Shown in pieces: positions 1-64,000 of a stretch of 64,000 nt of DNA; position 1 is the stretch's first letter, and each line of letters starts with the position of its first letter. This stretch comes from Candidatus Methanomethylophilaceae archaeon. GTDB lineage: Archaea; Thermoplasmatota; Thermoplasmata; Methanomassiliicoccales; Methanomethylophilaceae. The notes beneath the pieces are model-generated. The model ran no database searches. It had not been told where the DNA came from and saw nothing but the letters and a program-made list of their open reading frames with translations. Made by a program: the position numbers and the translations under genes. The stretch lies in NCBI GenBank assembly GCA_017524805.1, contig JAFXUX010000033.1, forward strand, positions 124,001 to 188,000, written 5' to 3'.

Positions 1-525
1 GCCGTCCTTAACCGTGACATCCCCCTTGATGTAAAGGCGGGCGAAACTTCCGGACGTATGCCCCTGATAATCGAAAGTGAAAAGCTTAGAAAGCACCCCC
101 CCGACTATGAGCTCGCCTTCTACCGTAATGGTCGAACCTTTCTCAAGAATCAATGCCAGATAACGATCGTTCGATATTTTAGCAGAAGCTTTATCGTTGC
201 CGTCCATCGTCCCATCTTTATCCAGAACAGAGGAATATGGGAGCACCAATGTCACGCCTTCTTTGACCGTGACATCCTCGTCTATGGTTGCAGACATATA
301 CGGATTCTTCCCGGATACCTCATCCCCGATGACAAAAACGACATCGCCGGATTCGCTGGCCTCCAAAGCCTTCGGAACAGTCTCATAAAACATGTTTCCT
401 ATTTTGGCGCCTCCCTCGGAAGCGTCCGCTCCGGAAACTGAGAGCGACAGCGCGAAGGCCACGAATGCGGCGATAGCGAGAAGGAAAAGGGCCGAACGTC
501 TCAAGCGAACACCTATCAGGCCCAT
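1..525 (-). CDS. Secreted protein, N-terminal part (runs off the window)
   Basis: An uninterrupted minus-strand frame of 175 codons begins at the ATG at 525 and leaves the window at base 1, so the C-terminus is missing. Residues 1-10 are basic (MGLIGVRLRR). They are followed by a hydrophobic segment to about residue 32 ending in SVSGADA, a convincing signal peptide. The mature part is rich in short beta-prone stretches such as TIDEDVTVKEGVTLVL and LEKGSTITVEGELIVG. This resembles the beta-solenoid repeats of the large adhesin-like protein at 28.4-32.8 kb. I do not recognise a named family. It is divergent from the GTPase-like gene at 591, with a 65-bp AT-rich shared promoter region. Likely an exported or wall-associated surface protein. 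Confidence 0.75.
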   Translation of the reverse strand, partial: MGLIGVRLRRSALFLLAIAAFVAFALSLSVSGADASEGGAKIGNMFYETVPKALEASESGDVVFVIGDEVSGKNPYMSATIDEDVTVKEGVTLVLPYSSVLDKDGTMDGNDKASAKISNDRYLALILEKGSTITVEGELIVGGVLSKLFTFDYQGHTSGSFARLYIKGDVTVKDG

Positions 526-590
526 ATTCTTAGGGCACAAAAAACTTGGCGGTCACGAACGTGTTTTAACTATCGCGCATATTACGGGTT

Positions 591-2087
591 ATGAGCGAAA
601 CGGACGAAACAGGCGAGTCAAACCCTGGGCCGATAAAGCGGCTCCGCGTGATGGGAACCGCGAACAAGACAATCATAACGGCTATCTACGTCCCCGCTCT
701 TGTCTACGCCGGATTGGCGCTGTTCCTTACGATCATGACGTTCGGAAGCGAACCTGCGACCGTCATCCCCGGGATCGCCAAACTGTCTGGACCTTACAGC
801 GGATTGCTTTCGGAGCAGCCCTGGGGCTTATACGTGGCAATAATAGGATTCGCGCTTTCCGCCGCAGGAATGTTCACGTCGGAGCCCTTGGACGTCCTCG
901 GAGACCAGAATCGCGTCCAATACCTGTGGACCCACCGTCCGTATGCGCCCCTCAGATGCGTAGCCGCCCCTTGGGGCCTCATCAGCTCGGCATGGAAAAG
1001 GAACAAATTCTATGCGGTCGCCCCGATCATAGCCCTGCCCCTTTATGCCGTCTGGTCCGCGATCATCTCCGTCGCGCTGATAATCCCCTTCGCCATAGCT
1101 TGGGCGGTCGTATCCCATTCCATATCCAAAGCCAGGAAAAAAGAAAGGCTGGAATACAGAACCTCCACCAGATTCGCCGTCTGCCCCAGCTGCAGAAGGA
1201 AATTCTCCCGCCCCTTGGTCGTAAGCGACGGCGAAATGATAGACTATCCGATCCCCGGCAAATACGGCATAAAATGCCAGACTACAAACAAAGGCCGCAA
1301 GATTCCCTGCACCCATGGCACAAGGGGGATGCTTGAGACCAAATGCCCGCATTGCCTCCAGCTCATCCCAACCCGCGAATCATACCCCGTCTGCATATCC
1401 CTGGCGGGTGCGTCTGGCGCCGGGAAAACCACGCTGATGCTTGCGTCCGCCGAGATGATAATGGCTGCGGCCAAAAAGATAGACATAACATCTGAGACCC
1501 CGACCGCCGGCCTATCCCCCGATATCATCGCATGCAGGGATTCGGCGCATCCCACCGAGCCTGGGGCCGTCAATTCCGAATGCCTGTTCCTCAAACCCCT
1601 ATCTGGGACCGGCTCCGAAATAGTGTACAGCGACATATCTGGCTCGGAATTCCTGGCGAGAAAAGACAAAGATCTGTTCGAAGAGTACTACAAGTACACC
1701 GACGGAATCGTGTTTGTCTTCGACCCCAGGTTCGCGAGAACCAATATGGCGGACCTCATAGATGCGTTCAACTCGTTCTACGGGATGTTCAGCACCATCA
1801 GAGGGATCGCTCCCGGAGAGCCCGCTCCGATCAGATTCGCCATGGTGGCCTCGAAGAAAGACATCAGCGGCATGGAGAATTCGGATGTCAGGGCGTACCT
1901 CCACAAGAACGGAGGGGACGCATTGATAAGGACCGTCGAAACCCTGTTCGAAGACGTAAGATATTTCTCGGAATGCGGAGTAGGAAACAGGCCGAAGACC
2001 GCCGCGGCGCCGATCCTTTGGATAGCCGAGGGAGCCGGGATGGAATCCGCGGCTAAGATATCGGCCTCGTTGGATGCGAACATCTGA
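591..2087 (+). CDS. Membrane-anchored P-loop GTPase-like protein with zinc-ribbon motif
   Basis: 498 residues. Four hydrophobic segments lie at about 29-50, 79-95, 141-160 and 161-176. A cytoplasmic cysteine region follows with CPSC at 198-201 and CPHC at 252-255, which may bind zinc. The C-terminal half is a P-loop NTPase: Walker A GASGAGKTT at 273-281, a DISGSE switch-II-like motif at 348-353, a hydrophobic strand GIVFVFDPR, and SKKD at 421-424 in the place of the guanine-specificity motif. This order (membrane anchor, ribbon, GTPase) resembles the GTPase-like domains that Pfam groups as DO-GTPase, but I could not test the match. The substrate is unknown. Its stop lies 25 bp before the glycosyltransferase start, so the two may be co-transcribed. 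Confidence 0.8.
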   Translation: MSETDETGESNPGPIKRLRVMGTANKTIITAIYVPALVYAGLALFLTIMTFGSEPATVIPGIAKLSGPYSGLLSEQPWGLYVAIIGFALSAAGMFTSEPLDVLGDQNRVQYLWTHRPYAPLRCVAAPWGLISSAWKRNKFYAVAPIIALPLYAVWSAIISVALIIPFAIAWAVVSHSISKARKKERLEYRTSTRFAVCPSCRRKFSRPLVVSDGEMIDYPIPGKYGIKCQTTNKGRKIPCTHGTRGMLETKCPHCLQLIPTRESYPVCISLAGASGAGKTTLMLASAEMIMAAAKKIDITSETPTAGLSPDIIACRDSAHPTEPGAVNSECLFLKPLSGTGSEIVYSDISGSEFLARKDKDLFEEYYKYTDGIVFVFDPRFARTNMADLIDAFNSFYGMFSTIRGIAPGEPAPIRFAMVASKKDISGMENSDVRAYLHKNGGDALIRTVETLFEDVRYFSECGVGNRPKTAAAPILWIAEGAGMESAAKISASLDANI

Positions 2088-2112
2088 AATATGAACAGCG
2101 TTTGGTCGTATC

Positions 2113-4227
2113 ATGGAACTGCCTGCGAACGAAAGCGGAACCCGTCCCGAAGTAAGCGTGATAATTTCGGTGCTGAACGGGGAGCTTTATATCGGCCACA
2201 TCTCCGATTATGTGCGCAGGCAGACGTTCAAAGACATCGAAGTGATATTCGTCATTTCAAGCAAATGCGTCGACGCATCCCTGGCCAAAGCACGGGAGGC
2301 GGCATCCCAGATGCCCAACGCCATAGCCGTGGAATACCCCGATACCGGAGCTTTGGGAGGCTCCAAGAACTACGGCAAAAAAATGTCTAAAGGGAAGTAC
2401 CTCTGGTTCTTGGACGTGGACGACGAGCCTTCCCTGCATTACCTCGAGGAGATGGCCTCCATCGCCGAGAAATACGGAGCGGATGTCGCAGGATGCAATT
2501 TCATCTATTCCACAGAGCGCACCCCGTTCGAAGAGGATGAGGGAGAATACGCAATCCATTGCATGACCGGGGAGGAAGCAGCGATCCTCAGGTCAACGGA
2601 AAGATACCCGGTGGCCTCCTGGTCGATGCTGTACCGCGCGGATCTGGCCGAAGAATTCGGCATCGACTTCGAAGAGGGTATATGCGAAGACATCGAGTTC
2701 ACGTACAAGACGCTCCTGAACTCCAAGAAAGTCTGCTACAACACCAAACCCCTCTACAAATACATGGTTGCGACGCCGGGGTCCATCTGCAACAGCGACA
2801 AAGACCGCAGAGGGCGCGTGGAGATAGAAAGGTACAACGATTTAGAGAGATACGTGGAAGGCTTCCCGAACGAGAGATTCCTGAAAAGGCGCTTCGCATT
2901 GCTCCGCATCAGATCATCGGGCCACATGTCTCTCAGATCGTTCCTGAAGTTCGTCGAAAGCCCCGAATACATGGACATGCTGAAAAGGGCGGGCGGAGCC
3001 CAGGTCCTCTTGGAGGGAGGATTCCAGAAGGTATTCCCCCTGGCATATTATCTTCTCATAAGATTCTGGTTCGCCGCGTTTTTCTACAGGTCCGGCAGGA
3101 TATTCAGCCCTCCGGAAAAGAAGCGACGATCACATCTCGTTCATTTTCGAGATGAAATCGGTCGCCATCCTCTTCGCCAAGAACCTGATGTCCTTCAGCT
3201 CCGGGATGAGCGGCGACCAATCCGAATGGTCAGGTCCGGCGGCCCATCTGATGCCGTCCAATACCGGGCGATATGGGCACATCCTATCCGCGGAGATCAT
3301 GGACCACTTCGTAACCGCTTCATACCCCATCTTCGGGATTCCGAGGCGATGGATTTCCTTCATTTGCTGGGCATAACAGCATTCGCCATCCGTGATTCCG
3401 CCGTACATGGCGCAGCGGTCCGACTCCCACTTGGGTGGATCGCGCATGAACAGAGCCTCCCCATCCTTCCAGCCGGTGACAGGAAGCTCCGGGGAACTCA
3501 TGAAAAACTCGGGGACGTTGATGCGGGACCAGCCGAAGACAGCCCTGTCACGGATGTGGAAAGAATCGTAATCCATGTCCGATCCGGCCAGACTGACGAA
3601 ATAATGGCCATGTACCTTCCTCCCGGCCATGGTCTCGATCAGTTTCTGGGACGTGAACTTCATCGTCGTGCAATCCACCAGATGGACGTCCTCTGGCCCG
3701 AAGAACGAGAGCACATATTTCCTGTAATCCTCGGCGCCGGCGCGGCGGAGGGAATCGATCTGATCTATGCGGCTGTTGTACAGCGCCACGAGTTCGTACG
3801 GGTCTTCCGGTATGCCGTCTATACCCAGAACCTCTTCGAAGAACTCCAGCAGGTATTTCGCCCAGCTGACTATCTTCTGGAATACGAACCTGTTGAGGAG
3901 CTTACCAGGCAGCTCGAGAGGGCCGTACGGGATGTGGGAGTCTGTGAACACGTAGGACAGGATTCTCTGGGCGTTGATGTAACGGAGATCCTTCCTTTCG
4001 GGATCCAATATTGGCAGCACCCTCATCAGATTGTATCCGTCGCGGGCGACAAAAAGCAGTCTGGAATCTTTCTCGGTGGCACCGATGATATAATCCGAAT
4101 AGGCGACCGCCATGGGCCCACCGAACCTGAATCCCAGCTCGAAGACGTCGTCGCGCTTCTCCCCGATAATCCCGCTCCAGCGGAACATGTCCATTCCGAC
4201 GATGACCGAACGGTCCAGATCCTTTGA
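2113..4227 (+). CDS. Family 2 glycosyltransferase whose frame runs on into its convergent neighbour
   Basis: Residues 1 to about 337 are a typical GT2 (GT-A fold) enzyme. It has the N-terminal strand VSVIISVLNGELYI, a DVDD metal/nucleotide-sugar motif at 101-104 in LWFLDVDDEPS, and an acidic patch EGICEDIEFTYK near 190. Such enzymes transfer a sugar from a nucleotide sugar at the cytoplasmic membrane. The family-like sequence ends near position 3126 with SPPEKK. Where a stop would be expected, the frame reads CGA CGA (3124-3129) and stays open to 4227, entirely antisense to the HAD gene. The last 365 residues therefore look like an accidental extension; CGA is one transition away from TGA. 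The biological end is probably near 3126. The alternatives are a recent stop-loss, a sequencing error, or a true long overlap. Confidence 0.7.
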   Translation: MELPANESGTRPEVSVIISVLNGELYIGHISDYVRRQTFKDIEVIFVISSKCVDASLAKAREAASQMPNAIAVEYPDTGALGGSKNYGKKMSKGKYLWFLDVDDEPSLHYLEEMASIAEKYGADVAGCNFIYSTERTPFEEDEGEYAIHCMTGEEAAILRSTERYPVASWSMLYRADLAEEFGIDFEEGICEDIEFTYKTLLNSKKVCYNTKPLYKYMVATPGSICNSDKDRRGRVEIERYNDLERYVEGFPNERFLKRRFALLRIRSSGHMSLRSFLKFVESPEYMDMLKRAGGAQVLLEGGFQKVFPLAYYLLIRFWFAAFFYRSGRIFSPPEKKRRSHLVHFRDEIGRHPLRQEPDVLQLRDERRPIRMVRSGGPSDAVQYRAIWAHPIRGDHGPLRNRFIPHLRDSEAMDFLHLLGITAFAIRDSAVHGAAVRLPLGWIAHEQSLPILPAGDRKLRGTHEKLGDVDAGPAEDSPVTDVERIVIHVRSGQTDEIMAMYLPPGHGLDQFLGRELHRRAIHQMDVLWPEEREHIFPVILGAGAAEGIDLIYAAVVQRHEFVRVFRYAVYTQNLFEELQQVFRPADYLLEYEPVEELTRQLERAVRDVGVCEHVGQDSLGVDVTEILPFGIQYWQHPHQIVSVAGDKKQSGIFLGGTDDIIRIGDRHGPTEPESQLEDVVALLPDNPAPAEHVHSDDDRTVQIL

Positions 4228-4881
4228 AGAGACGAATTCTTTGACGTAAGGATGCTCGGCAAAATATCTGTCCGCCATCCTGACGTATCTGATCCCTCTG
4301 ATGCCGTTCGCGAAAGCCATGTCTATATCCGGGCGTTTGGTGTCCCCTATGTGGGCTATCTGATCCGCAGATATGCCCAGATCGCTGAGAACGAGAGGAT
4401 ACAGATCCCCATCGTACTTGGTAGCTCCCATTTCTACCGAGACGAACAGCTTCGAATAGCCGGTTATCCCGCTGTTGCTCAGGATTTCGGCTATGACCTC
4501 CTGTGGCAGATACATATCCGATATTATGATGGCTTTTCTGCCGCTTTCCAGGACCTTCTTGAATGCCCCCAGAGATTCGGGATCGGCGTGGCAGGCATAT
4601 TTCTCCGCTTCGATCTCCTTGTCAGGCATCTGGTATTCGTCCGGCATAACGCTATAGATCTCAGCCAAAGAGACTTCCCTGCGGTATCTCCTCCGGACTT
4701 CGGCCTCAGCCCTTATGCGGGATTCCGCGAAGCCTCCTGGAACTGCGCCTATGCTTTCCATATACCTGAAAAGATCAGTAGGCCTCAGAAAAGGCCTGAC
4801 TATCAGAGTGTCGAAAATGTCGAATGACACATACTCCGGCAATCTGCCGACATCGAAGTCCTCTGGGAAACCGGATGTCAT
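3130..4881 (-). CDS. COG5610-like HAD-superfamily protein of the glycan locus
   Basis: 583 residues. The N-terminal third carries HAD motifs: DIFDT at 21-25 (motif I, nucleophile Asp), SDMY at 121-124 (motif II), a lysine in GATKYDGDL (motif III) and GDT at 179-181 (motif IV). The rest has the signatures of large HAD proteins found in capsule and O-antigen loci, such as LLFVARDGYNLMRV near 275. These proteins are grouped as COG5610 (predicted hydrolase of the HAD superfamily); their substrate is unknown to me. The start at 4881 has a weak GGAAGG-like site upstream. The gene converges on the glycosyltransferase at 2113, and that reading frame overlaps it by 1.1 kb. The position suggests phosphate removal or glycosyl-chain modification in surface-glycan assembly. 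Confidence 0.75.
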   Translation of the reverse strand: MTSGFPEDFDVGRLPEYVSFDIFDTLIVRPFLRPTDLFRYMESIGAVPGGFAESRIRAEAEVRRRYRREVSLAEIYSVMPDEYQMPDKEIEAEKYACHADPESLGAFKKVLESGRKAIIISDMYLPQEVIAEILSNSGITGYSKLFVSVEMGATKYDGDLYPLVLSDLGISADQIAHIGDTKRPDIDMAFANGIRGIRYVRMADRYFAEHPYVKEFVSSKDLDRSVIVGMDMFRWSGIIGEKRDDVFELGFRFGGPMAVAYSDYIIGATEKDSRLLFVARDGYNLMRVLPILDPERKDLRYINAQRILSYVFTDSHIPYGPLELPGKLLNRFVFQKIVSWAKYLLEFFEEVLGIDGIPEDPYELVALYNSRIDQIDSLRRAGAEDYRKYVLSFFGPEDVHLVDCTTMKFTSQKLIETMAGRKVHGHYFVSLAGSDMDYDSFHIRDRAVFGWSRINVPEFFMSSPELPVTGWKDGEALFMRDPPKWESDRCAMYGGITDGECCYAQQMKEIHRLGIPKMGYEAVTKWSMISADRMCPYRPVLDGIRWAAGPDHSDWSPLIPELKDIRFLAKRMATDFISKMNEM

Positions 4882-5187
4882 GCGCAGCCTTCCAGCCTAT
4901 GCGGCAAAAAGCGGCCGGCCGGTTCGGATATGGTCGGCGAGAATTCACTTTCTGAATGGTTTGTGCGCATGTTCATCATCTGAAGCAACGCTGATATAAT
5001 CGGGAATATATAATAATCCCAGCGTCAGCGGCCCTACGACGGCAATTCCAAAAAATAACGGGCAGACAGCGATGAAGACCCCAGAACTCTGGCATCCAGA
5101 CAGTTCAGAGTGTATTATCAGCGACAAAAATGGGGTTCAATTTATATTGCTAATGCGTCTATGGTTAATCTATAGGAGTCGCTGCTA
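4882..5187. other. Intergenic promoter region (306 bp)
   Basis: AT-rich spacer between two divergent genes. A TATA-like TTTATATT lies at about 5149-5156, and TAGGAG sits a few bases before the ATG at 5188, giving a normal archaeal promoter for the leucine-rich-repeat gene. A 60-codon hydrophobic minus-strand frame (4945-5127) contains one membrane-like stretch. It has no good ribosome site, so I do not call it a gene. Confidence 0.5.
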
Positions 5188-6738
5188 ATGGCTGAATACA
5201 CGGTAACGGACAACATCAGATGGAGAATTGAGGACGGCACCCTGATGATAGAGCCGGATAAAGACGGCGCCATGATCGATTACGTCCAAAACAACATCTG
5301 CTTCAGCCCATGGTACGCACAGAGGGATAAGATTACGGACGTCGAAATACTCGACGGAATCACGAAAATAGGTGCCGGCGCATTCTACGATTGTTATAAG
5401 CTGCAGAGGATCTCCATCTCGAATACCGTCGAATCAGTGGGATTCCAAGCCTTCCACAATTGCAGCATGCTCAAGGTGTTGACATTCCCCGAATCCGTCA
5501 AGACCATCGGCGATTATGCGTTCACCTTCTGCGCCTCTCTGACGAGGGTCGAATTCAGGACCCAGGAACCGATCAGCGTGGGCAAATGCGTTTTCGAAAC
5601 GTTCGCCGGAAGCGAGAACATAATCACCATCGATGGCCTCGGCGTCGACTCCACAGTGTTCGATGAGGGCAACATCGGCGCCAACGCCAAGATAACCTTC
5701 GAGACTGATGGGAAAGACGGCAACATCAGATGGGCAATAAGCGGCGGAAACCTCAGGCTCACCATGTCCAAGGACTACTCGGACGAATACAAGCCTTACG
5801 TCAAAGACAACGTCTGCTCAGCTCCTTGGCATAAATACAGGACCGGAATCCACAGGGCCACCCTCAACGACGGATTCAAAGAGATCAACTGCGGAATGTT
5901 CTTCGACTGCGTCTATCTTACCGACGTCAAAATCCCTCCGACCATCGAAGTCATCGGAATGCAGGCCTTCCACAACTGCAGGAGCCTCAAATCCCTGACC
6001 GTCCCGCAGCAGGTCAGAATCATCTTCGATTACGCGTTCACCTTCTGCACCTCTCTGGAGATACTGTATATGCTCCCGGAGAAGCCCCCGATGCTTGGGA
6101 AGCATCTCTTCGATACCGTCCCCGGCGCGAAGATCATAACGATCAAAGGGCAGGACTGGATCAATTACGAGTATTTCAACGACGAGACGATCGGAGACAA
6201 CGCCAAGATATCCTTCGATGTGTTCGGATACATGGAATCGCTGGAGTGGAGGATAGAGAACGGCGTTCTGACCATCAGAGGGATCGCCGGATCCAACATG
6301 CAGATGGACATCATGGTGGTCGACAACAAATGCATCGCGCCATGGCACAAATACGCGTCCGGAATCCACCACATCGTCATAGAGCCCGGGATGCTGAACA
6401 TCGGGGCGGGAGCGTTCTATGACTGCCCCTATGCGGAGGACATCCAGATACCGTCCACCATCACCGACGTGGGGTATCAGGCATTCCACAACTGTAAGAA
6501 GCTCCACAACATAACGTTCCCGGCCAACCTGAGGACTATCGGAGACTACGAGTTCACTTTCTGCACGTCGCTGAAGAGCATCTACTTCATGTCTGACAGC
6601 AGCCCCTATTTCGGCATCGGAATATTCGACGGCATACCCGAGGATCAGGAGATCACAATCTACACAATAGGATGGAAACCCCAAAACGCCAGCATCCAGT
6701 CATACCCGATGATCAAATTCGCCAAGATCGGTGAATGA
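5188..6738 (+). CDS. Cytoplasmic BspA-type leucine-rich-repeat protein
   Basis: 516 residues built from three tandem modules of about 170 residues, starting near residues 8, 178 and 348. Each module opens with a cap like NIRWRIEDGTLMI, then SPWY or APWH, and continues into 23-residue LRR_5 repeats recognisable by IGAGAFYDC, VGFQAFHNC and IGDYAFTFC. This is the repeat type of BspA/TpLRR surface proteins, but there is no signal peptide or membrane segment, so the protein should stay in the cytoplasm. It heads a tight three-gene cluster: the next gene overlaps its stop by 8 bp, and the third starts in a TGATG overlap. A scaffold or protein-binding role within the glycan machinery is inference only. 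Confidence 0.8.
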   Translation: MAEYTVTDNIRWRIEDGTLMIEPDKDGAMIDYVQNNICFSPWYAQRDKITDVEILDGITKIGAGAFYDCYKLQRISISNTVESVGFQAFHNCSMLKVLTFPESVKTIGDYAFTFCASLTRVEFRTQEPISVGKCVFETFAGSENIITIDGLGVDSTVFDEGNIGANAKITFETDGKDGNIRWAISGGNLRLTMSKDYSDEYKPYVKDNVCSAPWHKYRTGIHRATLNDGFKEINCGMFFDCVYLTDVKIPPTIEVIGMQAFHNCRSLKSLTVPQQVRIIFDYAFTFCTSLEILYMLPEKPPMLGKHLFDTVPGAKIITIKGQDWINYEYFNDETIGDNAKISFDVFGYMESLEWRIENGVLTIRGIAGSNMQMDIMVVDNKCIAPWHKYASGIHHIVIEPGMLNIGAGAFYDCPYAEDIQIPSTITDVGYQAFHNCKKLHNITFPANLRTIGDYEFTFCTSLKSIYFMSDSSPYFGIGIFDGIPEDQEITIYTIGWKPQNASIQSYPMIKFAKIGE

Positions 6739-7291
6739 TAGGGAGCGGATTTCCATCAAAGACAAGAACTACTTCAAAGGGCAAATCTGGCGTGCAAACC
6801 AGAGATGCAAGATCGGAAAACGGGTGTATGAGGACAAAATAGCCCCGCTTGCCGATGGTTCCTCGAAGATAGTCCTTTTCCCCGATACCGATACGAAGGT
6901 CAATTTCTATGGCCTCCTCTATCTGGACGAATTCCTGGTAAGAAATCTGAAGAAGACCGCAGTCATCGTGACATCCAACAACGGCGTCGCCAAGTCAGCC
7001 AATTATTTCACCCCGAAGATCAAAGACATAATCACGGTCAGCGAAGAGGAAATGGACGGGTTGCTGGCGCTCTACAGCCTGAGGAGGAATGAGATGGAAA
7101 TGACCGTCGTCTCTTTGGACAAACCGGATGGACGCACAGCAATCCGTTTCAAAGGCGTAAGAGGCATGACCGTCGAGCAGATAATCGCAATCGGCGTCTA
7201 TTTTCTGATTCCGTTCAGGATAATCAGGCGCGGGTTCGATTTCAAAGGGATGGACGACGAAGTCCTCGACATAATGAAGGAGGGTATGTGA
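6731..7291 (+). CDS. Protein of unknown function, glycan cluster
   Basis: 186 residues with no family I recognise. The start is GTG at 6731, overlapping the previous gene's stop; no in-frame ATG occurs until well inside the protein. A hydrophobic stretch near 155-165 (IIAIGVYFLIPF) may be buried or membrane-touching; the rest is mixed, soluble-looking sequence. The coupled 8-bp overlap upstream and TGATG overlap downstream argue that the three genes are translated together. The protein probably works with the leucine-rich-repeat protein and the GT-B-like transferase. Confidence 0.65.
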   Translation: MNDRERISIKDKNYFKGQIWRANQRCKIGKRVYEDKIAPLADGSSKIVLFPDTDTKVNFYGLLYLDEFLVRNLKKTAVIVTSNNGVAKSANYFTPKIKDIITVSEEEMDGLLALYSLRRNEMEMTVVSLDKPDGRTAIRFKGVRGMTVEQIIAIGVYFLIPFRIIRRGFDFKGMDDEVLDIMKEGM

Positions 7292-8352
7292 TGGCTGAAC
7301 CGGCGCCTACCCCTTTCAAGTGGAAATTCATCGCGTTCCTGAAAAAGATCATGAACAAGGATTCCACCAACTTCGTCCAGCACGTGTACTTCAAGATAAA
7401 ACTCGGCGAATGGTGGAAACTGTATTCCCGCGTGACCAACAGCAGGGAAGACGGCATCACGTATCTGTGCCCCTACAGAGGGACGGGAGACGTGTACCTT
7501 GCCACAAGGCTCTTAGCGGCTTCTATAGGCCCGGATCGCGTCAAAGAAAGCACTGTGTGCGTCGTAGGAGGGTCTTCCGTCAAAGTTGCCAAGCTCTTCG
7601 GATTCGAAGACGTCAAGAACCTGTCCCAGACCGAGATGGACCAGATGATCATCCTCGGCGACGTGGCTGGATATTCCGCGCTGAACCTCTTTGTGCTCCA
7701 TCCTGACCCTCCCAATTCGGTCACGGGCATATCAGATCACCTGAGAAACTACAACGGGATCAATTTCCATGATCTGTACAGAGCGGGAGTATTCGGCAAC
7801 GAATACATGAGGAGCGAACCGCCCAAATTCGATGACGCATCGGAAAAGGTGAAAAAGTTCTTCGAAGACAACGGCCTCATTCCGGGGAAGACCATCGTCA
7901 TAGCCCCTTACGTGAACACCCTCAACATGCTTCCGACATGGTTCTGGATCGAGCTTGTCCACGACATGAAGCGGATGGGGTACACCGTATGCACCAACTG
8001 CGACAAAGACGATGACGTCATATACGGCACCACGAAGCTCTTCCCTGAATACTCCGAAATGAAGGATTTCTTCGAGTATGCCGGATTCCTCGTGTCATCG
8101 CGCAGCGGTCTGTGCGAAGTCATCTGCTCATTCGACATATGCAAGATCATCGTGTACCAGCCCCATCAGTACTGGGGAGAGGGGACCAACATCAGCTACT
8201 TCAGCCTCAATGACATGGGCCTGTGCAGCGATGCCATAGAGTTCGAATACGAAGGCATCGAATTCCTGAAGCTCAAGGACAAAATCCTGATGCTCCTGCG
8301 CGAATGGGAAGACAGGCACCCCAAAGAAGAGGAAGAAGGCGGCAACGAGTGA
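7291..8352 (+). CDS. Putative GT-B-fold glycosyltransferase (GT9/heptosyltransferase-like)
   Basis: About 353 residues. I chose the ATG at 7291, which overlaps the upstream TGA and is preceded by a strong AAGGAGGG, rather than the in-frame GTG at 7288. The fold signs are those of a GT9-like enzyme: CPYRGTGDVYLATRLL near 55 (glycine-rich acceptor-side loop), a mid-protein TIVIAPYVNTLNMLPTWFW strand-helix where GT9 enzymes have the start of the donor domain, and VSSRSGLCEVICSFD near 265, matching the conserved SGL/DSG loop. The tail is very acidic. A sugar-transfer step in surface-glycan assembly is likely, but the assignment to GT9 rests on these motifs alone. It converges on the HAD gene at 8355 with only 2 bp between stops. 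Confidence 0.6.
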   Translation: MAEPAPTPFKWKFIAFLKKIMNKDSTNFVQHVYFKIKLGEWWKLYSRVTNSREDGITYLCPYRGTGDVYLATRLLAASIGPDRVKESTVCVVGGSSVKVAKLFGFEDVKNLSQTEMDQMIILGDVAGYSALNLFVLHPDPPNSVTGISDHLRNYNGINFHDLYRAGVFGNEYMRSEPPKFDDASEKVKKFFEDNGLIPGKTIVIAPYVNTLNMLPTWFWIELVHDMKRMGYTVCTNCDKDDDVIYGTTKLFPEYSEMKDFFEYAGFLVSSRSGLCEVICSFDICKIIVYQPHQYWGEGTNISYFSLNDMGLCSDAIEFEYEGIEFLKLKDKILMLLREWEDRHPKEEEEGGNE

Positions 8353-8354
8353 TA

Positions 8355-8741
8355 TCACAGATTGCCGTCTATCTCATATTCCAGATCGAACGGTTGGTCG
8401 CGGTTGAGATTGACCGCCACCGAAACTTCCAGGCCAGAAGGTTTGCGGTCGTTCACGACTATTCTCTCCCCATATGGGAGGTTGTTGATGATGCGATCAT
8501 ACCTTACGCCTGCCGCTCTCAGAAACTCCTCGGTCTGAGGCATGCACCAATCCTCGCGGGATGTTAGGAAAATGATCCTGTCGCTTTCCGGTATCCCTGC
8601 GAGGAATTCGCGGGCCCCCTCAAGGAATGTGTCGTGGCCGTCTATCTTGTACCCGTTGTGCTTGACGATGGTACCGTCGATATCCAGGAGCCACGTCTTC
8701 CCCAAGGGGGAAAGAGTCAGTTTATTGCTTTTTTGCGGCAT
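8355..8741 (-). CDS. Small HAD-family phosphatase
   Basis: 128 residues, compact HAD fold. Motif I is LLDIDGTIV (about 18-26), motif II FLTSRE near 59, and the C-terminal acidic motif is VVNDRKPSG near 94. A capping domain is absent, as in phosphatases acting on large or sugar-phosphate substrates. It overlaps the end of the upstream fusion gene by 20 bp, so the two are translated as one operon. In that setting it may dephosphorylate a sugar bisphosphate made by the fused kinase, as GmhB does in heptose pathways; this is inference from context. Confidence 0.75.
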   Translation of the reverse strand: MPQKSNKLTLSPLGKTWLLDIDGTIVKHNGYKIDGHDTFLEGAREFLAGIPESDRIIFLTSREDWCMPQTEEFLRAAGVRYDRIINNLPYGERIVVNDRKPSGLEVSVAVNLNRDQPFDLEYEIDGNL

Positions 8742-10824
8742 CCCCGATCGCTCCGCCGGGATGGTTGAGTATGAAGTCGTCGTAGGTCACGCCCTTCCTC
8801 TTGGCGACGTTCATTGCCAGGGCCTGCAAGACTATCAGATACACCGTAGTCGAATTGTTAGGGACCTTGTTCCAATCGTCGCCCTCGTGATCCAGCGGAA
8901 TCGTGAGGGTGTTGGGAGAGTTCTTGGCCAGATAGCTGTCCTTTTCGAATGTCATGGTCCAGATCGAGTTGTCGCGGCCGAGGTTGTCCCTGACGTAATC
9001 GAGAAGGCGCTTGGACTCCGAGGTTTCCCCGCTCTTGGAGAGGATCATGATCAGGTCCCCTTTCCTTATCGTACCGAGATCGCCGTGGACCGCGGTGTTG
9101 GTATGCAGGAATGTCGAATTCAGTCCCAGAGACAGCATCGTGCCGACGAATTTCTCGCAGATAGGAGCGTTCTTCCCGAGACCAGTGATGACGACCTTCC
9201 TGCCGTTGGAAAGCGTGCAGCAGACGTCGTTGACGAGCCTGTAGAAAACGTCCCTGTCTATGGAGTCCACGGATTTGTTGACTGTCTCCATTATGCCGTC
9301 AAAATAGTCTCCCATCGCGTCCTCGAGATACCACAGGCCGTTGTAGAACGCGGCGCATATGGAGTCGTAATCCTCCCAAGCGTACGTCGTCAGGGAGAGC
9401 CAGATCACCGCATGGAGAAGCCTGAGATCCCTCTCGTTGATCTCATCGGAGATGAGATTGAGGTACTCCCCCTCCATGTCCTCCCATCCGTTGGACTCGA
9501 TCCTCAGCTTTATATCGTCGCCGATGGTGAGATCGAATTTGCGGAGGTTGAACTTGTCGTAGTTGCCTGCGATCGAGTAGTAGAGTTTTGCCCAATCGTA
9601 TGCGGGATCCCCGTAGATCTTGGTGTCCCCGAAGTATCCGCGGGGGTCGATGAACACCGGATCGGTGCCTTTGCGGAGGATCATGTTGGAGAAGGTGCAA
9701 TCCCCATGGATGATGGCGAAGGGCTTGTTGGAAATCTCATAGAGCCTCTTCTCAAGCTCTTCCATGCAGTAGAAGACGTTCCTGCACCTCTTCCCGTTGA
9801 TCGTTATGTATCTGTCGTAGGCGTGGGGGATCAGGTCCCTGACCTCGCTTATGCGGCTTATGGTCTTGTCGTAATAGTTCTTCCTCGTGCTGAACGGGTC
9901 GGCCGGAGCGCTTCCGCAGCTGTGCAGATGCTTGAGGCTGTCGACGATCTTCTTCAGGATTTCGAGCTTCTGGTCGCGGGTGAGATCGTATGCGAACACG
10001 TTCTTCCCGTCAACCTTCTCCATCACGATCGGAGGGCCGGACTCATAGATTTTGGGTATCGGGATGCCTTCGAAACCCTTGACCGCCTCGTACCATGCGC
10101 ACTCATCTTTGGCGAGCTTCTGACCTTGGGCGTCTATGCCCTTCTTGACTATGTGGCCCTCGCCATCGATTTCGATCGAATTGAATGGTCTGCATTTGCC
10201 GCCTTCGATCGACGGTATGTCCTCGTACAGCCCGAACTCTTTTGCTCCCTTCAGGTCGAAGGATTTCAGCGCGATCTCCGACTTCGAGAGCCAGCGAACG
10301 AACTCGCCGGAAGTGGGGACATCGGACAGGACGCTTTTGTCTTTGAAAACGAAGAACCCGGCGATGCCTCCGCGATCGCTCCTCTCCTCGACCGGAGCCC
10401 CGTCCCTGAATGACCATCTGCAGCTGAAACTGTCCGTTGTGCCGATGAGATTCCCGTCGGAATCAGGGACTGAAGTCTCCTTGGCGAGGAGCAGATCGCA
10501 CCAGGTGAGCGCGAATCTGGCTCCCTCGGGGATGTAGGCCAGTGCCTTCCTGATTCCGGCGCAGGTGCCGGTTTCACCGTCGGCGCTGACGAAGATGAAC
10601 TTGACCCTTTTCTCTTTGGGATAGATGTTCAGGTATTTTCTGAGGACATCCTCTTTGTAATCCCCGATTACGATGAATTTCTTGCCTTTGTATTTGTCAA
10701 ATAGGTGGAGTATGAGTGGCTTATTGTCTATGGGCACCAGAGCTTTGGGCTTGTTTCTGGTATATTTTTTGAGGCGAGTTCCCTTGCCTCCAGCCTGGAC
10801 AACCACATAGTCGAATGCATCCAT
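8722..10824 (-). CDS. Nucleotidyltransferase - small-molecule kinase - SIS isomerase fusion
   Basis: 700 residues with three catalytic modules. Residues 1-230 are a sugar-nucleotidyltransferase: QAGGKGTRL at 10-18, then KPKALVPIDNKPLI at 25-38, and the acidic metal site WCDLLLA near 108. Residues 231-510 are a choline/aminoglycoside-kinase-like domain with HGDCTFSN at 374-381 and the Mg-binding IDPRGYFGD at 392-400. Residues 520-700 are a SIS sugar-phosphate isomerase: LSKSGETSE at 595-603 and NHPGGAIG at 687-694, the latter typical of KdsD/GutQ arabinose-5-phosphate isomerases. One polypeptide could therefore isomerise, phosphorylate and nucleotidylate a sugar. A TATA-like ATTATTTATG about 25 bp before the ATG at 10824 suggests a leaderless transcript. 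Confidence 0.85.
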   Translation of the reverse strand: MDAFDYVVVQAGGKGTRLKKYTRNKPKALVPIDNKPLILHLFDKYKGKKFIVIGDYKEDVLRKYLNIYPKEKRVKFIFVSADGETGTCAGIRKALAYIPEGARFALTWCDLLLAKETSVPDSDGNLIGTTDSFSCRWSFRDGAPVEERSDRGGIAGFFVFKDKSVLSDVPTSGEFVRWLSKSEIALKSFDLKGAKEFGLYEDIPSIEGGKCRPFNSIEIDGEGHIVKKGIDAQGQKLAKDECAWYEAVKGFEGIPIPKIYESGPPIVMEKVDGKNVFAYDLTRDQKLEILKKIVDSLKHLHSCGSAPADPFSTRKNYYDKTISRISEVRDLIPHAYDRYITINGKRCRNVFYCMEELEKRLYEISNKPFAIIHGDCTFSNMILRKGTDPVFIDPRGYFGDTKIYGDPAYDWAKLYYSIAGNYDKFNLRKFDLTIGDDIKLRIESNGWEDMEGEYLNLISDEINERDLRLLHAVIWLSLTTYAWEDYDSICAAFYNGLWYLEDAMGDYFDGIMETVNKSVDSIDRDVFYRLVNDVCCTLSNGRKVVITGLGKNAPICEKFVGTMLSLGLNSTFLHTNTAVHGDLGTIRKGDLIMILSKSGETSESKRLLDYVRDNLGRDNSIWTMTFEKDSYLAKNSPNTLTIPLDHEGDDWNKVPNNSTTVYLIVLQALAMNVAKRKGVTYDDFILNHPGGAIGDAAKKQ

Positions 10825-10930
10825 GGCTTAACCATATCAATTCATAAATAATAAGACATTGCATCCAACAGAAATAAAAGGAATTGCGGCCTCGAACGCT
10901 TCGAAACCGCGTTTTAAAAACGGGACGGAT

Positions 10931-12904
10931 TTACGAGTCCATCCCGAGAGTTTTCCTGGCTTGGCGGTGGCCTTTGATGGCTGCGCGACGAAGATATATA
11001 TCTGCTTTCTCAGCGTTTTTATCCACGCCGATGCCATCCCTGTACATCAGATGCAAGCGGTAGCACCTCGTCATGTCGAGCGCATAGGACAGCTTGCAAT
11101 ATATCTCCGCAGCTTTTTTATAATCCTGCTCGAAGAGCAGCCCCTCATAATACATGTCGGCGAGCGCCAGGCGGCTGGAGGCCGAAACTTCGGCGGCCAT
11201 GAGGTAGCATTCCTTGGCCTGGGCGACGTTGGAGAACTGAGAGCTGCCGTTCTTGTAAATCGAAGCGAGCTGAACGATACCTTTTGTGTTGTAGTTCAGA
11301 GCGGATTTCTTGATCAGATCGTCGGGATTGGCATCTATCTCTAAGCGCGACGAGATCGTGTCGGCTAAGATGTACTGGTAAGGCGCTATCGCCGCATGGG
11401 AATAGATTTTGAACCACCTGTCGGATTTCTCCTTGTTGCTTTCGGTGCCTTCCCCGTCCCTGTACATGCAGGCCACCCTGTACTGGCTTTGTGCGCTCCC
11501 GCCTCTGGCGGCCTTCAGGTAATAATCGAACGCTTTCGCCAGATTCTGATCCACGAGCTTTCCCTCGCGGTATATGGCGGCGATCTCGGCGATTGCCTTG
11601 GAATGCCCGGCATCCGCCGCCATCTCAAGGTATTCGATGTATTTTTCGTTGTCATGGACGGTTCCGACGCCGTCCCTGGACATTATGGCCATCTGGTAGA
11701 GAGCATCTGGGCTGCCGTCCTCCGCAGCCTTGACGAATTGCGAATACGCCAGGATACGGTCGTCCTCATTCCATGCCGTCCTCAGCAGCACGTTCCCGTA
11801 TCTCAGAACATCCGCCGGAATTCCGGACTCCGCCAGCTGGCGGCAGATTTCGATGACCTCAACCCTCTCGGAATCGGATTCTTCCCCTCCGGAAAGGGCC
11901 GAGAGCTTCATGCGGGCGTTGGAGTTGCCTTTGGAGGCCGCCGCCTGATAATAGACGAAAGCTTCTCCGCGATCCTCTTCCGATTCCGATTCCAGCAGCA
12001 TATCGGCGTACAAGACCTGGGCTTCGCTATGGCCTTGCTCCGCAGCCTTCTTGATCCATTCGCGATAGAGCTCGTCATTCTTTTCGACTTTCTTCCCATC
12101 GCGATACATCAGCGCAAGCGTATATTGGGCTGCAGAAACGCCTCCGACCGCTTGGTCGTAGATTATCTCGAAGGATTCCGTCATGGCCCTCATGTACTTG
12201 GCGCAGACGGTCTTCGTCTTGCCGTCGGCCACGATCTTTCCTTTCTCGATCCATACCGCGCGGGTGCAGAAGTCCTCTACAGCGGAAATTCCGTGGGACA
12301 CGAACACGACGGTCTTCCCGCTCTTGATTATGTTCATGAAAGCGGTCTTGGCTTTCGCCGAGAATGTGGCGTCTCCGGTGCTCAGCACCTCATCCACCAA
12401 CATTATGTCCGCATCCACGTGGAGCATGATCGAGAAGGCGAGCCTTCCCGACATACCGGAGGAATAAGTCTTGAGAGGGTTGTCGATGTATTCCTTCAGG
12501 CCCGAGAATTCTATGATCCCATCTATCTTCTCGGCCATCTGCTTCCTGCTGAAGCCATAAAGCTCCCCCTTGAGGTAGATGTTCTCCCTTCCGGACATGT
12601 CCCCTTGGAATCCCATGCCCAAAGCGAGGATGCTCGCGACCTTTCCGTCGACCTCCACCGTTCCGGTGTCCGGCTCCAGAATCTTGGCTATGATGCTCAG
12701 AAGGGTACTCTTTCCGCTTCCATTCCTTCCAAGGACGCCAAGGATCTCCCCCTTCTTCACCTCGAGATTGATGCCGCTGAAGACGGTGTGCTTGACGGTA
12801 GAGGTTTTGTTCTTCCTGATCAATCCTTTCGAGGAATCGTCGCGGACCTCCAGCCTGAATGATTTGCTTACGTTCTTCAGTTCTATGGCATTCCCTTGTT
12901 TCAT
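10931..12904 (-). CDS. Polysaccharide-export ABC ATPase fused to Sel1 repeats (Wzt/TagH-like)
   Basis: 657 residues from the ATG at 12904, which forms a TGATG overlap with the permease stop; a GTG three bases earlier is possible. Residues 1-240 are an ABC ATPase of the O-antigen/teichoic-acid export type: Walker A GRNGSGKST at 60-68, signature YSSGMSGRLA at 148-157, Walker B IMLVDE at 168-173 and switch VFVSHG at 201-206. After residue 245 the protein is a long run of Sel1-like helical repeats (ALMYRDGKKVEKN, AIYREGKLVDQNLAKAFDYY, LMYRDGIGVDKNAEKAD). In bacterial Wzt proteins this position holds a beta-sandwich that recognises the glycan end; here a TPR-like scaffold replaces it. The adjacent permease gene completes the transporter. 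Confidence 0.9.
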   Translation of the reverse strand: MKQGNAIELKNVSKSFRLEVRDDSSKGLIRKNKTSTVKHTVFSGINLEVKKGEILGVLGRNGSGKSTLLSIIAKILEPDTGTVEVDGKVASILALGMGFQGDMSGRENIYLKGELYGFSRKQMAEKIDGIIEFSGLKEYIDNPLKTYSSGMSGRLAFSIMLHVDADIMLVDEVLSTGDATFSAKAKTAFMNIIKSGKTVVFVSHGISAVEDFCTRAVWIEKGKIVADGKTKTVCAKYMRAMTESFEIIYDQAVGGVSAAQYTLALMYRDGKKVEKNDELYREWIKKAAEQGHSEAQVLYADMLLESESEEDRGEAFVYYQAAASKGNSNARMKLSALSGGEESDSERVEVIEICRQLAESGIPADVLRYGNVLLRTAWNEDDRILAYSQFVKAAEDGSPDALYQMAIMSRDGVGTVHDNEKYIEYLEMAADAGHSKAIAEIAAIYREGKLVDQNLAKAFDYYLKAARGGSAQSQYRVACMYRDGEGTESNKEKSDRWFKIYSHAAIAPYQYILADTISSRLEIDANPDDLIKKSALNYNTKGIVQLASIYKNGSSQFSNVAQAKECYLMAAEVSASSRLALADMYYEGLLFEQDYKKAAEIYCKLSYALDMTRCYRLHLMYRDGIGVDKNAEKADIYLRRAAIKGHRQARKTLGMDS

Positions 12905-13719
12905 CACAACCTCTCCACAAATCCACGCTTAAGATAGTTGAACACAATAATCCCTATGAGCATCGCGATGATCGCGAAAAGGAAGCACATGGCATACATG
13001 CCCAGATCAGGGATCTCCTTGAGATAAATTACGGAATGGAAGCATTCCAAGAAATACGTCAGAGGATTGAACCAATATACCGTGCTTACGATCCCAGTCG
13101 CGCTTGATGCGAGCTTGCGTATAGGGGTGAAAACGAAGAACACCAAACCCATGGAACCCAGAAGGTACTGTACATCCGGAACGTAAACCGTGATGGAAGA
13201 CAGGGCCAACGTACATCCTGCGCAGAAGAAATACATCGCCACGACAAGTGGGAGAAGCATCAGCAACCCCAGGAAATTGACTCCGTATCCGCTGATCAGA
13301 ATTCCCGCGATGATGAACACGTACCCTATGATCATTATAATCAGGCTTACGGTCGTCTTGGTGAATACCAAGATCTCCTTGGGGACGTACATCTTCTTTA
13401 TTATCCCCTTATTGCCTGTGAATGCGCTGGTTCCTCCTGCTATGCCGGAGATGAGCATATGGTATGCCATGATACCGCTTGCGATAAGGACCCAATAATT
13501 CTCGGGCCTATCCCTGACCTCAGCGCTTATGAAATAGCAGAGCACAACGTAAATCACGGGCGTAGCGAAATGCCAAGCGAATCCCAGAAAGGAATTCTTG
13601 TATCTCCCGAACAGCGACTTCTCTATGAGTGACCTCATCACATTTCTGTAGCTGTACAATTCCTGGAGTTTCGCTTTGACCCCAGAAATGGGCGATCTCA
13701 ACGCTGGCACATCACTCAT
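12904..13719 (-). CDS. ABC-2 type polysaccharide export permease (Wzm/TagG-like)
   Basis: 271 residues from the ATG at 13719 (MSDVPALRSPISG). The open frame continues upstream to 13989, but that stretch lacks coding character. The N-terminal amphipathic segment LYSYRNVMRSLIEKSLFGRY leads into six hydrophobic helices, the usual layout of ABC-2 polysaccharide permeases. A TATA-like ATTATATATC about 27-37 bp before the ATG supports a near-leaderless transcript from here. It is translationally coupled to the Sel1-fused ATPase. Together they probably move a lipid-linked glycan across the membrane. Confidence 0.9.
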   Translation of the reverse strand: MSDVPALRSPISGVKAKLQELYSYRNVMRSLIEKSLFGRYKNSFLGFAWHFATPVIYVVLCYFISAEVRDRPENYWVLIASGIMAYHMLISGIAGGTSAFTGNKGIIKKMYVPKEILVFTKTTVSLIIMIIGYVFIIAGILISGYGVNFLGLLMLLPLVVAMYFFCAGCTLALSSITVYVPDVQYLLGSMGLVFFVFTPIRKLASSATGIVSTVYWFNPLTYFLECFHSVIYLKEIPDLGMYAMCFLFAIIAMLIGIIVFNYLKRGFVERL

Positions 13720-13985
13720 AACTGATAAAACCACATCGTGCAACGATATATAATTCTGATTGACGAACGCCAGACGAGTCCAAAAATCATTGCATAACCG
13801 AGGAACGGCAACCCTGTTCGGCCGTGTATGATGAGAGCGGCGATACCTGCCTTCAGATGCGGATGAAACGTTAGGTTGGGAACATCGGCCTTTGCGAAGA
13901 ACGTTCCGAGAGAGAAGGGCAATAGAGCCCAGATGGCTGCGAAAAAGTACTTGGTGAATGAATGGCGGGAAACCCCGCCACCAGC
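13720..13985. other. Spacer with hairpin and promoter
   Basis: Holds the hairpin after the membrane-protein gene (13964-13979) and the TATA box of the permease gene (about 13746-13757). A minus-strand frame with hydrophobic stretches is open across the whole spacer but has only a TTG start and no ribosome site, so it is not called as a gene. Confidence 0.45.
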
Positions 13986-14504
13986 TCATCTGGAAGAGAT
14001 TGCGGAATACATCCCGACGATACCGAACGCCATGAGCAGTATGCCTGCCACAATCATGATGACGTCTGCCGCGGATGATAGATTGAAAAGCATGATGATG
14101 CCCACTATTACCATCAGTGCCCCTATAGCGATGCCGGCGATCTTTACGGCTGTGCTCGGGAACGACGTTGACCCCAGGATATACAGGACACCCATGGCTG
14201 ATATGGCAATGGCCAGAACAGCCATCGTAATGTCGCGGAAGAAATTCGGAGCGGCCAGCAAAGCTATGCCCAGAATTATGCCTACCACAGATATCAAAAT
14301 TCCAATGCCTGATGATGCGCTATTAAAAGTTCCAACCAAAGATAGCGTTGCTCCGATGATGATCAGGACGCCAACAACCATGATAACGAGATCCAAAGAC
14401 CCTTTCCCACCTATGGCCACGGCAAGCCCTATGGCGAAGATTACCGCCGATACAATCAGATTGATTTTCCACGGATTTCCGTCTATTACTGTGACCTTTC
14501 CCAT
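13986..14504 (-). CDS. Small multi-pass membrane protein (DUF308/HdeD-like)
   Basis: 172 residues with about six glycine-rich hydrophobic helices in pairs (for example IVSAVIFAIGLAVAI and LVIMVVGVLIIIGATLSL) and short polar loops. This is the pattern of DUF308/HdeD-type membrane proteins, whose role is mostly unknown. GGGAGGCG is placed correctly before the ATG. A GGCGGG...CCCGCC hairpin sits just after the stop at 13964-13979. It is divergent from the parvulin gene. Confidence 0.6.
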   Translation of the reverse strand: MGKVTVIDGNPWKINLIVSAVIFAIGLAVAIGGKGSLDLVIMVVGVLIIIGATLSLVGTFNSASSGIGILISVVGIILGIALLAAPNFFRDITMAVLAIAISAMGVLYILGSTSFPSTAVKIAGIAIGALMVIVGIIMLFNLSSAADVIMIVAGILLMAFGIVGMYSAISSR

Positions 14505-14590
14505 AATGAAACGCCTCCCCCACGATTCGTATGTGCATAGATAACTTTTGCCACACCATAATTATCATCAACCTGCGCGATACGGTGGCT

Positions 14591-14875
14591 ATGGCAGTAA
14601 AAAGCGTGAATGCCTCACACATACTCGTGAAAAACGCAAAAGACGCGGAAAGCATCATGGCCCGTCTGGAAAAAGGCGAGAATTTCGAGGATCTGGCCAA
14701 AAGATTCTCCAAATGCCCTTCGAAATCCAAAGGCGGGAACCTGGGATGGTTCAGCCGCGGAGACATGGTGGCGGAGTTCGAGAAGGCGTGCTTCGAAGGA
14801 AAGACCGGCGACATCGTCGGGCCTGTGAAAACCGAGTTCGGCTATCATATCATAAAGATAGTCGGCCAGAAATGA
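14591..14875 (+). CDS. Parvulin-type peptidyl-prolyl cis-trans isomerase
   Basis: 94 residues from the ATG at 14591, which has GGTGG just upstream; an ATG 60 bp earlier would add an unrelated leader. The whole protein is one rotamase domain: SHILVKNAKDAESI, then FEDLAKRFSKCPSK, GGNLGWFSRGDMV, FEKACF and FGYHIIKIVGQK at the C-terminus. Single-domain parvulins speed up proline isomerisation in folding. There is no signal peptide, so it should act in the cytoplasm. Confidence 0.93.
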   Translation: MAVKSVNASHILVKNAKDAESIMARLEKGENFEDLAKRFSKCPSKSKGGNLGWFSRGDMVAEFEKACFEGKTGDIVGPVKTEFGYHIIKIVGQK

Positions 14876-14907
14876 GAATGACAACAGAATAAACGGTTTG
14901 AAAAGCT

Positions 14908-14933
14908 CGTCCCTCCCATACCTAGGAGGGACG
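14908..14933 (-). terminator. Hairpin downstream of mtaB
   Basis: A perfect 9-bp inverted repeat, CGTCCCTCC and GGAGGGACG, separated by 8 bases. It starts 10 bp after the mtaB stop and lies between the convergent parvulin and mtaB genes, so it may serve both. On the mtaB strand it is followed by a short T-rich run. Confidence 0.65.
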
Positions 14934-14942
14934 ATGACCTCA

Positions 14943-16343
14943 TCAGAGGCCGTAGTTCTTCATGCTGAAGTTGGGGACGACGTCCTTGTACTCCTTGACG
15001 CAGTAATCGACGAACTTGTCGGTGTCGTCAGGGAGGGCGGACAGCTTCTTGTTGATGTCCTGGAGGGTGTCCAGCTGCTTCGCGGTAAGGCCGAGCTCCT
15101 TGGACTCGTATCCCTTGAGGAGGATCTCCACGGCCTTCATTCCCGCTGCCTTCGACCTGAGATAAAGGTCATTTCCGTTCTCGGCGATGACCTTTCCGAT
15201 CTCGTAGGCGTGGTCATAGGCAAGGACATAGCCTTCGGGGCCTCTGTATCTGTCAGCGTACATGTAAAGGTCCCTGAGAGTCTTCTCCTGGTGGGTCTGG
15301 ATGGCGGTGTTCATCAGAGCGGCCTCGTATCCCAGAGATCCGAACCAGCACTGGACGGAAGTCCCTCCGAACTCGGGGTGGTACTCAACGGACTCGTTGG
15401 ACCAAAGGTCGCAGCACTGAGCCATCAGGTTTCCCTGAAGGTCGCAGTGGGCGCACTGGCAGTTCTTTCCTTCCTGGGCGGTGGGCTTTCCGGCGATGGA
15501 TTTGACGATGGGTCCCTCGTATCCGCAGTCCTTGTCGGGTCCGATGGCTCCGGACTCCCATGCGGCCAAGGTCCTGGCGGAGGAGATGGCACGGGTGACG
15601 GCGGAGAAGGTCCTCTGAACATCCTGGTCGAGCATTCCTCCTGCCATGAACATCGAGACGTTCGCTCCGGAGCAGTTGGTGTCTCCTCCGGCGATGCATC
15701 TGTTCCTCTTGGCGATGTTGGAGAGCTCCTGCCAGAGCCAGGTCATATCGATGGAACCGAGGTATCCTACTCCGAACAGGAACGCGACTATGTCTCCGTT
15801 GGTGACGGCGTAGTCGGCGAACTCTTTTCCTCCGACGGATTCTATGGAAAGGTTGTCGCAGCCGTTCTCGCATGCGATGTCCGCGCACTCGAAGAGCTTC
15901 TCGGGATAGGCGTGGACGGAATCCATTCCGGGGCGGAGACCGGCGTCGGCTTCACGCTGGTCGGGGATGGTCTGCCTGACGGCGCAGTTGAGCCCGTACT
16001 CCTCGTGGTATTTCTCGCAGATCTCCTTCTGGCCGGCGACGACGGGAGCGGAAAGCTTTGCCTGGTTCATCTGGGAAACCCACTCGGTCTCAAGCTGGAC
16101 GTTGGGGAATCCGGCGGTGACTGCCCTCTCGAGGATGTCTTTGCTGATGTAATCGACATACTCTCTTCTGAGCTTGGCAGGGTCTTTCTCGGTCCCGGGC
16201 CTGGGCGCATAGTTGACCTCGGGGATGACGTATCCCGCACCGATCTTTATTCCGAAGCCGTACGAAACGGGCTTTTTCGCGGTTCCGAAGACCATGTCGT
16301 CCGCGCTATCGTATGCCATTCTTGTGTATCTAGTAACTGCCAT
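14943..16343 (-). CDS. mtaB: Methanol:corrinoid methyltransferase MtaB
   Basis: 466 residues, full length for the family. MtaB takes the methyl group of methanol and transfers it to the corrinoid on MtaC, the first step of methanogenesis from methanol. The three zinc ligands known from the Methanosarcina barkeri enzyme (Glu164, Cys220, Cys269) appear here at a constant offset of four: Glu168 in LSIESVGG, Cys224 in GGDTNCSG and Cys273 in DKDCGYEG. The gene sits 6 bp behind mtaC with GGGGTGA before its ATG, so the two form an operon. No mtaA is in the window, and it must be encoded elsewhere. Codon use is strongly biased (TAC, AAC, TTC), as expected for a highly expressed enzyme. Confidence 0.97.
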   Translation of the reverse strand: MAVTRYTRMAYDSADDMVFGTAKKPVSYGFGIKIGAGYVIPEVNYAPRPGTEKDPAKLRREYVDYISKDILERAVTAGFPNVQLETEWVSQMNQAKLSAPVVAGQKEICEKYHEEYGLNCAVRQTIPDQREADAGLRPGMDSVHAYPEKLFECADIACENGCDNLSIESVGGKEFADYAVTNGDIVAFLFGVGYLGSIDMTWLWQELSNIAKRNRCIAGGDTNCSGANVSMFMAGGMLDQDVQRTFSAVTRAISSARTLAAWESGAIGPDKDCGYEGPIVKSIAGKPTAQEGKNCQCAHCDLQGNLMAQCCDLWSNESVEYHPEFGGTSVQCWFGSLGYEAALMNTAIQTHQEKTLRDLYMYADRYRGPEGYVLAYDHAYEIGKVIAENGNDLYLRSKAAGMKAVEILLKGYESKELGLTAKQLDTLQDINKKLSALPDDTDKFVDYCVKEYKDVVPNFSMKNYGL

Positions 16344-16349
16344 CTCAAA

Positions 16350-17129
16350 TCACCCCTTTACAATCTCGTCCCACTCTTCTCTGACTCTCTTCCAGTCGTA
16401 TCCCTGGCGGATCTTCTCCGCGATCAAGGGCGTCTGAGGCGCCTTCTCGGAATAGATTCCGAGGTCGTAGGAGTTGGCGTACTCCCTGTTGACGGCTCCT
16501 CCGCATCCCATCAGGGGGATGTTGATTCCCTTCTCCTGAAGGAGCTTCGCTTCCACGGGGAACACGGCCATGGTGGTGGTCATCAGAGCGGTTCCGCTGG
16601 CGAAGATAGGCTTGGATTCCACGACTTTGTCGATGAAGTCCGCGACGGGCACATCACGTCCCAGATCGATGACATTGTATCCGGAAGATCTGACCATGAC
16701 AGCGGCGATGTTCTTTCCGATATCGTGGGGGTCACCTTCGACGGCGTGCATGACTACAGTACCCTTGGACTCCCTTCCTCCGGGAACCTGCTTCTCAGCG
16801 ATGGCGATCCCGATTTCCATGGTCTTGGCGGCCATCATGATCTCGGGGAGATAGTAGACGTGCTCCGCGTACAGTTTCGCGACGCATTCCATTCCTGCGA
16901 CGAGACCGTTGTTGATGACGTCGAGCGGGTCCCTCGATTTGAGAGCCTCCATGACGACCGGTCCGACGGTCTTGAGCCTCATGTAGAGGACTTCTTCGGC
17001 CACTTTCTTGAAAACCTCATCCTTGGGGAGCATTTTCTTTGCCATTTCCTCAGGGGTGAGCTCCACCTGCTGATCGATGTCGTAACGCCTTAGGACTTTT
17101 GTGAAGTCCGCGCCTTCGATGCTTATCAT
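16350..17129 (-). CDS. mtaC: Methanol corrinoid protein MtaC
   Basis: 259 residues from the ATG at 17129, which is preceded by an excellent GAGGAGG; the open frame begins 66 bp earlier but lacks a ribosome site. Residues 20-110 form the helical cap that shields the cofactor. The Rossmann part follows with the B12-binding motif GDPHDIG at 132-138, His136 being the lower axial ligand, and GCGG near 208. It carries the methyl group between MtaB and MtaA. First gene of the mtaCB operon. Confidence 0.96.
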   Translation of the reverse strand: MISIEGADFTKVLRRYDIDQQVELTPEEMAKKMLPKDEVFKKVAEEVLYMRLKTVGPVVMEALKSRDPLDVINNGLVAGMECVAKLYAEHVYYLPEIMMAAKTMEIGIAIAEKQVPGGRESKGTVVMHAVEGDPHDIGKNIAAVMVRSSGYNVIDLGRDVPVADFIDKVVESKPIFASGTALMTTTMAVFPVEAKLLQEKGINIPLMGCGGAVNREYANSYDLGIYSEKAPQTPLIAEKIRQGYDWKRVREEWDEIVKG

Positions 17130-17399
17130 TTCTGTTTTCCTCCTCATTAAAGCGGTTGGATAAACATCTACTTGGTAGGTTATAACCGATAGCAAAATTT
17201 TTTCTTGCGCCCATAATTATAATGCTTATAAATTTTTTGATGGCGGAAAAAATATGACATAATCATCCAAAAACATTATTATTCGCTTTTTTAAGATGTC
17301 TGGCTATCGAATCTTACGAGACTTAATAAAATGATTAATCAACATATCATATGTATAACAGGTTTATTATATGTATAATTTAATCGTTATACAAGTAGC
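17130..17399. promoter_or_regulatory. Divergent promoter region of mtaCB and the transposase-like gene
   Basis: Very AT-rich. For mtaC, TATA candidates on the minus strand are TTATAACC at about 17179-17186 and TTTATAAG at about 17224-17232; the latter would give an untranslated leader of some 70 nt. For the plus-strand gene, TTATATGTATAATTT at about 17367-17382 lies 20-30 bp before the ATG at 17400, suggesting a leaderless transcript. Confidence 0.5.
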
Positions 17400-18911
17400 A
17401 TGTCCTCCATCGTCTATCTCCGCAATTCCAAATCCAATACTATATATGCTTATCTCAACGAGTCGGTCTGGGATCCCGAAAAGAAAAAATGCATTTGCAA
17501 AAGGAAATGCATAGGCCACCTCGATCCTGACACGGGAAAAATCGTTCCGAATAGATCTTCCAAACCCAAACAGACCCCTTGGATCAAATCCAGATACGTC
17601 ACAAAACTCTTCGAAGAGGTATCCAAGGAGCTCCAACTTTCCGAAGTCTTGTCCCTCTGCTTTCCCGATGACTGGAAGAAAATATCCACTTTAGCCTATT
17701 ATGTGGCGGCAAACAACAACGAGCTGCAATTCTGCCACCATTGGTGCGAAACCCACAAGACCCCTGACGGAAAGATAATGACGCCGGAAAAAACCAACGA
17801 GCTGCTGAAAAACATCGATTCAAACGCAATATCGCTTTTCTTCACTCTCTGGAGATTGCGCCTCCAACCAGACGAAGTGTATGTCGACACGATAATCTTC
17901 AGAGAATCCAGCGATGACATGACGAATTATGCCAAAAACTTGGGCATAGAGCCGGATGACAGGCAATACAAAACGAAGATGGAACTGTATTTCACGACTA
18001 AAAATGACATACCCCTTTGCTATGAGCTGTCCAGCCTGTCCACAGGCCACGTATACGGAGATTATGACGTCAGAAGAGAGAGCTTCCGCAAGCTGACCTC
18101 ATTTCTTGACGAAGAGAAAGGAGACGTGTTCGACGCGTCTTTGATAGCGTACGCGGGAAGCAACATTATCGTGCGCGTCCTCCCGGACAACGAATTCGTG
18201 AAGGAATTGACAGAAAAAGTTTCTAAATCCATAGCAAACGCCGAAAACGGAAGGATGGTGTTCGGGAATTTCCTTTTCATCGAGACCTTCATGAATCACT
18301 ACAACGGAAAAAGATACTATACGCACATCTGTTACGATCCAAACCGCGCGGCGAATGATCTGTCCGCATTCCTCACGATCGTCAACAACTGCAGGTATGA
18401 GATCGAAAGCGGGAATCCCATTCCGGATCACCAGCACATCTATGACAAATACCTTCTCACGAGAGAGGAGAACGACTGCACAATCGCAGAATACAACAGC
18501 CAAGCAATCATGCAGCACAGCAACAATGCCGGCTATTCGGTGTACATCTCCAACTTTACGCGCAATCCGGTCTCGGCTCTCATCCCATTCCTCCAAAGGA
18601 AGATGATCACAGACATGTTCAATGGAATGATGAATGAATATGACAGCAATTCCATCAACCTGTCGACAGAGCAGGTTTATCTCAGCCGCATATTCATACA
18701 ATTCATAGCGTTGATCATAAAGTGCGAGATCGAACGCAAAATGAACGTATACAAGCTAAACAAAACCCTATCCTACAAAGAATTGATCGAAATGCTGGAC
18801 AGCATAAGGACCGTCAGAATGCCTGGGTCCAAAAAAATGGTTGACACAGAGATTGATGGCCCTACCCTGAGGGTGATGAACCTTCTGGGGATAGGGCCAG
18901 AAGAAGATTGA
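17400..18911 (+). CDS. Degenerate IS1634-like (IS4 superfamily) transposase homologue
   Basis: 503 residues. The N-terminus has the family opening: IYAYLNESVWDPEKKKC followed by KCIGHLDPDTGKIVPNR. The C-terminal part matches the family's last third: GYSVYISNFTRNP and FIQFIALIIKCEIERKM. Catalytic signatures look eroded. Where relatives have a DVTS-type Asp region, this reads VYVDTIIFRESSDD; no DRGF-like second Asp is evident; and the final Tyr-x-x-Arg...Glu helix reads RKMITDMFNGM with no Glu in place. I found no terminal inverted repeats or target duplication. It may be a decayed or domesticated transposase. A CCGGG-GAAA-CCCGG hairpin follows the stop. Confidence 0.7.
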   Translation: MSSIVYLRNSKSNTIYAYLNESVWDPEKKKCICKRKCIGHLDPDTGKIVPNRSSKPKQTPWIKSRYVTKLFEEVSKELQLSEVLSLCFPDDWKKISTLAYYVAANNNELQFCHHWCETHKTPDGKIMTPEKTNELLKNIDSNAISLFFTLWRLRLQPDEVYVDTIIFRESSDDMTNYAKNLGIEPDDRQYKTKMELYFTTKNDIPLCYELSSLSTGHVYGDYDVRRESFRKLTSFLDEEKGDVFDASLIAYAGSNIIVRVLPDNEFVKELTEKVSKSIANAENGRMVFGNFLFIETFMNHYNGKRYYTHICYDPNRAANDLSAFLTIVNNCRYEIESGNPIPDHQHIYDKYLLTREENDCTIAEYNSQAIMQHSNNAGYSVYISNFTRNPVSALIPFLQRKMITDMFNGMMNEYDSNSINLSTEQVYLSRIFIQFIALIIKCEIERKMNVYKLNKTLSYKELIEMLDSIRTVRMPGSKKMVDTEIDGPTLRVMNLLGIGPEED

Positions 18912-18914
18912 AAA

Positions 18915-18932
18915 CTCCGGGGAAACCCGGGG
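18915..18932. terminator. Short GC-rich hairpin between convergent genes
   Basis: CCGGG and CCCGG around a GAAA loop lie between the stops of the transposase-like gene and the Sel1 protein, only 27 bp apart. It could end transcription from either side; there is no long T-run. Confidence 0.45.
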
Positions 18933-18938
18933 ATTGTT

Positions 18939-20216
18939 TCAGGATGATTTCTTAAGGGCCTCGTATTCCTTGACGAATGTCTTGCTGCGGGAAGCTGCCC
19001 TCTTGAGGTAATCGAGCGCTTTATTGGGATCGGCGGGAACGCCTTTGCCTTCGCGGTATGCGCGCCCCATGCGGGCGAGAGCGCCGGGCTCGGATTTGGA
19101 TGCGGGAACCTCTATGATCTCAATCATTTCCTTGTAAGACTCGGGAGTACCGACCTTCCAGAGCACGTCAAACAGATCGTTTCTTGCAAGAGGCACCTTA
19201 AGATCGACGGCCGTCCTGAGGTACTTCTCAGCCTGTTTGAGATCCGCTTTCACGCCCTTTCCATTGAGGTAAGCGCGACCGAGCAATCTGCAGGACATTC
19301 CATCGCCTTCTTCGGCAGGCTTCGAGATGAGCTCTATCATCTCTTTATTTGATTTTTTGGTCCCCTTCTTCCAGAGCGCGTTGAAAAGGCTGTATTTAGC
19401 CCACATCATGCCCATCGAATCCAATCTTCTCAGCCAACCGATGCGGGTGTCGAGTTTGACCTTGCCTTTGACCGCCATCTTATAGGCTTGCTCCATTACG
19501 CACGCCGATGCGACATCTCCCCTCTCGATGAGCTCGACGCAGGCGGAGCATGCATCTGCCCTGTTCCCTTCGGAGACCGCCTCCGCATACGCTTTCCTGA
19601 GGGCTATCGTGCCTGCTGCCGTATCGCTGAGGATCGAGCCGATATCTCCGGAGCATCCGGCGGACAGAGAATCCAAGGCATTCCTGTCGTATTTGTCGGT
19701 GATGACGTCGATAGATGACCTGATGTATTCCAATATGCGAGGGATGTAGTGGAACGGCTTCCCATCCCTGGATATGCAATCGAAAGGAAGAGTAATAGAA
19801 TAACCGTTGGCCTCATCCAACAGTTTTGCCGCCGCGCCGTCGGAGAAACTGGATCCCATAAAATCTGGAATCGGATATACGGCATTCTCGCCCATGAGAT
19901 AGGCAGACGGGCGCGCACAGATTATGATGATCTTTCTGCGCCAATTCTTCTTGAGATACTTAGCCAAAGCTGTTATTTCCGCGGACGCGTCCGATTCGAC
20001 CCCGCATGAAAGGTATTGGGTATCAACGACTACCCAATCTGCCTTATCGGAATTCAGAACCTCCATTTCCCCTTCAGAAATGAAAAGCGGATTGACTCCG
20101 ATGACACATCCTTTTATCTCATAACCCTCTGCGCCGCACTGCAGAGCATCTTTCCCAATGGAACTGCCAAGAATATTGAAAGTGGCCTCTGGCATCCTCT
20201 CGCCTCGGCCCCCCAT
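18939..20216 (-). CDS. DUF6270-like/SGNH-type domain with Sel1 repeats
   Basis: 425 residues. The first 190 residues begin FNILGSSIGKDALQ and continue through DWVVVDTQYLSCG and RKIIIICARPSAYLMGE. This resembles DUF6270 proteins of glycan loci, which open with an ILGSC.SRD motif; the assignment is tentative. Residues 210-425 are Sel1-like helical repeats (LLGRAYLNGKGVKADLKQAE, RMGRAYREGKGVPADPNKAL). The ATG at 20216 has a TATA-like CTAAAATAAGC about 25 bp upstream and fits a leaderless transcript; the ATG at 20195 is an alternative. It is the second protein in the window that fuses a surface-glycan-type domain to Sel1 repeats. Confidence 0.65.
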   Translation of the reverse strand: MGGRGERMPEATFNILGSSIGKDALQCGAEGYEIKGCVIGVNPLFISEGEMEVLNSDKADWVVVDTQYLSCGVESDASAEITALAKYLKKNWRRKIIIICARPSAYLMGENAVYPIPDFMGSSFSDGAAAKLLDEANGYSITLPFDCISRDGKPFHYIPRILEYIRSSIDVITDKYDRNALDSLSAGCSGDIGSILSDTAAGTIALRKAYAEAVSEGNRADACSACVELIERGDVASACVMEQAYKMAVKGKVKLDTRIGWLRRLDSMGMMWAKYSLFNALWKKGTKKSNKEMIELISKPAEEGDGMSCRLLGRAYLNGKGVKADLKQAEKYLRTAVDLKVPLARNDLFDVLWKVGTPESYKEMIEIIEVPASKSEPGALARMGRAYREGKGVPADPNKALDYLKRAASRSKTFVKEYEALKKSS

Positions 20217-20359
20217 GTCAATATGCTTATTTTAGGATTGGCACAGAAACGGATGCGAGAGATTGACTTAAAAAAGAAGCGTTAAAGTCGGGACGGCGGC
20301 ACCGATTGCCGGCACCGCCTGCGGAATCGCTTCCGCTGTCCCTTAATCTGTTTTACAAC

Positions 20360-23300
20360 TCACAGGTAGTTGTAGTAGAGGATGACATCCTCAGTGATGG
20401 GTCCGAAGACGACTTCGGTGTTTTCCGAGTCGATGACGTTGAGGGTCAGAGTGGATCCATCGTGGGTGGTGGTGGCAGGAGCGTAGCTGTACGTTCCGTA
20501 CTCCTCGAAGGCGATTCCCATCTTCTTTCCGACGTTGTCTCCGTAGGCCTGGATGACCTGGTTGAAGTCATCGCCGTAGTTGACGTCGAAGGAGAGGTTG
20601 TATCCGGGGTCTCCCTGGAGCCAGAGCATGACATGCTTCTTGACGTGGTCGAAGGTGAACTCGATGGTGTTCACAATCTTGCTTCCAGTGGGGTTGGCCT
20701 GGACGGTGATGGTGTACTCCTCAGCGGAGGTCAGGACGTATCCCTCGAACGCTGCGGGGGCAGCGGGAACTCCCTTGGAGGGGTATCCGGGATAGTTCAT
20801 GTAGTTATAGGTGTAGGTTGCGCCGTAGTCCTGAGCGGAAGAGACACCAGGAACGATCTCCTGTCCTTCGCAGGTGAAGATGACGTTCACAGCGTACTTG
20901 AGAGCAGTCCTGTCAAAGTTAGCGATGACAGTCCAGTCCTCGGTAACGACGGCGGGAGCGTTGTCCCATCCAGCGAAGCTGTAGGTGTAGTCGCCGAGAG
21001 TGGAGACAGCGGGAGTGGCGGTGGTGATTCCGTATGCTCCGACGGTCAGAACGTTGTCGGCGGTGGTGAGCTGAGTGCCGTAATCGACGGTGTAGAAAGT
21101 CTTGTCGACAGTTCCCCATCCGACGGGCTGAGCGACGACGGTGACGGTGTACTGGTTGACAACCCTCTCGAAGTTGGCGATGACGGTGCTGTTTCCGGTG
21201 ACGGAGTACTCGGGGATGTCCCATCCTACGAACTTGTAGGTGTACTGGGCGTCAGCGGGGGTGGGGGTAGCGATGGACTGGGTTCCATCGACGGTCAGGA
21301 CATTTCCGGCCGCAGAGATCTTGTCGCCGTAGTCAACGGGGATGACACTGACGGAGACAGTTCCGTATCCGGCAGGCTGAGCGATGACATTGACGACGTA
21401 TCTGTTGACTTCCCTGTCAAAGTTAGCGATGACGGTGACGTCACTGGTAACAGTGGTGGTGGGGATGGTCCAGTCGACGAAGTAGTAGGTGTACTGGTCG
21501 TCAGCAGGGGCGGGAGTAGCAACAGAGTTGCCCTTTCCAGCGACGGTGAAGGTCTGGCCGGCAGCAGTCAGAGCGGTTCCGTAGGGAACGTTCTCGAACT
21601 TGTCGACGGAGACGGTTCCGTATCCGGCAGGCTGAGCGATGACAGTAACGGTGTACTCGTTGACAACCCTCTGGAAGTTAGCGATGACGGTGACGTCACT
21701 GGTAACAGTGGTGGTGGGGATGGTCCAGTCGATGAACGAGTAGGTGTACTGAGCGTCAGCGGGGGTAGGAGTAGCAACGGAGTTGCCCTTTCCAGCGACG
21801 GTGAAGACGTTGTCAGCAGAGCTCAGAGTGGTTCCGTAGGGAACAGCCTCGAACTTGGCGACGGAGACGGTTCCGTATCCCTCGGGCTGAGCGATGACGG
21901 TAACGGTGTATCCGTTGACAGACCTGTCGAAGTTAGCGATGACAGTGGTGTCTCCGGTAACCATCGCAGGAACGTTGGTCCAGTTGACGAAGAAGTAGGT
22001 GTACTGAGCGTCAGCGGGAGCAGGAGTGGCAACAGAGTCTCCCATGTCAGCGACAGTGAAGACGTTGTCAGCGGTGCTCAGAGCGGTTCCGTAGGGAACG
22101 CCGTTGAAGACACCGACAGAGACGGATCCGTAGCCCTCAGGCTGAGCGATGACGGTGACAGTGTACTCGTTGATTTCAGGAGCGAAGTTGGCGTATACAG
22201 TGCAGTCTTCAACGACCTTGGCGGGGACATCGGTCCAGCCGGCGAAGAAGTAGGTGAACTGCGCGGTGGGTGCGTCAGGGGTAGCGACGGAAACGAGGCT
22301 GTCGTAAGAAGCGGAAAGCTCGTTGCCGTTGGTGGTGAGGGTGGTTCCGTAGGGGACGACAAACTTGTTGACGTCGACGGTTCCGCTCTCTCCCTGAGTG
22401 AGGATGGTAACGGTGTACATGATGGGCTCGTACCAGAAGATGTAGTGGTTGTACTCGGCCATGGCAGCGACGTATGCGGCAATCATGTCTTCAGTGATGG
22501 CAGGCTTGCCCATTCCGCTGACCTGAGGCTCAGTGGTCTTTCCACCGACACTCTTGATGTACTCAGCAAGGGTGAGTCCGTAGAGGTCCTGAGGAGCGTC
22601 TGCGGGGGTCTTGATGCTGGCCTTCATGTAGTACGTGGAGTACTTCTGGAGGGCCTTGGTCTTGTCGTAGAAGTTCTGAGCGCTGGGGTTCTCAACGGTC
22701 ACACCATCTTCGTTGGTGAGCTCGAATCCAGGAACGTCGTCAGCGAAGACGTAGAACTCGTTGTAAGCGTAGAGTCCGTTGTTGTTCCTGTCAACTCCCC
22801 AGCTTCCCCATCCGTACTCGGAAGGGAGAGCGGCACCGGTCTCAGGGTTGACGACGGGGGCCTCGGTGGTGACATCGTAGAAGTCAACAACGTAGGGGAA
22901 AGCTCCGTAGTCGAACTCGGATCCGACAATGTACTAGTGAGTGTCCTTGACTGCGTCGAGGTAGTAGTAGATGAAGGCTTCGACGTAGACGGGGTAAGCA
23001 GACTGACCGTTGACGGTGGGCCAGAGGTCAGGGGTGCAGACGATGTCCTCAACATAGGGCATTCCGTCGACTTCGAAGACCTGGTAGCAGACCTGCTTCG
23101 AGCTGATGATGTTGTTGGCGCCATCAGAGAAGTAGAAGGTAACAGCCATGTTGGCCTGGTTCCTGTAGGGCCAAGCCTTTCCTTCAAGGATGCTCTCGCT
23201 GAAGTCGAACGAGACGGTCCAGAATTTGCTGTAATCGCACACAGGAGCGACTTCGCTTATCGGATAGTAGTCATACCCAAGGGTGACATCGAAATCGATG

Positions 23301-23461
23301 TTCCTCTGGGGAAGTCCGGTCTGCTCAGAGAATTCTTTGTCGACAGCGGTGTCCGCATCGCTCATGACGGCAGGTACTGCAGCGAGAACAATAGCGGAAA
23401 CAGCAATGACGGCAAGAATCGCTGCGAACAGGGATTTCTCCGATTTATATGCTGTATTCAT
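20360..23461 (-). CDS. Secreted Listeria-Bacteroides repeat protein with an in-frame UAG
   Basis: One frame runs from the ATG at 23461 (GGAG 8 bp upstream) to the TGA at 20360, with a single TAG at 22934-22936 as codon 176. Total length is 1033 residues if the TAG is read. Residues 1-35 are a signal peptide (MNTAYKSEKSLFAAILAVIA...). The codons just after the TAG look fully coding: all eight Tyr are TAC, all six Phe TTC and all six Asn AAC over 77 codons. They encode an EF-hand-like calcium loop, DRNNNGLYAYNE at 224-235. From about residue 350 come six clear tandem repeats of roughly 85 residues (YTVTVIAQPEGYGTVSV ... DVTVIANF), of the Listeria-Bacteroides type, plus a diverged seventh. No membrane anchor is seen. 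Either UAG is read as pyrrolysine or only a 175-residue secreted fragment is made. Confidence 0.85.
20885..22420 (-). repeat. Tandem coding repeats, about 255 bp each
   Basis: Six conserved units and one diverged unit inside the secreted repeat protein. Units start at YTVTV(I/V)AQP or a variant and differ by a few substitutions. The nucleotide sequence is also strongly conserved between units, which suggests recent duplication or gene conversion. These are protein repeats, not a CRISPR array. Confidence 0.85.
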
Positions 23462-24244
23462 AGATATTTCTCCACTTGTGGATAAGGCTAGATGCGATGT
23501 GCATCACCTTCGGGCGATTACCCCCAAAGTACACGCAAACTCTTTTGACAGAATCGCGTGCAAGCCTTCACCCCAGCTTTATGCAATGTGATTATTTAAT
23601 TCTAACCTACCTGCCATATTTAGCGATTGAACGTTTGTTCATAGAAGCGTTTGAGTAATACTTTCTATCCAACCATAGAATCAGGATACAGGTAACTCTT
23701 TTCGCTTCCAATACGGACTCTTTGTGGCTTGCTGCAATCCGCAAAAAAGTCTAAAGTTGGTAGTTTGGAGCGCTCAAAGGCTTGGATTACCCTATTTTAG
23801 AACTATGCCGCCAGCTATATCGCTTGAATGAGAGAGGATCCGACCTATATCGTAGAGATTCGTATGCATATGGTTGGGGCTCTGCTATCCCCAATACAAT
23901 TGTAAAAGCTCTCCGCAGCCATTTGCCGTCTCTTCTATGCCACACTGGATTGCCCATTGCCTTTGGACTCGGCCTTTTTATAGATTTAAACTATCAAGCC
24001 ATCACTTCTTCGGAGCGCATCAAACGTCTCGAAACCTGGAAAAGGCTCTCATTAATCCCGCGAAGGTTCATCTCTGGAAACCGCAAACTTATCTTTTTTC
24101 TGAAGATAGCTCATTCATCAAAGATTTGGCGATAAATATGCGATTGCTGTTGATGAACCAACTATAAGCCTCAATCAGACAATTGCGTGCATGCACATAG
24201 CCACATTCAACAATATTTAAATCTAAGATAAGCAAGTAAGCAAC
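23462..24244. other. Low-GC intergenic region (783 bp), no confident gene
   Basis: Holds the promoter and leader of the minus-strand repeat protein, with an AT-rich AATTAAATAATC near 23587-23600. It also holds a TATA box (ATATTTAAAT near 24208-24218) about 30 bp before the ATG at 24245 on the plus strand. A 117-codon plus-strand frame at 23782-24135 has no ribosome site, no family I recognise and a base composition unlike neighbouring genes. It may be a remnant of something lost. I see nothing else that can be supported. Confidence 0.5.
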
Positions 24245-25612
24245 ATGACCGATTGGAAAATCACTGCGATAATTATCGCTGTGCTTGCTGTCGCGGGTGC
24301 GGCATCGATATGCGCTGCGTTCGCGGACGAGACCAACGGCGAGATCACCCCCCAGGTAGTATGTGTGGAGTATGACTCGACCAAAAGCACCAACATAATT
24401 ATCACCACAGACATCAACTTTGAGAACAGGATCTGCCATTATCAGATCTACAACAAAGACAATGCCCTCCAGTTCTCAGGTATTGCGATGTCTCCGTCCA
24501 ACGTTTTCTCGATCGATTCCACCAAAGGAACCCACTCCATGACGTTCACCGACGGAGTATACCATCTTTTCTTCGACCAAACTGTCTACGAGTACGAATT
24601 CAGCATAATGAAAGTGGTATTCAACGGGAATGGAACCGCGTTCAAGTCCACCACCGCCCACCTTTCCACTGACACCCTGTCGAATTACGGACTCCCCGCA
24701 GGCTACAACTGGAACACGAACAGCAACGGAACCGGAGCTTGGATCTCCGACCTCTCCCTGGCGGATTTCGGCGATGACTGCTCGCTCACCCTTTACGCAT
24801 TCAAGAGCGGAAGCACCGGAATCTCCATCGTTTCCGATACGTTCACCGTCATTCCCGGCGCCGACGCCACCGTCATCCTCGAGCTCGACAACAACTCCGG
24901 AATATCCCAGCTTGACCTCAGCATCGGATACGACCGCAGCGCCATGAAGCTCAAAAGCGTCTCTGCCGGTTCGATAATGACCCTCGGAAAGTATTCCACT
25001 TCCGATTATCCGTTCGTCGCAAGCCTCTCAAGCAAGATCAATTCGCTAGGCCTCGGAACGCTCCTGACTCTCACTTTCACAGTATCGTCCGACGCCATCG
25101 AGGGGCAATACCCCGTCAAGATCACCGTCACCTCCGCCGAAGACCAATACGGAAAGCTTCTTCCTTCTTCGGCTACCGGATGCGCGATAACTGTTGGCGA
25201 GAAGATGCGCGGAGACCTCGATGGAAACGGAAGGATCAACGCGTTGGATTCGCTCATCCTCAAGAAATACATCGCACACAACCCCGTGAGCGTTTCCGAG
25301 GAAGACCTGAACCTCAACGGAGATACCAGAGTCAATGCTTTGGACTCTCTCCTCCTCAAGAGATACATCGCGCACAACCCGGTCATATTCGCCGATTTCC
25401 CGAACGATGAAGTCTCGATGACCATAACCGAATCCGGTTCTACCAACGAAATCGAAGGGGTCTACGTCGGAGAGAGCGTTTTCGTCTCCAGCGAATCTGG
25501 AACCTCCGCAACCGTGACCGCCAACGGAAGCGCCGTTTCTGTGACTCCCCTTGGCAGCGGAAGATTCACTTTCGTCGCGCCTTCCAGCAAGATTTCGGTC
25601 AATATCCACTGA
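24245..25612 (+). CDS. Secreted protein with cohesin-like domain and type I dockerin
   Basis: 455 residues. Signal peptide 1-27 (IIIAVLAVAGAASICAAFA). Residues 122-187 look like a Listeria-Bacteroides repeat (VVFNGNGTAF...YGLPAGYNWN). Residues about 195-318 resemble a cohesin: FTVIPGADATVILELDNN, SQLDLSIGYDRSAMKLKSV and YPVKITVTSAEDQYG are the family's strands. Residues 322-380 are a dockerin with two calcium loops in duplicated segments: GDLDGNGRINALDSLILKKY and LNGDTRVNALDSLLLKRY. The C-terminal 75 residues are a small beta domain. Carrying both cohesin-like and dockerin modules, it could bridge or polymerise surface proteins. Confidence 0.8.
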   Translation: MTDWKITAIIIAVLAVAGAASICAAFADETNGEITPQVVCVEYDSTKSTNIIITTDINFENRICHYQIYNKDNALQFSGIAMSPSNVFSIDSTKGTHSMTFTDGVYHLFFDQTVYEYEFSIMKVVFNGNGTAFKSTTAHLSTDTLSNYGLPAGYNWNTNSNGTGAWISDLSLADFGDDCSLTLYAFKSGSTGISIVSDTFTVIPGADATVILELDNNSGISQLDLSIGYDRSAMKLKSVSAGSIMTLGKYSTSDYPFVASLSSKINSLGLGTLLTLTFTVSSDAIEGQYPVKITVTSAEDQYGKLLPSSATGCAITVGEKMRGDLDGNGRINALDSLILKKYIAHNPVSVSEEDLNLNGDTRVNALDSLLLKRYIAHNPVIFADFPNDEVSMTITESGSTNEIEGVYVGESVFVSSESGTSATVTANGSAVSVTPLGSGRFTFVAPSSKISVNIH

Positions 25613-25618
25613 ACTAAA

Positions 25619-25636
25619 CGGCCGGGAATTCCCGGC
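25619..25636 (+). terminator. Perfect palindromic hairpin after the dockerin gene
   Basis: GGCCGGGAATTCCCGGCC, an 18-bp perfect palindrome, starts 6 bp after the TGA and is followed by a pyrimidine-rich tract. Confidence 0.65.
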
Positions 25637-25707
25637 CACCTTCCTTCCCATTTCATTTTCAATACCAATATTATATGCTAATCCCTTATGGCATCAGAAG
25701 GGATCGG

Positions 25708-26697
25708 ATGAACTACTTAGACAGCGCGGCGGACATATCCGCTTGGGGAAGCGTATCGCCGGATGCAGTGCAATTCATAGTATCCGAAATGAGAAAACGT
25801 GAACTGATCGGCAAATCTGAAAGCCCGGACGCCAAAGAGATCGCAGAAACCCTATGCCTCGCCGACGGAAACCGTCTTACCATGGCAGGCGCCGCCCTTC
25901 TTTGCGCGCGGCCGGACCGCTTTATCGAGGGAGCTTACATCAAAATAGGATCTTTCGGAGCTGACGGGACCCTGCAGAAAGAGGACGTAATCAAAGAGCC
26001 TCTGATACTCCAGCCAAACGTGGCCATCCGCAGACTCTACGAAAAATACCTCGAAAGCAAAGTGGTCTACGGGAACCTCCATATCGATTCGGCATACGAG
26101 TACCCTGCCAGCGCCGTCAAAGAAGCCGTAATCAACGCTTGCGCACATCGCGATTTCGTATCGGGTTGCCCGGTGGAGATCAGAGTCTTCCCCAACAGCC
26201 TTTCCATATACAATTGCGGAGGGTTGCCAGAAGGATGGACTGTATCGAATCTCCTCGGAGAGCACAGATCAAAACCCAGAAATGTCCGCATAGCCGATGC
26301 ATTCCATGACGCGGGTCTGATGCAATGCTGGGGCAAAGGAATCGAAGCGATCGCGAACGCATGCAAAACCGCTGAGACGCCGATGCCAGAATTCTTCGCG
26401 GGAGAGTCCGATTTCACGGCTGTTTTCCCTGCGGAATTCTCTGCCCCCAAAATAGAATGCCAAGAAGAGGTCGGCCCCGCAATCCAAACGGAAAGCGACA
26501 TGGAGGATCGGATAGTCGAAATCATATCTGAAGGGAAGCTCAGAACGGGGCAGGAGATATCGGACGCTCTGGGCATGAACAGACGCCAATTCACCAGGGT
26601 AATGTCCAAACTCATGGAGGAAGGGAGGATAACCAGGGAAGGCAGCAGGCGGAAAGGGAGATGGATCGCCAATGGCCAGACGGATGGCCGGAACTGA
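25708..26697 (+). CDS. COG2865-like regulator lacking the N-terminal AlbA domain
   Basis: 329 residues from the ATG at 25708, about 30 bp after the TATA-like ATATTATATG; an in-frame ATG at 25675 overlaps that box. The middle part matches the ATPase-like domain of proteins often labelled RecG-like or divergent AAA-4 (AVKEAVINACAHRDFV, IYNCGGLPEG, GLMQCWGKGIEAI). The last 60 residues are a winged helix (GQEISDALGMNRRQFTRVMS). Usual relatives have a Schlafen-AlbA DNA-binding domain of about 120 residues in front, which is missing here. The upstream hairpin and promoter leave no room for it. It is probably a transcription regulator, perhaps a stable shortened form. Confidence 0.7.
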   Translation: MNYLDSAADISAWGSVSPDAVQFIVSEMRKRELIGKSESPDAKEIAETLCLADGNRLTMAGAALLCARPDRFIEGAYIKIGSFGADGTLQKEDVIKEPLILQPNVAIRRLYEKYLESKVVYGNLHIDSAYEYPASAVKEAVINACAHRDFVSGCPVEIRVFPNSLSIYNCGGLPEGWTVSNLLGEHRSKPRNVRIADAFHDAGLMQCWGKGIEAIANACKTAETPMPEFFAGESDFTAVFPAEFSAPKIECQEEVGPAIQTESDMEDRIVEIISEGKLRTGQEISDALGMNRRQFTRVMSKLMEEGRITREGSRRKGRWIANGQTDGRN

Positions 26698-26699
26698 AA

Positions 26700-26714
26700 G
26701 GCGGGGATTCCGCC
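26700..26714 (+). terminator. Small hairpin between convergent genes
   Basis: GGCGG and CCGCC around a 5-base loop directly after the regulator's stop and just before the convergent hemD stop. Confidence 0.4.
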
Positions 26715-26727
26715 CTCAATTACGGAT

Positions 26728-27411
26728 TCATCCTTCTTTCTTGATGGCCTCCAGAAGGCCGCTGAAGGTCGGGACTGGAGATACCAGATCAGGTTCCCTT
26801 CCGAACCCCTTTAAGGCCTCGGCGGTGAGCGAATCGACGGCGGCGATCTTCACATTGTCATCCATGTATGCCCTGGAGTCGTCTTCGCCATACTTTTCGT
26901 CCATGAAGCCGTACAAGAACCTTACCGCTTCAGGTGAGGTCATAGCCAACCAATCCAGTTCGCCGCGTTTTATTGCGATCATTATGTGCAGCAAAGGATT
27001 CCCGATGCCAGCGGGCGACGATCTGTAAACCATGGCTTTATTTCCGTCGCTGACTTCGGACAGTTTTGCCTCATCCCCTACCATAAGAGCGCCGCCGTCT
27101 CCGCCGGCAGAAGATTCTATCCCTTTGCGGCGCAGGCATTCGGCGGCCGATCCCGAAGCATAGACAGGCCCTTTGAACATTGTCCTGAAGCCGCCTTTGA
27201 AATGGTCGAAGCATTCCTCGACCGCGGTGGAAGTCATGAAGACAATAGGCCTCCCTGCGGATGCGGCCTCGGATACTTTGGCGTATTCGCCGTCGCCGCC
27301 TTTGACTATCGTGATCGAAGGTGCGGCCATGACTGAGAAGCCCATCGCCTCCGCTTCTTTGACTGAATCGACTATCCTCCTGGTCGTGCGCATGAAAGCC
27401 AATCTGGTCAT
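26728..27411 (-). CDS. hemD: Uroporphyrinogen-III synthase
   Basis: 227 residues, usual length. The opening MTRLAFMRTTRRIVDSVKEA, the mid-domain VFMTSTAVEECFDHF, YRSSPAGIG and the second-domain WLAMTSPEAVRFLYGFM are the recurring landmarks of the otherwise variable HemD family. It closes hydroxymethylbilane to uroporphyrinogen III, the branch point to siroheme, cobamides and coenzyme F430. Its start is 48 bp behind the end of the hemC-like gene, so the two were probably an operon. Confidence 0.85.
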   Translation of the reverse strand: MTRLAFMRTTRRIVDSVKEAEAMGFSVMAAPSITIVKGGDGEYAKVSEAASAGRPIVFMTSTAVEECFDHFKGGFRTMFKGPVYASGSAAECLRRKGIESSAGGDGGALMVGDEAKLSEVSDGNKAMVYRSSPAGIGNPLLHIMIAIKRGELDWLAMTSPEAVRFLYGFMDEKYGEDDSRAYMDDNVKIAAVDSLTAEALKGFGREPDLVSPVPTFSGLLEAIKKEG

Positions 27412-27459
27412 CTTATCCTGCCGCTCCCAACGCCTTCATCGTTTATGTGCATGCCGACC

Positions 27460-28248
27460 TCAGATCACTTCGTCGCGCTTCCCATCCAGATATTCTGCTA
27501 TCCCGAGAAGATCGTCCATGACATAATCCGCCTGGACGTACTCGTCAGCGCTCCTGAGCTCCCCGCGGATGCTGGAGACTGCGCGGATGCGGACGAACAT
27601 ATCTTCCATCTCTCCGGAGATGCCGACTGGGGCGGATGGCCCGGCGCCCATCAGCTTCATTATGCCTCTCTCCGCGCCGGCCTCTATGCGCGTCGGCATG
27701 TGGTTGAATGACGAAGCCCATACTCTGGCGCGGCAGGAATCGGCCCCGCATAAGACAGCTATGATTCCTTGGGAGGCCGCAGGCATTATCCCCTCCAGCG
27801 GTTCGCAATCCGCCTCCGGATAGGCCAGCCTGAATTCTTCCTCTGGGATGACAGCGACAGAGGATCTCCCTTCGGCGACGGCTTCCAAGCACGCCTCCGG
27901 ACGGCTTTCGAAGGAGAGCTCCAGCTCCGGGAAGGACTCCGCCAAAATACTGGCGGCTATGGGCACGCACACCGACGCTGAGGAGCCGGACGACAGCCCC
28001 TCCAATCCATAAGGCACCGCCACATACCCTCTGCTCCCGCGCTCCAGCATCGCGGCCACCGCCAATCCTCCCTCCAATTTGATCGGGAGATGGCGGAGCA
28101 TGCATACCAGAACCTCATCCTATCCTATGCGCCCAGACCATTCGCCGGCATACTCGATCGGAACGCCTTCGCCTCTCGCGGATGCCAGCGATACAAACTT
28201 TTCCGCCGCGGCACTATCCGCGAATCCCCAGCCGGAATAAACGCGCAT
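27460..28248 (-). CDS. HemC-like protein, catalytically degenerate, with an in-frame UAG
   Basis: One frame from the ATG at 28248 to the TGA at 27460 (262 residues), with a TAG at 28120-28122 as codon 43. Both sides align with porphobilinogen deaminase. Before the TAG, MRVYSGWGFADSAAAEKFVS matches the RIATRGS...LA start. After it, MPAASQGIIAVL matches the PA.GQG motif, and NHMPTRIEAGAERG...GPSAPVG matches the C-terminal cofactor domain. Key residues are gone: the Asp of HSMKD is His (MLRHLP), the Arg pair of TSSLRR is absent (SSGSSASV), and the cofactor Cys of GGCQVPIG aligns with Pro. It cannot work as a normal deaminase. It may be a decaying hemC or a retained non-catalytic partner for HemD. 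If UAG ends translation, a start at 28101 would give a 213-residue fragment. Confidence 0.65.
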
Positions 28249-28348
28249 GCCTCTGCGATGTCGGCCTTGACTATTTCATTTGCGATGGAAAAGGGTAAGG
28301 GGGGATTCGGGCCCTTTACCTCCGAATCCCGTTTGTTAAGGGGTTTAT

Positions 28349-28369
28349 CGGCGGCCTTCGGGACCGCCG
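28349..28369 (-). terminator. Hairpin downstream of the giant surface-protein gene
   Basis: CGGCGG and CCGCCG around a 9-base loop, 60 bp after the stop of the minus-strand gene at 28430. A second inverted repeat, GGGATTCGG and CCGAATCCC, lies at about 28302-28330. Confidence 0.45.
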
Positions 28370-28429
28370 GAGCAGATGTTTAGGCATTCGATCCTCTGCC
28401 GCTTTCGGGCGTTTCCGTTTTCAATGGTT

Positions 28430-31400
28430 TCATGAGCGCCTGACCCTCCAAACCACGACGATCGCGACGATGATGATCAGGATCACGATGATGATCAGGA
28501 GGATGTCCGTGATGCTCAGGGAATGGGGCTCAGAGATGATGGGGGCTTCGGCCTCCTCATAGCTGAACTGGATGAGGCTGGTGACACGCCTGTCGTTGTC
28601 GGGGTTGCCGCTGAACGAGAAGTCGTAATCGGGCTGCAGAACGCCGTTCACGACCATCGGGTTGTCGATGTACTCCTCCTCATGCCCGAGAGCATAGGTG
28701 AGCTTTACGCGGTAATCTCCGGCTTCGAGGTCGACCGGCGACTCATAGCAGTTGAGACCGGTCTTGGCGAGGGTCAGAGGCACGAACTGGCCGCCAACAA
28801 GCTTTCCGACCATGGGGGTCGCAGTCTCGTCGGCGACGTACAGCTTGAAGTTGTAGATGGCGGTGGTGTAATTGAGCCAGACGCTGTCGTAGGTTCCGTA
28901 GGGGTCGTAGACCCTGGCGTTTGCGACTTCGTCGGCGTTCTTCACATTCTTGGTAGCTCTCCATCCGTTGACGTAAGCGTTGTCAGCCTTGGCCTCGATG
29001 CTGTCGATGGTGCGCCTGACTTCTTTTCCGCCGGACGTGGTGTAATCGACATATGCGTCCTTGTCGGCGAAGACGGTCAGGTACAGATCGTCGTCCTTGA
29101 AGAATTTCGTGCTGTCGAATCCGCTGAAGGCTCCGCTTGCCGCGGCTCCGGGAGCTACGTAGGCGACACCGTCAGGGAAGATGGTGACTCCGGATCCCAG
29201 CGAGGGGGTCTTGGTGGCGGGAGCGGCTCCGGTTCCGAAGATGCTCTCGTTGACTCCGGCATAGATCTTGCTGGCCTTGAACACTCCGTTCTCGGTTGGG
29301 ATGCTGCCGTAGATGTGCACGGTCTGGTACATGACAAAGTTTCCGTCCTTGGCATCGATGGTTCCGTCCACGGTCGAGGTCCCGCCGATTTCGGGGGATC
29401 CGATGGTGGTGTCTCCGGAGTTCACGAAGGTTCCGGGGACGGACAGAGCAGGCGCGGTCACGGTGGATCCGAGTCCGGTGCTGAAGGATCCGGGAACAGA
29501 GAGGGCTCCGGCGATGGTGACATCGGTGCCTTCTCCGACATTGACGGCTCCCGCAGAGGTGAGCGTCTTGGCGAAAGCGACGTTGGCGTCATCGACGATG
29601 CTCAGAGATCCTCCGTTGGCGACGGAAGCGGCTCCGGATACTGCGGCGGAATTGTCGGCCGCTCCGATTGTGGCGCTGCCGGATACGCTGAAGTCTCCGG
29701 AGAAGGTCTGCGCAGCGATCTGGCCTAGATCCATGCTGCCGGCGACATCGGTGTTCCCGGCTACGGAGAAAGACCCTCCGACGGATGCGGGCAGAATCAC
29801 TGACAGCGAGCCTGGAACGGTCAGATTGCCGTTTATGACGGTTTCGGTATTGGAATCGATTGCGAGGGATCCTTCGACGCTCACGTTCTTGGCGGACACC
29901 TTGGTTCCCTGGCTGAACGTGCTGTATCCGAGTATGGAAAGGTCGTTGGCTACGGAAATGACAGAATTCTTTCCGAGGACAGTGTTGCTGAGTTTGGCAG
30001 ATTCGGCGGTGATGGAAGCGGAATCTCCGAACTCGGCATCTGCGATGGAGACATCCTTCGCTTTGATGGCCGCGCTGTTTCCGGCGGCGATTCTGCCGGT
30101 GGAAACGAAGTTCTGCTTGGCTTCGAGGGTCATTCCGTCGCTGATTTCGGCGCTGCCGAGGTTGATGTTGTTGGCGGTGAGCACGAATCCGTTTCCGGCC
30201 TTGATGCTGTCGATGGAGGTGACGTCTCCGTCAACGATGATGCGGCTGCTGTCCCCGAGGACGATCCTGCCGCTTCCGCTGAGAGCTTTGAGCGCGATGT
30301 TGGTTCCGTTTCCTCCGGAAAGGGTTCCGTCGACTCTGAGCGATTTCGCGTTCAGGTTCATGGCGGCGTTTCCGGAAGTCAGCAATCCGCCGGCGTTGAT
30401 ATTGACGGAATCGGCCGCGATCTGGGAGGCCGCAAGGGTTCCCGCGATGGCGATGGCCTTTCCGGCGATGCTCTGCTCGGCAGTAACCTTGGCCCCTTCA
30501 GGGATCGTGACGTCGCTGTAGAATGTGAAAGCGTTGGTGATGTACGTGTCCGCGTCAGATGCGAAAGCGATTTCGAATCCTTCGGGAGTCTGTACGTTGA
30601 TCCTGGATTTTCCGGAGAAAGTCGCGGATGCGCCGGCTGCGGAAGCAACGGGGGCGCCATCAAGGCTGATGCCTCCCTCGGGGCTAGGATTAAGGATGAA
30701 TCCCTTCGCGTTGACGAATGCGATGGAACCGTTGCCTATGGCGATTCTTCCGTCCACAGACGAGGCCTGGGTGGCATCGAAGACGAATCCCTTGAGAGCC
30801 AGAGATTCGGCAGTGAAAGCGCCGGACTTCACGTAGATGGTCTTTCCGGTCCCGTTAAGGGAGACGTTTCCGACGACGTTGTCGCCGTACATTTCGACGG
30901 TGTCGCTGATCCTCGACTCATTTCCGGCGATGTAGGACAGGGGGGATATGGTGTTGACCCCGTCAAGAGTGTAGTAAGCTCCGGCGATGGCGGAGGAATA
31001 GGTCGAGAAAGGCACGTCAAATTTGAAGCATCCGTTGACGATGGTGGTCCCGTTGGTGATCAGGTAAGTTCCGGGGTGGGCATCCAGAGTCCCGTTGACG
31101 GTGAGCTTGGCGCCGTTGATGAGCTCCAAAATCTTTCCGTTGACCATGAGGGTGACTTCCTCGGGGATCACGGTGTCTTCGCTTATGTAGACGTGGTCCT
31201 TTCTGAGCTCGATGACATCACCGCTATGGGACTCCTCAAGAGCCTTCTTGAGGTTGGTGAACTTAGCGACAACACCGGAACTCACCAGAACGTCAGATAT
31301 GACGAGGTCGAGTTTGGTCTGGCTTGAGTCCTTGTCCATGAGTATGAGAGTGCCGTCCTCTACGTTGATGGGAACGTTCCCGTTGTCGAACACCGCTCCC

Positions 31401-32842
31401 GCTTCGACTGTGACAGTAGCGTCGTTGATGATCCTGATAGAGTTGGCCTCGGTCATGTCGACGGTCATCGTGCTGGGAATGACGGTATCCTTGTCGAATA
31501 CGATGTCCCCATACAGTTTGAGGTAGTCGGGCTGAGCCTCGAGGGCGTTGGCTAAAGTCGTGTAATAGTGGTATCCGCCCTTCATGTAGTAGACGCCGTT
31601 CAAGATGATTCCGGGGGTGCCGTGGACATTGGATTTTAAGACCAGAGGCACCGCGGTCTTCACGGTTCCGGTGACTGTGAGAGTTCCGGTCCCGGTTATG
31701 GGCGCGGATTTCGTATTGTCGATCATAGTGACGTAAGAGGACACGTTGAGGACGGATCCTTCGCGGAGATCCATGTTTACTTCCTTGGGGAAGGTCATGT
31801 CTTCGCTGATAAGAAGAACCCCGACAACATCCATGGCCGCTTCGGAGGAGGCGGCAACGGGGGTACCAGAGAGGATCACTCCGGTGGACGCGCCGGTGAC
31901 TACGATTCCGTTGACGTTGGCTACGACGAACTGGGTAGCGCCCCTGTTGTTGAACACAGCGGTTCCTTTGAGGTTCTTGGCCTCGAAAGTGGATCCGGAA
32001 TTCGCGGTGACGACGTACAGGCAGCTCTTGGCGCTGTCGGCGACAATCTTTCCGGAGTTGGTGACCGCTCCGGAAAACTCTCCGTTGACGGTCATGGTTC
32101 CGTTGTTGACGATCGATGTGGCAGGCATCGATTCGGCGTTGACCCCGATCTGCGTAAGGGATCCGTCCTCTGCGATGACGAAGGACGAGCCGCTGTCGAT
32201 GACCATCGAATCATAGGTCGTGAGACCGGAAATGCTGACGGTGGATTCAGACTCAGCTTTGATGCTCTGAATGTGGGTTGCGGCTTTGTTGCTTTCGATG
32301 GCAACGACTCCGCCTTTCTTGACGGTGAATCCGCTGATGACAGCGGATCCCTTCTCAGCGACGGTGAAGTTGCCGCTGACTGCGGCACTGGCGCCGTCCT
32401 CGCAGACGAACCCGTAAGGCCCGTCGACCGAGACGTTTCCGCTGATGCTGACGGATGCGCCGTTTTTCACGAGGAAGGTAGGGGCTCCCTCGGTGCCTTC
32501 GGCGCATACAACATTTCCCCTGATGTCGGCGGTTCCCGATGCGATAGTCACGTTCGAACCGCTCTTTAGCGTGAGAGTTACATCTTTATCAACGATAAAA
32601 GAGTCGTTCGCGATGACGAACTGGCCATTCTCGATGGTCAGATCGCCGTTGACTTCGATAACCTGAAAGGAACTTCCGATTATGCTCGCATCAAGGGTTC
32701 CGTGGATGTACAGTACCTTGTCTTCCGAATCCGCGTCTGCGGGCATGGAGACAGCGATACAGGACGCCACGACCGCCAGAATGACGGCTGCTGCAAGGAA
32801 CTTCTCCTTGCTCCTGAATGCTTTTTCGTTTGTCGATTCCAT
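28430..32842 (-). CDS. Giant anchored adhesin-like beta-solenoid protein (1470 aa)
   Basis: Signal peptide at 1-38 (SKEKFLAAAVILAVVASCIA, ending DADS), resembling that of the UAG-containing repeat protein. Residues 40 to about 1270 are a long, low-complexity array of short beta strands rich in V, I, S, G and N, with phrases such as VNGDLTIENGQFVIAND, SVSISGNVSVDG and VSGAASVANGGSLSIVDD. This is the pattern of right-handed beta-helix adhesins. After a less repetitive globular stretch, the C-terminus has a membrane helix (SITDILLIIIVILIIIVAIV) and a basic tail WRVRRS. The anchor leaves the protein outside the cell. The gene is single, with its own promoter region and a downstream hairpin. Likely role: cell-surface adhesion or matrix. 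Confidence 0.85.
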   Translation of the reverse strand: MESTNEKAFRSKEKFLAAAVILAVVASCIAVSMPADADSEDKVLYIHGTLDASIIGSSFQVIEVNGDLTIENGQFVIANDSFIVDKDVTLTLKSGSNVTIASGTADIRGNVVCAEGTEGAPTFLVKNGASVSISGNVSVDGPYGFVCEDGASAAVSGNFTVAEKGSAVISGFTVKKGGVVAIESNKAATHIQSIKAESESTVSISGLTTYDSMVIDSGSSFVIAEDGSLTQIGVNAESMPATSIVNNGTMTVNGEFSGAVTNSGKIVADSAKSCLYVVTANSGSTFEAKNLKGTAVFNNRGATQFVVANVNGIVVTGASTGVILSGTPVAASSEAAMDVVGVLLISEDMTFPKEVNMDLREGSVLNVSSYVTMIDNTKSAPITGTGTLTVTGTVKTAVPLVLKSNVHGTPGIILNGVYYMKGGYHYYTTLANALEAQPDYLKLYGDIVFDKDTVIPSTMTVDMTEANSIRIINDATVTVEAGAVFDNGNVPINVEDGTLILMDKDSSQTKLDLVISDVLVSSGVVAKFTNLKKALEESHSGDVIELRKDHVYISEDTVIPEEVTLMVNGKILELINGAKLTVNGTLDAHPGTYLITNGTTIVNGCFKFDVPFSTYSSAIAGAYYTLDGVNTISPLSYIAGNESRISDTVEMYGDNVVGNVSLNGTGKTIYVKSGAFTAESLALKGFVFDATQASSVDGRIAIGNGSIAFVNAKGFILNPSPEGGISLDGAPVASAAGASATFSGKSRINVQTPEGFEIAFASDADTYITNAFTFYSDVTIPEGAKVTAEQSIAGKAIAIAGTLAASQIAADSVNINAGGLLTSGNAAMNLNAKSLRVDGTLSGGNGTNIALKALSGSGRIVLGDSSRIIVDGDVTSIDSIKAGNGFVLTANNINLGSAEISDGMTLEAKQNFVSTGRIAAGNSAAIKAKDVSIADAEFGDSASITAESAKLSNTVLGKNSVISVANDLSILGYSTFSQGTKVSAKNVSVEGSLAIDSNTETVINGNLTVPGSLSVILPASVGGSFSVAGNTDVAGSMDLGQIAAQTFSGDFSVSGSATIGAADNSAAVSGAASVANGGSLSIVDDANVAFAKTLTSAGAVNVGEGTDVTIAGALSVPGSFSTGLGSTVTAPALSVPGTFVNSGDTTIGSPEIGGTSTVDGTIDAKDGNFVMYQTVHIYGSIPTENGVFKASKIYAGVNESIFGTGAAPATKTPSLGSGVTIFPDGVAYVAPGAAASGAFSGFDSTKFFKDDDLYLTVFADKDAYVDYTTSGGKEVRRTIDSIEAKADNAYVNGWRATKNVKNADEVANARVYDPYGTYDSVWLNYTTAIYNFKLYVADETATPMVGKLVGGQFVPLTLAKTGLNCYESPVDLEAGDYRVKLTYALGHEEEYIDNPMVVNGVLQPDYDFSFSGNPDNDRRVTSLIQFSYEEAEAPIISEPHSLSITDILLIIIVILIIIVAIVVVWRVRRS

Positions 32843-33026
32843 AGAACATCTGCTCCTATGAACCGGGCACTGCGCCCGGAGACTGCCGACCGCATCTTCA
32901 CAGTCAGCTCGGCCCCGGTCATCCCTCCCGAAGCCGGCTTAGATGCGCCGGCGCAGAACTAGATGGAAGTCCATTGATATAAATTTATTAATAGAAAGAA
33001 AGGATGCGCGGGGCTTCCGCCGAGCG

Positions 33027-34844
33027 TTATCCTCGCTGACCGCCTTTCGGCTGGGTTTCCGCGACGTCCACCTTCTTCCTTTGGCGGCCGCCGGTCTTCT
33101 TGAGCTTGCCCTGGCTGAGAGCCCATTCGAAATTCTTCTGCTCCGCCGGGGCTATCAGTACCCGGTCCCCCTTAGCATATTTGCGGCCGGTGGCCCAATT
33201 CGTGAACGGAGAGATCACCTTGTATTCATCGGCGTCCATGACGACTTCCCTGACGTTCGGCCTGCCCTTCATCTCCGAATAGGTGCCTGCGAACGTCTTT
33301 ATATGGCCGCCTGCGACCTCGATCACGCTCGTGCAGACGGTATCCAGGAAATACCTGTCATGAGTGACCGCGATTATTGTGCCCCCGTACTCGTTGAGCG
33401 CCTCCTCTATCGCATGTTTGGCCGGGATGTCCAGATAGTTCGTCGGCTCGTCCAGGACCAGAACGTTCGTCTCGCCCAGAAGCAGCATGCACATCGCCAC
33501 CCTCGCCCTCTGGCCGCCCGAAAGCGTGGAAATCGGACGGTCCACGTCGTCCCCGGTCAGAAGGAATCTGGCCAGCATGCCGCGGGCTTCGCCCCTTCTC
33601 TCCTTGCCTATCAGCTGCAGCAGCTGCTCCTCGGCGGTGAGCCTCTTATCCAGGCTGTCATGGTGCTGCGAATAATAGCCGATCTTCGCGCCGGGTGCCA
33701 TCCACAGCTCGCCTTTGGACGGTATCTGCTCCAGCAAAGCCTTTATCAGAGTGGTCTTCCCTTCCCCGTTGGACCCGAAAACCCCGACCTTGTCCCCTTT
33801 CTGGATGTCCAGATCGACATGCTCCAGTATGGTCTTCCCGCCGAGCTCGACCGAGAGGTCCTTCGCTGTGAGGACGTTCTTCCCGGATTTGCGGGCCGCC
33901 TGGATCCTGACGGTTATCTCCCTGCTCTCCTCAGGCTTTTCTTTGGCCTCCATCTTGGCGATCATCTTCTCCCTGGTCTTATGGGTGGTCATGAACCATT
34001 GGTCGCGATGTAGTTCCTTTGCGATCTCTTCCTGCTTCCTTTTCTGGGAGGAATATTTGCGGTATTCCTTCTCCATCCTGTCCAGATCCAGCATCTTCTT
34101 CATGATGAAATCCGAATAGTTGCCTTTGTACTCCCGGGATTTCCCGTTGGAGATCTCCAGCATGCGGGTCGCGATCTTGTCGAGGAAATACCTGTCATGG
34201 CTTATGACAAGAACAGCACAATGGGTCTTCAGAAGATAATCCTCCAGCCACTCGACGGTGCTGATGTCCAGATGCGACGTCGGCTCATCCATTACGAGGA
34301 GATCGCAGTCGTCGGCCTGGACGACTATGCGCGAAAGCATCACTTTGGCCCTCTCCCCTCCGGAAAGGGAATCCATCGTCCTGTCGGCGAAATCCCAGGT
34401 CAGCCCCACCTTTTCAAGGGCGGCCCTTTGGTTGCCTTCGTCATCGGCATCGGACTGGGCCAGCTGGGATTCCAGCATCGCGCTCTCTTCAGCCAAAGCG
34501 TTCCAATCTATGTCGCCGCCGGATGCCATAGTGGCTTCTATCTCAGCCAGACGGCGCTTCAGATTCTCTATGTGCCCATAAGGCCTCCCCAAAACGTCGC
34601 GGACCGTGAATTCGGCGGACGATTCCGCGAACTGCTCCAGATAGCCGATCCTCTCGGTGTTGCGGGTGAGCTCCCCCGTATCCGGCTTCATCTCCCCCAG
34701 AAGTATCTTGAGGAAAGTGCTCTTGCCGGCGCCGTTTATTCCGATAAGGCCGATGGCATCCCCTTCGTTGATCTGGAGGCTGACATCGGTGAGCACTTTC
34801 ACCGGGCCGAATGATTTGGCTATCGACTGGGCCTTGAGAAGCAT
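33027..34844 (-). CDS. ABC-F family ATPase
   Basis: 605 residues, two ABC domains in one chain and no membrane part. Domain 1 has GINGAGKST near 35, LSGGERAKV near 180 and MDEPTSHLD; domain 2 has GSNGEGKTT near 360, LSGGQRARV near 463 and LDEPTNYLD. The charged linker between them (KKMLDLDRMEKEYRKYSSQ) is the P-site tRNA-interaction arm of ABC-F proteins. The C-terminus is a basic tail. ABC-F proteins act on ribosomes during stalling or antibiotic stress. It follows yigZ by 36 bp on the same strand, probably in one transcript. Confidence 0.93.
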   Translation of the reverse strand: MLLKAQSIAKSFGPVKVLTDVSLQINEGDAIGLIGINGAGKSTFLKILLGEMKPDTGELTRNTERIGYLEQFAESSAEFTVRDVLGRPYGHIENLKRRLAEIEATMASGGDIDWNALAEESAMLESQLAQSDADDEGNQRAALEKVGLTWDFADRTMDSLSGGERAKVMLSRIVVQADDCDLLVMDEPTSHLDISTVEWLEDYLLKTHCAVLVISHDRYFLDKIATRMLEISNGKSREYKGNYSDFIMKKMLDLDRMEKEYRKYSSQKRKQEEIAKELHRDQWFMTTHKTREKMIAKMEAKEKPEESREITVRIQAARKSGKNVLTAKDLSVELGGKTILEHVDLDIQKGDKVGVFGSNGEGKTTLIKALLEQIPSKGELWMAPGAKIGYYSQHHDSLDKRLTAEEQLLQLIGKERRGEARGMLARFLLTGDDVDRPISTLSGGQRARVAMCMLLLGETNVLVLDEPTNYLDIPAKHAIEEALNEYGGTIIAVTHDRYFLDTVCTSVIEVAGGHIKTFAGTYSEMKGRPNVREVVMDADEYKVISPFTNWATGRKYAKGDRVLIAPAEQKNFEWALSQGKLKKTGGRQRKKVDVAETQPKGGQRG

Positions 34845-34880
34845 GCGGCCCGATAAGCGCGACTGATAGATGATGCTTGC

Positions 34881-35504
34881 TCATACATACTCGTCGCGAA
34901 GGCGGATCGGGCGCGCATGCCCATCCGTAATCGCACCGATTCTGCGGAGGAACCCGTCGGTTTCCTCCAGCGGAACCCACGCCTTCACGCTGACTCTGTC
35001 GGAATATGAGCATTCCGGTCTTCTGGCCATGAAAGCGCCGCACTTAGATTCGAAGGCGCTGTAGTGGCTGTATCCCAAATCGAAGGAGAACACAGCGCAA
35101 GCCTTCCTCAGAACCCGATCAGACCTCTCCAGGGCGAAGGATGCCGATTCTGAATAGGCGCGGACGAGGCCGCCGGTGCCGAGGAGGGTCCCGCCGAAAT
35201 AGCGGATGACTGCCGCCATGGAATCGGACAGCCCAGCCCCGCTGAGCACGCTCAGAATCGGCCTTCCGGCGGTCCCGGACGGCTCCCCGCCATCGCTGAA
35301 GCGGACTTTTCTGTCCGAGGCACCATAGATGGCGGCATAGCAGTAATGGGTGGCCCCGGGGTACTCCTTGGCCAAAGCCGCCAAGTTCTCCTGGATGGCC
35401 CCCTCATCGGGACAGGGCATCGCCACCCCTATGAATCTGGACCCTTTGATCGAGATCTCCGCTGACGCCTTCCCGGCCAGCGTCTCGTAATCGGACATCG
35501 CCAT
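34881..35504 (-). CDS. YigZ/IMPACT family protein (UPF0029)
   Basis: 207 residues. The family signatures are clear: KGSRFIGVAMPC near 20, THYCYAAIYG, RFSDGGEPSGTAGRPIL at about 69-85 and VIRYFGGTLLGTGGLVRAY at about 99-117. The C-terminal part has the ferredoxin-like fold of the family. Members bind RNA or ribosomes, and the eukaryotic homologue modulates Gcn1. The ATG at 35498 is an alternative start. Likely co-transcribed with the ABC-F gene. Confidence 0.9.
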   Translation of the reverse strand: MAMSDYETLAGKASAEISIKGSRFIGVAMPCPDEGAIQENLAALAKEYPGATHYCYAAIYGASDRKVRFSDGGEPSGTAGRPILSVLSGAGLSDSMAAVIRYFGGTLLGTGGLVRAYSESASFALERSDRVLRKACAVFSFDLGYSHYSAFESKCGAFMARRPECSYSDRVSVKAWVPLEETDGFLRRIGAITDGHARPIRLRDEYV

Positions 35505-35530
35505 AGGCTCGCCATGCAGATAAGATAAAA

Positions 35531-35552
35531 AGGAGGCCCCGAAGGGCCCCGG
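35531..35552 (-). terminator. Terminator of the sodium/solute symporter gene
   Basis: On the minus strand a GC stem (GGCCC-TTC-GGGCC core) begins a few bases after the stop and is followed by CTCC and a run of five T, a fairly classical intrinsic terminator. Confidence 0.65.
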
Positions 35553-35557
35553 CAGTT

Positions 35558-37048
35558 TCAGTGGTTCTCCACGTAGGTCTGCGCTTCGTCGAATTCATTC
35601 TGGATATCGGCGGAAGGTTCTGGAGTGGCCAGCGAGACCACGACCCCGGCTATGAGCGCGAACACGAACCCGGGCAGGAGCTCGTAGATTCCGGTCCCGG
35701 ACAGGAAGGTGTTCCACAGGATGACCGTGATGAACCCGACGAACACCGAAGCCAAAGCTCCGTAGAAGTTCATCCTCTTCCAATACAGAGACAGGATCAT
35801 CAAAGGACCGAAAGCCGCGCCGAATCCGGCCCAGGCGTATGAGACGAGACCCATGATGCTGTCCCCTCCGTACAGGGCGAGGATAAGCGCGAACACGGCC
35901 ACCAGAACGACAATCAGCCTGGAGATCCACATGAGGATCTTCGGCTGGCCCTTGTACTTGCCGTACTTTCCGAGGATGTCGTTGGTTATTGCCGAAGATG
36001 CGACCAGAAGCTGGGAGTCTGCGGTGGACATGATCGCAGCCATGACGGCGGCGAAAAGCAGACCCGCGATTATCGGCGGGAACAGGTCGCCGGCCATCTC
36101 GATGAAGATGTGCTCGGCGTTGAAGCCATCCGCGATCGCGGCCTCCCCTATGTATGCCCTGCCGACCAGACCGACGAGGATAGCCGCGAAAAGGGCGATC
36201 GTGATCCAGATCAGAGAGACGCGGCGGGAGATCTTGACCTCTTCGGGGTCCCTGATGGACATGTATCTGACTATGATGTGGGGCATACCGAAATATCCGA
36301 ACGCCCAAGCAAGCAGCGAAAGTATCGCTATCGCGGTCAGCGGGGCTCCGCCGTCCCAGAACAGATCCATGTAGTTCTCGACCCCGACGGAATCCCATGC
36401 GGCCTGGAGCTCTCCCCAACCGCCCAGAGAGCCTATCGCGGCCAGGGGCACGACCAGAATGGCGACGAGCATCAGCATACCCTGGAAGAAATCGGTCCAG
36501 CAAACGGCCTTGAAACCTCCCATGAAGGTATACGCGATGATGATGATGGCGCCCACCGCCATGGCGGCGCCGAACGATATCTCGGGGAAGATCGTCTGGA
36601 GCGTGATTCCGCACCCTTTGAACCCGGATGCCACATAGATCACGAAGAAGAACAGGATGATTATGCTGCAGATGAATCTGAGATACCCTTTCTCATCTTT
36701 GTAACGGTTCGAGAAGAATTCGGGTACGGTCAACGCATTACCTGCGACGACGGAATGCTTTCTGAGTTTTTTGGCCACGAAGAGCCACGACAGGTAGGAG
36801 CCTATGGCAAGTCCTATCCCTATCCATGCCTCTCCCATGCCCGCTAGAAGCACCGCCCCGGGCAGGCCCATAAGCAGCCAGCTGCTCATATCTGAGGCCT
36901 GAGCCGATAGTGCGGTGACATAAGGGTTCATCGAGCGTCCGCCCAGTATGTAATCCTCCATGCTGCTGGACCGCTTGTAGAAATAGAATCCTACGCCCAG
37001 CACCAAGGCGAAATAGACGATGAACGCTATCAGCACTTGGATGTCCAT
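35558..37048 (-). CDS. Sodium:solute symporter, PutP-like
   Basis: 496 residues with about 13 hydrophobic helices. It shows sodium/proline symporter landmarks: YILGGRSMNPYVTALSAQAS near 33, SDMSSWLLMGLPG near 52, a Q-rich FFQGMLML and GGFKAVCWTD near 175, and STADSQLLVASSAI near 340 with the helix-8 sodium-binding serines. It probably imports proline or a related osmolyte with sodium. Downstream terminator at 35531-35552. Single-gene unit. Confidence 0.9.
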   Translation of the reverse strand: MDIQVLIAFIVYFALVLGVGFYFYKRSSSMEDYILGGRSMNPYVTALSAQASDMSSWLLMGLPGAVLLAGMGEAWIGIGLAIGSYLSWLFVAKKLRKHSVVAGNALTVPEFFSNRYKDEKGYLRFICSIIILFFFVIYVASGFKGCGITLQTIFPEISFGAAMAVGAIIIIAYTFMGGFKAVCWTDFFQGMLMLVAILVVPLAAIGSLGGWGELQAAWDSVGVENYMDLFWDGGAPLTAIAILSLLAWAFGYFGMPHIIVRYMSIRDPEEVKISRRVSLIWITIALFAAILVGLVGRAYIGEAAIADGFNAEHIFIEMAGDLFPPIIAGLLFAAVMAAIMSTADSQLLVASSAITNDILGKYGKYKGQPKILMWISRLIVVLVAVFALILALYGGDSIMGLVSYAWAGFGAAFGPLMILSLYWKRMNFYGALASVFVGFITVILWNTFLSGTGIYELLPGFVFALIAGVVVSLATPEPSADIQNEFDEAQTYVENH

Positions 37049-37144
37049 GAATGCACCGGGCGATTATCGTTAATGTCGCATAAAAACGCATTGACTGCCG
37101 GCGGGCAACATTTTGAATGATAAAAGGAAAAAGGAAAGGGTTTT

Positions 37145-37163
37145 GGCCGGGATCCCTCCGGCC
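37145..37163 (-). terminator. Hairpin overlapping the MMPL stop
   Basis: GGCCGG and CCGGCC around a 7-base loop, directly after the TGA of the minus-strand MMPL gene. Confidence 0.5.
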
Positions 37164-39743
37164 TCAGTCGCTCCCGCGGCGCATGAACTTGGGCCCGACC
37201 CAGTTCCATCTGCCCAGAAGGTGCATGATCGCCGGCACGATGTATGTGCGCACGATCAGAGCGTCGCAGAGGATGGCGAAGCAGAGCGCGAATCCGAACT
37301 GCTGCATCATCAGCATGGACGACAGCATGAGGGTGCCGAACGCGCCGCCCATGATCAGCCCGCAGATCGTGATCACCGAGCCGGTGTGGGTCACCGCGTG
37401 GTGGATCGCATCGTCGTTGGACATGCCTTTGATCACGTTCTCCTTGATGCGCGTGGTGAGCAATATGTCGTAATCCATACCTAATCCGAGGCAGATGACC
37501 AGCAGGATCATCGGGATCAGCCACATGACGCTCGCGCCGAGCGCATCCGTGAAGAGGATGTGGGTGATTGCCATCGTCCAGCATATGCTCATCAGAATCG
37601 TCAGCACGGACCTCAGCGGGATCAGATAAGATCTCATGACGACGAAAAGCAGAATGATGATCAGGATGACCACGATGATCTCGATCTTGTCGAACTCGGC
37701 CCCGACTGCTTTGGAGATGTCATACATGACAGCCGCGCTTCCCGTGACCCACTTGGACTCCAGGACGGGGTTGGCATCCATGAACGCGTCTATGCTTCTT
37801 TCAGACCTGTCTATCGTCTTCATGGATTCGGGCGACATCGCGGCGTCGACTGTGGAATACGTCACCGTGATGTACTCGACCGAGCCGTTCCCATCGGAGG
37901 AATTCACGAAATCCCCGCCGACGGATCTGCTCAGGGTGTTCACGAGATAATCAATTGCAGGGCCTGCCGCCGCGACCGTTATCGAATCGTCGATGCCCGC
38001 GGAACGGATGGTCTGGATGGTGTTGCTCACATACAGATCGATAGTACCGGGCGAATCGGCCACGATCCTGTCGATGATCTGCGTGGGCGTGGGGTTCGAG
38101 ATGCCTTCTGAGATCAGTTTCTGCGTCGCTTTCGCCACTTCGGATTGCCAGACGAAAGGCCCGCTTATAGCAGCCACGTTGGGATCGGACGATATGTTGG
38201 AGCATAAACCGTCTACGCCCATGCTTGAGAACGATGGAGACCACGTCAGCGATTTCATCTGCGACATCATTGCCGCTGCCCCTTGCGACACCATACCGGC
38301 GGCGACCAGCGGCGCCAAAGCCGACGCGTCGAAACTTTGGACCTCTGCCAGAGGCTCGGACGATTCGAAGATGACGTAGTTGGGCATCAGCATGCCCTGG
38401 TTGGCATAGTCTCCGATGAGATCCATGCCTTCCCCGGACTCCCCGGTCTGCATGGAGCTCACCATATCATAGGAAAGCTCGGCATTGGTCATTATGTATG
38501 CCGCCGGGACGGTCACCAAAACGGTGGCGATGACGATCGCTTTGGCATGCTTCAGAGAGAATCTGGATGACCCCTCGAAATACCTCTCTCCCAGCCTTCC
38601 GAACCATCCGAACCACCCTTTGGTGGCCTTCCCGCCTTCCTCAAAGGATTCTATGGTGGTGGGCCAGAATATCCTGTCATGGACTAGCTCCAAGATCGCC
38701 GGGATCAAAGTCAATGCGGCGAGCAGAGCTATGAGGATCCCCAGAGCGAGGCATATCCCCATGGTCGACACGATGCTTATCGAGCATATCGACATGGCGC
38801 CGAAACCGATGATGACGGAAGCCCCGGATGTAGCGATGGATTCTCCCGCCCACACTATGGCCTCGTGGAGGGCTTTGTCATGGCCGAGGCCGGAGCGCAG
38901 GCCTTCCCTGTAACGGGCGATGATGAAGATGCAGTAGTCGCATCCGGCACCCATCATCGACACCAGGATCATCATCTCCGTTATGAAGAAAATGTTCAGA
39001 ATCTGGCCGATGCCGTAGATCAAAGCGAGGGTAACGACGAAGGCGAACCCTATCGTCATCGGAGGCGTAGCGGAAGTCACGAAAGACCTGAAGAACAGCC
39101 CGACGAGAACGAGAATCAGAAGGACCGTGAAGGGGTCTATCCTCGAAAGGTCGTCCAAAGCGCCTTCGGCCATGTCCGCGGAGATTGCGGGCGTTCCGGT
39201 GAGATAAATTGAAGCGCCGGAGAATCCGGGGTTCAGCGAATCGAAAGCTCCTTTCTGCTGGGAGATGAATTCTCTGAGAGCTGGGGTGTCGTCGGTCACA
39301 TTCCCTTCGAAAGAGGTGTCATAGACGGCCCCGACCAAGAATATCCCGCCGTCGAGCCCTTCCTTCTCCTGAGCGCCCATACTGACGAACGGGGCCCGGG
39401 AGGAGAGCTTCTGTCTGCCGTCGGCATCGACGTATTCGGACGCATGGTCTGAAAGGTATCCAACGAAATCCTGAGACAGCAACTTTTCTTCGGCTGTGGA
39501 ATACTTGATGACGATGATCGGGACCGATGAGACATCCACGCTGCCAGACGGATAATACTGGCCCATCACTGTCATGCCTTGGATCGACTCCGAATCCTCG
39601 GCGGCCATGTCGTTGACGTCATATTTCATGACATCACCGGATTTCAGCGCAAAAGGCACCGAAACCAACAGTATGGCTATCCACAGCGCGACAATAAGCT
39701 TCGCATGCTTAGCTATCGCATCTGCGAGACTGTCGAATATCAT
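37164..39743 (-). CDS. MMPL/RND-superfamily membrane transporter
   Basis: 859 residues in two homologous halves, each with one N-terminal helix, a large extracytoplasmic domain and a cluster of five helices. Half 1 contains GAGCDYCIFIIARYREGL near 270 and half 2 GLGMDYDILLTTRIKENV near 752, the conserved Asp-Tyr segments of MMPL proteins that carry the proton relay. Archaeal members are thought to move lipids or hydrophobic compounds; the substrate cannot be read here. An AT-rich TATTTAATT about 25 bp before the ATG suggests a leaderless transcript starting between this gene and the helicase stop. Confidence 0.88.
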   Translation of the reverse strand: MIFDSLADAIAKHAKLIVALWIAILLVSVPFALKSGDVMKYDVNDMAAEDSESIQGMTVMGQYYPSGSVDVSSVPIIVIKYSTAEEKLLSQDFVGYLSDHASEYVDADGRQKLSSRAPFVSMGAQEKEGLDGGIFLVGAVYDTSFEGNVTDDTPALREFISQQKGAFDSLNPGFSGASIYLTGTPAISADMAEGALDDLSRIDPFTVLLILVLVGLFFRSFVTSATPPMTIGFAFVVTLALIYGIGQILNIFFITEMMILVSMMGAGCDYCIFIIARYREGLRSGLGHDKALHEAIVWAGESIATSGASVIIGFGAMSICSISIVSTMGICLALGILIALLAALTLIPAILELVHDRIFWPTTIESFEEGGKATKGWFGWFGRLGERYFEGSSRFSLKHAKAIVIATVLVTVPAAYIMTNAELSYDMVSSMQTGESGEGMDLIGDYANQGMLMPNYVIFESSEPLAEVQSFDASALAPLVAAGMVSQGAAAMMSQMKSLTWSPSFSSMGVDGLCSNISSDPNVAAISGPFVWQSEVAKATQKLISEGISNPTPTQIIDRIVADSPGTIDLYVSNTIQTIRSAGIDDSITVAAAGPAIDYLVNTLSRSVGGDFVNSSDGNGSVEYITVTYSTVDAAMSPESMKTIDRSERSIDAFMDANPVLESKWVTGSAAVMYDISKAVGAEFDKIEIIVVILIIILLFVVMRSYLIPLRSVLTILMSICWTMAITHILFTDALGASVMWLIPMILLVICLGLGMDYDILLTTRIKENVIKGMSNDDAIHHAVTHTGSVITICGLIMGGAFGTLMLSSMLMMQQFGFALCFAILCDALIVRTYIVPAIMHLLGRWNWVGPKFMRRGSD

Positions 39744-39768
39744 GAAGGGCCGACAATACGGCCACTAT

Positions 39769-41346
39769 TTAATTGATTCTAATTATTTCATATAAAGGTG
39801 GATATAAATCCCTGGATCGGGCTGCTCGGCTCTTTTTCCCTATCTTATCTTTATATTTCACCTTGGCAGGAGCGGGGGATGCCCTGACTTTCCTCCCATT
39901 GAGTTTCGTGCTGTTCACAGCCTTGATGACAGAATCGACCGATGACGCTTCAATTTCGACGAAAGTGGAGCGCGAACCCATCCCGATGCGTCCGACTTTG
40001 TCGCGGCTGATGCCTGACGAAAGGACAATGAAATCGGAGATGTCTGAACGCGTGATCTCGGATCCTTTCGGTATGTCCAACGAAACCACCATGAACTCGG
40101 GAGCGGACAGAGCCTCGCTTTTAGCCCGCGATCTCTGATGCACGGGAGGGACATGGCTCTTGCCTTTCGCTCCGGATTCTGATCTTCCCGTTCCGTGCAA
40201 CGCTTTCAGATCGGGATTCGCTATCTTCAGCTTGGGAATCTGCTTTCTTGTGACGCGCTCGATCTCTTTGCCCATAAATTGCTGATAGGCCGGTACTCTG
40301 AGGTCTTCTTTCGGGGTGATGAATGTGAATGCGACCCCTTCCCTTCCAGCCCTTCCGGTACGCCCGATGCGATGGGCATAAGTCTCTGGATCCAAAGGAG
40401 CATCATAATTCACGACGCATTCGATGTTATCTATGTCGAGTCCCCTAGCGGCCACATCGGTAGCGATGAGCATGTTCATCCTGTCGGCTTTGAAGCTGCG
40501 GATGGTTTTCTCCCTGCGGGATTGGGGCATATCCCCGTGGATAGCTCCTATCCGAAGGCCTTCTTTGCTCAGACCATCATATAAATCGTCCACCATTTTT
40601 TTGGTGGCGCAGAATACGACCATTTTTGGATCGCCGTTCGCCATTATGTCGCGGAGAACGTCCATTTTGCCGTTCCTTTTCACTTCCACATAATATTGAC
40701 GCACCAATTCAGGGACCAAAGAATCTTGCGAGACCGATATTTCGACGGGTTCTTTCATCGAACGCTCTGCGATGGAACGAACCTCATCCGAAAGCGTGGC
40801 AGAGAACATCATCGTCTGCCTGTGCGAGGGGACCATGGAAATGATCTCGTCCATATCATCTATGAAACCCATATCCAGCATCCTATCCGCTTCATCGATC
40901 ACGAGCTCCCTTACCGAATCCAATTTCAGATTCCCTCTCTTGCAAAGGTCAATGATTCTTCCTGGAGTCCCGACAACGATATCGCACCCGGATTCCAAGC
41001 CCTTTATCTGTTCGACATATGACGCTCCGCCGTAAACCGGAACGATGGAATGACGCGTATACTTTGATAGCTCGGACATCTCTTTTGAAATCTGGACGGC
41101 CAATTCCCTTGTCGGGGCCATGACCAAAATGGTCGGCTCCTTAGACCCAGATTTGGTGCGCCCGATAGACACGATCGAAAATGCGCCGGTCTTGCCCGTT
41201 CCAGTCTGAGCCTGACCGAACAGATCTTTGCCTGACATCCCCACCGGAACCGATTGCAATTGGATCGGGGTTGGCTCGGTCCACCCCATGTCTGCGATGG
41301 CTCTAATCAGTTTTTTATTGATACCTAATTCGTCGAAGGATGCCAT
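39769..41346 (-). CDS. DEAD-box RNA helicase with DbpA-type C-terminal domain
   Basis: 525 residues. Q motif GWTEPTPIQLQ near 20, motif I AQTGTGKTG near 46, motif Ia PTRELA, motif II VIDEADRMLDMG near 148, motif III SAT, then VATDVAARGLDID-like IATDVAARGLDID and HRIGRTGRAGREG in domain 2. After a basic linker, residues about 425-500 are an RRM-like DbpA/CsdA domain (IPKGSEITRSDISDFI, GMGSRSTFVEI). The tail is lysine/arginine-rich. Likely acts in ribosome assembly or cold-induced RNA unwinding. A second helicase with the same layout is at 44470. Confidence 0.93.
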   Translation of the reverse strand: MASFDELGINKKLIRAIADMGWTEPTPIQLQSVPVGMSGKDLFGQAQTGTGKTGAFSIVSIGRTKSGSKEPTILVMAPTRELAVQISKEMSELSKYTRHSIVPVYGGASYVEQIKGLESGCDIVVGTPGRIIDLCKRGNLKLDSVRELVIDEADRMLDMGFIDDMDEIISMVPSHRQTMMFSATLSDEVRSIAERSMKEPVEISVSQDSLVPELVRQYYVEVKRNGKMDVLRDIMANGDPKMVVFCATKKMVDDLYDGLSKEGLRIGAIHGDMPQSRREKTIRSFKADRMNMLIATDVAARGLDIDNIECVVNYDAPLDPETYAHRIGRTGRAGREGVAFTFITPKEDLRVPAYQQFMGKEIERVTRKQIPKLKIANPDLKALHGTGRSESGAKGKSHVPPVHQRSRAKSEALSAPEFMVVSLDIPKGSEITRSDISDFIVLSSGISRDKVGRIGMGSRSTFVEIEASSVDSVIKAVNSTKLNGRKVRASPAPAKVKYKDKIGKKSRAARSRDLYPPLYEIIRIN

Positions 41347-41681
41347 TTGAACCTCTGATAATACTGCTTAAGACAGTTTGCTTTGAGGCTGTACAAATGA
41401 TTGTATATAAACATAATTGGACGTCTCCAATAGTTTTACCTAGATTTCCCAGGTTTTTTCATCATAATCGTTACTTTGCCGTCGAAACGACGTCCAAACC
41501 CATTTGAAACCCAGCATGGTGCTAAAACATCGAAGGATTTCATCGTGTTAATTAACAGATGAATGACCTGTTAAGTATTCTTATTTGAATAATTCAAAAA
41601 TAGCAATAGTCTAATAAGGTTTTGAATTACGATAACATTATACAAAAAATTTAAATGTAATAATTTAATCCTCCACATCGC
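41347..41681. other. AT-rich spacer (335 bp) with promoters
   Basis: Contains the helicase promoter (TGTATATAAACA at about 41402-41413, leaving a leader of some 35 nt with GAGGTT before the start). It also contains the tRNA promoter box ATTTAAATG near 41649-41657. No open frame of note. The rest is unusually A+T-rich without clear repeats. Confidence 0.5.
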
Positions 41682-41753
41682 GCGGTAGTGGTGTAGGGGT
41701 TAACACTTAACCTTGCCAAGGTTAGACCTCGGGTTCGATTCCCGGCTACCGCA
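41682..41753 (+). tRNA. tRNA-Gly (GCC)
   Basis: A complete 72-nt cloverleaf. Acceptor GCGGTAG pairs with CTACCGC, discriminator A at 41753. The D stem is GTGT/ACAC, the anticodon stem TAACC/GGTTA encloses TTGCCAA with anticodon GCC, and the T loop is TTCGATT. No CCA is encoded (ACCTTTT follows). A TATA-like ATTTAAATG is about 30 bp upstream. Confidence 0.95.
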
Positions 41754-41754
41754 C

Positions 41755-41848
41755 CTTTTGAATTCCTTGATCAGAATAATACGTCCAAATCACTGATAGG
41801 GCCCGAGAGCTTACGCCCCCGGGTGTAGTAGTGTAGGGTGTGCATGCG
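41755..41848 (-). ncRNA. Possible right end and guide-RNA region of the TnpB element
   Basis: The 95 bp between the tnpB stop and the tRNA contain, on the tnpB strand, a GC-rich imperfect hairpin (CCCGGG...CTCGGG around GGCGTAAGCT) after a run of ACTAC repeats. Active IS605-type TnpB proteins use a structured RNA from exactly this position. Placement is the main evidence. No boundary is established. Confidence 0.3.
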
Positions 41849-43003
41849 TCAGGAAAACTGGCTATTCCCTTTTCCGGAAAAGGAGGCCTGCATGCCCAGA
41901 CCGCGATTAAGTATATTCATCGCCGCGTTTATGTCGCGATCGACACAGAAACCGCATGCGGGACAGCTGTGCACGCGAACTCCCAAATCTTTCCTGACAT
42001 AATAACCGCAACGAGAGCATATCTGGGAGGTGTTTCTGGAATCAACGAATATGACCTGGACTCCGGAGTCCACAGCCTTGTATTCTATCATCTCCACCAA
42101 CATTCTCCATGCTGAGGAATATTGGTTTCTTCTTCCTGTGCTTGTATGGTAGCTGTGAATCAGCTCTTTAACGCTGATATCTTCCAGAGCGATCATAGAA
42201 TATGATTCCACGATCTCTGTCGAGCGCTTGTGCATCTCATCGCGCATTTTATTGTTGTAATGCTCGAAAAGATGGCATAGTCTGCGTTTATACTTCCTGA
42301 ATTCGTCGGAATCCGTATCGCACTCGCTCATCTTCCTCTGGATTTTGACCATTTCAGAAGCCATCCTGTCAAACAGCTTCGTATTGTCATAGACAGTGCC
42401 ATCAGAAAATGCCGCGAGATTGTAGAGCCCCAAATCAATGCCCACAGGTCCTTTATCTGCAGATGGTTTGCACGGTATTGATTGTTGGACGCACGAAATC
42501 GTAGCGAACCATTTGCCTGTAGAAGACCTGGAAATCGTGCATGATATGGGGTGGCCTTCGAAAGACCTATGCGCAACGCATTTTACGTCCCCGATGGAAA
42601 TGATTCTCAGCCTATTCCCGATCAGACAGATATTTCCCCCGTATTTTATGAAGGAAAAAGATGCGTATCTGTCAGGCCCCCGAAATGCCGGCAATTCCGG
42701 GGAAAGACCTCCTGCCATTTCCGACTCGAACTTCCTGAAAGCTTGGGCGACGCGATTAGATACTTCGCTGATGCAATCCGGATGTATCTCATTCAGTCTG
42801 GGATGATCGAGCTTCAGGACATATTCGCAGTACTCATCGATGTCTTTGCGATTGAAGATGCGTCCGCAGGTTTCGTATGCTTTCCTGCACATTTCCACCT
42901 CCTTGTTGTACACGAATCTGCACCCTTCCAAAGCGGACCCCATGAGATTTGCCTGCTTTCTGGTAGGGTAGAGCCTGTACCTGACGCTTCTGAATCTGGA
43001 CAT
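41849..43003 (-). CDS. tnpB: TnpB-family RNA-guided nuclease (IS200/IS605 OrfB)
   Basis: 384 residues and apparently intact. RuvC catalytic positions are present: Asp190 in GIDLGLYNLA, Glu274 in IALEDISV and the DRD of CVDRDINAAMNI (355-357). The zinc finger between them has CSRC at 329-332 and CPAC at 347-350. The N-terminus (YRLYPTRKQANLMG) is the usual OrfB start. No TnpA gene accompanies it, so the element would be non-autonomous for transposition or a domesticated nuclease. It ends 95 bp from tRNA-Gly. Confidence 0.9.
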   Translation of the reverse strand: MSRFRSVRYRLYPTRKQANLMGSALEGCRFVYNKEVEMCRKAYETCGRIFNRKDIDEYCEYVLKLDHPRLNEIHPDCISEVSNRVAQAFRKFESEMAGGLSPELPAFRGPDRYASFSFIKYGGNICLIGNRLRIISIGDVKCVAHRSFEGHPISCTISRSSTGKWFATISCVQQSIPCKPSADKGPVGIDLGLYNLAAFSDGTVYDNTKLFDRMASEMVKIQRKMSECDTDSDEFRKYKRRLCHLFEHYNNKMRDEMHKRSTEIVESYSMIALEDISVKELIHSYHTSTGRRNQYSSAWRMLVEMIEYKAVDSGVQVIFVDSRNTSQICSRCGYYVRKDLGVRVHSCPACGFCVDRDINAAMNILNRGLGMQASFSGKGNSQFS

Positions 43004-43063
43004 CAGAAAGCCATCCGCCGATGGGATTAAAAACGGGACCGAGATGATTTAAGATTGTTAAGG

Positions 43064-43080
43064 CCGGGCATAGAGCCCGG
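43064..43080 (-). terminator. Hairpin after the dehydrogenase gene
   Basis: CCGGGC and GCCCGG around a 5-base loop, 13 bp downstream of the minus-strand stop at 43093. Confidence 0.55.
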
Positions 43081-43092
43081 AATAGGTTTGCA

Positions 43093-44307
43093 TCATTTGG
43101 ATTTGGACGCTTCGATATAGGAGTTCCAAGCCTTTTCAAGATCGGGCCTCTGTATCGTCTCCATGACGTACTGAGCGAATTGGTCGCCGGTGGCCCCGGT
43201 GTCCCTGCCGGTCATGACGAGTTTCTTCTCGAACTGGCAGCAGATATCCAAAGCCATCCCAAGCTTCCTTCCTTTTTCGTTCTCGCCGATGTGGTTCAGC
43301 ATCATGGCGACGGCTTTGATCATGCTGCATGGGTCGGCATATTGGGCCCTTCCCTCGGTGACCATGCGCGGGGCGGAACCATGGATCGCCTCGAACATAG
43401 CGTATTTCTTTCCTATGTTCGCGGAACCGGCGGTACCGACTCCTCCCTGGATCTGCGCCGCTTCGTCGGTGATGATGTCTCCATAGAGGTTGGGAAGCAC
43501 GAACACGCGGAAATCGCTCCTTCTGGCGGGATCTATCAGCTTCGCAGTGGCGATGTCTATGAACCAGTCGTCCCAGCGAACCTGAGGGTAGTCCTTGGCG
43601 ACTTTCTCAGCGGTGCTGAGGAACAGTCCGTCCGTGGTCTTGATGATGTTGGCCTTGGTGACCAAGGAGACGTAGTTGAGATTGTTCTTGGCCGCATAGT
43701 CGAATCCGAGCCTGATTATCCTCTCGGTGCCTTGGGCGGTGGCCACGCAGAAATCCATCGCAAGATCGTCGGTTACGTTCATGCCGTCGCTGCCCATGAC
43801 GTACGAGCCTTCCGTGTTCTCCCTGAAAAACGTCCAGTTGATTCCCAATTCTGGGACGGACACCGGCCTGACATTCGCGAACAGGTCGAGCTCCTTTCTC
43901 ATCGCGACGTTGGCGCTCTCTATGTTGGGCCAGGGGTCGCCTTTTTTGGGCGTGGTGGTGGGGCCCTTGAGTATGACGTGGCATTTCTTCAGTTCCGCGA
44001 GAGTGTCATCGGGTATCGCCTTCATGACTTCGACGCGCCTCTCGATGGTCAGCCCATCTATCTGTCTGATCTCGACTTTCCCGGCTTTGATCTTGTCGGC
44101 AAGCAGGAATTCCAAAACTTTCTGGGCGGAAGCGCAGATGTAGGGGCCGATGCCATCCCCTCCGCACACTCCGATCACAAGCTTGTCAAGGTTGAGATAA
44201 TCGGTCCAATCGCCTTCCCCCTTGAGGGTTTCCACCCTTTCGAGCTGTTTCCTTAGGAGAGCGCCGAATTTTTCCTGCGCCTTTTTTATAGCCTGTTCAT
44301 CGACCAT
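43093..44307 (-). CDS. Isocitrate/isopropylmalate dehydrogenase family enzyme (probably Icd)
   Basis: 404 residues, the length of prokaryotic isocitrate dehydrogenases. Landmarks: VCGGDGIGPYI near 48 (start of the fold), KGPTTTPKKGD near 115, FFRENTEGSYVM near 160 (substrate loop with Arg and Asn), VTKANIIKTTDGLF with the catalytic Lys near 217, and the NAD-side loop NLYGDIITDEAAQIQGG, GSANIGKKYAMFEAIHGSAP near 315. The gene has GGAGGGACG before its ATG. It likely makes 2-oxoglutarate for glutamate synthesis in an incomplete Krebs pathway. Isocitrate is the best guess, but homoisocitrate or isopropylmalate cannot be ruled out by eye. Confidence 0.8.
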   Translation of the reverse strand: MVDEQAIKKAQEKFGALLRKQLERVETLKGEGDWTDYLNLDKLVIGVCGGDGIGPYICASAQKVLEFLLADKIKAGKVEIRQIDGLTIERRVEVMKAIPDDTLAELKKCHVILKGPTTTPKKGDPWPNIESANVAMRKELDLFANVRPVSVPELGINWTFFRENTEGSYVMGSDGMNVTDDLAMDFCVATAQGTERIIRLGFDYAAKNNLNYVSLVTKANIIKTTDGLFLSTAEKVAKDYPQVRWDDWFIDIATAKLIDPARRSDFRVFVLPNLYGDIITDEAAQIQGGVGTAGSANIGKKYAMFEAIHGSAPRMVTEGRAQYADPCSMIKAVAMMLNHIGENEKGRKLGMALDICCQFEKKLVMTGRDTGATGDQFAQYVMETIQRPDLEKAWNSYIEASKSK

Positions 44308-44469
44308 TTGAATCGTCCCTCCAACGGAATCATAATATTAAAACATCGCAAAGATGGCCGAGGGGACCGGCGACTGCACATCATTATTTAAGAGAAGCGC
44401 CGATTATGAATCCGAAAACGAAAAGTTGTCTGTGTCAGTCGCAGGCAGTGATTCAGATCAGTGATACAG

Positions 44470-45882
44470 ATGATCTCCAATTTCACGGACATAGGGATAC
44501 CCGAAGAAATAGCGAAGGCGATGGATGACATGGGGTGGACGGAACCCACCCCCATACAGATACAATCGATCCCGTTGGGACTGGAAAAAATCGACATGTT
44601 CGCCCAGGCGCAGACCGGAACCGGCAAGACGGGCGCGTACGGGACAATAATGCTGGGGACGAACCCCTCGGGAACGAAGGTGCCATCCGGGATCGTCCTC
44701 GTTCCCACCAGAGAGCTTGCCAATCAAGTGTCCGGAGAGCTCACGAAACTGTCGAAATACTCCGGGCACGTCAGCATCCCCATATACGGCGGAGCGAGCA
44801 TCGAGAGCCAGATAAAGAAGCTGAAGGCTGGATGCGATATAGTCGCCGGGACCCCTGGCCGCGTCAGAGACATGATCAACAGGGGCGCCCTCAACCTGTC
44901 GGCGATAAAGACTCTCGTCCTGGACGAGGCGGACAGGATGCTTGACATGGGATTCATCGAGGACATCGAGTTCATCCTCAAGGCGATGCCCAAGGAAAGG
45001 CATACCCTGCTGTTCTCGGCCACGATGCAGGAGAATGTCAAGCAGCTCGCGTTCGATTATATGGTCAACCCCCGGGAGATATCCGTCTCCCAGGACGAAG
45101 TCGTATTGGATCTTACCAAGCAGTACTACATCTCGGTCGGCAGGAGGAACAAATCCTGGGCCCTGTGCAGGATACTCGACATCGACAAGCCGAAGGCCAT
45201 CATCTTCTGCCAGACCAAGAAGATGGTGGACGTCCTCGACGAGAGGCTTTCCGAGCTCGGCTATCAGGTGGAAGCCATCCACGGGGATATGCCCCAATCC
45301 AAAAGGGAGAAGGTCATAAAGGATTTCAAGGTCGGCGGGACGGACGTGCTTATCGCCACCGATGTCGCGGCCAGAGGCCTGGATATCGACGACATAAACT
45401 ACGTCATAAACTACGACATGCCCGACGACATAGACGTCTACATCCACCGCATAGGAAGGACCGGCAGGGCAGGGAAGGAAGGGACCGCAGTTTCCTTCGT
45501 CACCTCCGAGGAGGAGCACCTCATCAAAGAATTCCAGATGCGCACCGGGATCGACATAGAGAAGAGGAGCGTCCCCGAAGCCGAGCCCGGGCAGAAGGAC
45601 AGCATAAAAAGGGTCGTTGATTACGACCAGATCTCCGACGTCTTCGGCATGTGCAAGTTCGAAGTCAACCTCGGGAAGAACGACGGGTTCGGTAAGGTGT
45701 CGCTCGCCGACTTCATCATCCGCAATGCGAGGGTCAGAGACGTTTCCATCGGGAAGATAGAGGTGGGGCCGGATTCCTCGGTCGTCGAAGTCCACAAGGA
45801 TTTCGGGAACAGGATGACCATGGACCTCACCAAAGCGAAGCACAAAAGCAAGAAGGTATCTGTCCGCGTGATACAGGACTGA
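44470..45882 (+). CDS. DEAD-box RNA helicase (second copy)
   Basis: About 470 residues from the ATG at 44470; a GTG at 44461 would add three residues. Motifs: GWTEPTPIQIQ, AQTGTGKTG, PTRELANQ, LDEADRMLDMG, SAT, IATDVAARGLDID and HRIGRTGRAGKEG, then a shorter DbpA-like C-terminal domain (FGKVSLADFIIRN). It is closely related in layout to the helicase at 39769, so the two probably arose by duplication, although their sequences are clearly diverged. The following phospholipid-synthesis gene starts 3 bp after its stop. Confidence 0.93.
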   Translation: MISNFTDIGIPEEIAKAMDDMGWTEPTPIQIQSIPLGLEKIDMFAQAQTGTGKTGAYGTIMLGTNPSGTKVPSGIVLVPTRELANQVSGELTKLSKYSGHVSIPIYGGASIESQIKKLKAGCDIVAGTPGRVRDMINRGALNLSAIKTLVLDEADRMLDMGFIEDIEFILKAMPKERHTLLFSATMQENVKQLAFDYMVNPREISVSQDEVVLDLTKQYYISVGRRNKSWALCRILDIDKPKAIIFCQTKKMVDVLDERLSELGYQVEAIHGDMPQSKREKVIKDFKVGGTDVLIATDVAARGLDIDDINYVINYDMPDDIDVYIHRIGRTGRAGKEGTAVSFVTSEEEHLIKEFQMRTGIDIEKRSVPEAEPGQKDSIKRVVDYDQISDVFGMCKFEVNLGKNDGFGKVSLADFIIRNARVRDVSIGKIEVGPDSSVVEVHKDFGNRMTMDLTKAKHKSKKVSVRVIQD

Positions 45883-45885
45883 GCG

Positions 45886-46431
45886 ATGCATCGCCTCGTG
45901 CCAGACATCCTATCCGCATCCAGGATCGTCGGGTCAGTTCTCCTGCTCTTCACCGGGGAGCTGAACGCATGGTTCCTGATCATCTTCACGTATTGCAGCG
46001 TCAGCGACGTGCTTGACGGATACATCGCCAGAAGATACGGGATCGAATCCCCCAGAGGGGAGATACTGGACAGCGCCGCGGATTTCTGTTTGATCCTGGC
46101 TATGCTCGCGGTGCTCATCCCGACCCAGCCCTGGGAGCCTTGGATGATCTGGTTCATCGCTTTGATCGCTGCCGTCCGCGGGATCTCCCTGTGCATCGGG
46201 ACCTACAGATTCCGCAGGCCGGCCCTTCTCCACACCAGAATGAACAAGCTGGGCGGGCTTCTCCTTCACCTGGCCCCCTATCTCATGGCCTTCGTAGATC
46301 TTGGAATAGTAGTCGCAATAGTCTGCTCGATATGCTTCGCCGGGGCGCTGGAGGACTTGGCCATAAACTCCAAAGCGACGTCCTTGGACCGCAACATCCG
46401 CTCTTTCAGGGAGCCCCGGATTCCGCAATAA
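45886..46431 (+). CDS. CDP-alcohol phosphatidyltransferase
   Basis: 181 residues. It contains the family signature D-G-x2-A-R-x8-G-x3-D-x3-D exactly: Asp44-Gly45, Ala48-Arg49, Gly58, Asp62 and Asp66. Five or six hydrophobic helices surround it. In archaea these enzymes join CDP-archaeol to serine, glycerol or inositol phosphate to make polar lipids; the acceptor cannot be told from sequence. Starts 3 bp after the helicase stop, so probably co-transcribed. Confidence 0.88.
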   Translation: MHRLVPDILSASRIVGSVLLLFTGELNAWFLIIFTYCSVSDVLDGYIARRYGIESPRGEILDSAADFCLILAMLAVLIPTQPWEPWMIWFIALIAAVRGISLCIGTYRFRRPALLHTRMNKLGGLLLHLAPYLMAFVDLGIVVAIVCSICFAGALEDLAINSKATSLDRNIRSFREPRIPQ

Positions 46432-46460
46432 TCTTTTACTGCATAGCCTGATTCCGTGCC

Positions 46461-48482
46461 ATGACCCTCCTGATGACCAAATGCCCGTTCTGCGGCGAGA
46501 ATTTCATGGTTGCCGACACCGAAGACATGGAGGGGACATGCATGCTTTGCAGCCGCTCCAAAGCATTCACGAAAGAGGAGATCAGCGACGCCGAAACCAG
46601 GCGCGATGAATTGTCCGAGAGATACATCCCTGAGATGCAGAGGATGTTCGAGAGCAAGGATGCGGAAGCGATCGCGCCGCTCGCCAAAAAAGTCGCGTCG
46701 GAGGGGGTCTCGTCTTGGTATGCCTGGTTCTTCATCGGGTGGCACGAGATGATGTCAGGGAGGACGGAGAAAGGATTCGACGACTTCTCTCTGGCGGTAT
46801 CATTCTTGGACGAAGAGAGCTTCGACGAATTCTATTCGCTGGTCATGGACGCGTGCGTGGATTCCTTGGCCGACGCATGCGCCGAAGGCAGGCGCTGGAA
46901 CACCGGACATCTGAGCCTCCTGGAATTCTCCTCGATAATGGACGAACGCTTCCACGACATAATGGATGCGAGCTTGGAAGAGGATCTCACCACCAAAATC
47001 GGATACTGCGACGGGGTCGCGGAAAGCGGGAGCGCTTGCCTGAACTTCGCGTTCGAAGCCGCGGACATCGCCATCAGCTACTCTTGCAACAACATGTTCC
47101 TGCCCGACCACGGCCCGGTGCTGGAGGCCGCGTCTTGGGCCGCCCTTTCCATGGCATCGAAGGCGGAAGACCTAGAGGGATCGAGAAGCAGGAACGCTTC
47201 CAAGATCAGGATGCTGTCCGAATTCCTGGACAGGGTCGGAAAGACGGAGGGCGCGATCCTGCGCGATTACGGCCCGGAGAAAATGGGTTTCCTCTGCGAC
47301 CTCTGGATCGGCGAGGAGGATGACATGCATGGGGACATCCTGGAGAGAGCCTTCGAGGATTTCGTCGGCTATATGCTGTCCGACGGCCGCAACAAAGGCC
47401 GGAAAAAGAAGATGGAGGATGGGCTGGCAAGATACGAGGCGTCCATAAGGGAAGCTCTCGCCGACGAAAGGCTGGGCGCCCCCAAAGAAGAATCCGGGGA
47501 CGGTTGGGAGAGCGAATATGCGGGCAAGGAATGCCCCGAATGCGGGGAGTTCGTCCCCAGCGGCCCGGGCGGCATACTGGAATGCGGATGCGGATTCAGA
47601 GGGCGCATCGTCACGCCGGCCATAGAGGATCTTCCAGACGGAATCGAAGAGCTCCGGGCGATGGCGAGGGAATCGCTGAAAGGGAGCGACTCCGAGCTTC
47701 TGAACAACCTCGGGGAATGCATCCTCGACAAGGACGGGGACGAATGGCTGGGACATCTGGCCCTCGGCAGATCGTGCGTCCTGGACGGGAATCTCCCGGT
47801 GGCCACCGTGATGCTGTCTGAGGGATCCTCGACTTTGGGGAGGAAAAGCGGGGCCGACGAATTCTGCGGCATAGCGAAGGACATCCTCGCCGAAGGCATG
47901 GCATCCGCCTCCAGAGAGGACGACCATCTGGCTTTGCTTTACATGCCGCCTCTCATCCTGAACGCCGAGAGCATGTCCAAGGGGGGTTTCCTGGGGAACG
48001 TCTTCGGCAGGATCATGGAATTGGACGGCATGAAGACTGCGCTGAGCATCGCCGTATGCACGGAAACCCTGCCGAAGCTGATCCTCTTCAGCATGTGCGG
48101 CAACCCGTACCTTCCAATATGGTCGGAGACCCTAGGGAAATCCGCCGCGCTTCTGGAGAGGGCCGAATCCAACCTCAGGAATGCGGATTGCGACGGCGAA
48201 ATGAAGTCCATGCTGGGATCGAACATCAGAAAGGACATCGAATTCGTATCATATTTTGCGGATGAGATTTCTAATCGGATCTCATCGTCGAGCCCAAAGG
48301 AGATGGACGATCTGAAGGAGAAATGGAAAGGGTCGGAGGGGCTGATGGAACTCGCGCTGGATATGGCCCAGGCCACGATCTGGGGCGACTCCGAATATAA
48401 GCCTGAATCCAAAGAGGTACAGAAAGCTAAGAAGACCGCAGACCGCTTCCTGGATTCCTTCATGGGCAGGAGCCGATCATAA
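46461..48482 (+). CDS. Large zinc-ribbon protein of unknown function
   Basis: 673 residues, mostly helical and acidic. Residues 8-30 hold a zinc-ribbon pair (CPFC at 8-11, CMLC at 27-30). A second cluster near 362-385 reads CPECGEFV...CGCGF. The segments after each ribbon look related in length and helix pattern, so the protein may be two copies of a ribbon plus helical repeat unit. An AT-rich AATCTTTTACTG about 25 bp before the ATG suggests a leaderless start; ATG at 46473 is an alternative. I do not recognise the family. Its 3' end overlaps the convergent flavodoxin gene by 6 bp. Confidence 0.75.
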   Translation: MTLLMTKCPFCGENFMVADTEDMEGTCMLCSRSKAFTKEEISDAETRRDELSERYIPEMQRMFESKDAEAIAPLAKKVASEGVSSWYAWFFIGWHEMMSGRTEKGFDDFSLAVSFLDEESFDEFYSLVMDACVDSLADACAEGRRWNTGHLSLLEFSSIMDERFHDIMDASLEEDLTTKIGYCDGVAESGSACLNFAFEAADIAISYSCNNMFLPDHGPVLEAASWAALSMASKAEDLEGSRSRNASKIRMLSEFLDRVGKTEGAILRDYGPEKMGFLCDLWIGEEDDMHGDILERAFEDFVGYMLSDGRNKGRKKKMEDGLARYEASIREALADERLGAPKEESGDGWESEYAGKECPECGEFVPSGPGGILECGCGFRGRIVTPAIEDLPDGIEELRAMARESLKGSDSELLNNLGECILDKDGDEWLGHLALGRSCVLDGNLPVATVMLSEGSSTLGRKSGADEFCGIAKDILAEGMASASREDDHLALLYMPPLILNAESMSKGGFLGNVFGRIMELDGMKTALSIAVCTETLPKLILFSMCGNPYLPIWSETLGKSAALLERAESNLRNADCDGEMKSMLGSNIRKDIEFVSYFADEISNRISSSSPKEMDDLKEKWKGSEGLMELALDMAQATIWGDSEYKPESKEVQKAKKTADRFLDSFMGRSRS

Positions 48483-49232
48483 TCCGGAATCAGGGTTGCA
48501 ATAGCGCCCATGCCCTATGGTGGCCTTCCCGTACTGTATGGCGAACATGGGACACCTGTGGAGGCATGCCAGGCACATGGCGCACTTGTCCGGGACTATC
48601 ACCGGCCTCTTATTCTCCATCTTTATCGCGCGGATGGGGCAGATCCTCTTGCACTCGCCGCATCCGTCGCACAGGTCGGTGACCCAGAACATCTTGGTCT
48701 TCTGCATCCCGTAAATTGCGTACAGTGGCTTGGCCATGATTCTGGACGTGGCATCCGGCATCGGGCATCTGCGGCGCGATGTGATTCCTTCCACGGCATC
48801 GGATATCATCGGCTCCGCGTCGGACAGGGTTCTGGCCACTTTGCTTTTGTCGGAGAGATCATGCATGGGTGTCCAGGTGTGCGGCATGACCGCGCGGAAC
48901 ATCCCGGATGTCTCGATCCCTTTGCGGGAGAGGATCCTGGCAGCCATGCCTCCCGCATCCCCGGGGGACGACCCGCAAGTGACTGCGATGTAAACATAGG
49001 TCCCGGAATCCAAATCTATCTCCGCCTTCCCGAGAAAGTCGGAGACTATCATCGGGATCCCCGAGAAATAGGTGGGAAAGACGAATCCCAGATTCTCTCC
49101 TGAAGGGACGCGGAACGAAAGATCGCCTTCCCTGAGGCAGCGGTCCATATGGATTATGGCGCTGCCGTCCGCCTCGGATATCCTCTTGGCGAGACAGAGG
49201 GAATTCCCGGTGGCGGAGAAACAGAAGATCAT
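48477..49232 (-). CDS. EFR1-like flavodoxin-ferredoxin protein
   Basis: 251 residues. The N-terminal 150 residues are flavodoxin-like, with the phosphate-binding loop CFSATGNSLCLA at 4-15 and VFPTYFSGIP near 51. The C-terminal 65 residues hold two 4Fe-4S motifs: CDGCGECKRICP and CAMCLACLHRCP. This layout is that of EFR1-type electron carriers, often found in anaerobes. It probably shuttles electrons to an unknown partner. It is convergent with, and overlaps, the preceding gene by 6 bp. Confidence 0.88.
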   Translation of the reverse strand: MIFCFSATGNSLCLAKRISEADGSAIIHMDRCLREGDLSFRVPSGENLGFVFPTYFSGIPMIVSDFLGKAEIDLDSGTYVYIAVTCGSSPGDAGGMAARILSRKGIETSGMFRAVMPHTWTPMHDLSDKSKVARTLSDAEPMISDAVEGITSRRRCPMPDATSRIMAKPLYAIYGMQKTKMFWVTDLCDGCGECKRICPIRAIKMENKRPVIVPDKCAMCLACLHRCPMFAIQYGKATIGHGRYCNPDSGL

Positions 49233-49276
49233 GGGAAATCATAGGAAAAAGTGGGCCGGCCGAAGCCGGATTCCGA

Positions 49277-51895
49277 TCAGAGCTCGATCAGAATGAGTAT
49301 TCCGCCCACCTGAATGGTGTCTACGGCCTTCCCATCGAGCATCAGGCGCTTCTCGACCTCAAAGTATTCGCTGCCGACAGAAATCATCTCGCCGCCGACC
49401 TCGACTTCCACGGCGCCGAATTCCAGGCTCTTGGAGACTTCCCCGGGATCCATGGACGCTATGGCCGAGACTATCGCTTTGGCCTTGGCTTTGAAGGCCG
49501 GCCCCAGCTTGGAATGGACGGGTTTGACGCCGGCCACCTCTTCGGTGAGGCGGGCTTCGGGCGCGATCCTTACCTCCTTCGCTTTGGTGGTCTCCTTTAT
49601 GTCGTCCGCGGCGCATTCCAAATCCTTGGCATCAGCGCCCACGAACTCGACCAAAGAGAGCTCGGCGTTGAGCGGTATCTTCTTCTCCGACTTCCAGGAG
49701 CGTATCTCCGCCAGGACGTCTTTGAGCTTCTCTCCGGCGGCCTCGGCATCTTTGTCTATGAACATGGGTTCGGGCCAAGGAGTCAGATGGACGCTTCTGC
49801 ATCCGTCCACCGCTTTGAAATGCTCCTGGTACACATCCTCGGTGACGTGGGGCATGAAAGGAGCGAGCATCTTTATGCTTCCGAGGAACACGTTGTATAT
49901 TGTGTACCTGACGGCGGGATCGTTCCTCGCCTTCACCATCTCGACGTAATTGTCGGCGAACTCGTGCCAGATGAAGCCTTCGACTTCCCTCATGGCCTTG
50001 TCGAACTGGTACTCCTCCAGGCAGGAGGTGACGGTCTTGAGGACCTCCGTGTACCTGCTGATTATCCACCTGTCGGATACCCTGAGCTCGGAGCATTCTT
50101 TAGGAACATCAGACAGGAATCTTCCGGCGAACTGCCCGAGGTTGAACACTTTGTTGCAGAGCTTCCTGCCGCGGATGACATCCTTCTCCCTGAATGCGTG
50201 GTCGATTCCGAGGGAGCATGTGGCCGCGTAGTATCTCAGCGCATCTGCGCCGTAGTTCTTCAGGATCGGGATGGGATCGATGACGTTCCCGATGGAGGAG
50301 TGCATCGGGGTCCCGTCAGGTGCCATGATGAACCCGTGGATCATGATGTCCTTCCAGGGGATGCTCTCCTCGATCTGCTCCGCCCTGAGGATCGAATAGA
50401 ACGCCCAGGTCCTGATGATGTCGTGGGACTGGGGCCTGAGGCTCATGGGGAAAAGCTTCTTGTGGAGCTCCTCGTCCCTGCCCCAGAATGTGTTGTAAAG
50501 AGAGGAACCGGAAGAATCCATCCATGTGTCGAACACATCAGGGCATCCGATGAGCTTCCCGCCGCATTTCGGGCACTTCTCCACCGGAGGAGCGTCGAAA
50601 ACGGGATCGACATAGCACTGCTCCTCGGTGGCGCAGATGGCATGCCCGCAGGATTCGCATTCCCAGATTGGGATCGGAGTGGCGAAGACCCTCTGCCTGC
50701 TGAGGACCCAATCCCATTCCAAGGAGTTGGTCCAATCGCGGAGCCTGGTCTTCATGAATTCAGGATGCCAACCGATCTCGTCGGCCCTCTTGAGGATGGC
50801 GTCTTTGAATGAAGTGGTCTTGAGGAACCACTGGGGAACCTGAAGAAATTCGATGGGCGTGTGGCATCTCCAGCAGATGGAGACCTGCTGGGGGTTGTCC
50901 TCCTGCTTCACGAGAAGGCCGGCAGCGCGGAGATCTTCGATCGCGGCTTCCCTCGCCTCGAGAACCGGCATGCCTGCGTACTTCCCGGAGAGTTCGGTCA
51001 TCTTCCCGCTCTCGTCGATGCCTTTCTCCATGGGGAGACGGTATTTCATGACCCACATGAGGTCGTCCTTGTCCCCGATGGTGCATATCATCACGTTTCC
51101 GGTTCCGTAGTCGAGCTTGACGGCGGGATCGGAGATGACTTTGACCCTCCTCCCATAAAGCGGAGTGATGAGCTCCTTGCCGACGAGATGGGCTTTCTCC
51201 TTGTCCTCAGGGTTGACGGCGACGACCTTGCATGTGCAGAGCAGCTCAGGCCTTGTGGTCGCGACGAGAACGTAATCGTCCTCCTTGCCGGAATCGGCGA
51301 CCATGAATTTGATGTAATTCAGCTTGTTTACGTTGTCCCTATACTCGACTTCCGCGTCGGCGAGGGCGGTCATGCACCCGGGGCACCAATTGACGGGGAA
51401 GTTCGCCTTGTACACGAGACCCCTTTTGAAAAGATTCACGAAGGAAAGCTGGGTGATCTTCCTGTAATATGGAGCGTCAGTCTGGTAATAGATGCTGGGA
51501 TCCATGGACTCCCCGAGCATCTTGAAGTCCTCGGTCATCTGCGCGATGAAACCGTTGGCATACTCCTCGCACAGCCTCCTGTATTCCTGCCTGGGAGTGT
51601 CGAGCTTGGTGATGTGGTGCTTCTTCTCCACCTTGACCTCTATAGGAGTCCCGTTGACGTCGAAGCAAAGGGGGAAGAACACGTTGTAGCCTCTCATCCT
51701 CCTGAAGCGGGCGGCGAAATCGATCAGAGAATACCCTGTGGCGTGCCCGAGATGGAGCGGCCCGGAAGTATACCTGGGGGGATTGTCGATGCTGAACACG
51801 GGCTTATCGGATTTGGGGTCGAAACGGTAGACCGCCTCCGAATCCCACATATCCTGCCAGCGTTTCTCTATGGAAGCTGAGTCGTACTGTGCCAT
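49277..51895 (-). CDS. valS: Valyl-tRNA synthetase
   Basis: 872 residues from the ATG at 51895 (MAQYDSASIEKRWQ). The longer frame to 51940 would put the TATA box ATTATATATG inside the gene. HIGH motif: HLGHA in PPRYTSGPLHLGHATG. The editing domain is present (VATTRPELL...CTCKVVAVNPED), followed by zinc-like cysteine pairs (CWRC, CESC, CPKC) and the anticodon-binding domain (WIISRYTEVLKTV). The KMSKS region reads GTPMHSSIGNVIDP, lacking both lysines of the bacterial consensus. Charges tRNA-Val. Single gene. Confidence 0.93.
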   Translation of the reverse strand: MAQYDSASIEKRWQDMWDSEAVYRFDPKSDKPVFSIDNPPRYTSGPLHLGHATGYSLIDFAARFRRMRGYNVFFPLCFDVNGTPIEVKVEKKHHITKLDTPRQEYRRLCEEYANGFIAQMTEDFKMLGESMDPSIYYQTDAPYYRKITQLSFVNLFKRGLVYKANFPVNWCPGCMTALADAEVEYRDNVNKLNYIKFMVADSGKEDDYVLVATTRPELLCTCKVVAVNPEDKEKAHLVGKELITPLYGRRVKVISDPAVKLDYGTGNVMICTIGDKDDLMWVMKYRLPMEKGIDESGKMTELSGKYAGMPVLEAREAAIEDLRAAGLLVKQEDNPQQVSICWRCHTPIEFLQVPQWFLKTTSFKDAILKRADEIGWHPEFMKTRLRDWTNSLEWDWVLSRQRVFATPIPIWECESCGHAICATEEQCYVDPVFDAPPVEKCPKCGGKLIGCPDVFDTWMDSSGSSLYNTFWGRDEELHKKLFPMSLRPQSHDIIRTWAFYSILRAEQIEESIPWKDIMIHGFIMAPDGTPMHSSIGNVIDPIPILKNYGADALRYYAATCSLGIDHAFREKDVIRGRKLCNKVFNLGQFAGRFLSDVPKECSELRVSDRWIISRYTEVLKTVTSCLEEYQFDKAMREVEGFIWHEFADNYVEMVKARNDPAVRYTIYNVFLGSIKMLAPFMPHVTEDVYQEHFKAVDGCRSVHLTPWPEPMFIDKDAEAAGEKLKDVLAEIRSWKSEKKIPLNAELSLVEFVGADAKDLECAADDIKETTKAKEVRIAPEARLTEEVAGVKPVHSKLGPAFKAKAKAIVSAIASMDPGEVSKSLEFGAVEVEVGGEMISVGSEYFEVEKRLMLDGKAVDTIQVGGILILIEL

Positions 51896-52164
51896 GACTA
51901 ACGGCCATGCATTATTGAAAACATATATAATGGGTGTCAAAAAGAGCGGATGGCTGCGCCAGAGCTCGGATTCAGCTGTGCGGACTGTCCTTCCATCTTC
52001 AAACTCATAAAGATGCTGCGCCCTCGGTATCTCATCCTTAATCTGATACCTTCAACTTCGCATAAAGGAGCATCGCAATACCCTTTTCCTCAAAATAATG
52101 TCAATAATGAGCATTGAAATGTTCTTTTTCGATAAGACTGCATATTATCTGTAAAAAGGGGTTT

Positions 52165-52180
52165 GGGGCATTTCAGCCCC
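52165..52180 (-). terminator. Hairpin after the BspA-like gene
   Basis: GGGGC and GCCCC around a 6-base loop, 7 bp after the stop at 52187, followed on the minus strand by AAACCCCTTTTT, a T-run at the expected place. Confidence 0.6.
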
Positions 52181-52186
52181 TTTTAT

Positions 52187-54799
52187 TCAGGATACGAGAT
52201 ATAACTTCGGAGCAGCTCCCGAGAACTCATGGCCTTTCAGCGTCTCCGGGGATGCCGTCAGCTTCGACTTCCCATCGTAGAATGACAGCCCATAAAACGC
52301 ATAAGGGCCCATGCTATCCAGATTCCCGCCGAATTCTATGCTTTGAAGCGAATAGCAATTGGCGAAAGCTTTCATGCCAATGGATTCCACATTCTTCAAA
52401 TCTGCCGAGACCAAAGTGCCGCATTTGTAGAATGCTTTGTCCGCGATGGATGCCACCGAAATCTCCCATCCCTTGTATACCACTGAAGAGGGAGCGACAG
52501 AAACCGCATCCGAATATCCGGTAATAGATGCCTTGCGGAAATCAGCGGAGATAATTGTATAGTCCAGCCCATCGACCGAGAACTGCTCGCCATCAATGAG
52601 ATCCTCCAGCATGCAAAGGGCCTTGCCCGATTCGACGTACGTATGTCCACGGAGCTTCAGGGTATGTTCCATCACATTCCCATTGAAATCTTTGAAAGTA
52701 ATCCCGTAGAAAGCATTGGGCCCTATATATATCAGAGATTTAGACAGATACACGTTCTCCAGGGATTTGCATCCGCTGAAAGCACTCTTCCCTATCTTCC
52801 TTACCCCATCCTCAACCGTGAGATCCTTTAGATTGATGCAGTTGAAGAAAGCGTACTCGCTTACCACGGAGATATTGCTGGGGATCGTCAGAGATGTCAG
52901 CCCATTGCAGTACGGGAACGCCTTGAATCCCACAGAAGCCACGGTGGAAAGATCTACGCTGGACACCCCGTTGTTATTGTAGAAGGCGTTAGTTCCTATG
53001 ACCGCCCCATGGCCGATGAAGCGTATGTCCTTCATGTTCTTGCACGCGCTGAATGCGCTGGCTTCCAGAACGACGTCGTCCCCGGGTATAGTGATAGAGG
53101 TCAGACCGCAGCTGAAGAACGCGTAGCTTCCGATTTTCTTGAGGGTGCTGGGTATGGATATGTCTGTAAGGGACTGGCAATAGGAGAATGATTTCAGCCC
53201 GACGGATTCAACTAACCCCAGGCTCACAGATTCCAAGGATGTGCACCTGTAGAACGCATAGCTTCCTATAGTCTTCACCGAAGCCGGTATGGTCACATGC
53301 TTCAGATCTGCGCAGCCGTAGAATGCCTTGCTCGCGATGGACGTCACGGGATACCCATTGTATTCCGACGGGATCGCGACGATATCCCTGGCTCCGGCAT
53401 ATCCTGCTCCGAATCCGTTCAGGATGGCCTCGCCATCCCTCACGGAATAGGAAAGCTCCGAATCGCTGGAGTACAGCTTGCCGTCTCCGGAGCCCGCGAA
53501 TGTATGGCCCGGAAGGGAACCGTAATCGAGCAGAGACGTTCCCGCGTAGAATTCCAGTCCGTAGAACGCATATGCCCCTATCGGCCCCACGGAATCCCCG
53601 ATCGCAATATAAGACAGAGAAACACAGTTGTCGAAAGCGCCGATCCCAATGGGTCCCGCGGAGTCCCCGATCGTCAGGGAAGCCAGAGAACCGCATTCGG
53701 AAAATGCCCAGTCGCCAATCGATGCGACGGATGAGGGGATAGCGGCGGATACCAGAGAACCGCATCCGAAGAACGCATAGCTCCCGATGGACGCTACGGA
53801 ATCGGGGATGCCCACAGATGCCAGATGATCGCAGCGGAAGAACGCGCGGATGCCGATCAATCCGACGGATGAGGGGATTTCGTACACATAATCCTGCTTT
53901 CCGGCCGGATAGGCTATCAGCAGAGTCTTGTCTTTGTCGAAAAGGACGCCGTCGGACGAGCTGTACTTCGCGTTCTCCTGATCCACCGCTATCGATTCCA
54001 GAGAAGAGCAGCCGCAGAATGCGCCGTCTCCGATGGACTCCGCGGAACAGGGTATGTCGACGGACGCCAAAGAGACGCAATCGGAAAATGCCCATGCCCC
54101 GATGCGTGCCACCGAACTCCCGAAGGACACGGACTCCAGCAAATCGCATCCGTAGAACGCATAATCGCCTATGCGCCCGACGGAATTTCCGATTGACACG
54201 GATTCCAAAGAATCGCAGCCGGAGAACGCATAATCGCCTATGGAATCCGCGGAATCCGGTATGGCCAGGGATTTTATGGGGGTACCTACGAACGACTGTT
54301 CGCCGATGGATACGACATGCCCTGGAATCGAAATCGATCCCAGGTTTGAGCAACCGAAGAACGCATAGCTCCCTATAGATACTATGGAATCTGGCATCGA
54401 AATCGTTCTGAGATATGAACATCCGAAGAACGCATAGCTCCCTATGGAAGTCACCTGATCTTCTATGGTCACAGATTTGATGCGATTGTCCGCCCAGGGG
54501 GAATTGATCGAGTAATCGTCCATCGGCCCTGAGCCCGATATGACCAAATTTCCGCTTCTATCAAGATTCCAAGACAGGTTTTCTCCGCAGGTTCCTGACG
54601 ACGAAGCATCATACTCATCGAACAGAGGGGACATCGGTATCATGGCGGCGGCCGCGATCAGCATCAGCGCCAAGACCGCCAGCATCCCGGGGCCGTTGCG
54701 TCTCGAGGCATGGCCGCCGCTGGAGGATGGAATGCGAGTTCCTCCCTCCTCCAGACCTCCGGAATGATCGGGAAAGGGAGCGATCGATTTGATTGCCAT
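52187..54799 (-). CDS. Secreted BspA-like leucine-rich-repeat protein (870 aa)
   Basis: The ATG at 54799 has GAGG eight bases upstream; the frame opens six bases earlier at a TTG. Residues 1-38 are polar and cytoplasmic-looking, followed by a hydrophobic segment (MLAVLALMLIAAAAMIPMS) that acts as signal or anchor. The cap SGTCGENLSWNLDRSGNLVI is the standard start of BspA-type proteins. After it come dozens of 23-residue LRR_5 repeats (VTSIGSYAFFGCSYLRTISM and variants), interrupted by small insert domains. No C-terminal anchor. BspA-like proteins bind host or microbial surfaces. It is paralogous to the 1202-residue protein at 55519, with several nearly identical stretches (SCGLTSITIPGDDV; YNNNGVSSVDL). 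Confidence 0.88.
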   Translation of the reverse strand: MAIKSIAPFPDHSGGLEEGGTRIPSSSGGHASRRNGPGMLAVLALMLIAAAAMIPMSPLFDEYDASSSGTCGENLSWNLDRSGNLVISGSGPMDDYSINSPWADNRIKSVTIEDQVTSIGSYAFFGCSYLRTISMPDSIVSIGSYAFFGCSNLGSISIPGHVVSIGEQSFVGTPIKSLAIPDSADSIGDYAFSGCDSLESVSIGNSVGRIGDYAFYGCDLLESVSFGSSVARIGAWAFSDCVSLASVDIPCSAESIGDGAFCGCSSLESIAVDQENAKYSSSDGVLFDKDKTLLIAYPAGKQDYVYEIPSSVGLIGIRAFFRCDHLASVGIPDSVASIGSYAFFGCGSLVSAAIPSSVASIGDWAFSECGSLASLTIGDSAGPIGIGAFDNCVSLSYIAIGDSVGPIGAYAFYGLEFYAGTSLLDYGSLPGHTFAGSGDGKLYSSDSELSYSVRDGEAILNGFGAGYAGARDIVAIPSEYNGYPVTSIASKAFYGCADLKHVTIPASVKTIGSYAFYRCTSLESVSLGLVESVGLKSFSYCQSLTDISIPSTLKKIGSYAFFSCGLTSITIPGDDVVLEASAFSACKNMKDIRFIGHGAVIGTNAFYNNNGVSSVDLSTVASVGFKAFPYCNGLTSLTIPSNISVVSEYAFFNCINLKDLTVEDGVRKIGKSAFSGCKSLENVYLSKSLIYIGPNAFYGITFKDFNGNVMEHTLKLRGHTYVESGKALCMLEDLIDGEQFSVDGLDYTIISADFRKASITGYSDAVSVAPSSVVYKGWEISVASIADKAFYKCGTLVSADLKNVESIGMKAFANCYSLQSIEFGGNLDSMGPYAFYGLSFYDGKSKLTASPETLKGHEFSGAAPKLYLVS

Positions 54800-55116
54800 A
54801 TGCAAACCTCATATAACATGCGCTAGAACCGCATATAACATGCATATAGGATCAGGAAATAAAAAATGCTCCTGGACTCTGTGCGGAACAGATTGGAATC
54901 ATACCTCGGACAATTCAAAAACATAGTGGTGGCGGGAACTAAGAAATGGCTTGAGGCTGAAAAGCTTCCACCATTCTGACGGTTCGCAGCACCCGATTAT
55001 CTCCTTATTTACCGCAGCAAGAACCCGCCCCATCCTCACTGATAAATATGGAACGCGACGTTTCTTAGCACGCACTCCGGGGGTGTGGGACAATCGCATC
55101 GGAAGGAAAGATAAAA
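54800..55116. other. Divergent promoter region (317 bp)
   Basis: On the BspA side, a 12-bp direct repeat GCATGTTATATG (minus strand) occurs at 54810-54821 and 54832-54843, just before the start codon; either copy could serve as TATA box or operator. On the other side, GGAAGG at 55101-55106 precedes the GTG of the PEGA-like gene. No further gene seen. Confidence 0.5.
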
Positions 55117-55377
55117 GTGGAGGTTTGGCGCCCCGCGAATTACATCATATTCGTCAGGGTCAACCCCAAAGTGATCGTCGACGGCGCAGAAGTGGGCAAA
55201 ATCAAGAACGGAGAGAGCATATTCTTCGAGACGACCCCTGGAGAGCATGAGATCCAGGTCAAGGCGCTCACCACGGCCAACTACAAAGCCAAACTCGACC
55301 TTCATGAAGGAAGCATCATTAAGGTCGGAACTGACGTCGTGGGCTGGCTCCTGGAGGCCGTGGAATCCAAATCCTGA
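55117..55377 (+). CDS. Small PEGA-like domain protein
   Basis: 86 residues from a GTG at 55117; there is no in-frame ATG nearby. The pattern VIVDGAEVGKIKNGESIFFE followed by TPGEHEIQVKA is that of a PEGA beta-sandwich domain (a short glycine-turn hairpin with final Gly-x-His). No signal peptide. Such lone domains occur near surface-protein genes, but their function is unknown. It lies between the two large BspA-like genes and diverges from the first. Confidence 0.65.
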   Translation: MEVWRPANYIIFVRVNPKVIVDGAEVGKIKNGESIFFETTPGEHEIQVKALTTANYKAKLDLHEGSIIKVGTDVVGWLLEAVESKS

Positions 55378-55518
55378 TCCGGCGCGCCGCGACATAGTAT
55401 TCTTCAAGAGATAATCAAGACCGAAGACCGGTCTACAAAATGTTTGGTTGGAATCCGAAGACTCCAACCATATGTGCTGAGCACATAATTAAATAGAGGG
55501 CCTGAAAGCCCATTAAAT
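55378..55518. other. Spacer with several small hairpins
   Basis: Three inverted repeats in 100 bp: TTGGTTGGA with TCCAACCA near 55443-55470, ATGTGCTGAGCACAT near 55471-55485, and GGGCCTGAAAGCCC near 55498-55511. The last is placed to terminate the convergent BspA-like gene. Confidence 0.45.
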
Positions 55519-58500
55519 TCAGGACTCCAGATAAAGCTTCGGCACTATTCCGGAGAACGAATGCCCGCTCAAAGACTCGGGAGACAAAGAAATCTTGGTA
55601 TCCCCATCGTAGAACGACAGACCGTAGAAGGCATATGCTCCGATTGATTCCAAATCATGCCCAAATTCTACACTTCTTATTGATGAACAATTGGCGAATG
55701 CTTTCATGCCTATGGACTTGACATTACTCAGATCCGCAACTCTCAAGGTTTCGCAGCCGTAAAATGCCTTATCCGCGACAGATGTCACCGAAATCGACAC
55801 TCCGTTATATGTCACATTTGCGGGTACCGAGAGTACTGATCCGCTGAATCCGGTAACACAGACCTCAAGATCAACTACAGAGGTTACGCAGTAATCGAGA
55901 CCGTCCAAAGAGAACCTATCTCCGACCGCGAGCCCTCCAGTCATCCTTAAAATCTTTCCGGAGCCTGCGAACGAGTTTCCGCCAAGAGTCTCAGGAGACA
56001 CCGCGAGTTTTGACTTGCCGTCATAAAACGACAGACCGTAGAACGCGTAAGCACCCAGAGAAGAGAGAACGGTGCCAAACTCTACACTTTCTAACGAGAG
56101 GCAATTAGCAAAGGCTTTCATGCCAATTGACTTCACATTGACTAAATTTGCGGTCTTCAGAGTTTCGCAGCCATAAAACGCCTTATCTGCGACAGATGTC
56201 ACAGACACGTCCCATCCTTTGTAAATAACGGATGATGGAATGTCAGTGACCTTACCGCGATACCCGATTATGGAAGCCTCGTGGGACTCGGCTGACGTGA
56301 TCTCCAAATCCAGATTGCCAACAGAGAACGCTTCTCCGTCAATAAGCTCGGCAGTCATGCGCAGAACCTTTCCAGATCCAACGTACAAATGCCCACGGAG
56401 CTTAAGGTTCTGATCCATCGTCTTCCCATCGATCCCAATAAACTTCACACCATGGAACGCGTTGGTCCCTATGTACGTCAAAGATCCGGGGAGGGTCACA
56501 CTTTCAAGACCTGTACACCCGCTGAATGCACTCTTTCCGATTTTTCTAACCCCTTCCTCGACTATGAGCTCCTTCAAATTAACACAATTGAAGAAAGCGT
56601 ACTCGCTCACGACAGATACGTTGCTCGGGATTGTCACAGATGTGAGCCCGTAGCAGTACGGGAACGACTTGAACCCTACTTGAGCTACCGTCAAGAGATC
56701 TACGCTGGAAACACCATTGTTATTATAGAACGCGTTGGTCCCTATGACAGTGCCGTGGCCTGTAAAGCGTATTTCGCTCATGTTTTTGCATGCGCTGAAT
56801 GCGCTGGCTTCGAGGATGACATCATCCCCAGGTATCGTAATCGATGTCAGGCCGCAACTGAAGAATGCATAGCCCCCGACTCTCTTGAGAGTCGTTGGCA
56901 ACTGGATATCCTTCAAGGACTGGCAGTAAGAAAACGATTTCAAACCCACTGACTCCACAGATCCGAGACCGATGAATTCTAAGGAGGAACACTTATAGAA
57001 TGAGTAATTCCCTATGCTTCTCACAGAGTCTGGGATGAATGCCTGCTTTAGATTTTCGCATCCATAAAATGCCTTATCAGCTATGAAGGTTACAGGATAC
57101 CCACAGTATTTCGATGGGACCCTAAGCGTTTCCTTGGGGCCTACATAATCTGAGCCGAAGCCATTCAACGTAGCCTCACCATTCTTCACAGAAGTGGAGA
57201 ACAAAGAACCCCTATCGTACAGTTTTCCATCTCCAGATCCTGTGAACATATGTCCGGAGAGAGAACTGCAATCCAGCTGATCTGCTCCTCTGTAGAAACT
57301 CACTGAAAATGCCGTGTCCTGGATGGAAATCAAAGAATCTGGTACGAATACCGACATCAACGATTCACAATAATAGAACGCTTTGTCCCCGATGGACATT
57401 ACAGAATTCCCTATTGAGAGATACATCAATAATTCACAATAGGCGAACGAATAACTTCCAATCGAAGTCACGGAGTCCGGAATAGATATCGACAGCAAGG
57501 ATTCGCAGTCGTAGAAAGCCCAATCCCCTATGGAAATCACGGAATCCGGAATGATTATTGAAGCAAGGGATATACATCTGCTGAATACAGAGTCACCAAG
57601 AGACGTTACATAACGCGAGATCTCCACGGATTTCAGGGAATCACAGCCAGAAAACGCATTATCTCCTATGGATGCCACGAAATCGGGAATGACTATTGAT
57701 TGCAGGGAGTCGCAATTTCCGAACGCATATTCCCCTAAGGATGTCACAGAATCAGGTATAGATATCGAAGACAGGGATTCACAGCTGTAAAAAGCCCAAT
57801 TCCCGATGGATGTCACGGAATCGGGGACATTTACTGAAACCAAGGATGTGCACCCATCAAATACTGAGTCACCAATGGACGTCACATAACGCGGAATATC
57901 CAAAGATTTCAGGGAATCACAGCCAGAAAAAGCACCACTTTCTATAGATGTCACGGAATCGGGAATGGATATAGACGACAGAGACTCGCAATTTCCGAAC
58001 GCATGTTTCCCTAACGATGTCACGGAATCAGGTATAGATATCGACGATAGGGAGCCACAATTGTAAAAGGCCCAATTCCCGATGGATGTCACGGAATCGG
58101 GGACATTTACTGAAACCAAGGATGTGCACCCATCAAATACTGATGAACCGATGGACGTCACTGAATGTGATATTTCCAATGATTCTAAGGATATACATTC
58201 AGAAAACGCACTGCTTCCAATGTCGATCACAGAATCAGGAATGGATATGGAAGAGAGGGATTCGCAACCACTAAACGCACTGCTCCCAATCGAGGTCACG
58301 GAATTCGGAATAACTACTGATGCCAGAGATGAACACCCATTAAACGCATAACTGCCAATAGTTTTTACCGATTCAGGCATTATTAAAGATGATAATGAAG
58401 TACAATTCTCGAATGAACAAAAATCTATTTCCGTTACCGATTTACCTAAACTTACAGATTCCAAATTTTTACAGTTATAAAAAGCATAATCATCGATTAA

Positions 58501-59127
58501 CGTTACAAAATCCGGAATTATAACTGACATCAAGGATTCGCAACCAGAAAATGCATTGCTTCCGATGGACATCACTGTGATCGGAATCACATATTCGCTG
58601 TCCTGCTTTCCGATAGGGTATTTTTTCAGAGTGATTCTGTCTTTATCGAAAAGAACGCCGTCTAATGAGCTATATTTTGTATTCTTAGGGTCAACGAATA
58701 TAGACGTCATTGATGTGCAATCAGAGAAAGCATCCGACCATATGTATGTAACAGAATCGGGTATGGTCACGGATGCCAGAGATGTGCAGCCTGAAAACGC
58801 CAACCACCCGATTTCTGTCAAAGAATCGGGCAGCACCAGCGATGATAAAAGAGTGCATCCGTAAAAAGCACGGCTTCCAACAGAAGTTACCCCATTTTCA
58901 ATGGTTACTGTCTTTATGCTTTGTCCCCAGGGAATAGAATCAGAATAGCTGTAATCCACCATCTCTCCTGATCCGGAAATGGTTAAATTGCCGCTATCGT
59001 CAAGATACCAAGTAACATTATCTCCGCAAGTTCCAGTTGATGTGGCGTCGACCGAGTCCGCCAAAACCAACATCCCACCTGCAATGGCTAATAAAGCCAT
59101 CACCAGACAACATTTATAATCCGTCAT
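55519..59127 (-). CDS. Very large secreted BspA-like leucine-rich-repeat protein (1202 aa)
   Basis: I start it at the ATG at 59127, preceded by a strong AAAGGAGA; the open frame continues to 59214 without another good site. Residues 1-28 are a signal peptide (MTDYKCCLVMALLAIAGGML). The cap is STGTCGDNVTWYLDDSG. More than thirty LRR_5 repeats of 23 residues follow (VTSIGSSAFSGCESLSSISI and relatives), with insert domains near 610-690 and in the last 300 residues. The repeat arrays contain a 276-bp tandem duplication (57590-58142). There is no C-terminal anchor. Probably an adhesin or binding scaffold outside the cell. Confidence 0.88.
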   Translation of the reverse strand: MTDYKCCLVMALLAIAGGMLVLADSVDATSTGTCGDNVTWYLDDSGNLTISGSGEMVDYSYSDSIPWGQSIKTVTIENGVTSVGSRAFYGCTLLSSLVLPDSLTEIGWLAFSGCTSLASVTIPDSVTYIWSDAFSDCTSMTSIFVDPKNTKYSSLDGVLFDKDRITLKKYPIGKQDSEYVIPITVMSIGSNAFSGCESLMSVIIPDFVTLIDDYAFYNCKNLESVSLGKSVTEIDFCSFENCTSLSSLIMPESVKTIGSYAFNGCSSLASVVIPNSVTSIGSSAFSGCESLSSISIPDSVIDIGSSAFSECISLESLEISHSVTSIGSSVFDGCTSLVSVNVPDSVTSIGNWAFYNCGSLSSISIPDSVTSLGKHAFGNCESLSSISIPDSVTSIESGAFSGCDSLKSLDIPRYVTSIGDSVFDGCTSLVSVNVPDSVTSIGNWAFYSCESLSSISIPDSVTSLGEYAFGNCDSLQSIVIPDFVASIGDNAFSGCDSLKSVEISRYVTSLGDSVFSRCISLASIIIPDSVISIGDWAFYDCESLLSISIPDSVTSIGSYSFAYCELLMYLSIGNSVMSIGDKAFYYCESLMSVFVPDSLISIQDTAFSVSFYRGADQLDCSSLSGHMFTGSGDGKLYDRGSLFSTSVKNGEATLNGFGSDYVGPKETLRVPSKYCGYPVTFIADKAFYGCENLKQAFIPDSVRSIGNYSFYKCSSLEFIGLGSVESVGLKSFSYCQSLKDIQLPTTLKRVGGYAFFSCGLTSITIPGDDVILEASAFSACKNMSEIRFTGHGTVIGTNAFYNNNGVSSVDLLTVAQVGFKSFPYCYGLTSVTIPSNVSVVSEYAFFNCVNLKELIVEEGVRKIGKSAFSGCTGLESVTLPGSLTYIGTNAFHGVKFIGIDGKTMDQNLKLRGHLYVGSGKVLRMTAELIDGEAFSVGNLDLEITSAESHEASIIGYRGKVTDIPSSVIYKGWDVSVTSVADKAFYGCETLKTANLVNVKSIGMKAFANCLSLESVEFGTVLSSLGAYAFYGLSFYDGKSKLAVSPETLGGNSFAGSGKILRMTGGLAVGDRFSLDGLDYCVTSVVDLEVCVTGFSGSVLSVPANVTYNGVSISVTSVADKAFYGCETLRVADLSNVKSIGMKAFANCSSIRSVEFGHDLESIGAYAFYGLSFYDGDTKISLSPESLSGHSFSGIVPKLYLES
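57590..58142 (-). repeat. 276-bp tandem duplication of four leucine-rich repeats
   Basis: 57590-57866 and 57866-58142 are nearly identical, including a stretch over 70 bp long with no difference at 57795-57866 and 58071-58142. The unit equals 4 x 69 bp, exactly four 23-residue repeats, so the reading frame is kept. Confidence 0.85.
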
Positions 59128-59349
59128 CAGACTAAATCTCCTTTCAAGAGTGCGATTATTGGAATGCTTCCGCCTCTCCGCATATTTCGGAACATGCAGA
59201 TACCGAAACATCATGGTTGGGCATCATATGCAATCCTCATATCGCAAATAAATAGCTGCTAATGCAGCGCAATCAAAATTAAACTAAAAACGTCCGGAGC
59301 CCGAAGGCCCCGCGACAGAATGGTTTTGGGGGCAGAGCCCCCCGGGACC
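59128..59349. promoter_or_regulatory. Leader of the large BspA-like gene, with upstream ORF
   Basis: An 18-bp element at 59225-59242 matches 17 of 18 bases at the start of the other BspA-like gene (54797-54814). On the minus strand it ends in an ATG that opens a 23-codon frame closing with TAA about 30 bp before the real start. A hairpin for the CBS gene lies at 59328-59342. Confidence 0.5.
59328..59342 (-). terminator. Hairpin after the CBS-HPF gene
   Basis: GGGGGC and GCCCCC around a 3-base loop, 8 bp after the stop at 59350. Confidence 0.55.
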
Positions 59350-60525
59350 TCACTTCTTCCTCTTGCGGAAGGTGACCTTGGAGTCCTTCATGTTGATGAC
59401 GGAATCCTCTAGCTTCTTGATCAGGCTGGAGCAGGTCTGCACCAGATCCCATCCGACCTCCTTGGAGAGGACGGCGGTTCCGTTGATGAACAGCCTCGCG
59501 CTGACGCTGTACTTGTAGGATCCGCCGACGTCGTTGTATCTGGATACGTGCATCGTCAGGGATTCCGGCTTGTATATCTTGGAGATCTTCGACACCATCG
59601 CCTCTATGTCGGCGTAGATGGGCTCCACCATGTGCTTCTCATCGTCCTCCAATCCGCTGATCTGCACGAAGAGCATATCCCTCTCCCTGCACGCGGATAT
59701 GAGCTCCAATATGTCGAACTCGGTGATTATACCGACCAGGTTCCTTCCTTCCACCACCGGCAGCGAGGAGAACTTGTTCTCGACCATGAGGTCGACGGCC
59801 TCGGCAATGTCGCAATCCCATTCGATGACGGTAGCCGAGGTGGTCGCGATGGATTCCACGGTAATCTGGGAGCGGGAGCTCTTCTCCAAATCTGCGATGG
59901 ACTTGTTCTCCTTCTTCCAGTTGTTGTCGATGATCTCTCTCATCCCGACTATTCCGGTGACGTGGTTCTGATCGTCGACCACTGGCACCGACCTGTAATC
60001 CTCGCGGATCATCAGGTCCAAAGCGTCGTCCATGAGATCGTTGACCTTGACGGATTGCACCGGGTTGCTCATTATCTCCCAGACCTTGATCTCCTTCAGG
60101 GCGCGTATGTCCCTGACAATCTCTATCAGCCTGTTCCTCTCGATTATGCCCACGATCTTCTTCCCGCTCAGAATCGGGAGCTGCCTGCAGTTGTTGGTGA
60201 CTATCAGCTCTGCGATCCTGGTTATCTCCATGTCAGCGGTGACCGCCGGGAAATTGCGTATCAGGCCCTTGACCTTCGCATCCAAAGATAGACTCTTCTT
60301 TCTGAGTATCGATGAATAGCTCACCATACCCAACAATTCGCCCTGGTCGACCACGGGAACGTCCTGGTATCTGGTCTTCTTCATAACCGAAAGCACATCT
60401 GCGATGCGGTCCTCCGGCGAGACCACCGGGAAGTCCTCGGACATGATCCTCTCGACGGAGATTCCGTCGATCTGCGACCTGAGCATAGAAAGCTTCTTGA
60501 GATCTTCTAGGTCCTTAACAGCCAT
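59350..60525 (-). CDS. Four-CBS-domain protein with hibernation-factor-like C-terminus
   Basis: 391 residues from the ATG at 60525, which has AGAGGTG upstream; a GTG nine bases earlier is possible. Residues about 15-145 and 150-280 are two CBS pairs (ERIMSEDFPVVSPEDRIADV, YQDVPVVDQGELLGMVSYS, YRSVPVVDDQNHVTGIVGM, FSSLPVVEGRNLVGIITEF). CBS pairs bind adenine nucleotides. The last 95 residues resemble the HPF/RaiA (S30EA) fold: LTMHVSRYNDVGGSYKYSV, ARLFINGTAVLSKEVGWDL and IKKLEDSVINMK. An energy-sensing ribosome-silencing factor is a reasonable reading, since CBS-containing ribosome hibernation proteins are known in archaea. Function not proven here. Confidence 0.8.
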   Translation of the reverse strand: MAVKDLEDLKKLSMLRSQIDGISVERIMSEDFPVVSPEDRIADVLSVMKKTRYQDVPVVDQGELLGMVSYSSILRKKSLSLDAKVKGLIRNFPAVTADMEITRIAELIVTNNCRQLPILSGKKIVGIIERNRLIEIVRDIRALKEIKVWEIMSNPVQSVKVNDLMDDALDLMIREDYRSVPVVDDQNHVTGIVGMREIIDNNWKKENKSIADLEKSSRSQITVESIATTSATVIEWDCDIAEAVDLMVENKFSSLPVVEGRNLVGIITEFDILELISACRERDMLFVQISGLEDDEKHMVEPIYADIEAMVSKISKIYKPESLTMHVSRYNDVGGSYKYSVSARLFINGTAVLSKEVGWDLVQTCSSLIKKLEDSVINMKDSKVTFRKRKK

Positions 60526-60650
60526 GTCTTGCACCTCTGGATAAGAAATCGGTTGGATGGGAATTTAATACTTGTCGATGGAATCGCATCGGGGAAGACT
60601 GGGAGGGAAGGGCCATTCATCCATCCCCATAAAAATGATGTTAAGAGGGA

Positions 60651-60669
60651 GTTGGACTTCGAATCCAAC
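60651..60669 (-). terminator. Hairpin after glyS
   Basis: GTTGGA and TCCAAC around a 7-base loop, 28 bp downstream of the glyS stop on the minus strand. Confidence 0.5.
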
Positions 60670-60696
60670 TTTCCCCCTTCAAAAGAGCTTAAATAT

Positions 60697-62394
60697 TCAA
60701 AGTTCGGCGAAAGGCTTTCCCGCTAAAAGGGAGTCGATAATGGCTGCGGCTTCCTGCGCTTTTATGCGCTTCTGCTCGGTGGAATCCCTGTCCCTTATGG
60801 TGACGGTGCCATCCTTGAGGGAGTCGTAATCCACGGTTATGCACCAGGGAGTCCCGACCTCGTCCATGCGGGCGTATCTCTTCCCGATGGTCCCGGAGCC
60901 GTCGTAGTAAGCCTCCACCCTGTGGGTGTGGACCTTCTCATAGATTTCTTTGGCCATGGTGTCAAGACCGTCCTTCTCCATCAGCGGGAACACCCCGACT
61001 TTGATGGGTGCGACGGCTGGGACAAGCTTCAGGACTGTGTATCCGTCTTCGCCCTGGCAGAACGCGTGCTCGAGCAGGGAGTAGAAAATTCTGTCTAATC
61101 CGTGGGAAGGCTCGATCACATGGGGGATCACGCGTATCCCTGCGACTTTCTCCGTTCTCCTCACTATCTCGAAGTATTCCTCTCCGAGGACGATCTCTTC
61201 CCCGCCCACGCTGATGGTCAGCTTGCCGTCCTTCACATCGGAGGGCTGCATCTTCTCCATGGCGGCGGCGATGTCCTTCGCTTTGCCTTTGAAGGCGGGC
61301 CCGAGCGCCTTGTGCTTGGCGGCGACCTTCTCGACCTCCATCTCCTTGGGCTCGTCGAACCTCTTGAGGTGGGTGAGGTCCGCGCCTGAGAACTGGGCGT
61401 GCCTGGAGAGATCCCAAGATCCCCTGTCGGCGATGCCCACTATCTCCGTCCATCCGTAGGATAGGAGGGCTTCAGCATCCCAGCAATCGGCGGCGTAATG
61501 GGCCATCTCATCCTTCTCGTGCTCCCTGAATCTGAGCCTGGAAGGGTCGATCCCCAGCCCGGTGAGGAGCTGCTTGGTGGTGTATACGAAATAAGCGAGA
61601 ACGCGGTTGGCGATGACGCCCTTCTCGACCGCTTCCTTGACGGTCATGGTGACCGGCTGAAGGGTCGTGTTGGGGATCAGATCGAGGGCCTCGTTCTCTA
61701 TCTCGGAGAATCTGGCCCAATCCTTGTCATCGGGATCCACGAAGAGTTCGACCTCCATCTGGTTGAACTCCCTCATGCGGATCATGCCCTGGCGGGGCGC
61801 GATCTCGTTCCTGTAGCTCCTTCCGGTCTGGATCACGCCGAGCGGGAGCTTCTCCCTGTTGTATCTGTACAGATTGGGATAGTTGACGAATATGCCCTGG
61901 GCGGTCTCCGGCCTGAGATATCCGACGCGAGCGGAGCCGGGGCCGATGTTGGTCCTGAACATCAGGTTGAACTCTCCTACCGGGCCGAGGTCCCCTCCGC
62001 ATGCCGGACACTTTATCCCGTGCTTGGCGAATGCCTCCTCCAGCTGCTTGGGGGTGAGGACGTCGGGATTGTCATAGAATCCCTTGACCATGTGGTCGGC
62101 CCTGTAGGGCGCGTTGCAATTCTGGCAGTAGGTGATGAGGTCGGCGAAATTCTCAACATGGCCCGATGCCGCGAGAACCTCGCGAGGGTTCACGGTCTCG
62201 GAATCGATCTCGACGAATCCTTCCCTGCCTTTGTAGATGGCCCTCCACATCTCCACAATGTTGTTCCTGAGGGCGCATCCGAGGGGCCCGTAATCGTACA
62301 TGCCGGCTACCCCTCCGTAAAGCTCGAAGGAAGGCCAGATGAATCCCCTGCGTTTGCAGAGGGACATGAGATCGTTGCTGTTCGCGTCAGTCAT
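60697..62394 (-). CDS. glyS: Glycyl-tRNA synthetase, alpha2 type
   Basis: 565 residues, class II. N-terminal GFIWPSFELYGGVAGMYDYG is the hallmark of archaeal/eukaryotic GlyRS. A zinc-like CPAC follows near 133. Motif 2 is YRNEIAPRQGMIRMREFNQ near 195; motif 3 and the anticodon-binding domain follow (EPSHGLDRIFYSLLEHAF; VGVFPLMEKDGLDTMAKEI). Charges tRNA-Gly. Its start overlaps the end of the CBS gene by 8 bp, so it is in the UspA-CBS-glyS transcript. Confidence 0.95.
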   Translation of the reverse strand: MTDANSNDLMSLCKRRGFIWPSFELYGGVAGMYDYGPLGCALRNNIVEMWRAIYKGREGFVEIDSETVNPREVLAASGHVENFADLITYCQNCNAPYRADHMVKGFYDNPDVLTPKQLEEAFAKHGIKCPACGGDLGPVGEFNLMFRTNIGPGSARVGYLRPETAQGIFVNYPNLYRYNREKLPLGVIQTGRSYRNEIAPRQGMIRMREFNQMEVELFVDPDDKDWARFSEIENEALDLIPNTTLQPVTMTVKEAVEKGVIANRVLAYFVYTTKQLLTGLGIDPSRLRFREHEKDEMAHYAADCWDAEALLSYGWTEIVGIADRGSWDLSRHAQFSGADLTHLKRFDEPKEMEVEKVAAKHKALGPAFKGKAKDIAAAMEKMQPSDVKDGKLTISVGGEEIVLGEEYFEIVRRTEKVAGIRVIPHVIEPSHGLDRIFYSLLEHAFCQGEDGYTVLKLVPAVAPIKVGVFPLMEKDGLDTMAKEIYEKVHTHRVEAYYDGSGTIGKRYARMDEVGTPWCITVDYDSLKDGTVTIRDRDSTEQKRIKAQEAAAIIDSLLAGKPFAEL

Positions 62395-63238
62395 CTAAAT
62401 TACCTGTGATCACGCGCAGAACGTCGATGTCATATATCATTCCGACGAGTTCTTCCTTGTTGCCGCGAACCGGTATCTGCCCGAAATCGTAGTCGAGCAT
62501 CATCTTGGCGATGTCCGCCCCATTCGTCTTCTTGTAGACGGTTATGGGATCTCTTACCATGTAATCGCTGACCTTCCTGTCATCGAAATACTTCTCGTCT
62601 ACGGAATAGAAAAGCGGAAGGACGTTCCTGTATCCCGCGTAGTCTGAGCCGCTGGCGATGCCCATAGACTTGAGGGTTTCCGACTCTTTCATCTGGTCGG
62701 TGAACAGGTCGCGGTCTGTGAATATCCCGACGAGCTTTCCGTGGGCGTCCAGAACGGGAACCGCGGTGACGTCGCTGATCCTCATTGCCGCGATGGTGTA
62801 CGCGAGAGGGCTCTCCTCGTAAGCGGTGACGCAAGTGGTCCTGATGAGCTTCTCCGCGACGATGTCCGTCTTTATCGACCTTGCCTGGCGGAGAAGATCC
62901 GTAGGGGTGACGATGCCGACGAGCTTGGAGTCCTTGATGACCGGGAGCCTGTGGAACCTGTTCTTGAGCAGGATCTCCGCGGCCTCCTCGATCGGACGGT
63001 CGTAGGAGATCGAAGTGATGTTCGTCTTCATTATGAGCGACAGCTGATCCTCTTTGGTGTCGCGGAAAACGTCTTTCCTGGAGACGATCCCCACCAGCTT
63101 CCCATCGTCCGCGCGGACAACCGGCAATCCGGTGAGCTTGTTCCTGACCATCAGGTTGATGGCGTCGTTGCGCGTTCCGGGGACTTCGGCGACGATCGGG
63201 GCCGGCGTCATTATGTCTGCGACGGTCTTTCCAAGCAA
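62387..63238 (-). CDS. Four-CBS-domain protein
   Basis: 283 residues. The best start is a TTG at 63238 with GCGGGGAA upstream, just after the uspA stop; the next ATG (63211) would cut into the first CBS domain. Four CBS motifs can be seen: VADIMTPAPIVAEV, LSLIMKTNITSISYDRPIEE, AYEESPLAYTIAAMRISDV and VSDYMVRDPITVYKKTNGAD, each followed by a (L/V)PV/(T)AVP strand and a LVGIVT-type helix. No other domain. Such proteins sense AMP/ATP or S-adenosyl ligands. Lies between uspA and glyS in one operon. Confidence 0.9.
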   Translation of the reverse strand: MLGKTVADIMTPAPIVAEVPGTRNDAINLMVRNKLTGLPVVRADDGKLVGIVSRKDVFRDTKEDQLSLIMKTNITSISYDRPIEEAAEILLKNRFHRLPVIKDSKLVGIVTPTDLLRQARSIKTDIVAEKLIRTTCVTAYEESPLAYTIAAMRISDVTAVPVLDAHGKLVGIFTDRDLFTDQMKESETLKSMGIASGSDYAGYRNVLPLFYSVDEKYFDDRKVSDYMVRDPITVYKKTNGADIAKMMLDYDFGQIPVRGNKEELVGMIYDIDVLRVITGNLDD

Positions 63239-63239
63239 T

Positions 63240-63680
63240 TCAATTCCCCGCTTCAGAAGCCCTGACCACTAGGACCGGACACGAAGAGGCCCTTACGACC
63301 CTTTCCGCCACGCTTCCCATGAGCAGCTTGGACATTCCTGTCCGTCCGAGGGTCCCCATGATTATGATGTCGTATTTGGATGACTCGTCCAGAATCACCT
63401 TCACCGGCGAGCCTTCCTTTATCGATATCTCCACCGGGACTCCGGCCTCGGCGGCGAGGTCCTTGACCACGTCGACAGCCTCTTTGCCTTCGGCCGCGAG
63501 AGCATCGTAAACGTTCCTGACGGCCGCGTCCATAGGCATATTGGAAATCATCGTCTGATCAAGCACATAAAGCGCCGTGATCTTTCCGCCGGTTTGCTTG
63601 GCGAAATCTACGGCTGCTCTGACGGCCGACTTTGTATATTCGCTTCCGTCAGTGGGAACGAGTATGTTCTTGAACTCCAT
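63240..63680 (-). CDS. Universal stress protein (UspA family)
   Basis: 146 residues from the ATG at 63680, preceded by AGAGGTGG; a GTG nine bases upstream is less likely. Family marks: [19 protein letters not shown] at the N-terminus and the ATP-binding [20 protein letters not shown] with VLVVR at the end (G-2x-G-9x-G(S/T) pattern). Stress-responsive nucleotide-binding protein. First of the UspA-CBS-glyS set; its 5' end overlaps the amidohydrolase stop by 32 bp. Confidence 0.93.
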
Positions 63681-64000
63681 GTAATCCACCTCTTTTTCTT
63701 GTCAAGGGAAAGCTTGGGGCGCCGACGCGGAATATGCTCTCCGCGGAAGGTTCGCCTTCGAACGGGACTGCCAAGCACTGTCCTTGGATTGCTTCGCTTA
63801 TTCTTATATTCTGATTTAATAACTTGCTATTTAGCGATGAAAAAGTGCCGAAAACCGATGCGGAGTCCCCTCCTTGCTTCGCCATGGCCCTTACGAACAG
63901 ATTGGCTTCGGCGGCCAAATCCGGGACTCTGAGCATACCGTTGTCCGTACCCAAGGCCATAGTGACGCCGCAGGCTTCCATGCGGGCCAGCGGAGGGTCG
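63649..64000 (-). CDS. Amidohydrolase-family enzyme, C-terminal end (runs off the window)
   Basis: The last 116 codons of a minus-strand gene that enters from the right edge. [20 protein letters not shown] with the metal-site Asp in GTDN, then [12 protein letters not shown], is the signature of cytosine-deaminase/chlorohydrolase-like metal-dependent amidohydrolases. [11 protein letters not shown] and a short beta tail follow. The catalytic barrel's first histidines lie outside the window, so the substrate is unknown. Confidence 0.7.

Follow-up and report, generated by a model that had tools for sequence, protein, structure and literature searches.

An intact gene for a divergent paralogue of porphobilinogen deaminase (hereafter HemC') in an archaeon of the family Methanomethylophilaceae, within Methanomassiliicoccales, contains an in-frame UAG codon that very probably serves as a sense codon for pyrrolysine, at a presumably near-neutral site of a probably non-catalytic protein, and was probably gained in the common ancestor of this archaeon and one related species. 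The window, that is, the whole stretch of 64 kb that was analysed (G000:C33:124001-188000), comes from a 1.95-Mb archaeal genome, denoted G000, which is 98% complete and is assembled into 47 contigs. The matches to this genome within the same genus are rumen MAGs labelled as Methanomethylophilaceae, Methanomassiliicoccaceae or Thermoplasmata archaeon, and G000 belongs to the rumen-type Methanomethylophilaceae.

The HemC' gene (27460-28248, minus strand), delineated by its translation, orthologues and predicted structure, consists of 262 codons including UAG43. The CTA at positions 28120-28122 of the plus strand reads as TAG on the minus strand, and when this codon is translated as pyrrolysine (O), the minus-strand frame from 28248 to 27463 encodes a methionine and 41 further residues, O43, and another 219 residues, followed by a TGA stop codon (27460-27462, minus strand). 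The initial annotation had claimed that reading through the TAG joins segments of 42 and 219 residues in one frame, which is exactly the case, and that both segments match HemC, which holds only in part. The two segments indeed belong to a single HemC-like protein that aligns with orthologues from the same genus from residue 1 to residue 262 (72, 48, 47 and 41% identity), but this protein matches ordinary HemC only weakly (Pfam E-values of 0.045-0.12; 36.1 bits with the NCBIfam hemC model TIGR00212, below the curated cut-off of 164) and only from residue 44 onwards, the N-terminal 42 residues matching the orthologous paralogues and not the ordinary HemC profile. Because of this weak match, 'hemC-like' is to be understood here as denoting a paralogue and, judging from the sequence, not the working hemC.

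In G000, UAG is rare as a terminator. With TAG treated as a sense codon, a simple home-made caller yields 40 genes in the window, 34 of which end with TGA and 6 with TAA; no TAG lies close to the 3' end of any of them, in agreement with the original observation that no gene in the window ends in TAG. The same picture emerges from a sample of 455 kb, taken in stretches and amounting to approximately 23% of the genome, in which 390 genes were called, with 349 TGA and 41 TAA ends. About 20 TAGs are located inside frames in this sample, about 15 of them, including those in known methyltransferases, with coding signal on both sides; a few are at doubtful gene starts, and about two called genes resemble true TAG ends, with a short, non-coding-looking tail. 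Base composition does not account for the scarcity of TAG ends next to 349 TGA ends because TAG and TGA consist of the same bases.

The AlphaFold model of HemC' (pLDDT 72, pTM 0.71; residues 183-219 poorly predicted) has the porphobilinogen deaminase fold: its best Foldseek matches are hydroxymethylbilane synthases (E-value 1e-14, TM 0.69), and a profile built from five HemC' orthologues finds porphobilinogen deaminases among the PDB structures (E-value 1.5e-16). In the model, the N-terminal 42 residues lie within domain 1 (pLDDT of about 90 for residues 1-20), of which they supply the opening elements (strand, helix, strand), and residue 43 falls in a predicted loop (37-44) ahead of strand 45-50 of the same domain; in the profile alignment, it corresponds to the residue that directly precedes position 75 in E. 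coli HemC. The active site has fared differently. At the positions that we take to be those of the active site and cofactor in E. coli HemC numbering, the alignment columns show replacement of Lys83 by Arg52, Asp84 by His53, Arg131 by Ile, Arg132 by Ala, Arg149 by Ser, Arg155 by Cys and Cys242 by Pro204. Accordingly, the catalytic Asp and the substrate-binding Arg and Lys are not present in the aligned HemC', and the cysteine of the dipyrromethane cofactor, which G000 retains in its genuine HemC, is Pro204. HemC' is, by its sequence, a fast-evolving paralogue in which all seven of the residues examined, from the active site and the cofactor attachment, have been lost; the alignment and the model together indicate that the fold is kept and catalysis probably lost, in species with and without the TAG alike. 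The TAG is not the cause of the lost active site because the residues are gone in the species without the TAG as well. Residue 120 (alignment column 148, that of HemC Arg155) is a Cys in all seven HemC' sequences covering it and is possibly a new functional residue.

Comparison of the locus among related genomes shows that the nearest relative shares the TAG, with zero frameshifts and dN/dS well below 1. This relative (G026, rumen MAG Tb.RUG.172) is a different species with an independent assembly, and its HemC' is the orthologue with 72% protein identity. Conservation of the TAG at codon 43 thus involves two species, G000 and G026; elsewhere, the codon is GAC (Asp) in G027 and G018, GCG (Ala) in G001 and AAG (Lys) in G006, and the HemC' fragments in G011 and G002 are uninformative at this position. 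Because the site is variable among the orthologues, the alignment suggests tolerance of, and not selection for, pyrrolysine at codon 43. In the phylogenetic tree, which left out the genuine HemC of G027 and G018 and that of G029 (by length) with no effect on the HemC' clade, HemC' forms one clade (support 100/100) in which G000 and G026 are sisters, and therefore a single gain of the TAG suffices.

Between G000 and G026, the frame remains intact over all 262 codons at a pS of about 0.57, with a pN/pS of 0.28 overall; pN and pS are 0.138 and 0.588 after the TAG, and 0.295 and 0.486 before it. The first 42 codons show an excess of synonymous changes in the comparisons with G026 (Fisher p = 0.045), G027 (6e-6) and G018 (0.002), and the identity in this N-terminal segment is above that in all 100,000 shuffles. 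The significance in the closest pair is only moderate because the N-terminal segment (22 of 42 residues identical) evolves faster than the rest of the protein. These substitution patterns point to purifying selection on the HemC' frame on both sides of the TAG. A TGA noticed inside the G018 orthologue proved, on inspection, to be the stop codon of that gene itself.

These data bear directly on the reading under which the UAG is a true stop codon and a 213-residue product is made from Met50 (ATG at 28099-28101, minus strand), the only nearby internal start, with the first 42 codons left as a leader or a remnant. In both species with the TAG, this ATG lies seven codons past it, and conservation is lower in the N-terminal segment than in the remainder of the protein, as such a start would have it. 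However, Met50 is equally invariant in the three orthologues without the TAG and hence is not there as a start; the GAGG located 13 nt upstream of the ATG is missing in G026; the first 42 codons are under protein-level selection and, in the model, build the initial elements of domain 1; and UAG is essentially unused as a stop in G000. We consider translation from Met50 very unlikely.

The possibility that an extra copy of hemC is decaying and has acquired the TAG as a nonsense mutation draws on the rapid evolution of the paralogue, its missing active-site residues and the presence of a complete hemC elsewhere in the genome. Against decay stand not only the intact frame in G000 and G026 and its low pN/pS, but also the genomic context. 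In G026, G027, G018, G001 and G006, the same gene order is kept, namely, an SSF transporter, UPF0029, an ABC protein, a large 1470-residue protein, HemC', HemD' and a RecG-C-terminal-like protein, and the C-terminal motif of HemC' is retained along with this synteny in five or more species. The syntenic partner HemD', a member of the HEM4/uroporphyrinogen-III synthase family (26728-27411, minus strand, directly downstream of HemC'; PF02602 E-value 3.2e-15), is itself conserved, its identity to the G000 copy being 84% in G026 and 63-65% in G027, G018 and G001. Neither frame-breaking changes nor relaxed selection in HemC' were found when G000 was compared with the orthologues. Decay thus appears very unlikely, and the contention of the initial annotation that the interruption is hard to explain by chance decay is borne out by the retention of the TAG in G026 and the selection on both sides of it.

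Translation of UAG43 as pyrrolysine, the reading that we favour, is backed by a complete pyrrolysine system encoded in the genome, so that read-through, as opposed to decay, is supported from this side as well. On contig C25, pylT, the gene for tRNA-Pyl(CUA) (G000:C25:7127-7197), is followed by pylS, pylB (432 bits against a cut-off of 348), pylC and pylD; that is, tRNA-Pyl(CUA), PylS and PylBCD are all present. After the pyl genes on the same contig come mtbB and mttB, each with one internal TAG, and each of the two mtmB genes of G000 also contains one. A match to the PylS model was detected in all 31 genomes of the genus (31/31), the score exceeding the curated cut-off in 27, and in this lineage UAG normally stands for pyrrolysine. 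A reading in which another suppressor tRNA inserts one of the standard amino acids at the UAG is in line with the Lys codon (AAG) at this site in G006, one step away from TAG, but is extremely unlikely given the presence of tRNA-Pyl(CUA) together with its dedicated synthetase and the genes for pyrrolysine synthesis, and no second CUA tRNA was found in the stretches scanned, which cover part of the genome. A sequencing or assembly error at the TAG base, conceivable in an assembly fragmented into 47 contigs, has a negligible chance because the same TAG is present in the independent assembly of another species, amid synonymously different flanking codons (GGA TAG GAT GAG in G000, GGC TAG GAC GAA in G026). 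A PYLIS-like stem-loop after the UAG is neither strong nor shared in G000 and G026 (z of -1.4 and 0.05); a downstream RNA element is not considered obligatory for pyrrolysine insertion (PMC4153887).

Under the pyrrolysine reading, tRNA-Pyl(CUA) would be charged by PylS with pyrrolysine supplied by PylBCD and would decode UAG throughout a genome from which TAG stops have nearly vanished. In the ancestor shared by the G000 species and G026, codon 43 would have mutated to TAG and thereby come to encode pyrrolysine, in the predicted loop immediately before a domain-1 strand where the relatives have Asp, Ala or Lys, and the residue would since have been kept as a near-neutral replacement. The putative product is a single 262-residue chain with the porphobilinogen deaminase fold, devoid of the catalytic and cofactor-anchoring residues and made next to its HemD-like partner.

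HemC' is not the only gene of this kind in the window, as had been pointed out at the outset. The second one (20360-23461, minus strand) encodes a large protein with a hydrophobic start and contains a TAG at 22934-22936 (codon 176), which is kept at the matching position in three further species, G026, G027 and G018 (THOYIVG, QYOLIIG and QVONIIG). Conservation of the TAG runs deeper in this gene than in HemC'. The gene is adjoined by another (24245-25612) whose archaeal protein product contains cohesin and dockerin type I domains ( Pfam E-values of 3.2e-7 and 1.3e-13). Among the tetrapyrrole biosynthesis genes of related genomes, the genuine hemB of G001 (G001:C72:28715-29659) and the genuine hemD of G026 (G026:C106:6763-7452) each contain a single in-frame TAG. 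To judge from these sequences, the functional tetrapyrrole enzymes of the genus probably include some that contain pyrrolysine, and the TAGs in hemB, hemD and the 20360-23461 gene together fit a genome-wide sense reading of UAG.

The genuine hemC of G000, with the motifs SLKDIP, IRR, RGNIHTR and GAGCSSPVG, is on contig C26, beside hemB and hemD. The genome accordingly holds two hemC-hemD sets, the complete one beside hemB (G000:C26:6156-6764) and the divergent HemC'/HemD' pair (26728-28248 of the window). In six genomes that are 94-99% complete (G007, G019, G030, G009, G020 and G005), hemB, genuine hemC and genuine hemD were not found; in G005, G006, G010 and G011, some of which are incomplete, the search likewise failed to detect hemB or the genuine forms of hemC and hemD and identified only HemC'- or HemD'-like copies. 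Methanogens require F430, and the absence of these hem genes may reflect tetrapyrrole auxotrophy or salvage. One can speculate, quite tentatively, that HemC' and HemD', as descendants of two tetrapyrrole enzymes, form a pair without catalytic activity, which in rumen methanogens would bind or sense tetrapyrroles or assist in scavenging them, pyrrolysine possibly having a role of its own in the species with the TAG. What is less expected here is a HemC/HemD pair that is conserved and apparently without catalytic activity. The more general implication is that, in this lineage, UAG acts as an ordinary sense codon that can settle at neutral sites and persist across species, and because of this, standard annotation splits such UAG-containing genes in two.

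An archaeal code in which all TAG codons stand for pyrrolysine has reportedly been described by Kivenson et al. (Science, 2025). As in that code, TAG appears here as a genome-wide sense codon in archaea of the Methanomethylophilaceae type, the HemC' case being argued from codon usage and comparison only. HemC' resembles HemC, that is, porphobilinogen deaminase, in the overall fold and domain order, but has about 30 fewer residues ahead of the TAG site and has the equivalents of Asp84, Lys83, Arg131, Arg132, Arg149, Arg155 and Cys242 replaced. Pyrrolysine in many non-methyltransferase proteins of the order has already been published, and HemC' is a new but ordinary example. For Ca. M. alvus, where TAG accounts for 1.6% of the stops, Borrel et al. 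(2014) put the number of further predicted Pyl proteins at 16 (PMC4153887), and the 2016 report on the ISO4-H5 genome gave 46 amber-containing genes (PMC5011839). HemC' resembles these putative non-methyltransferase Pyl proteins of Methanomassiliicoccales: the gene is intact apart from an in-frame amber codon, the genome has the pyl genes and few genes that end in TAG, and the homologues have a sense codon instead (PMC4153887, PMC5011839). It differs in that a HemC paralogue is absent both from the Ca. M. alvus list (PMC4153887) and from the ISO4-H5 genes named in the passages considered (PMC5011839), and in that the HemC' TAG is common to two species and is backed by selection tests.
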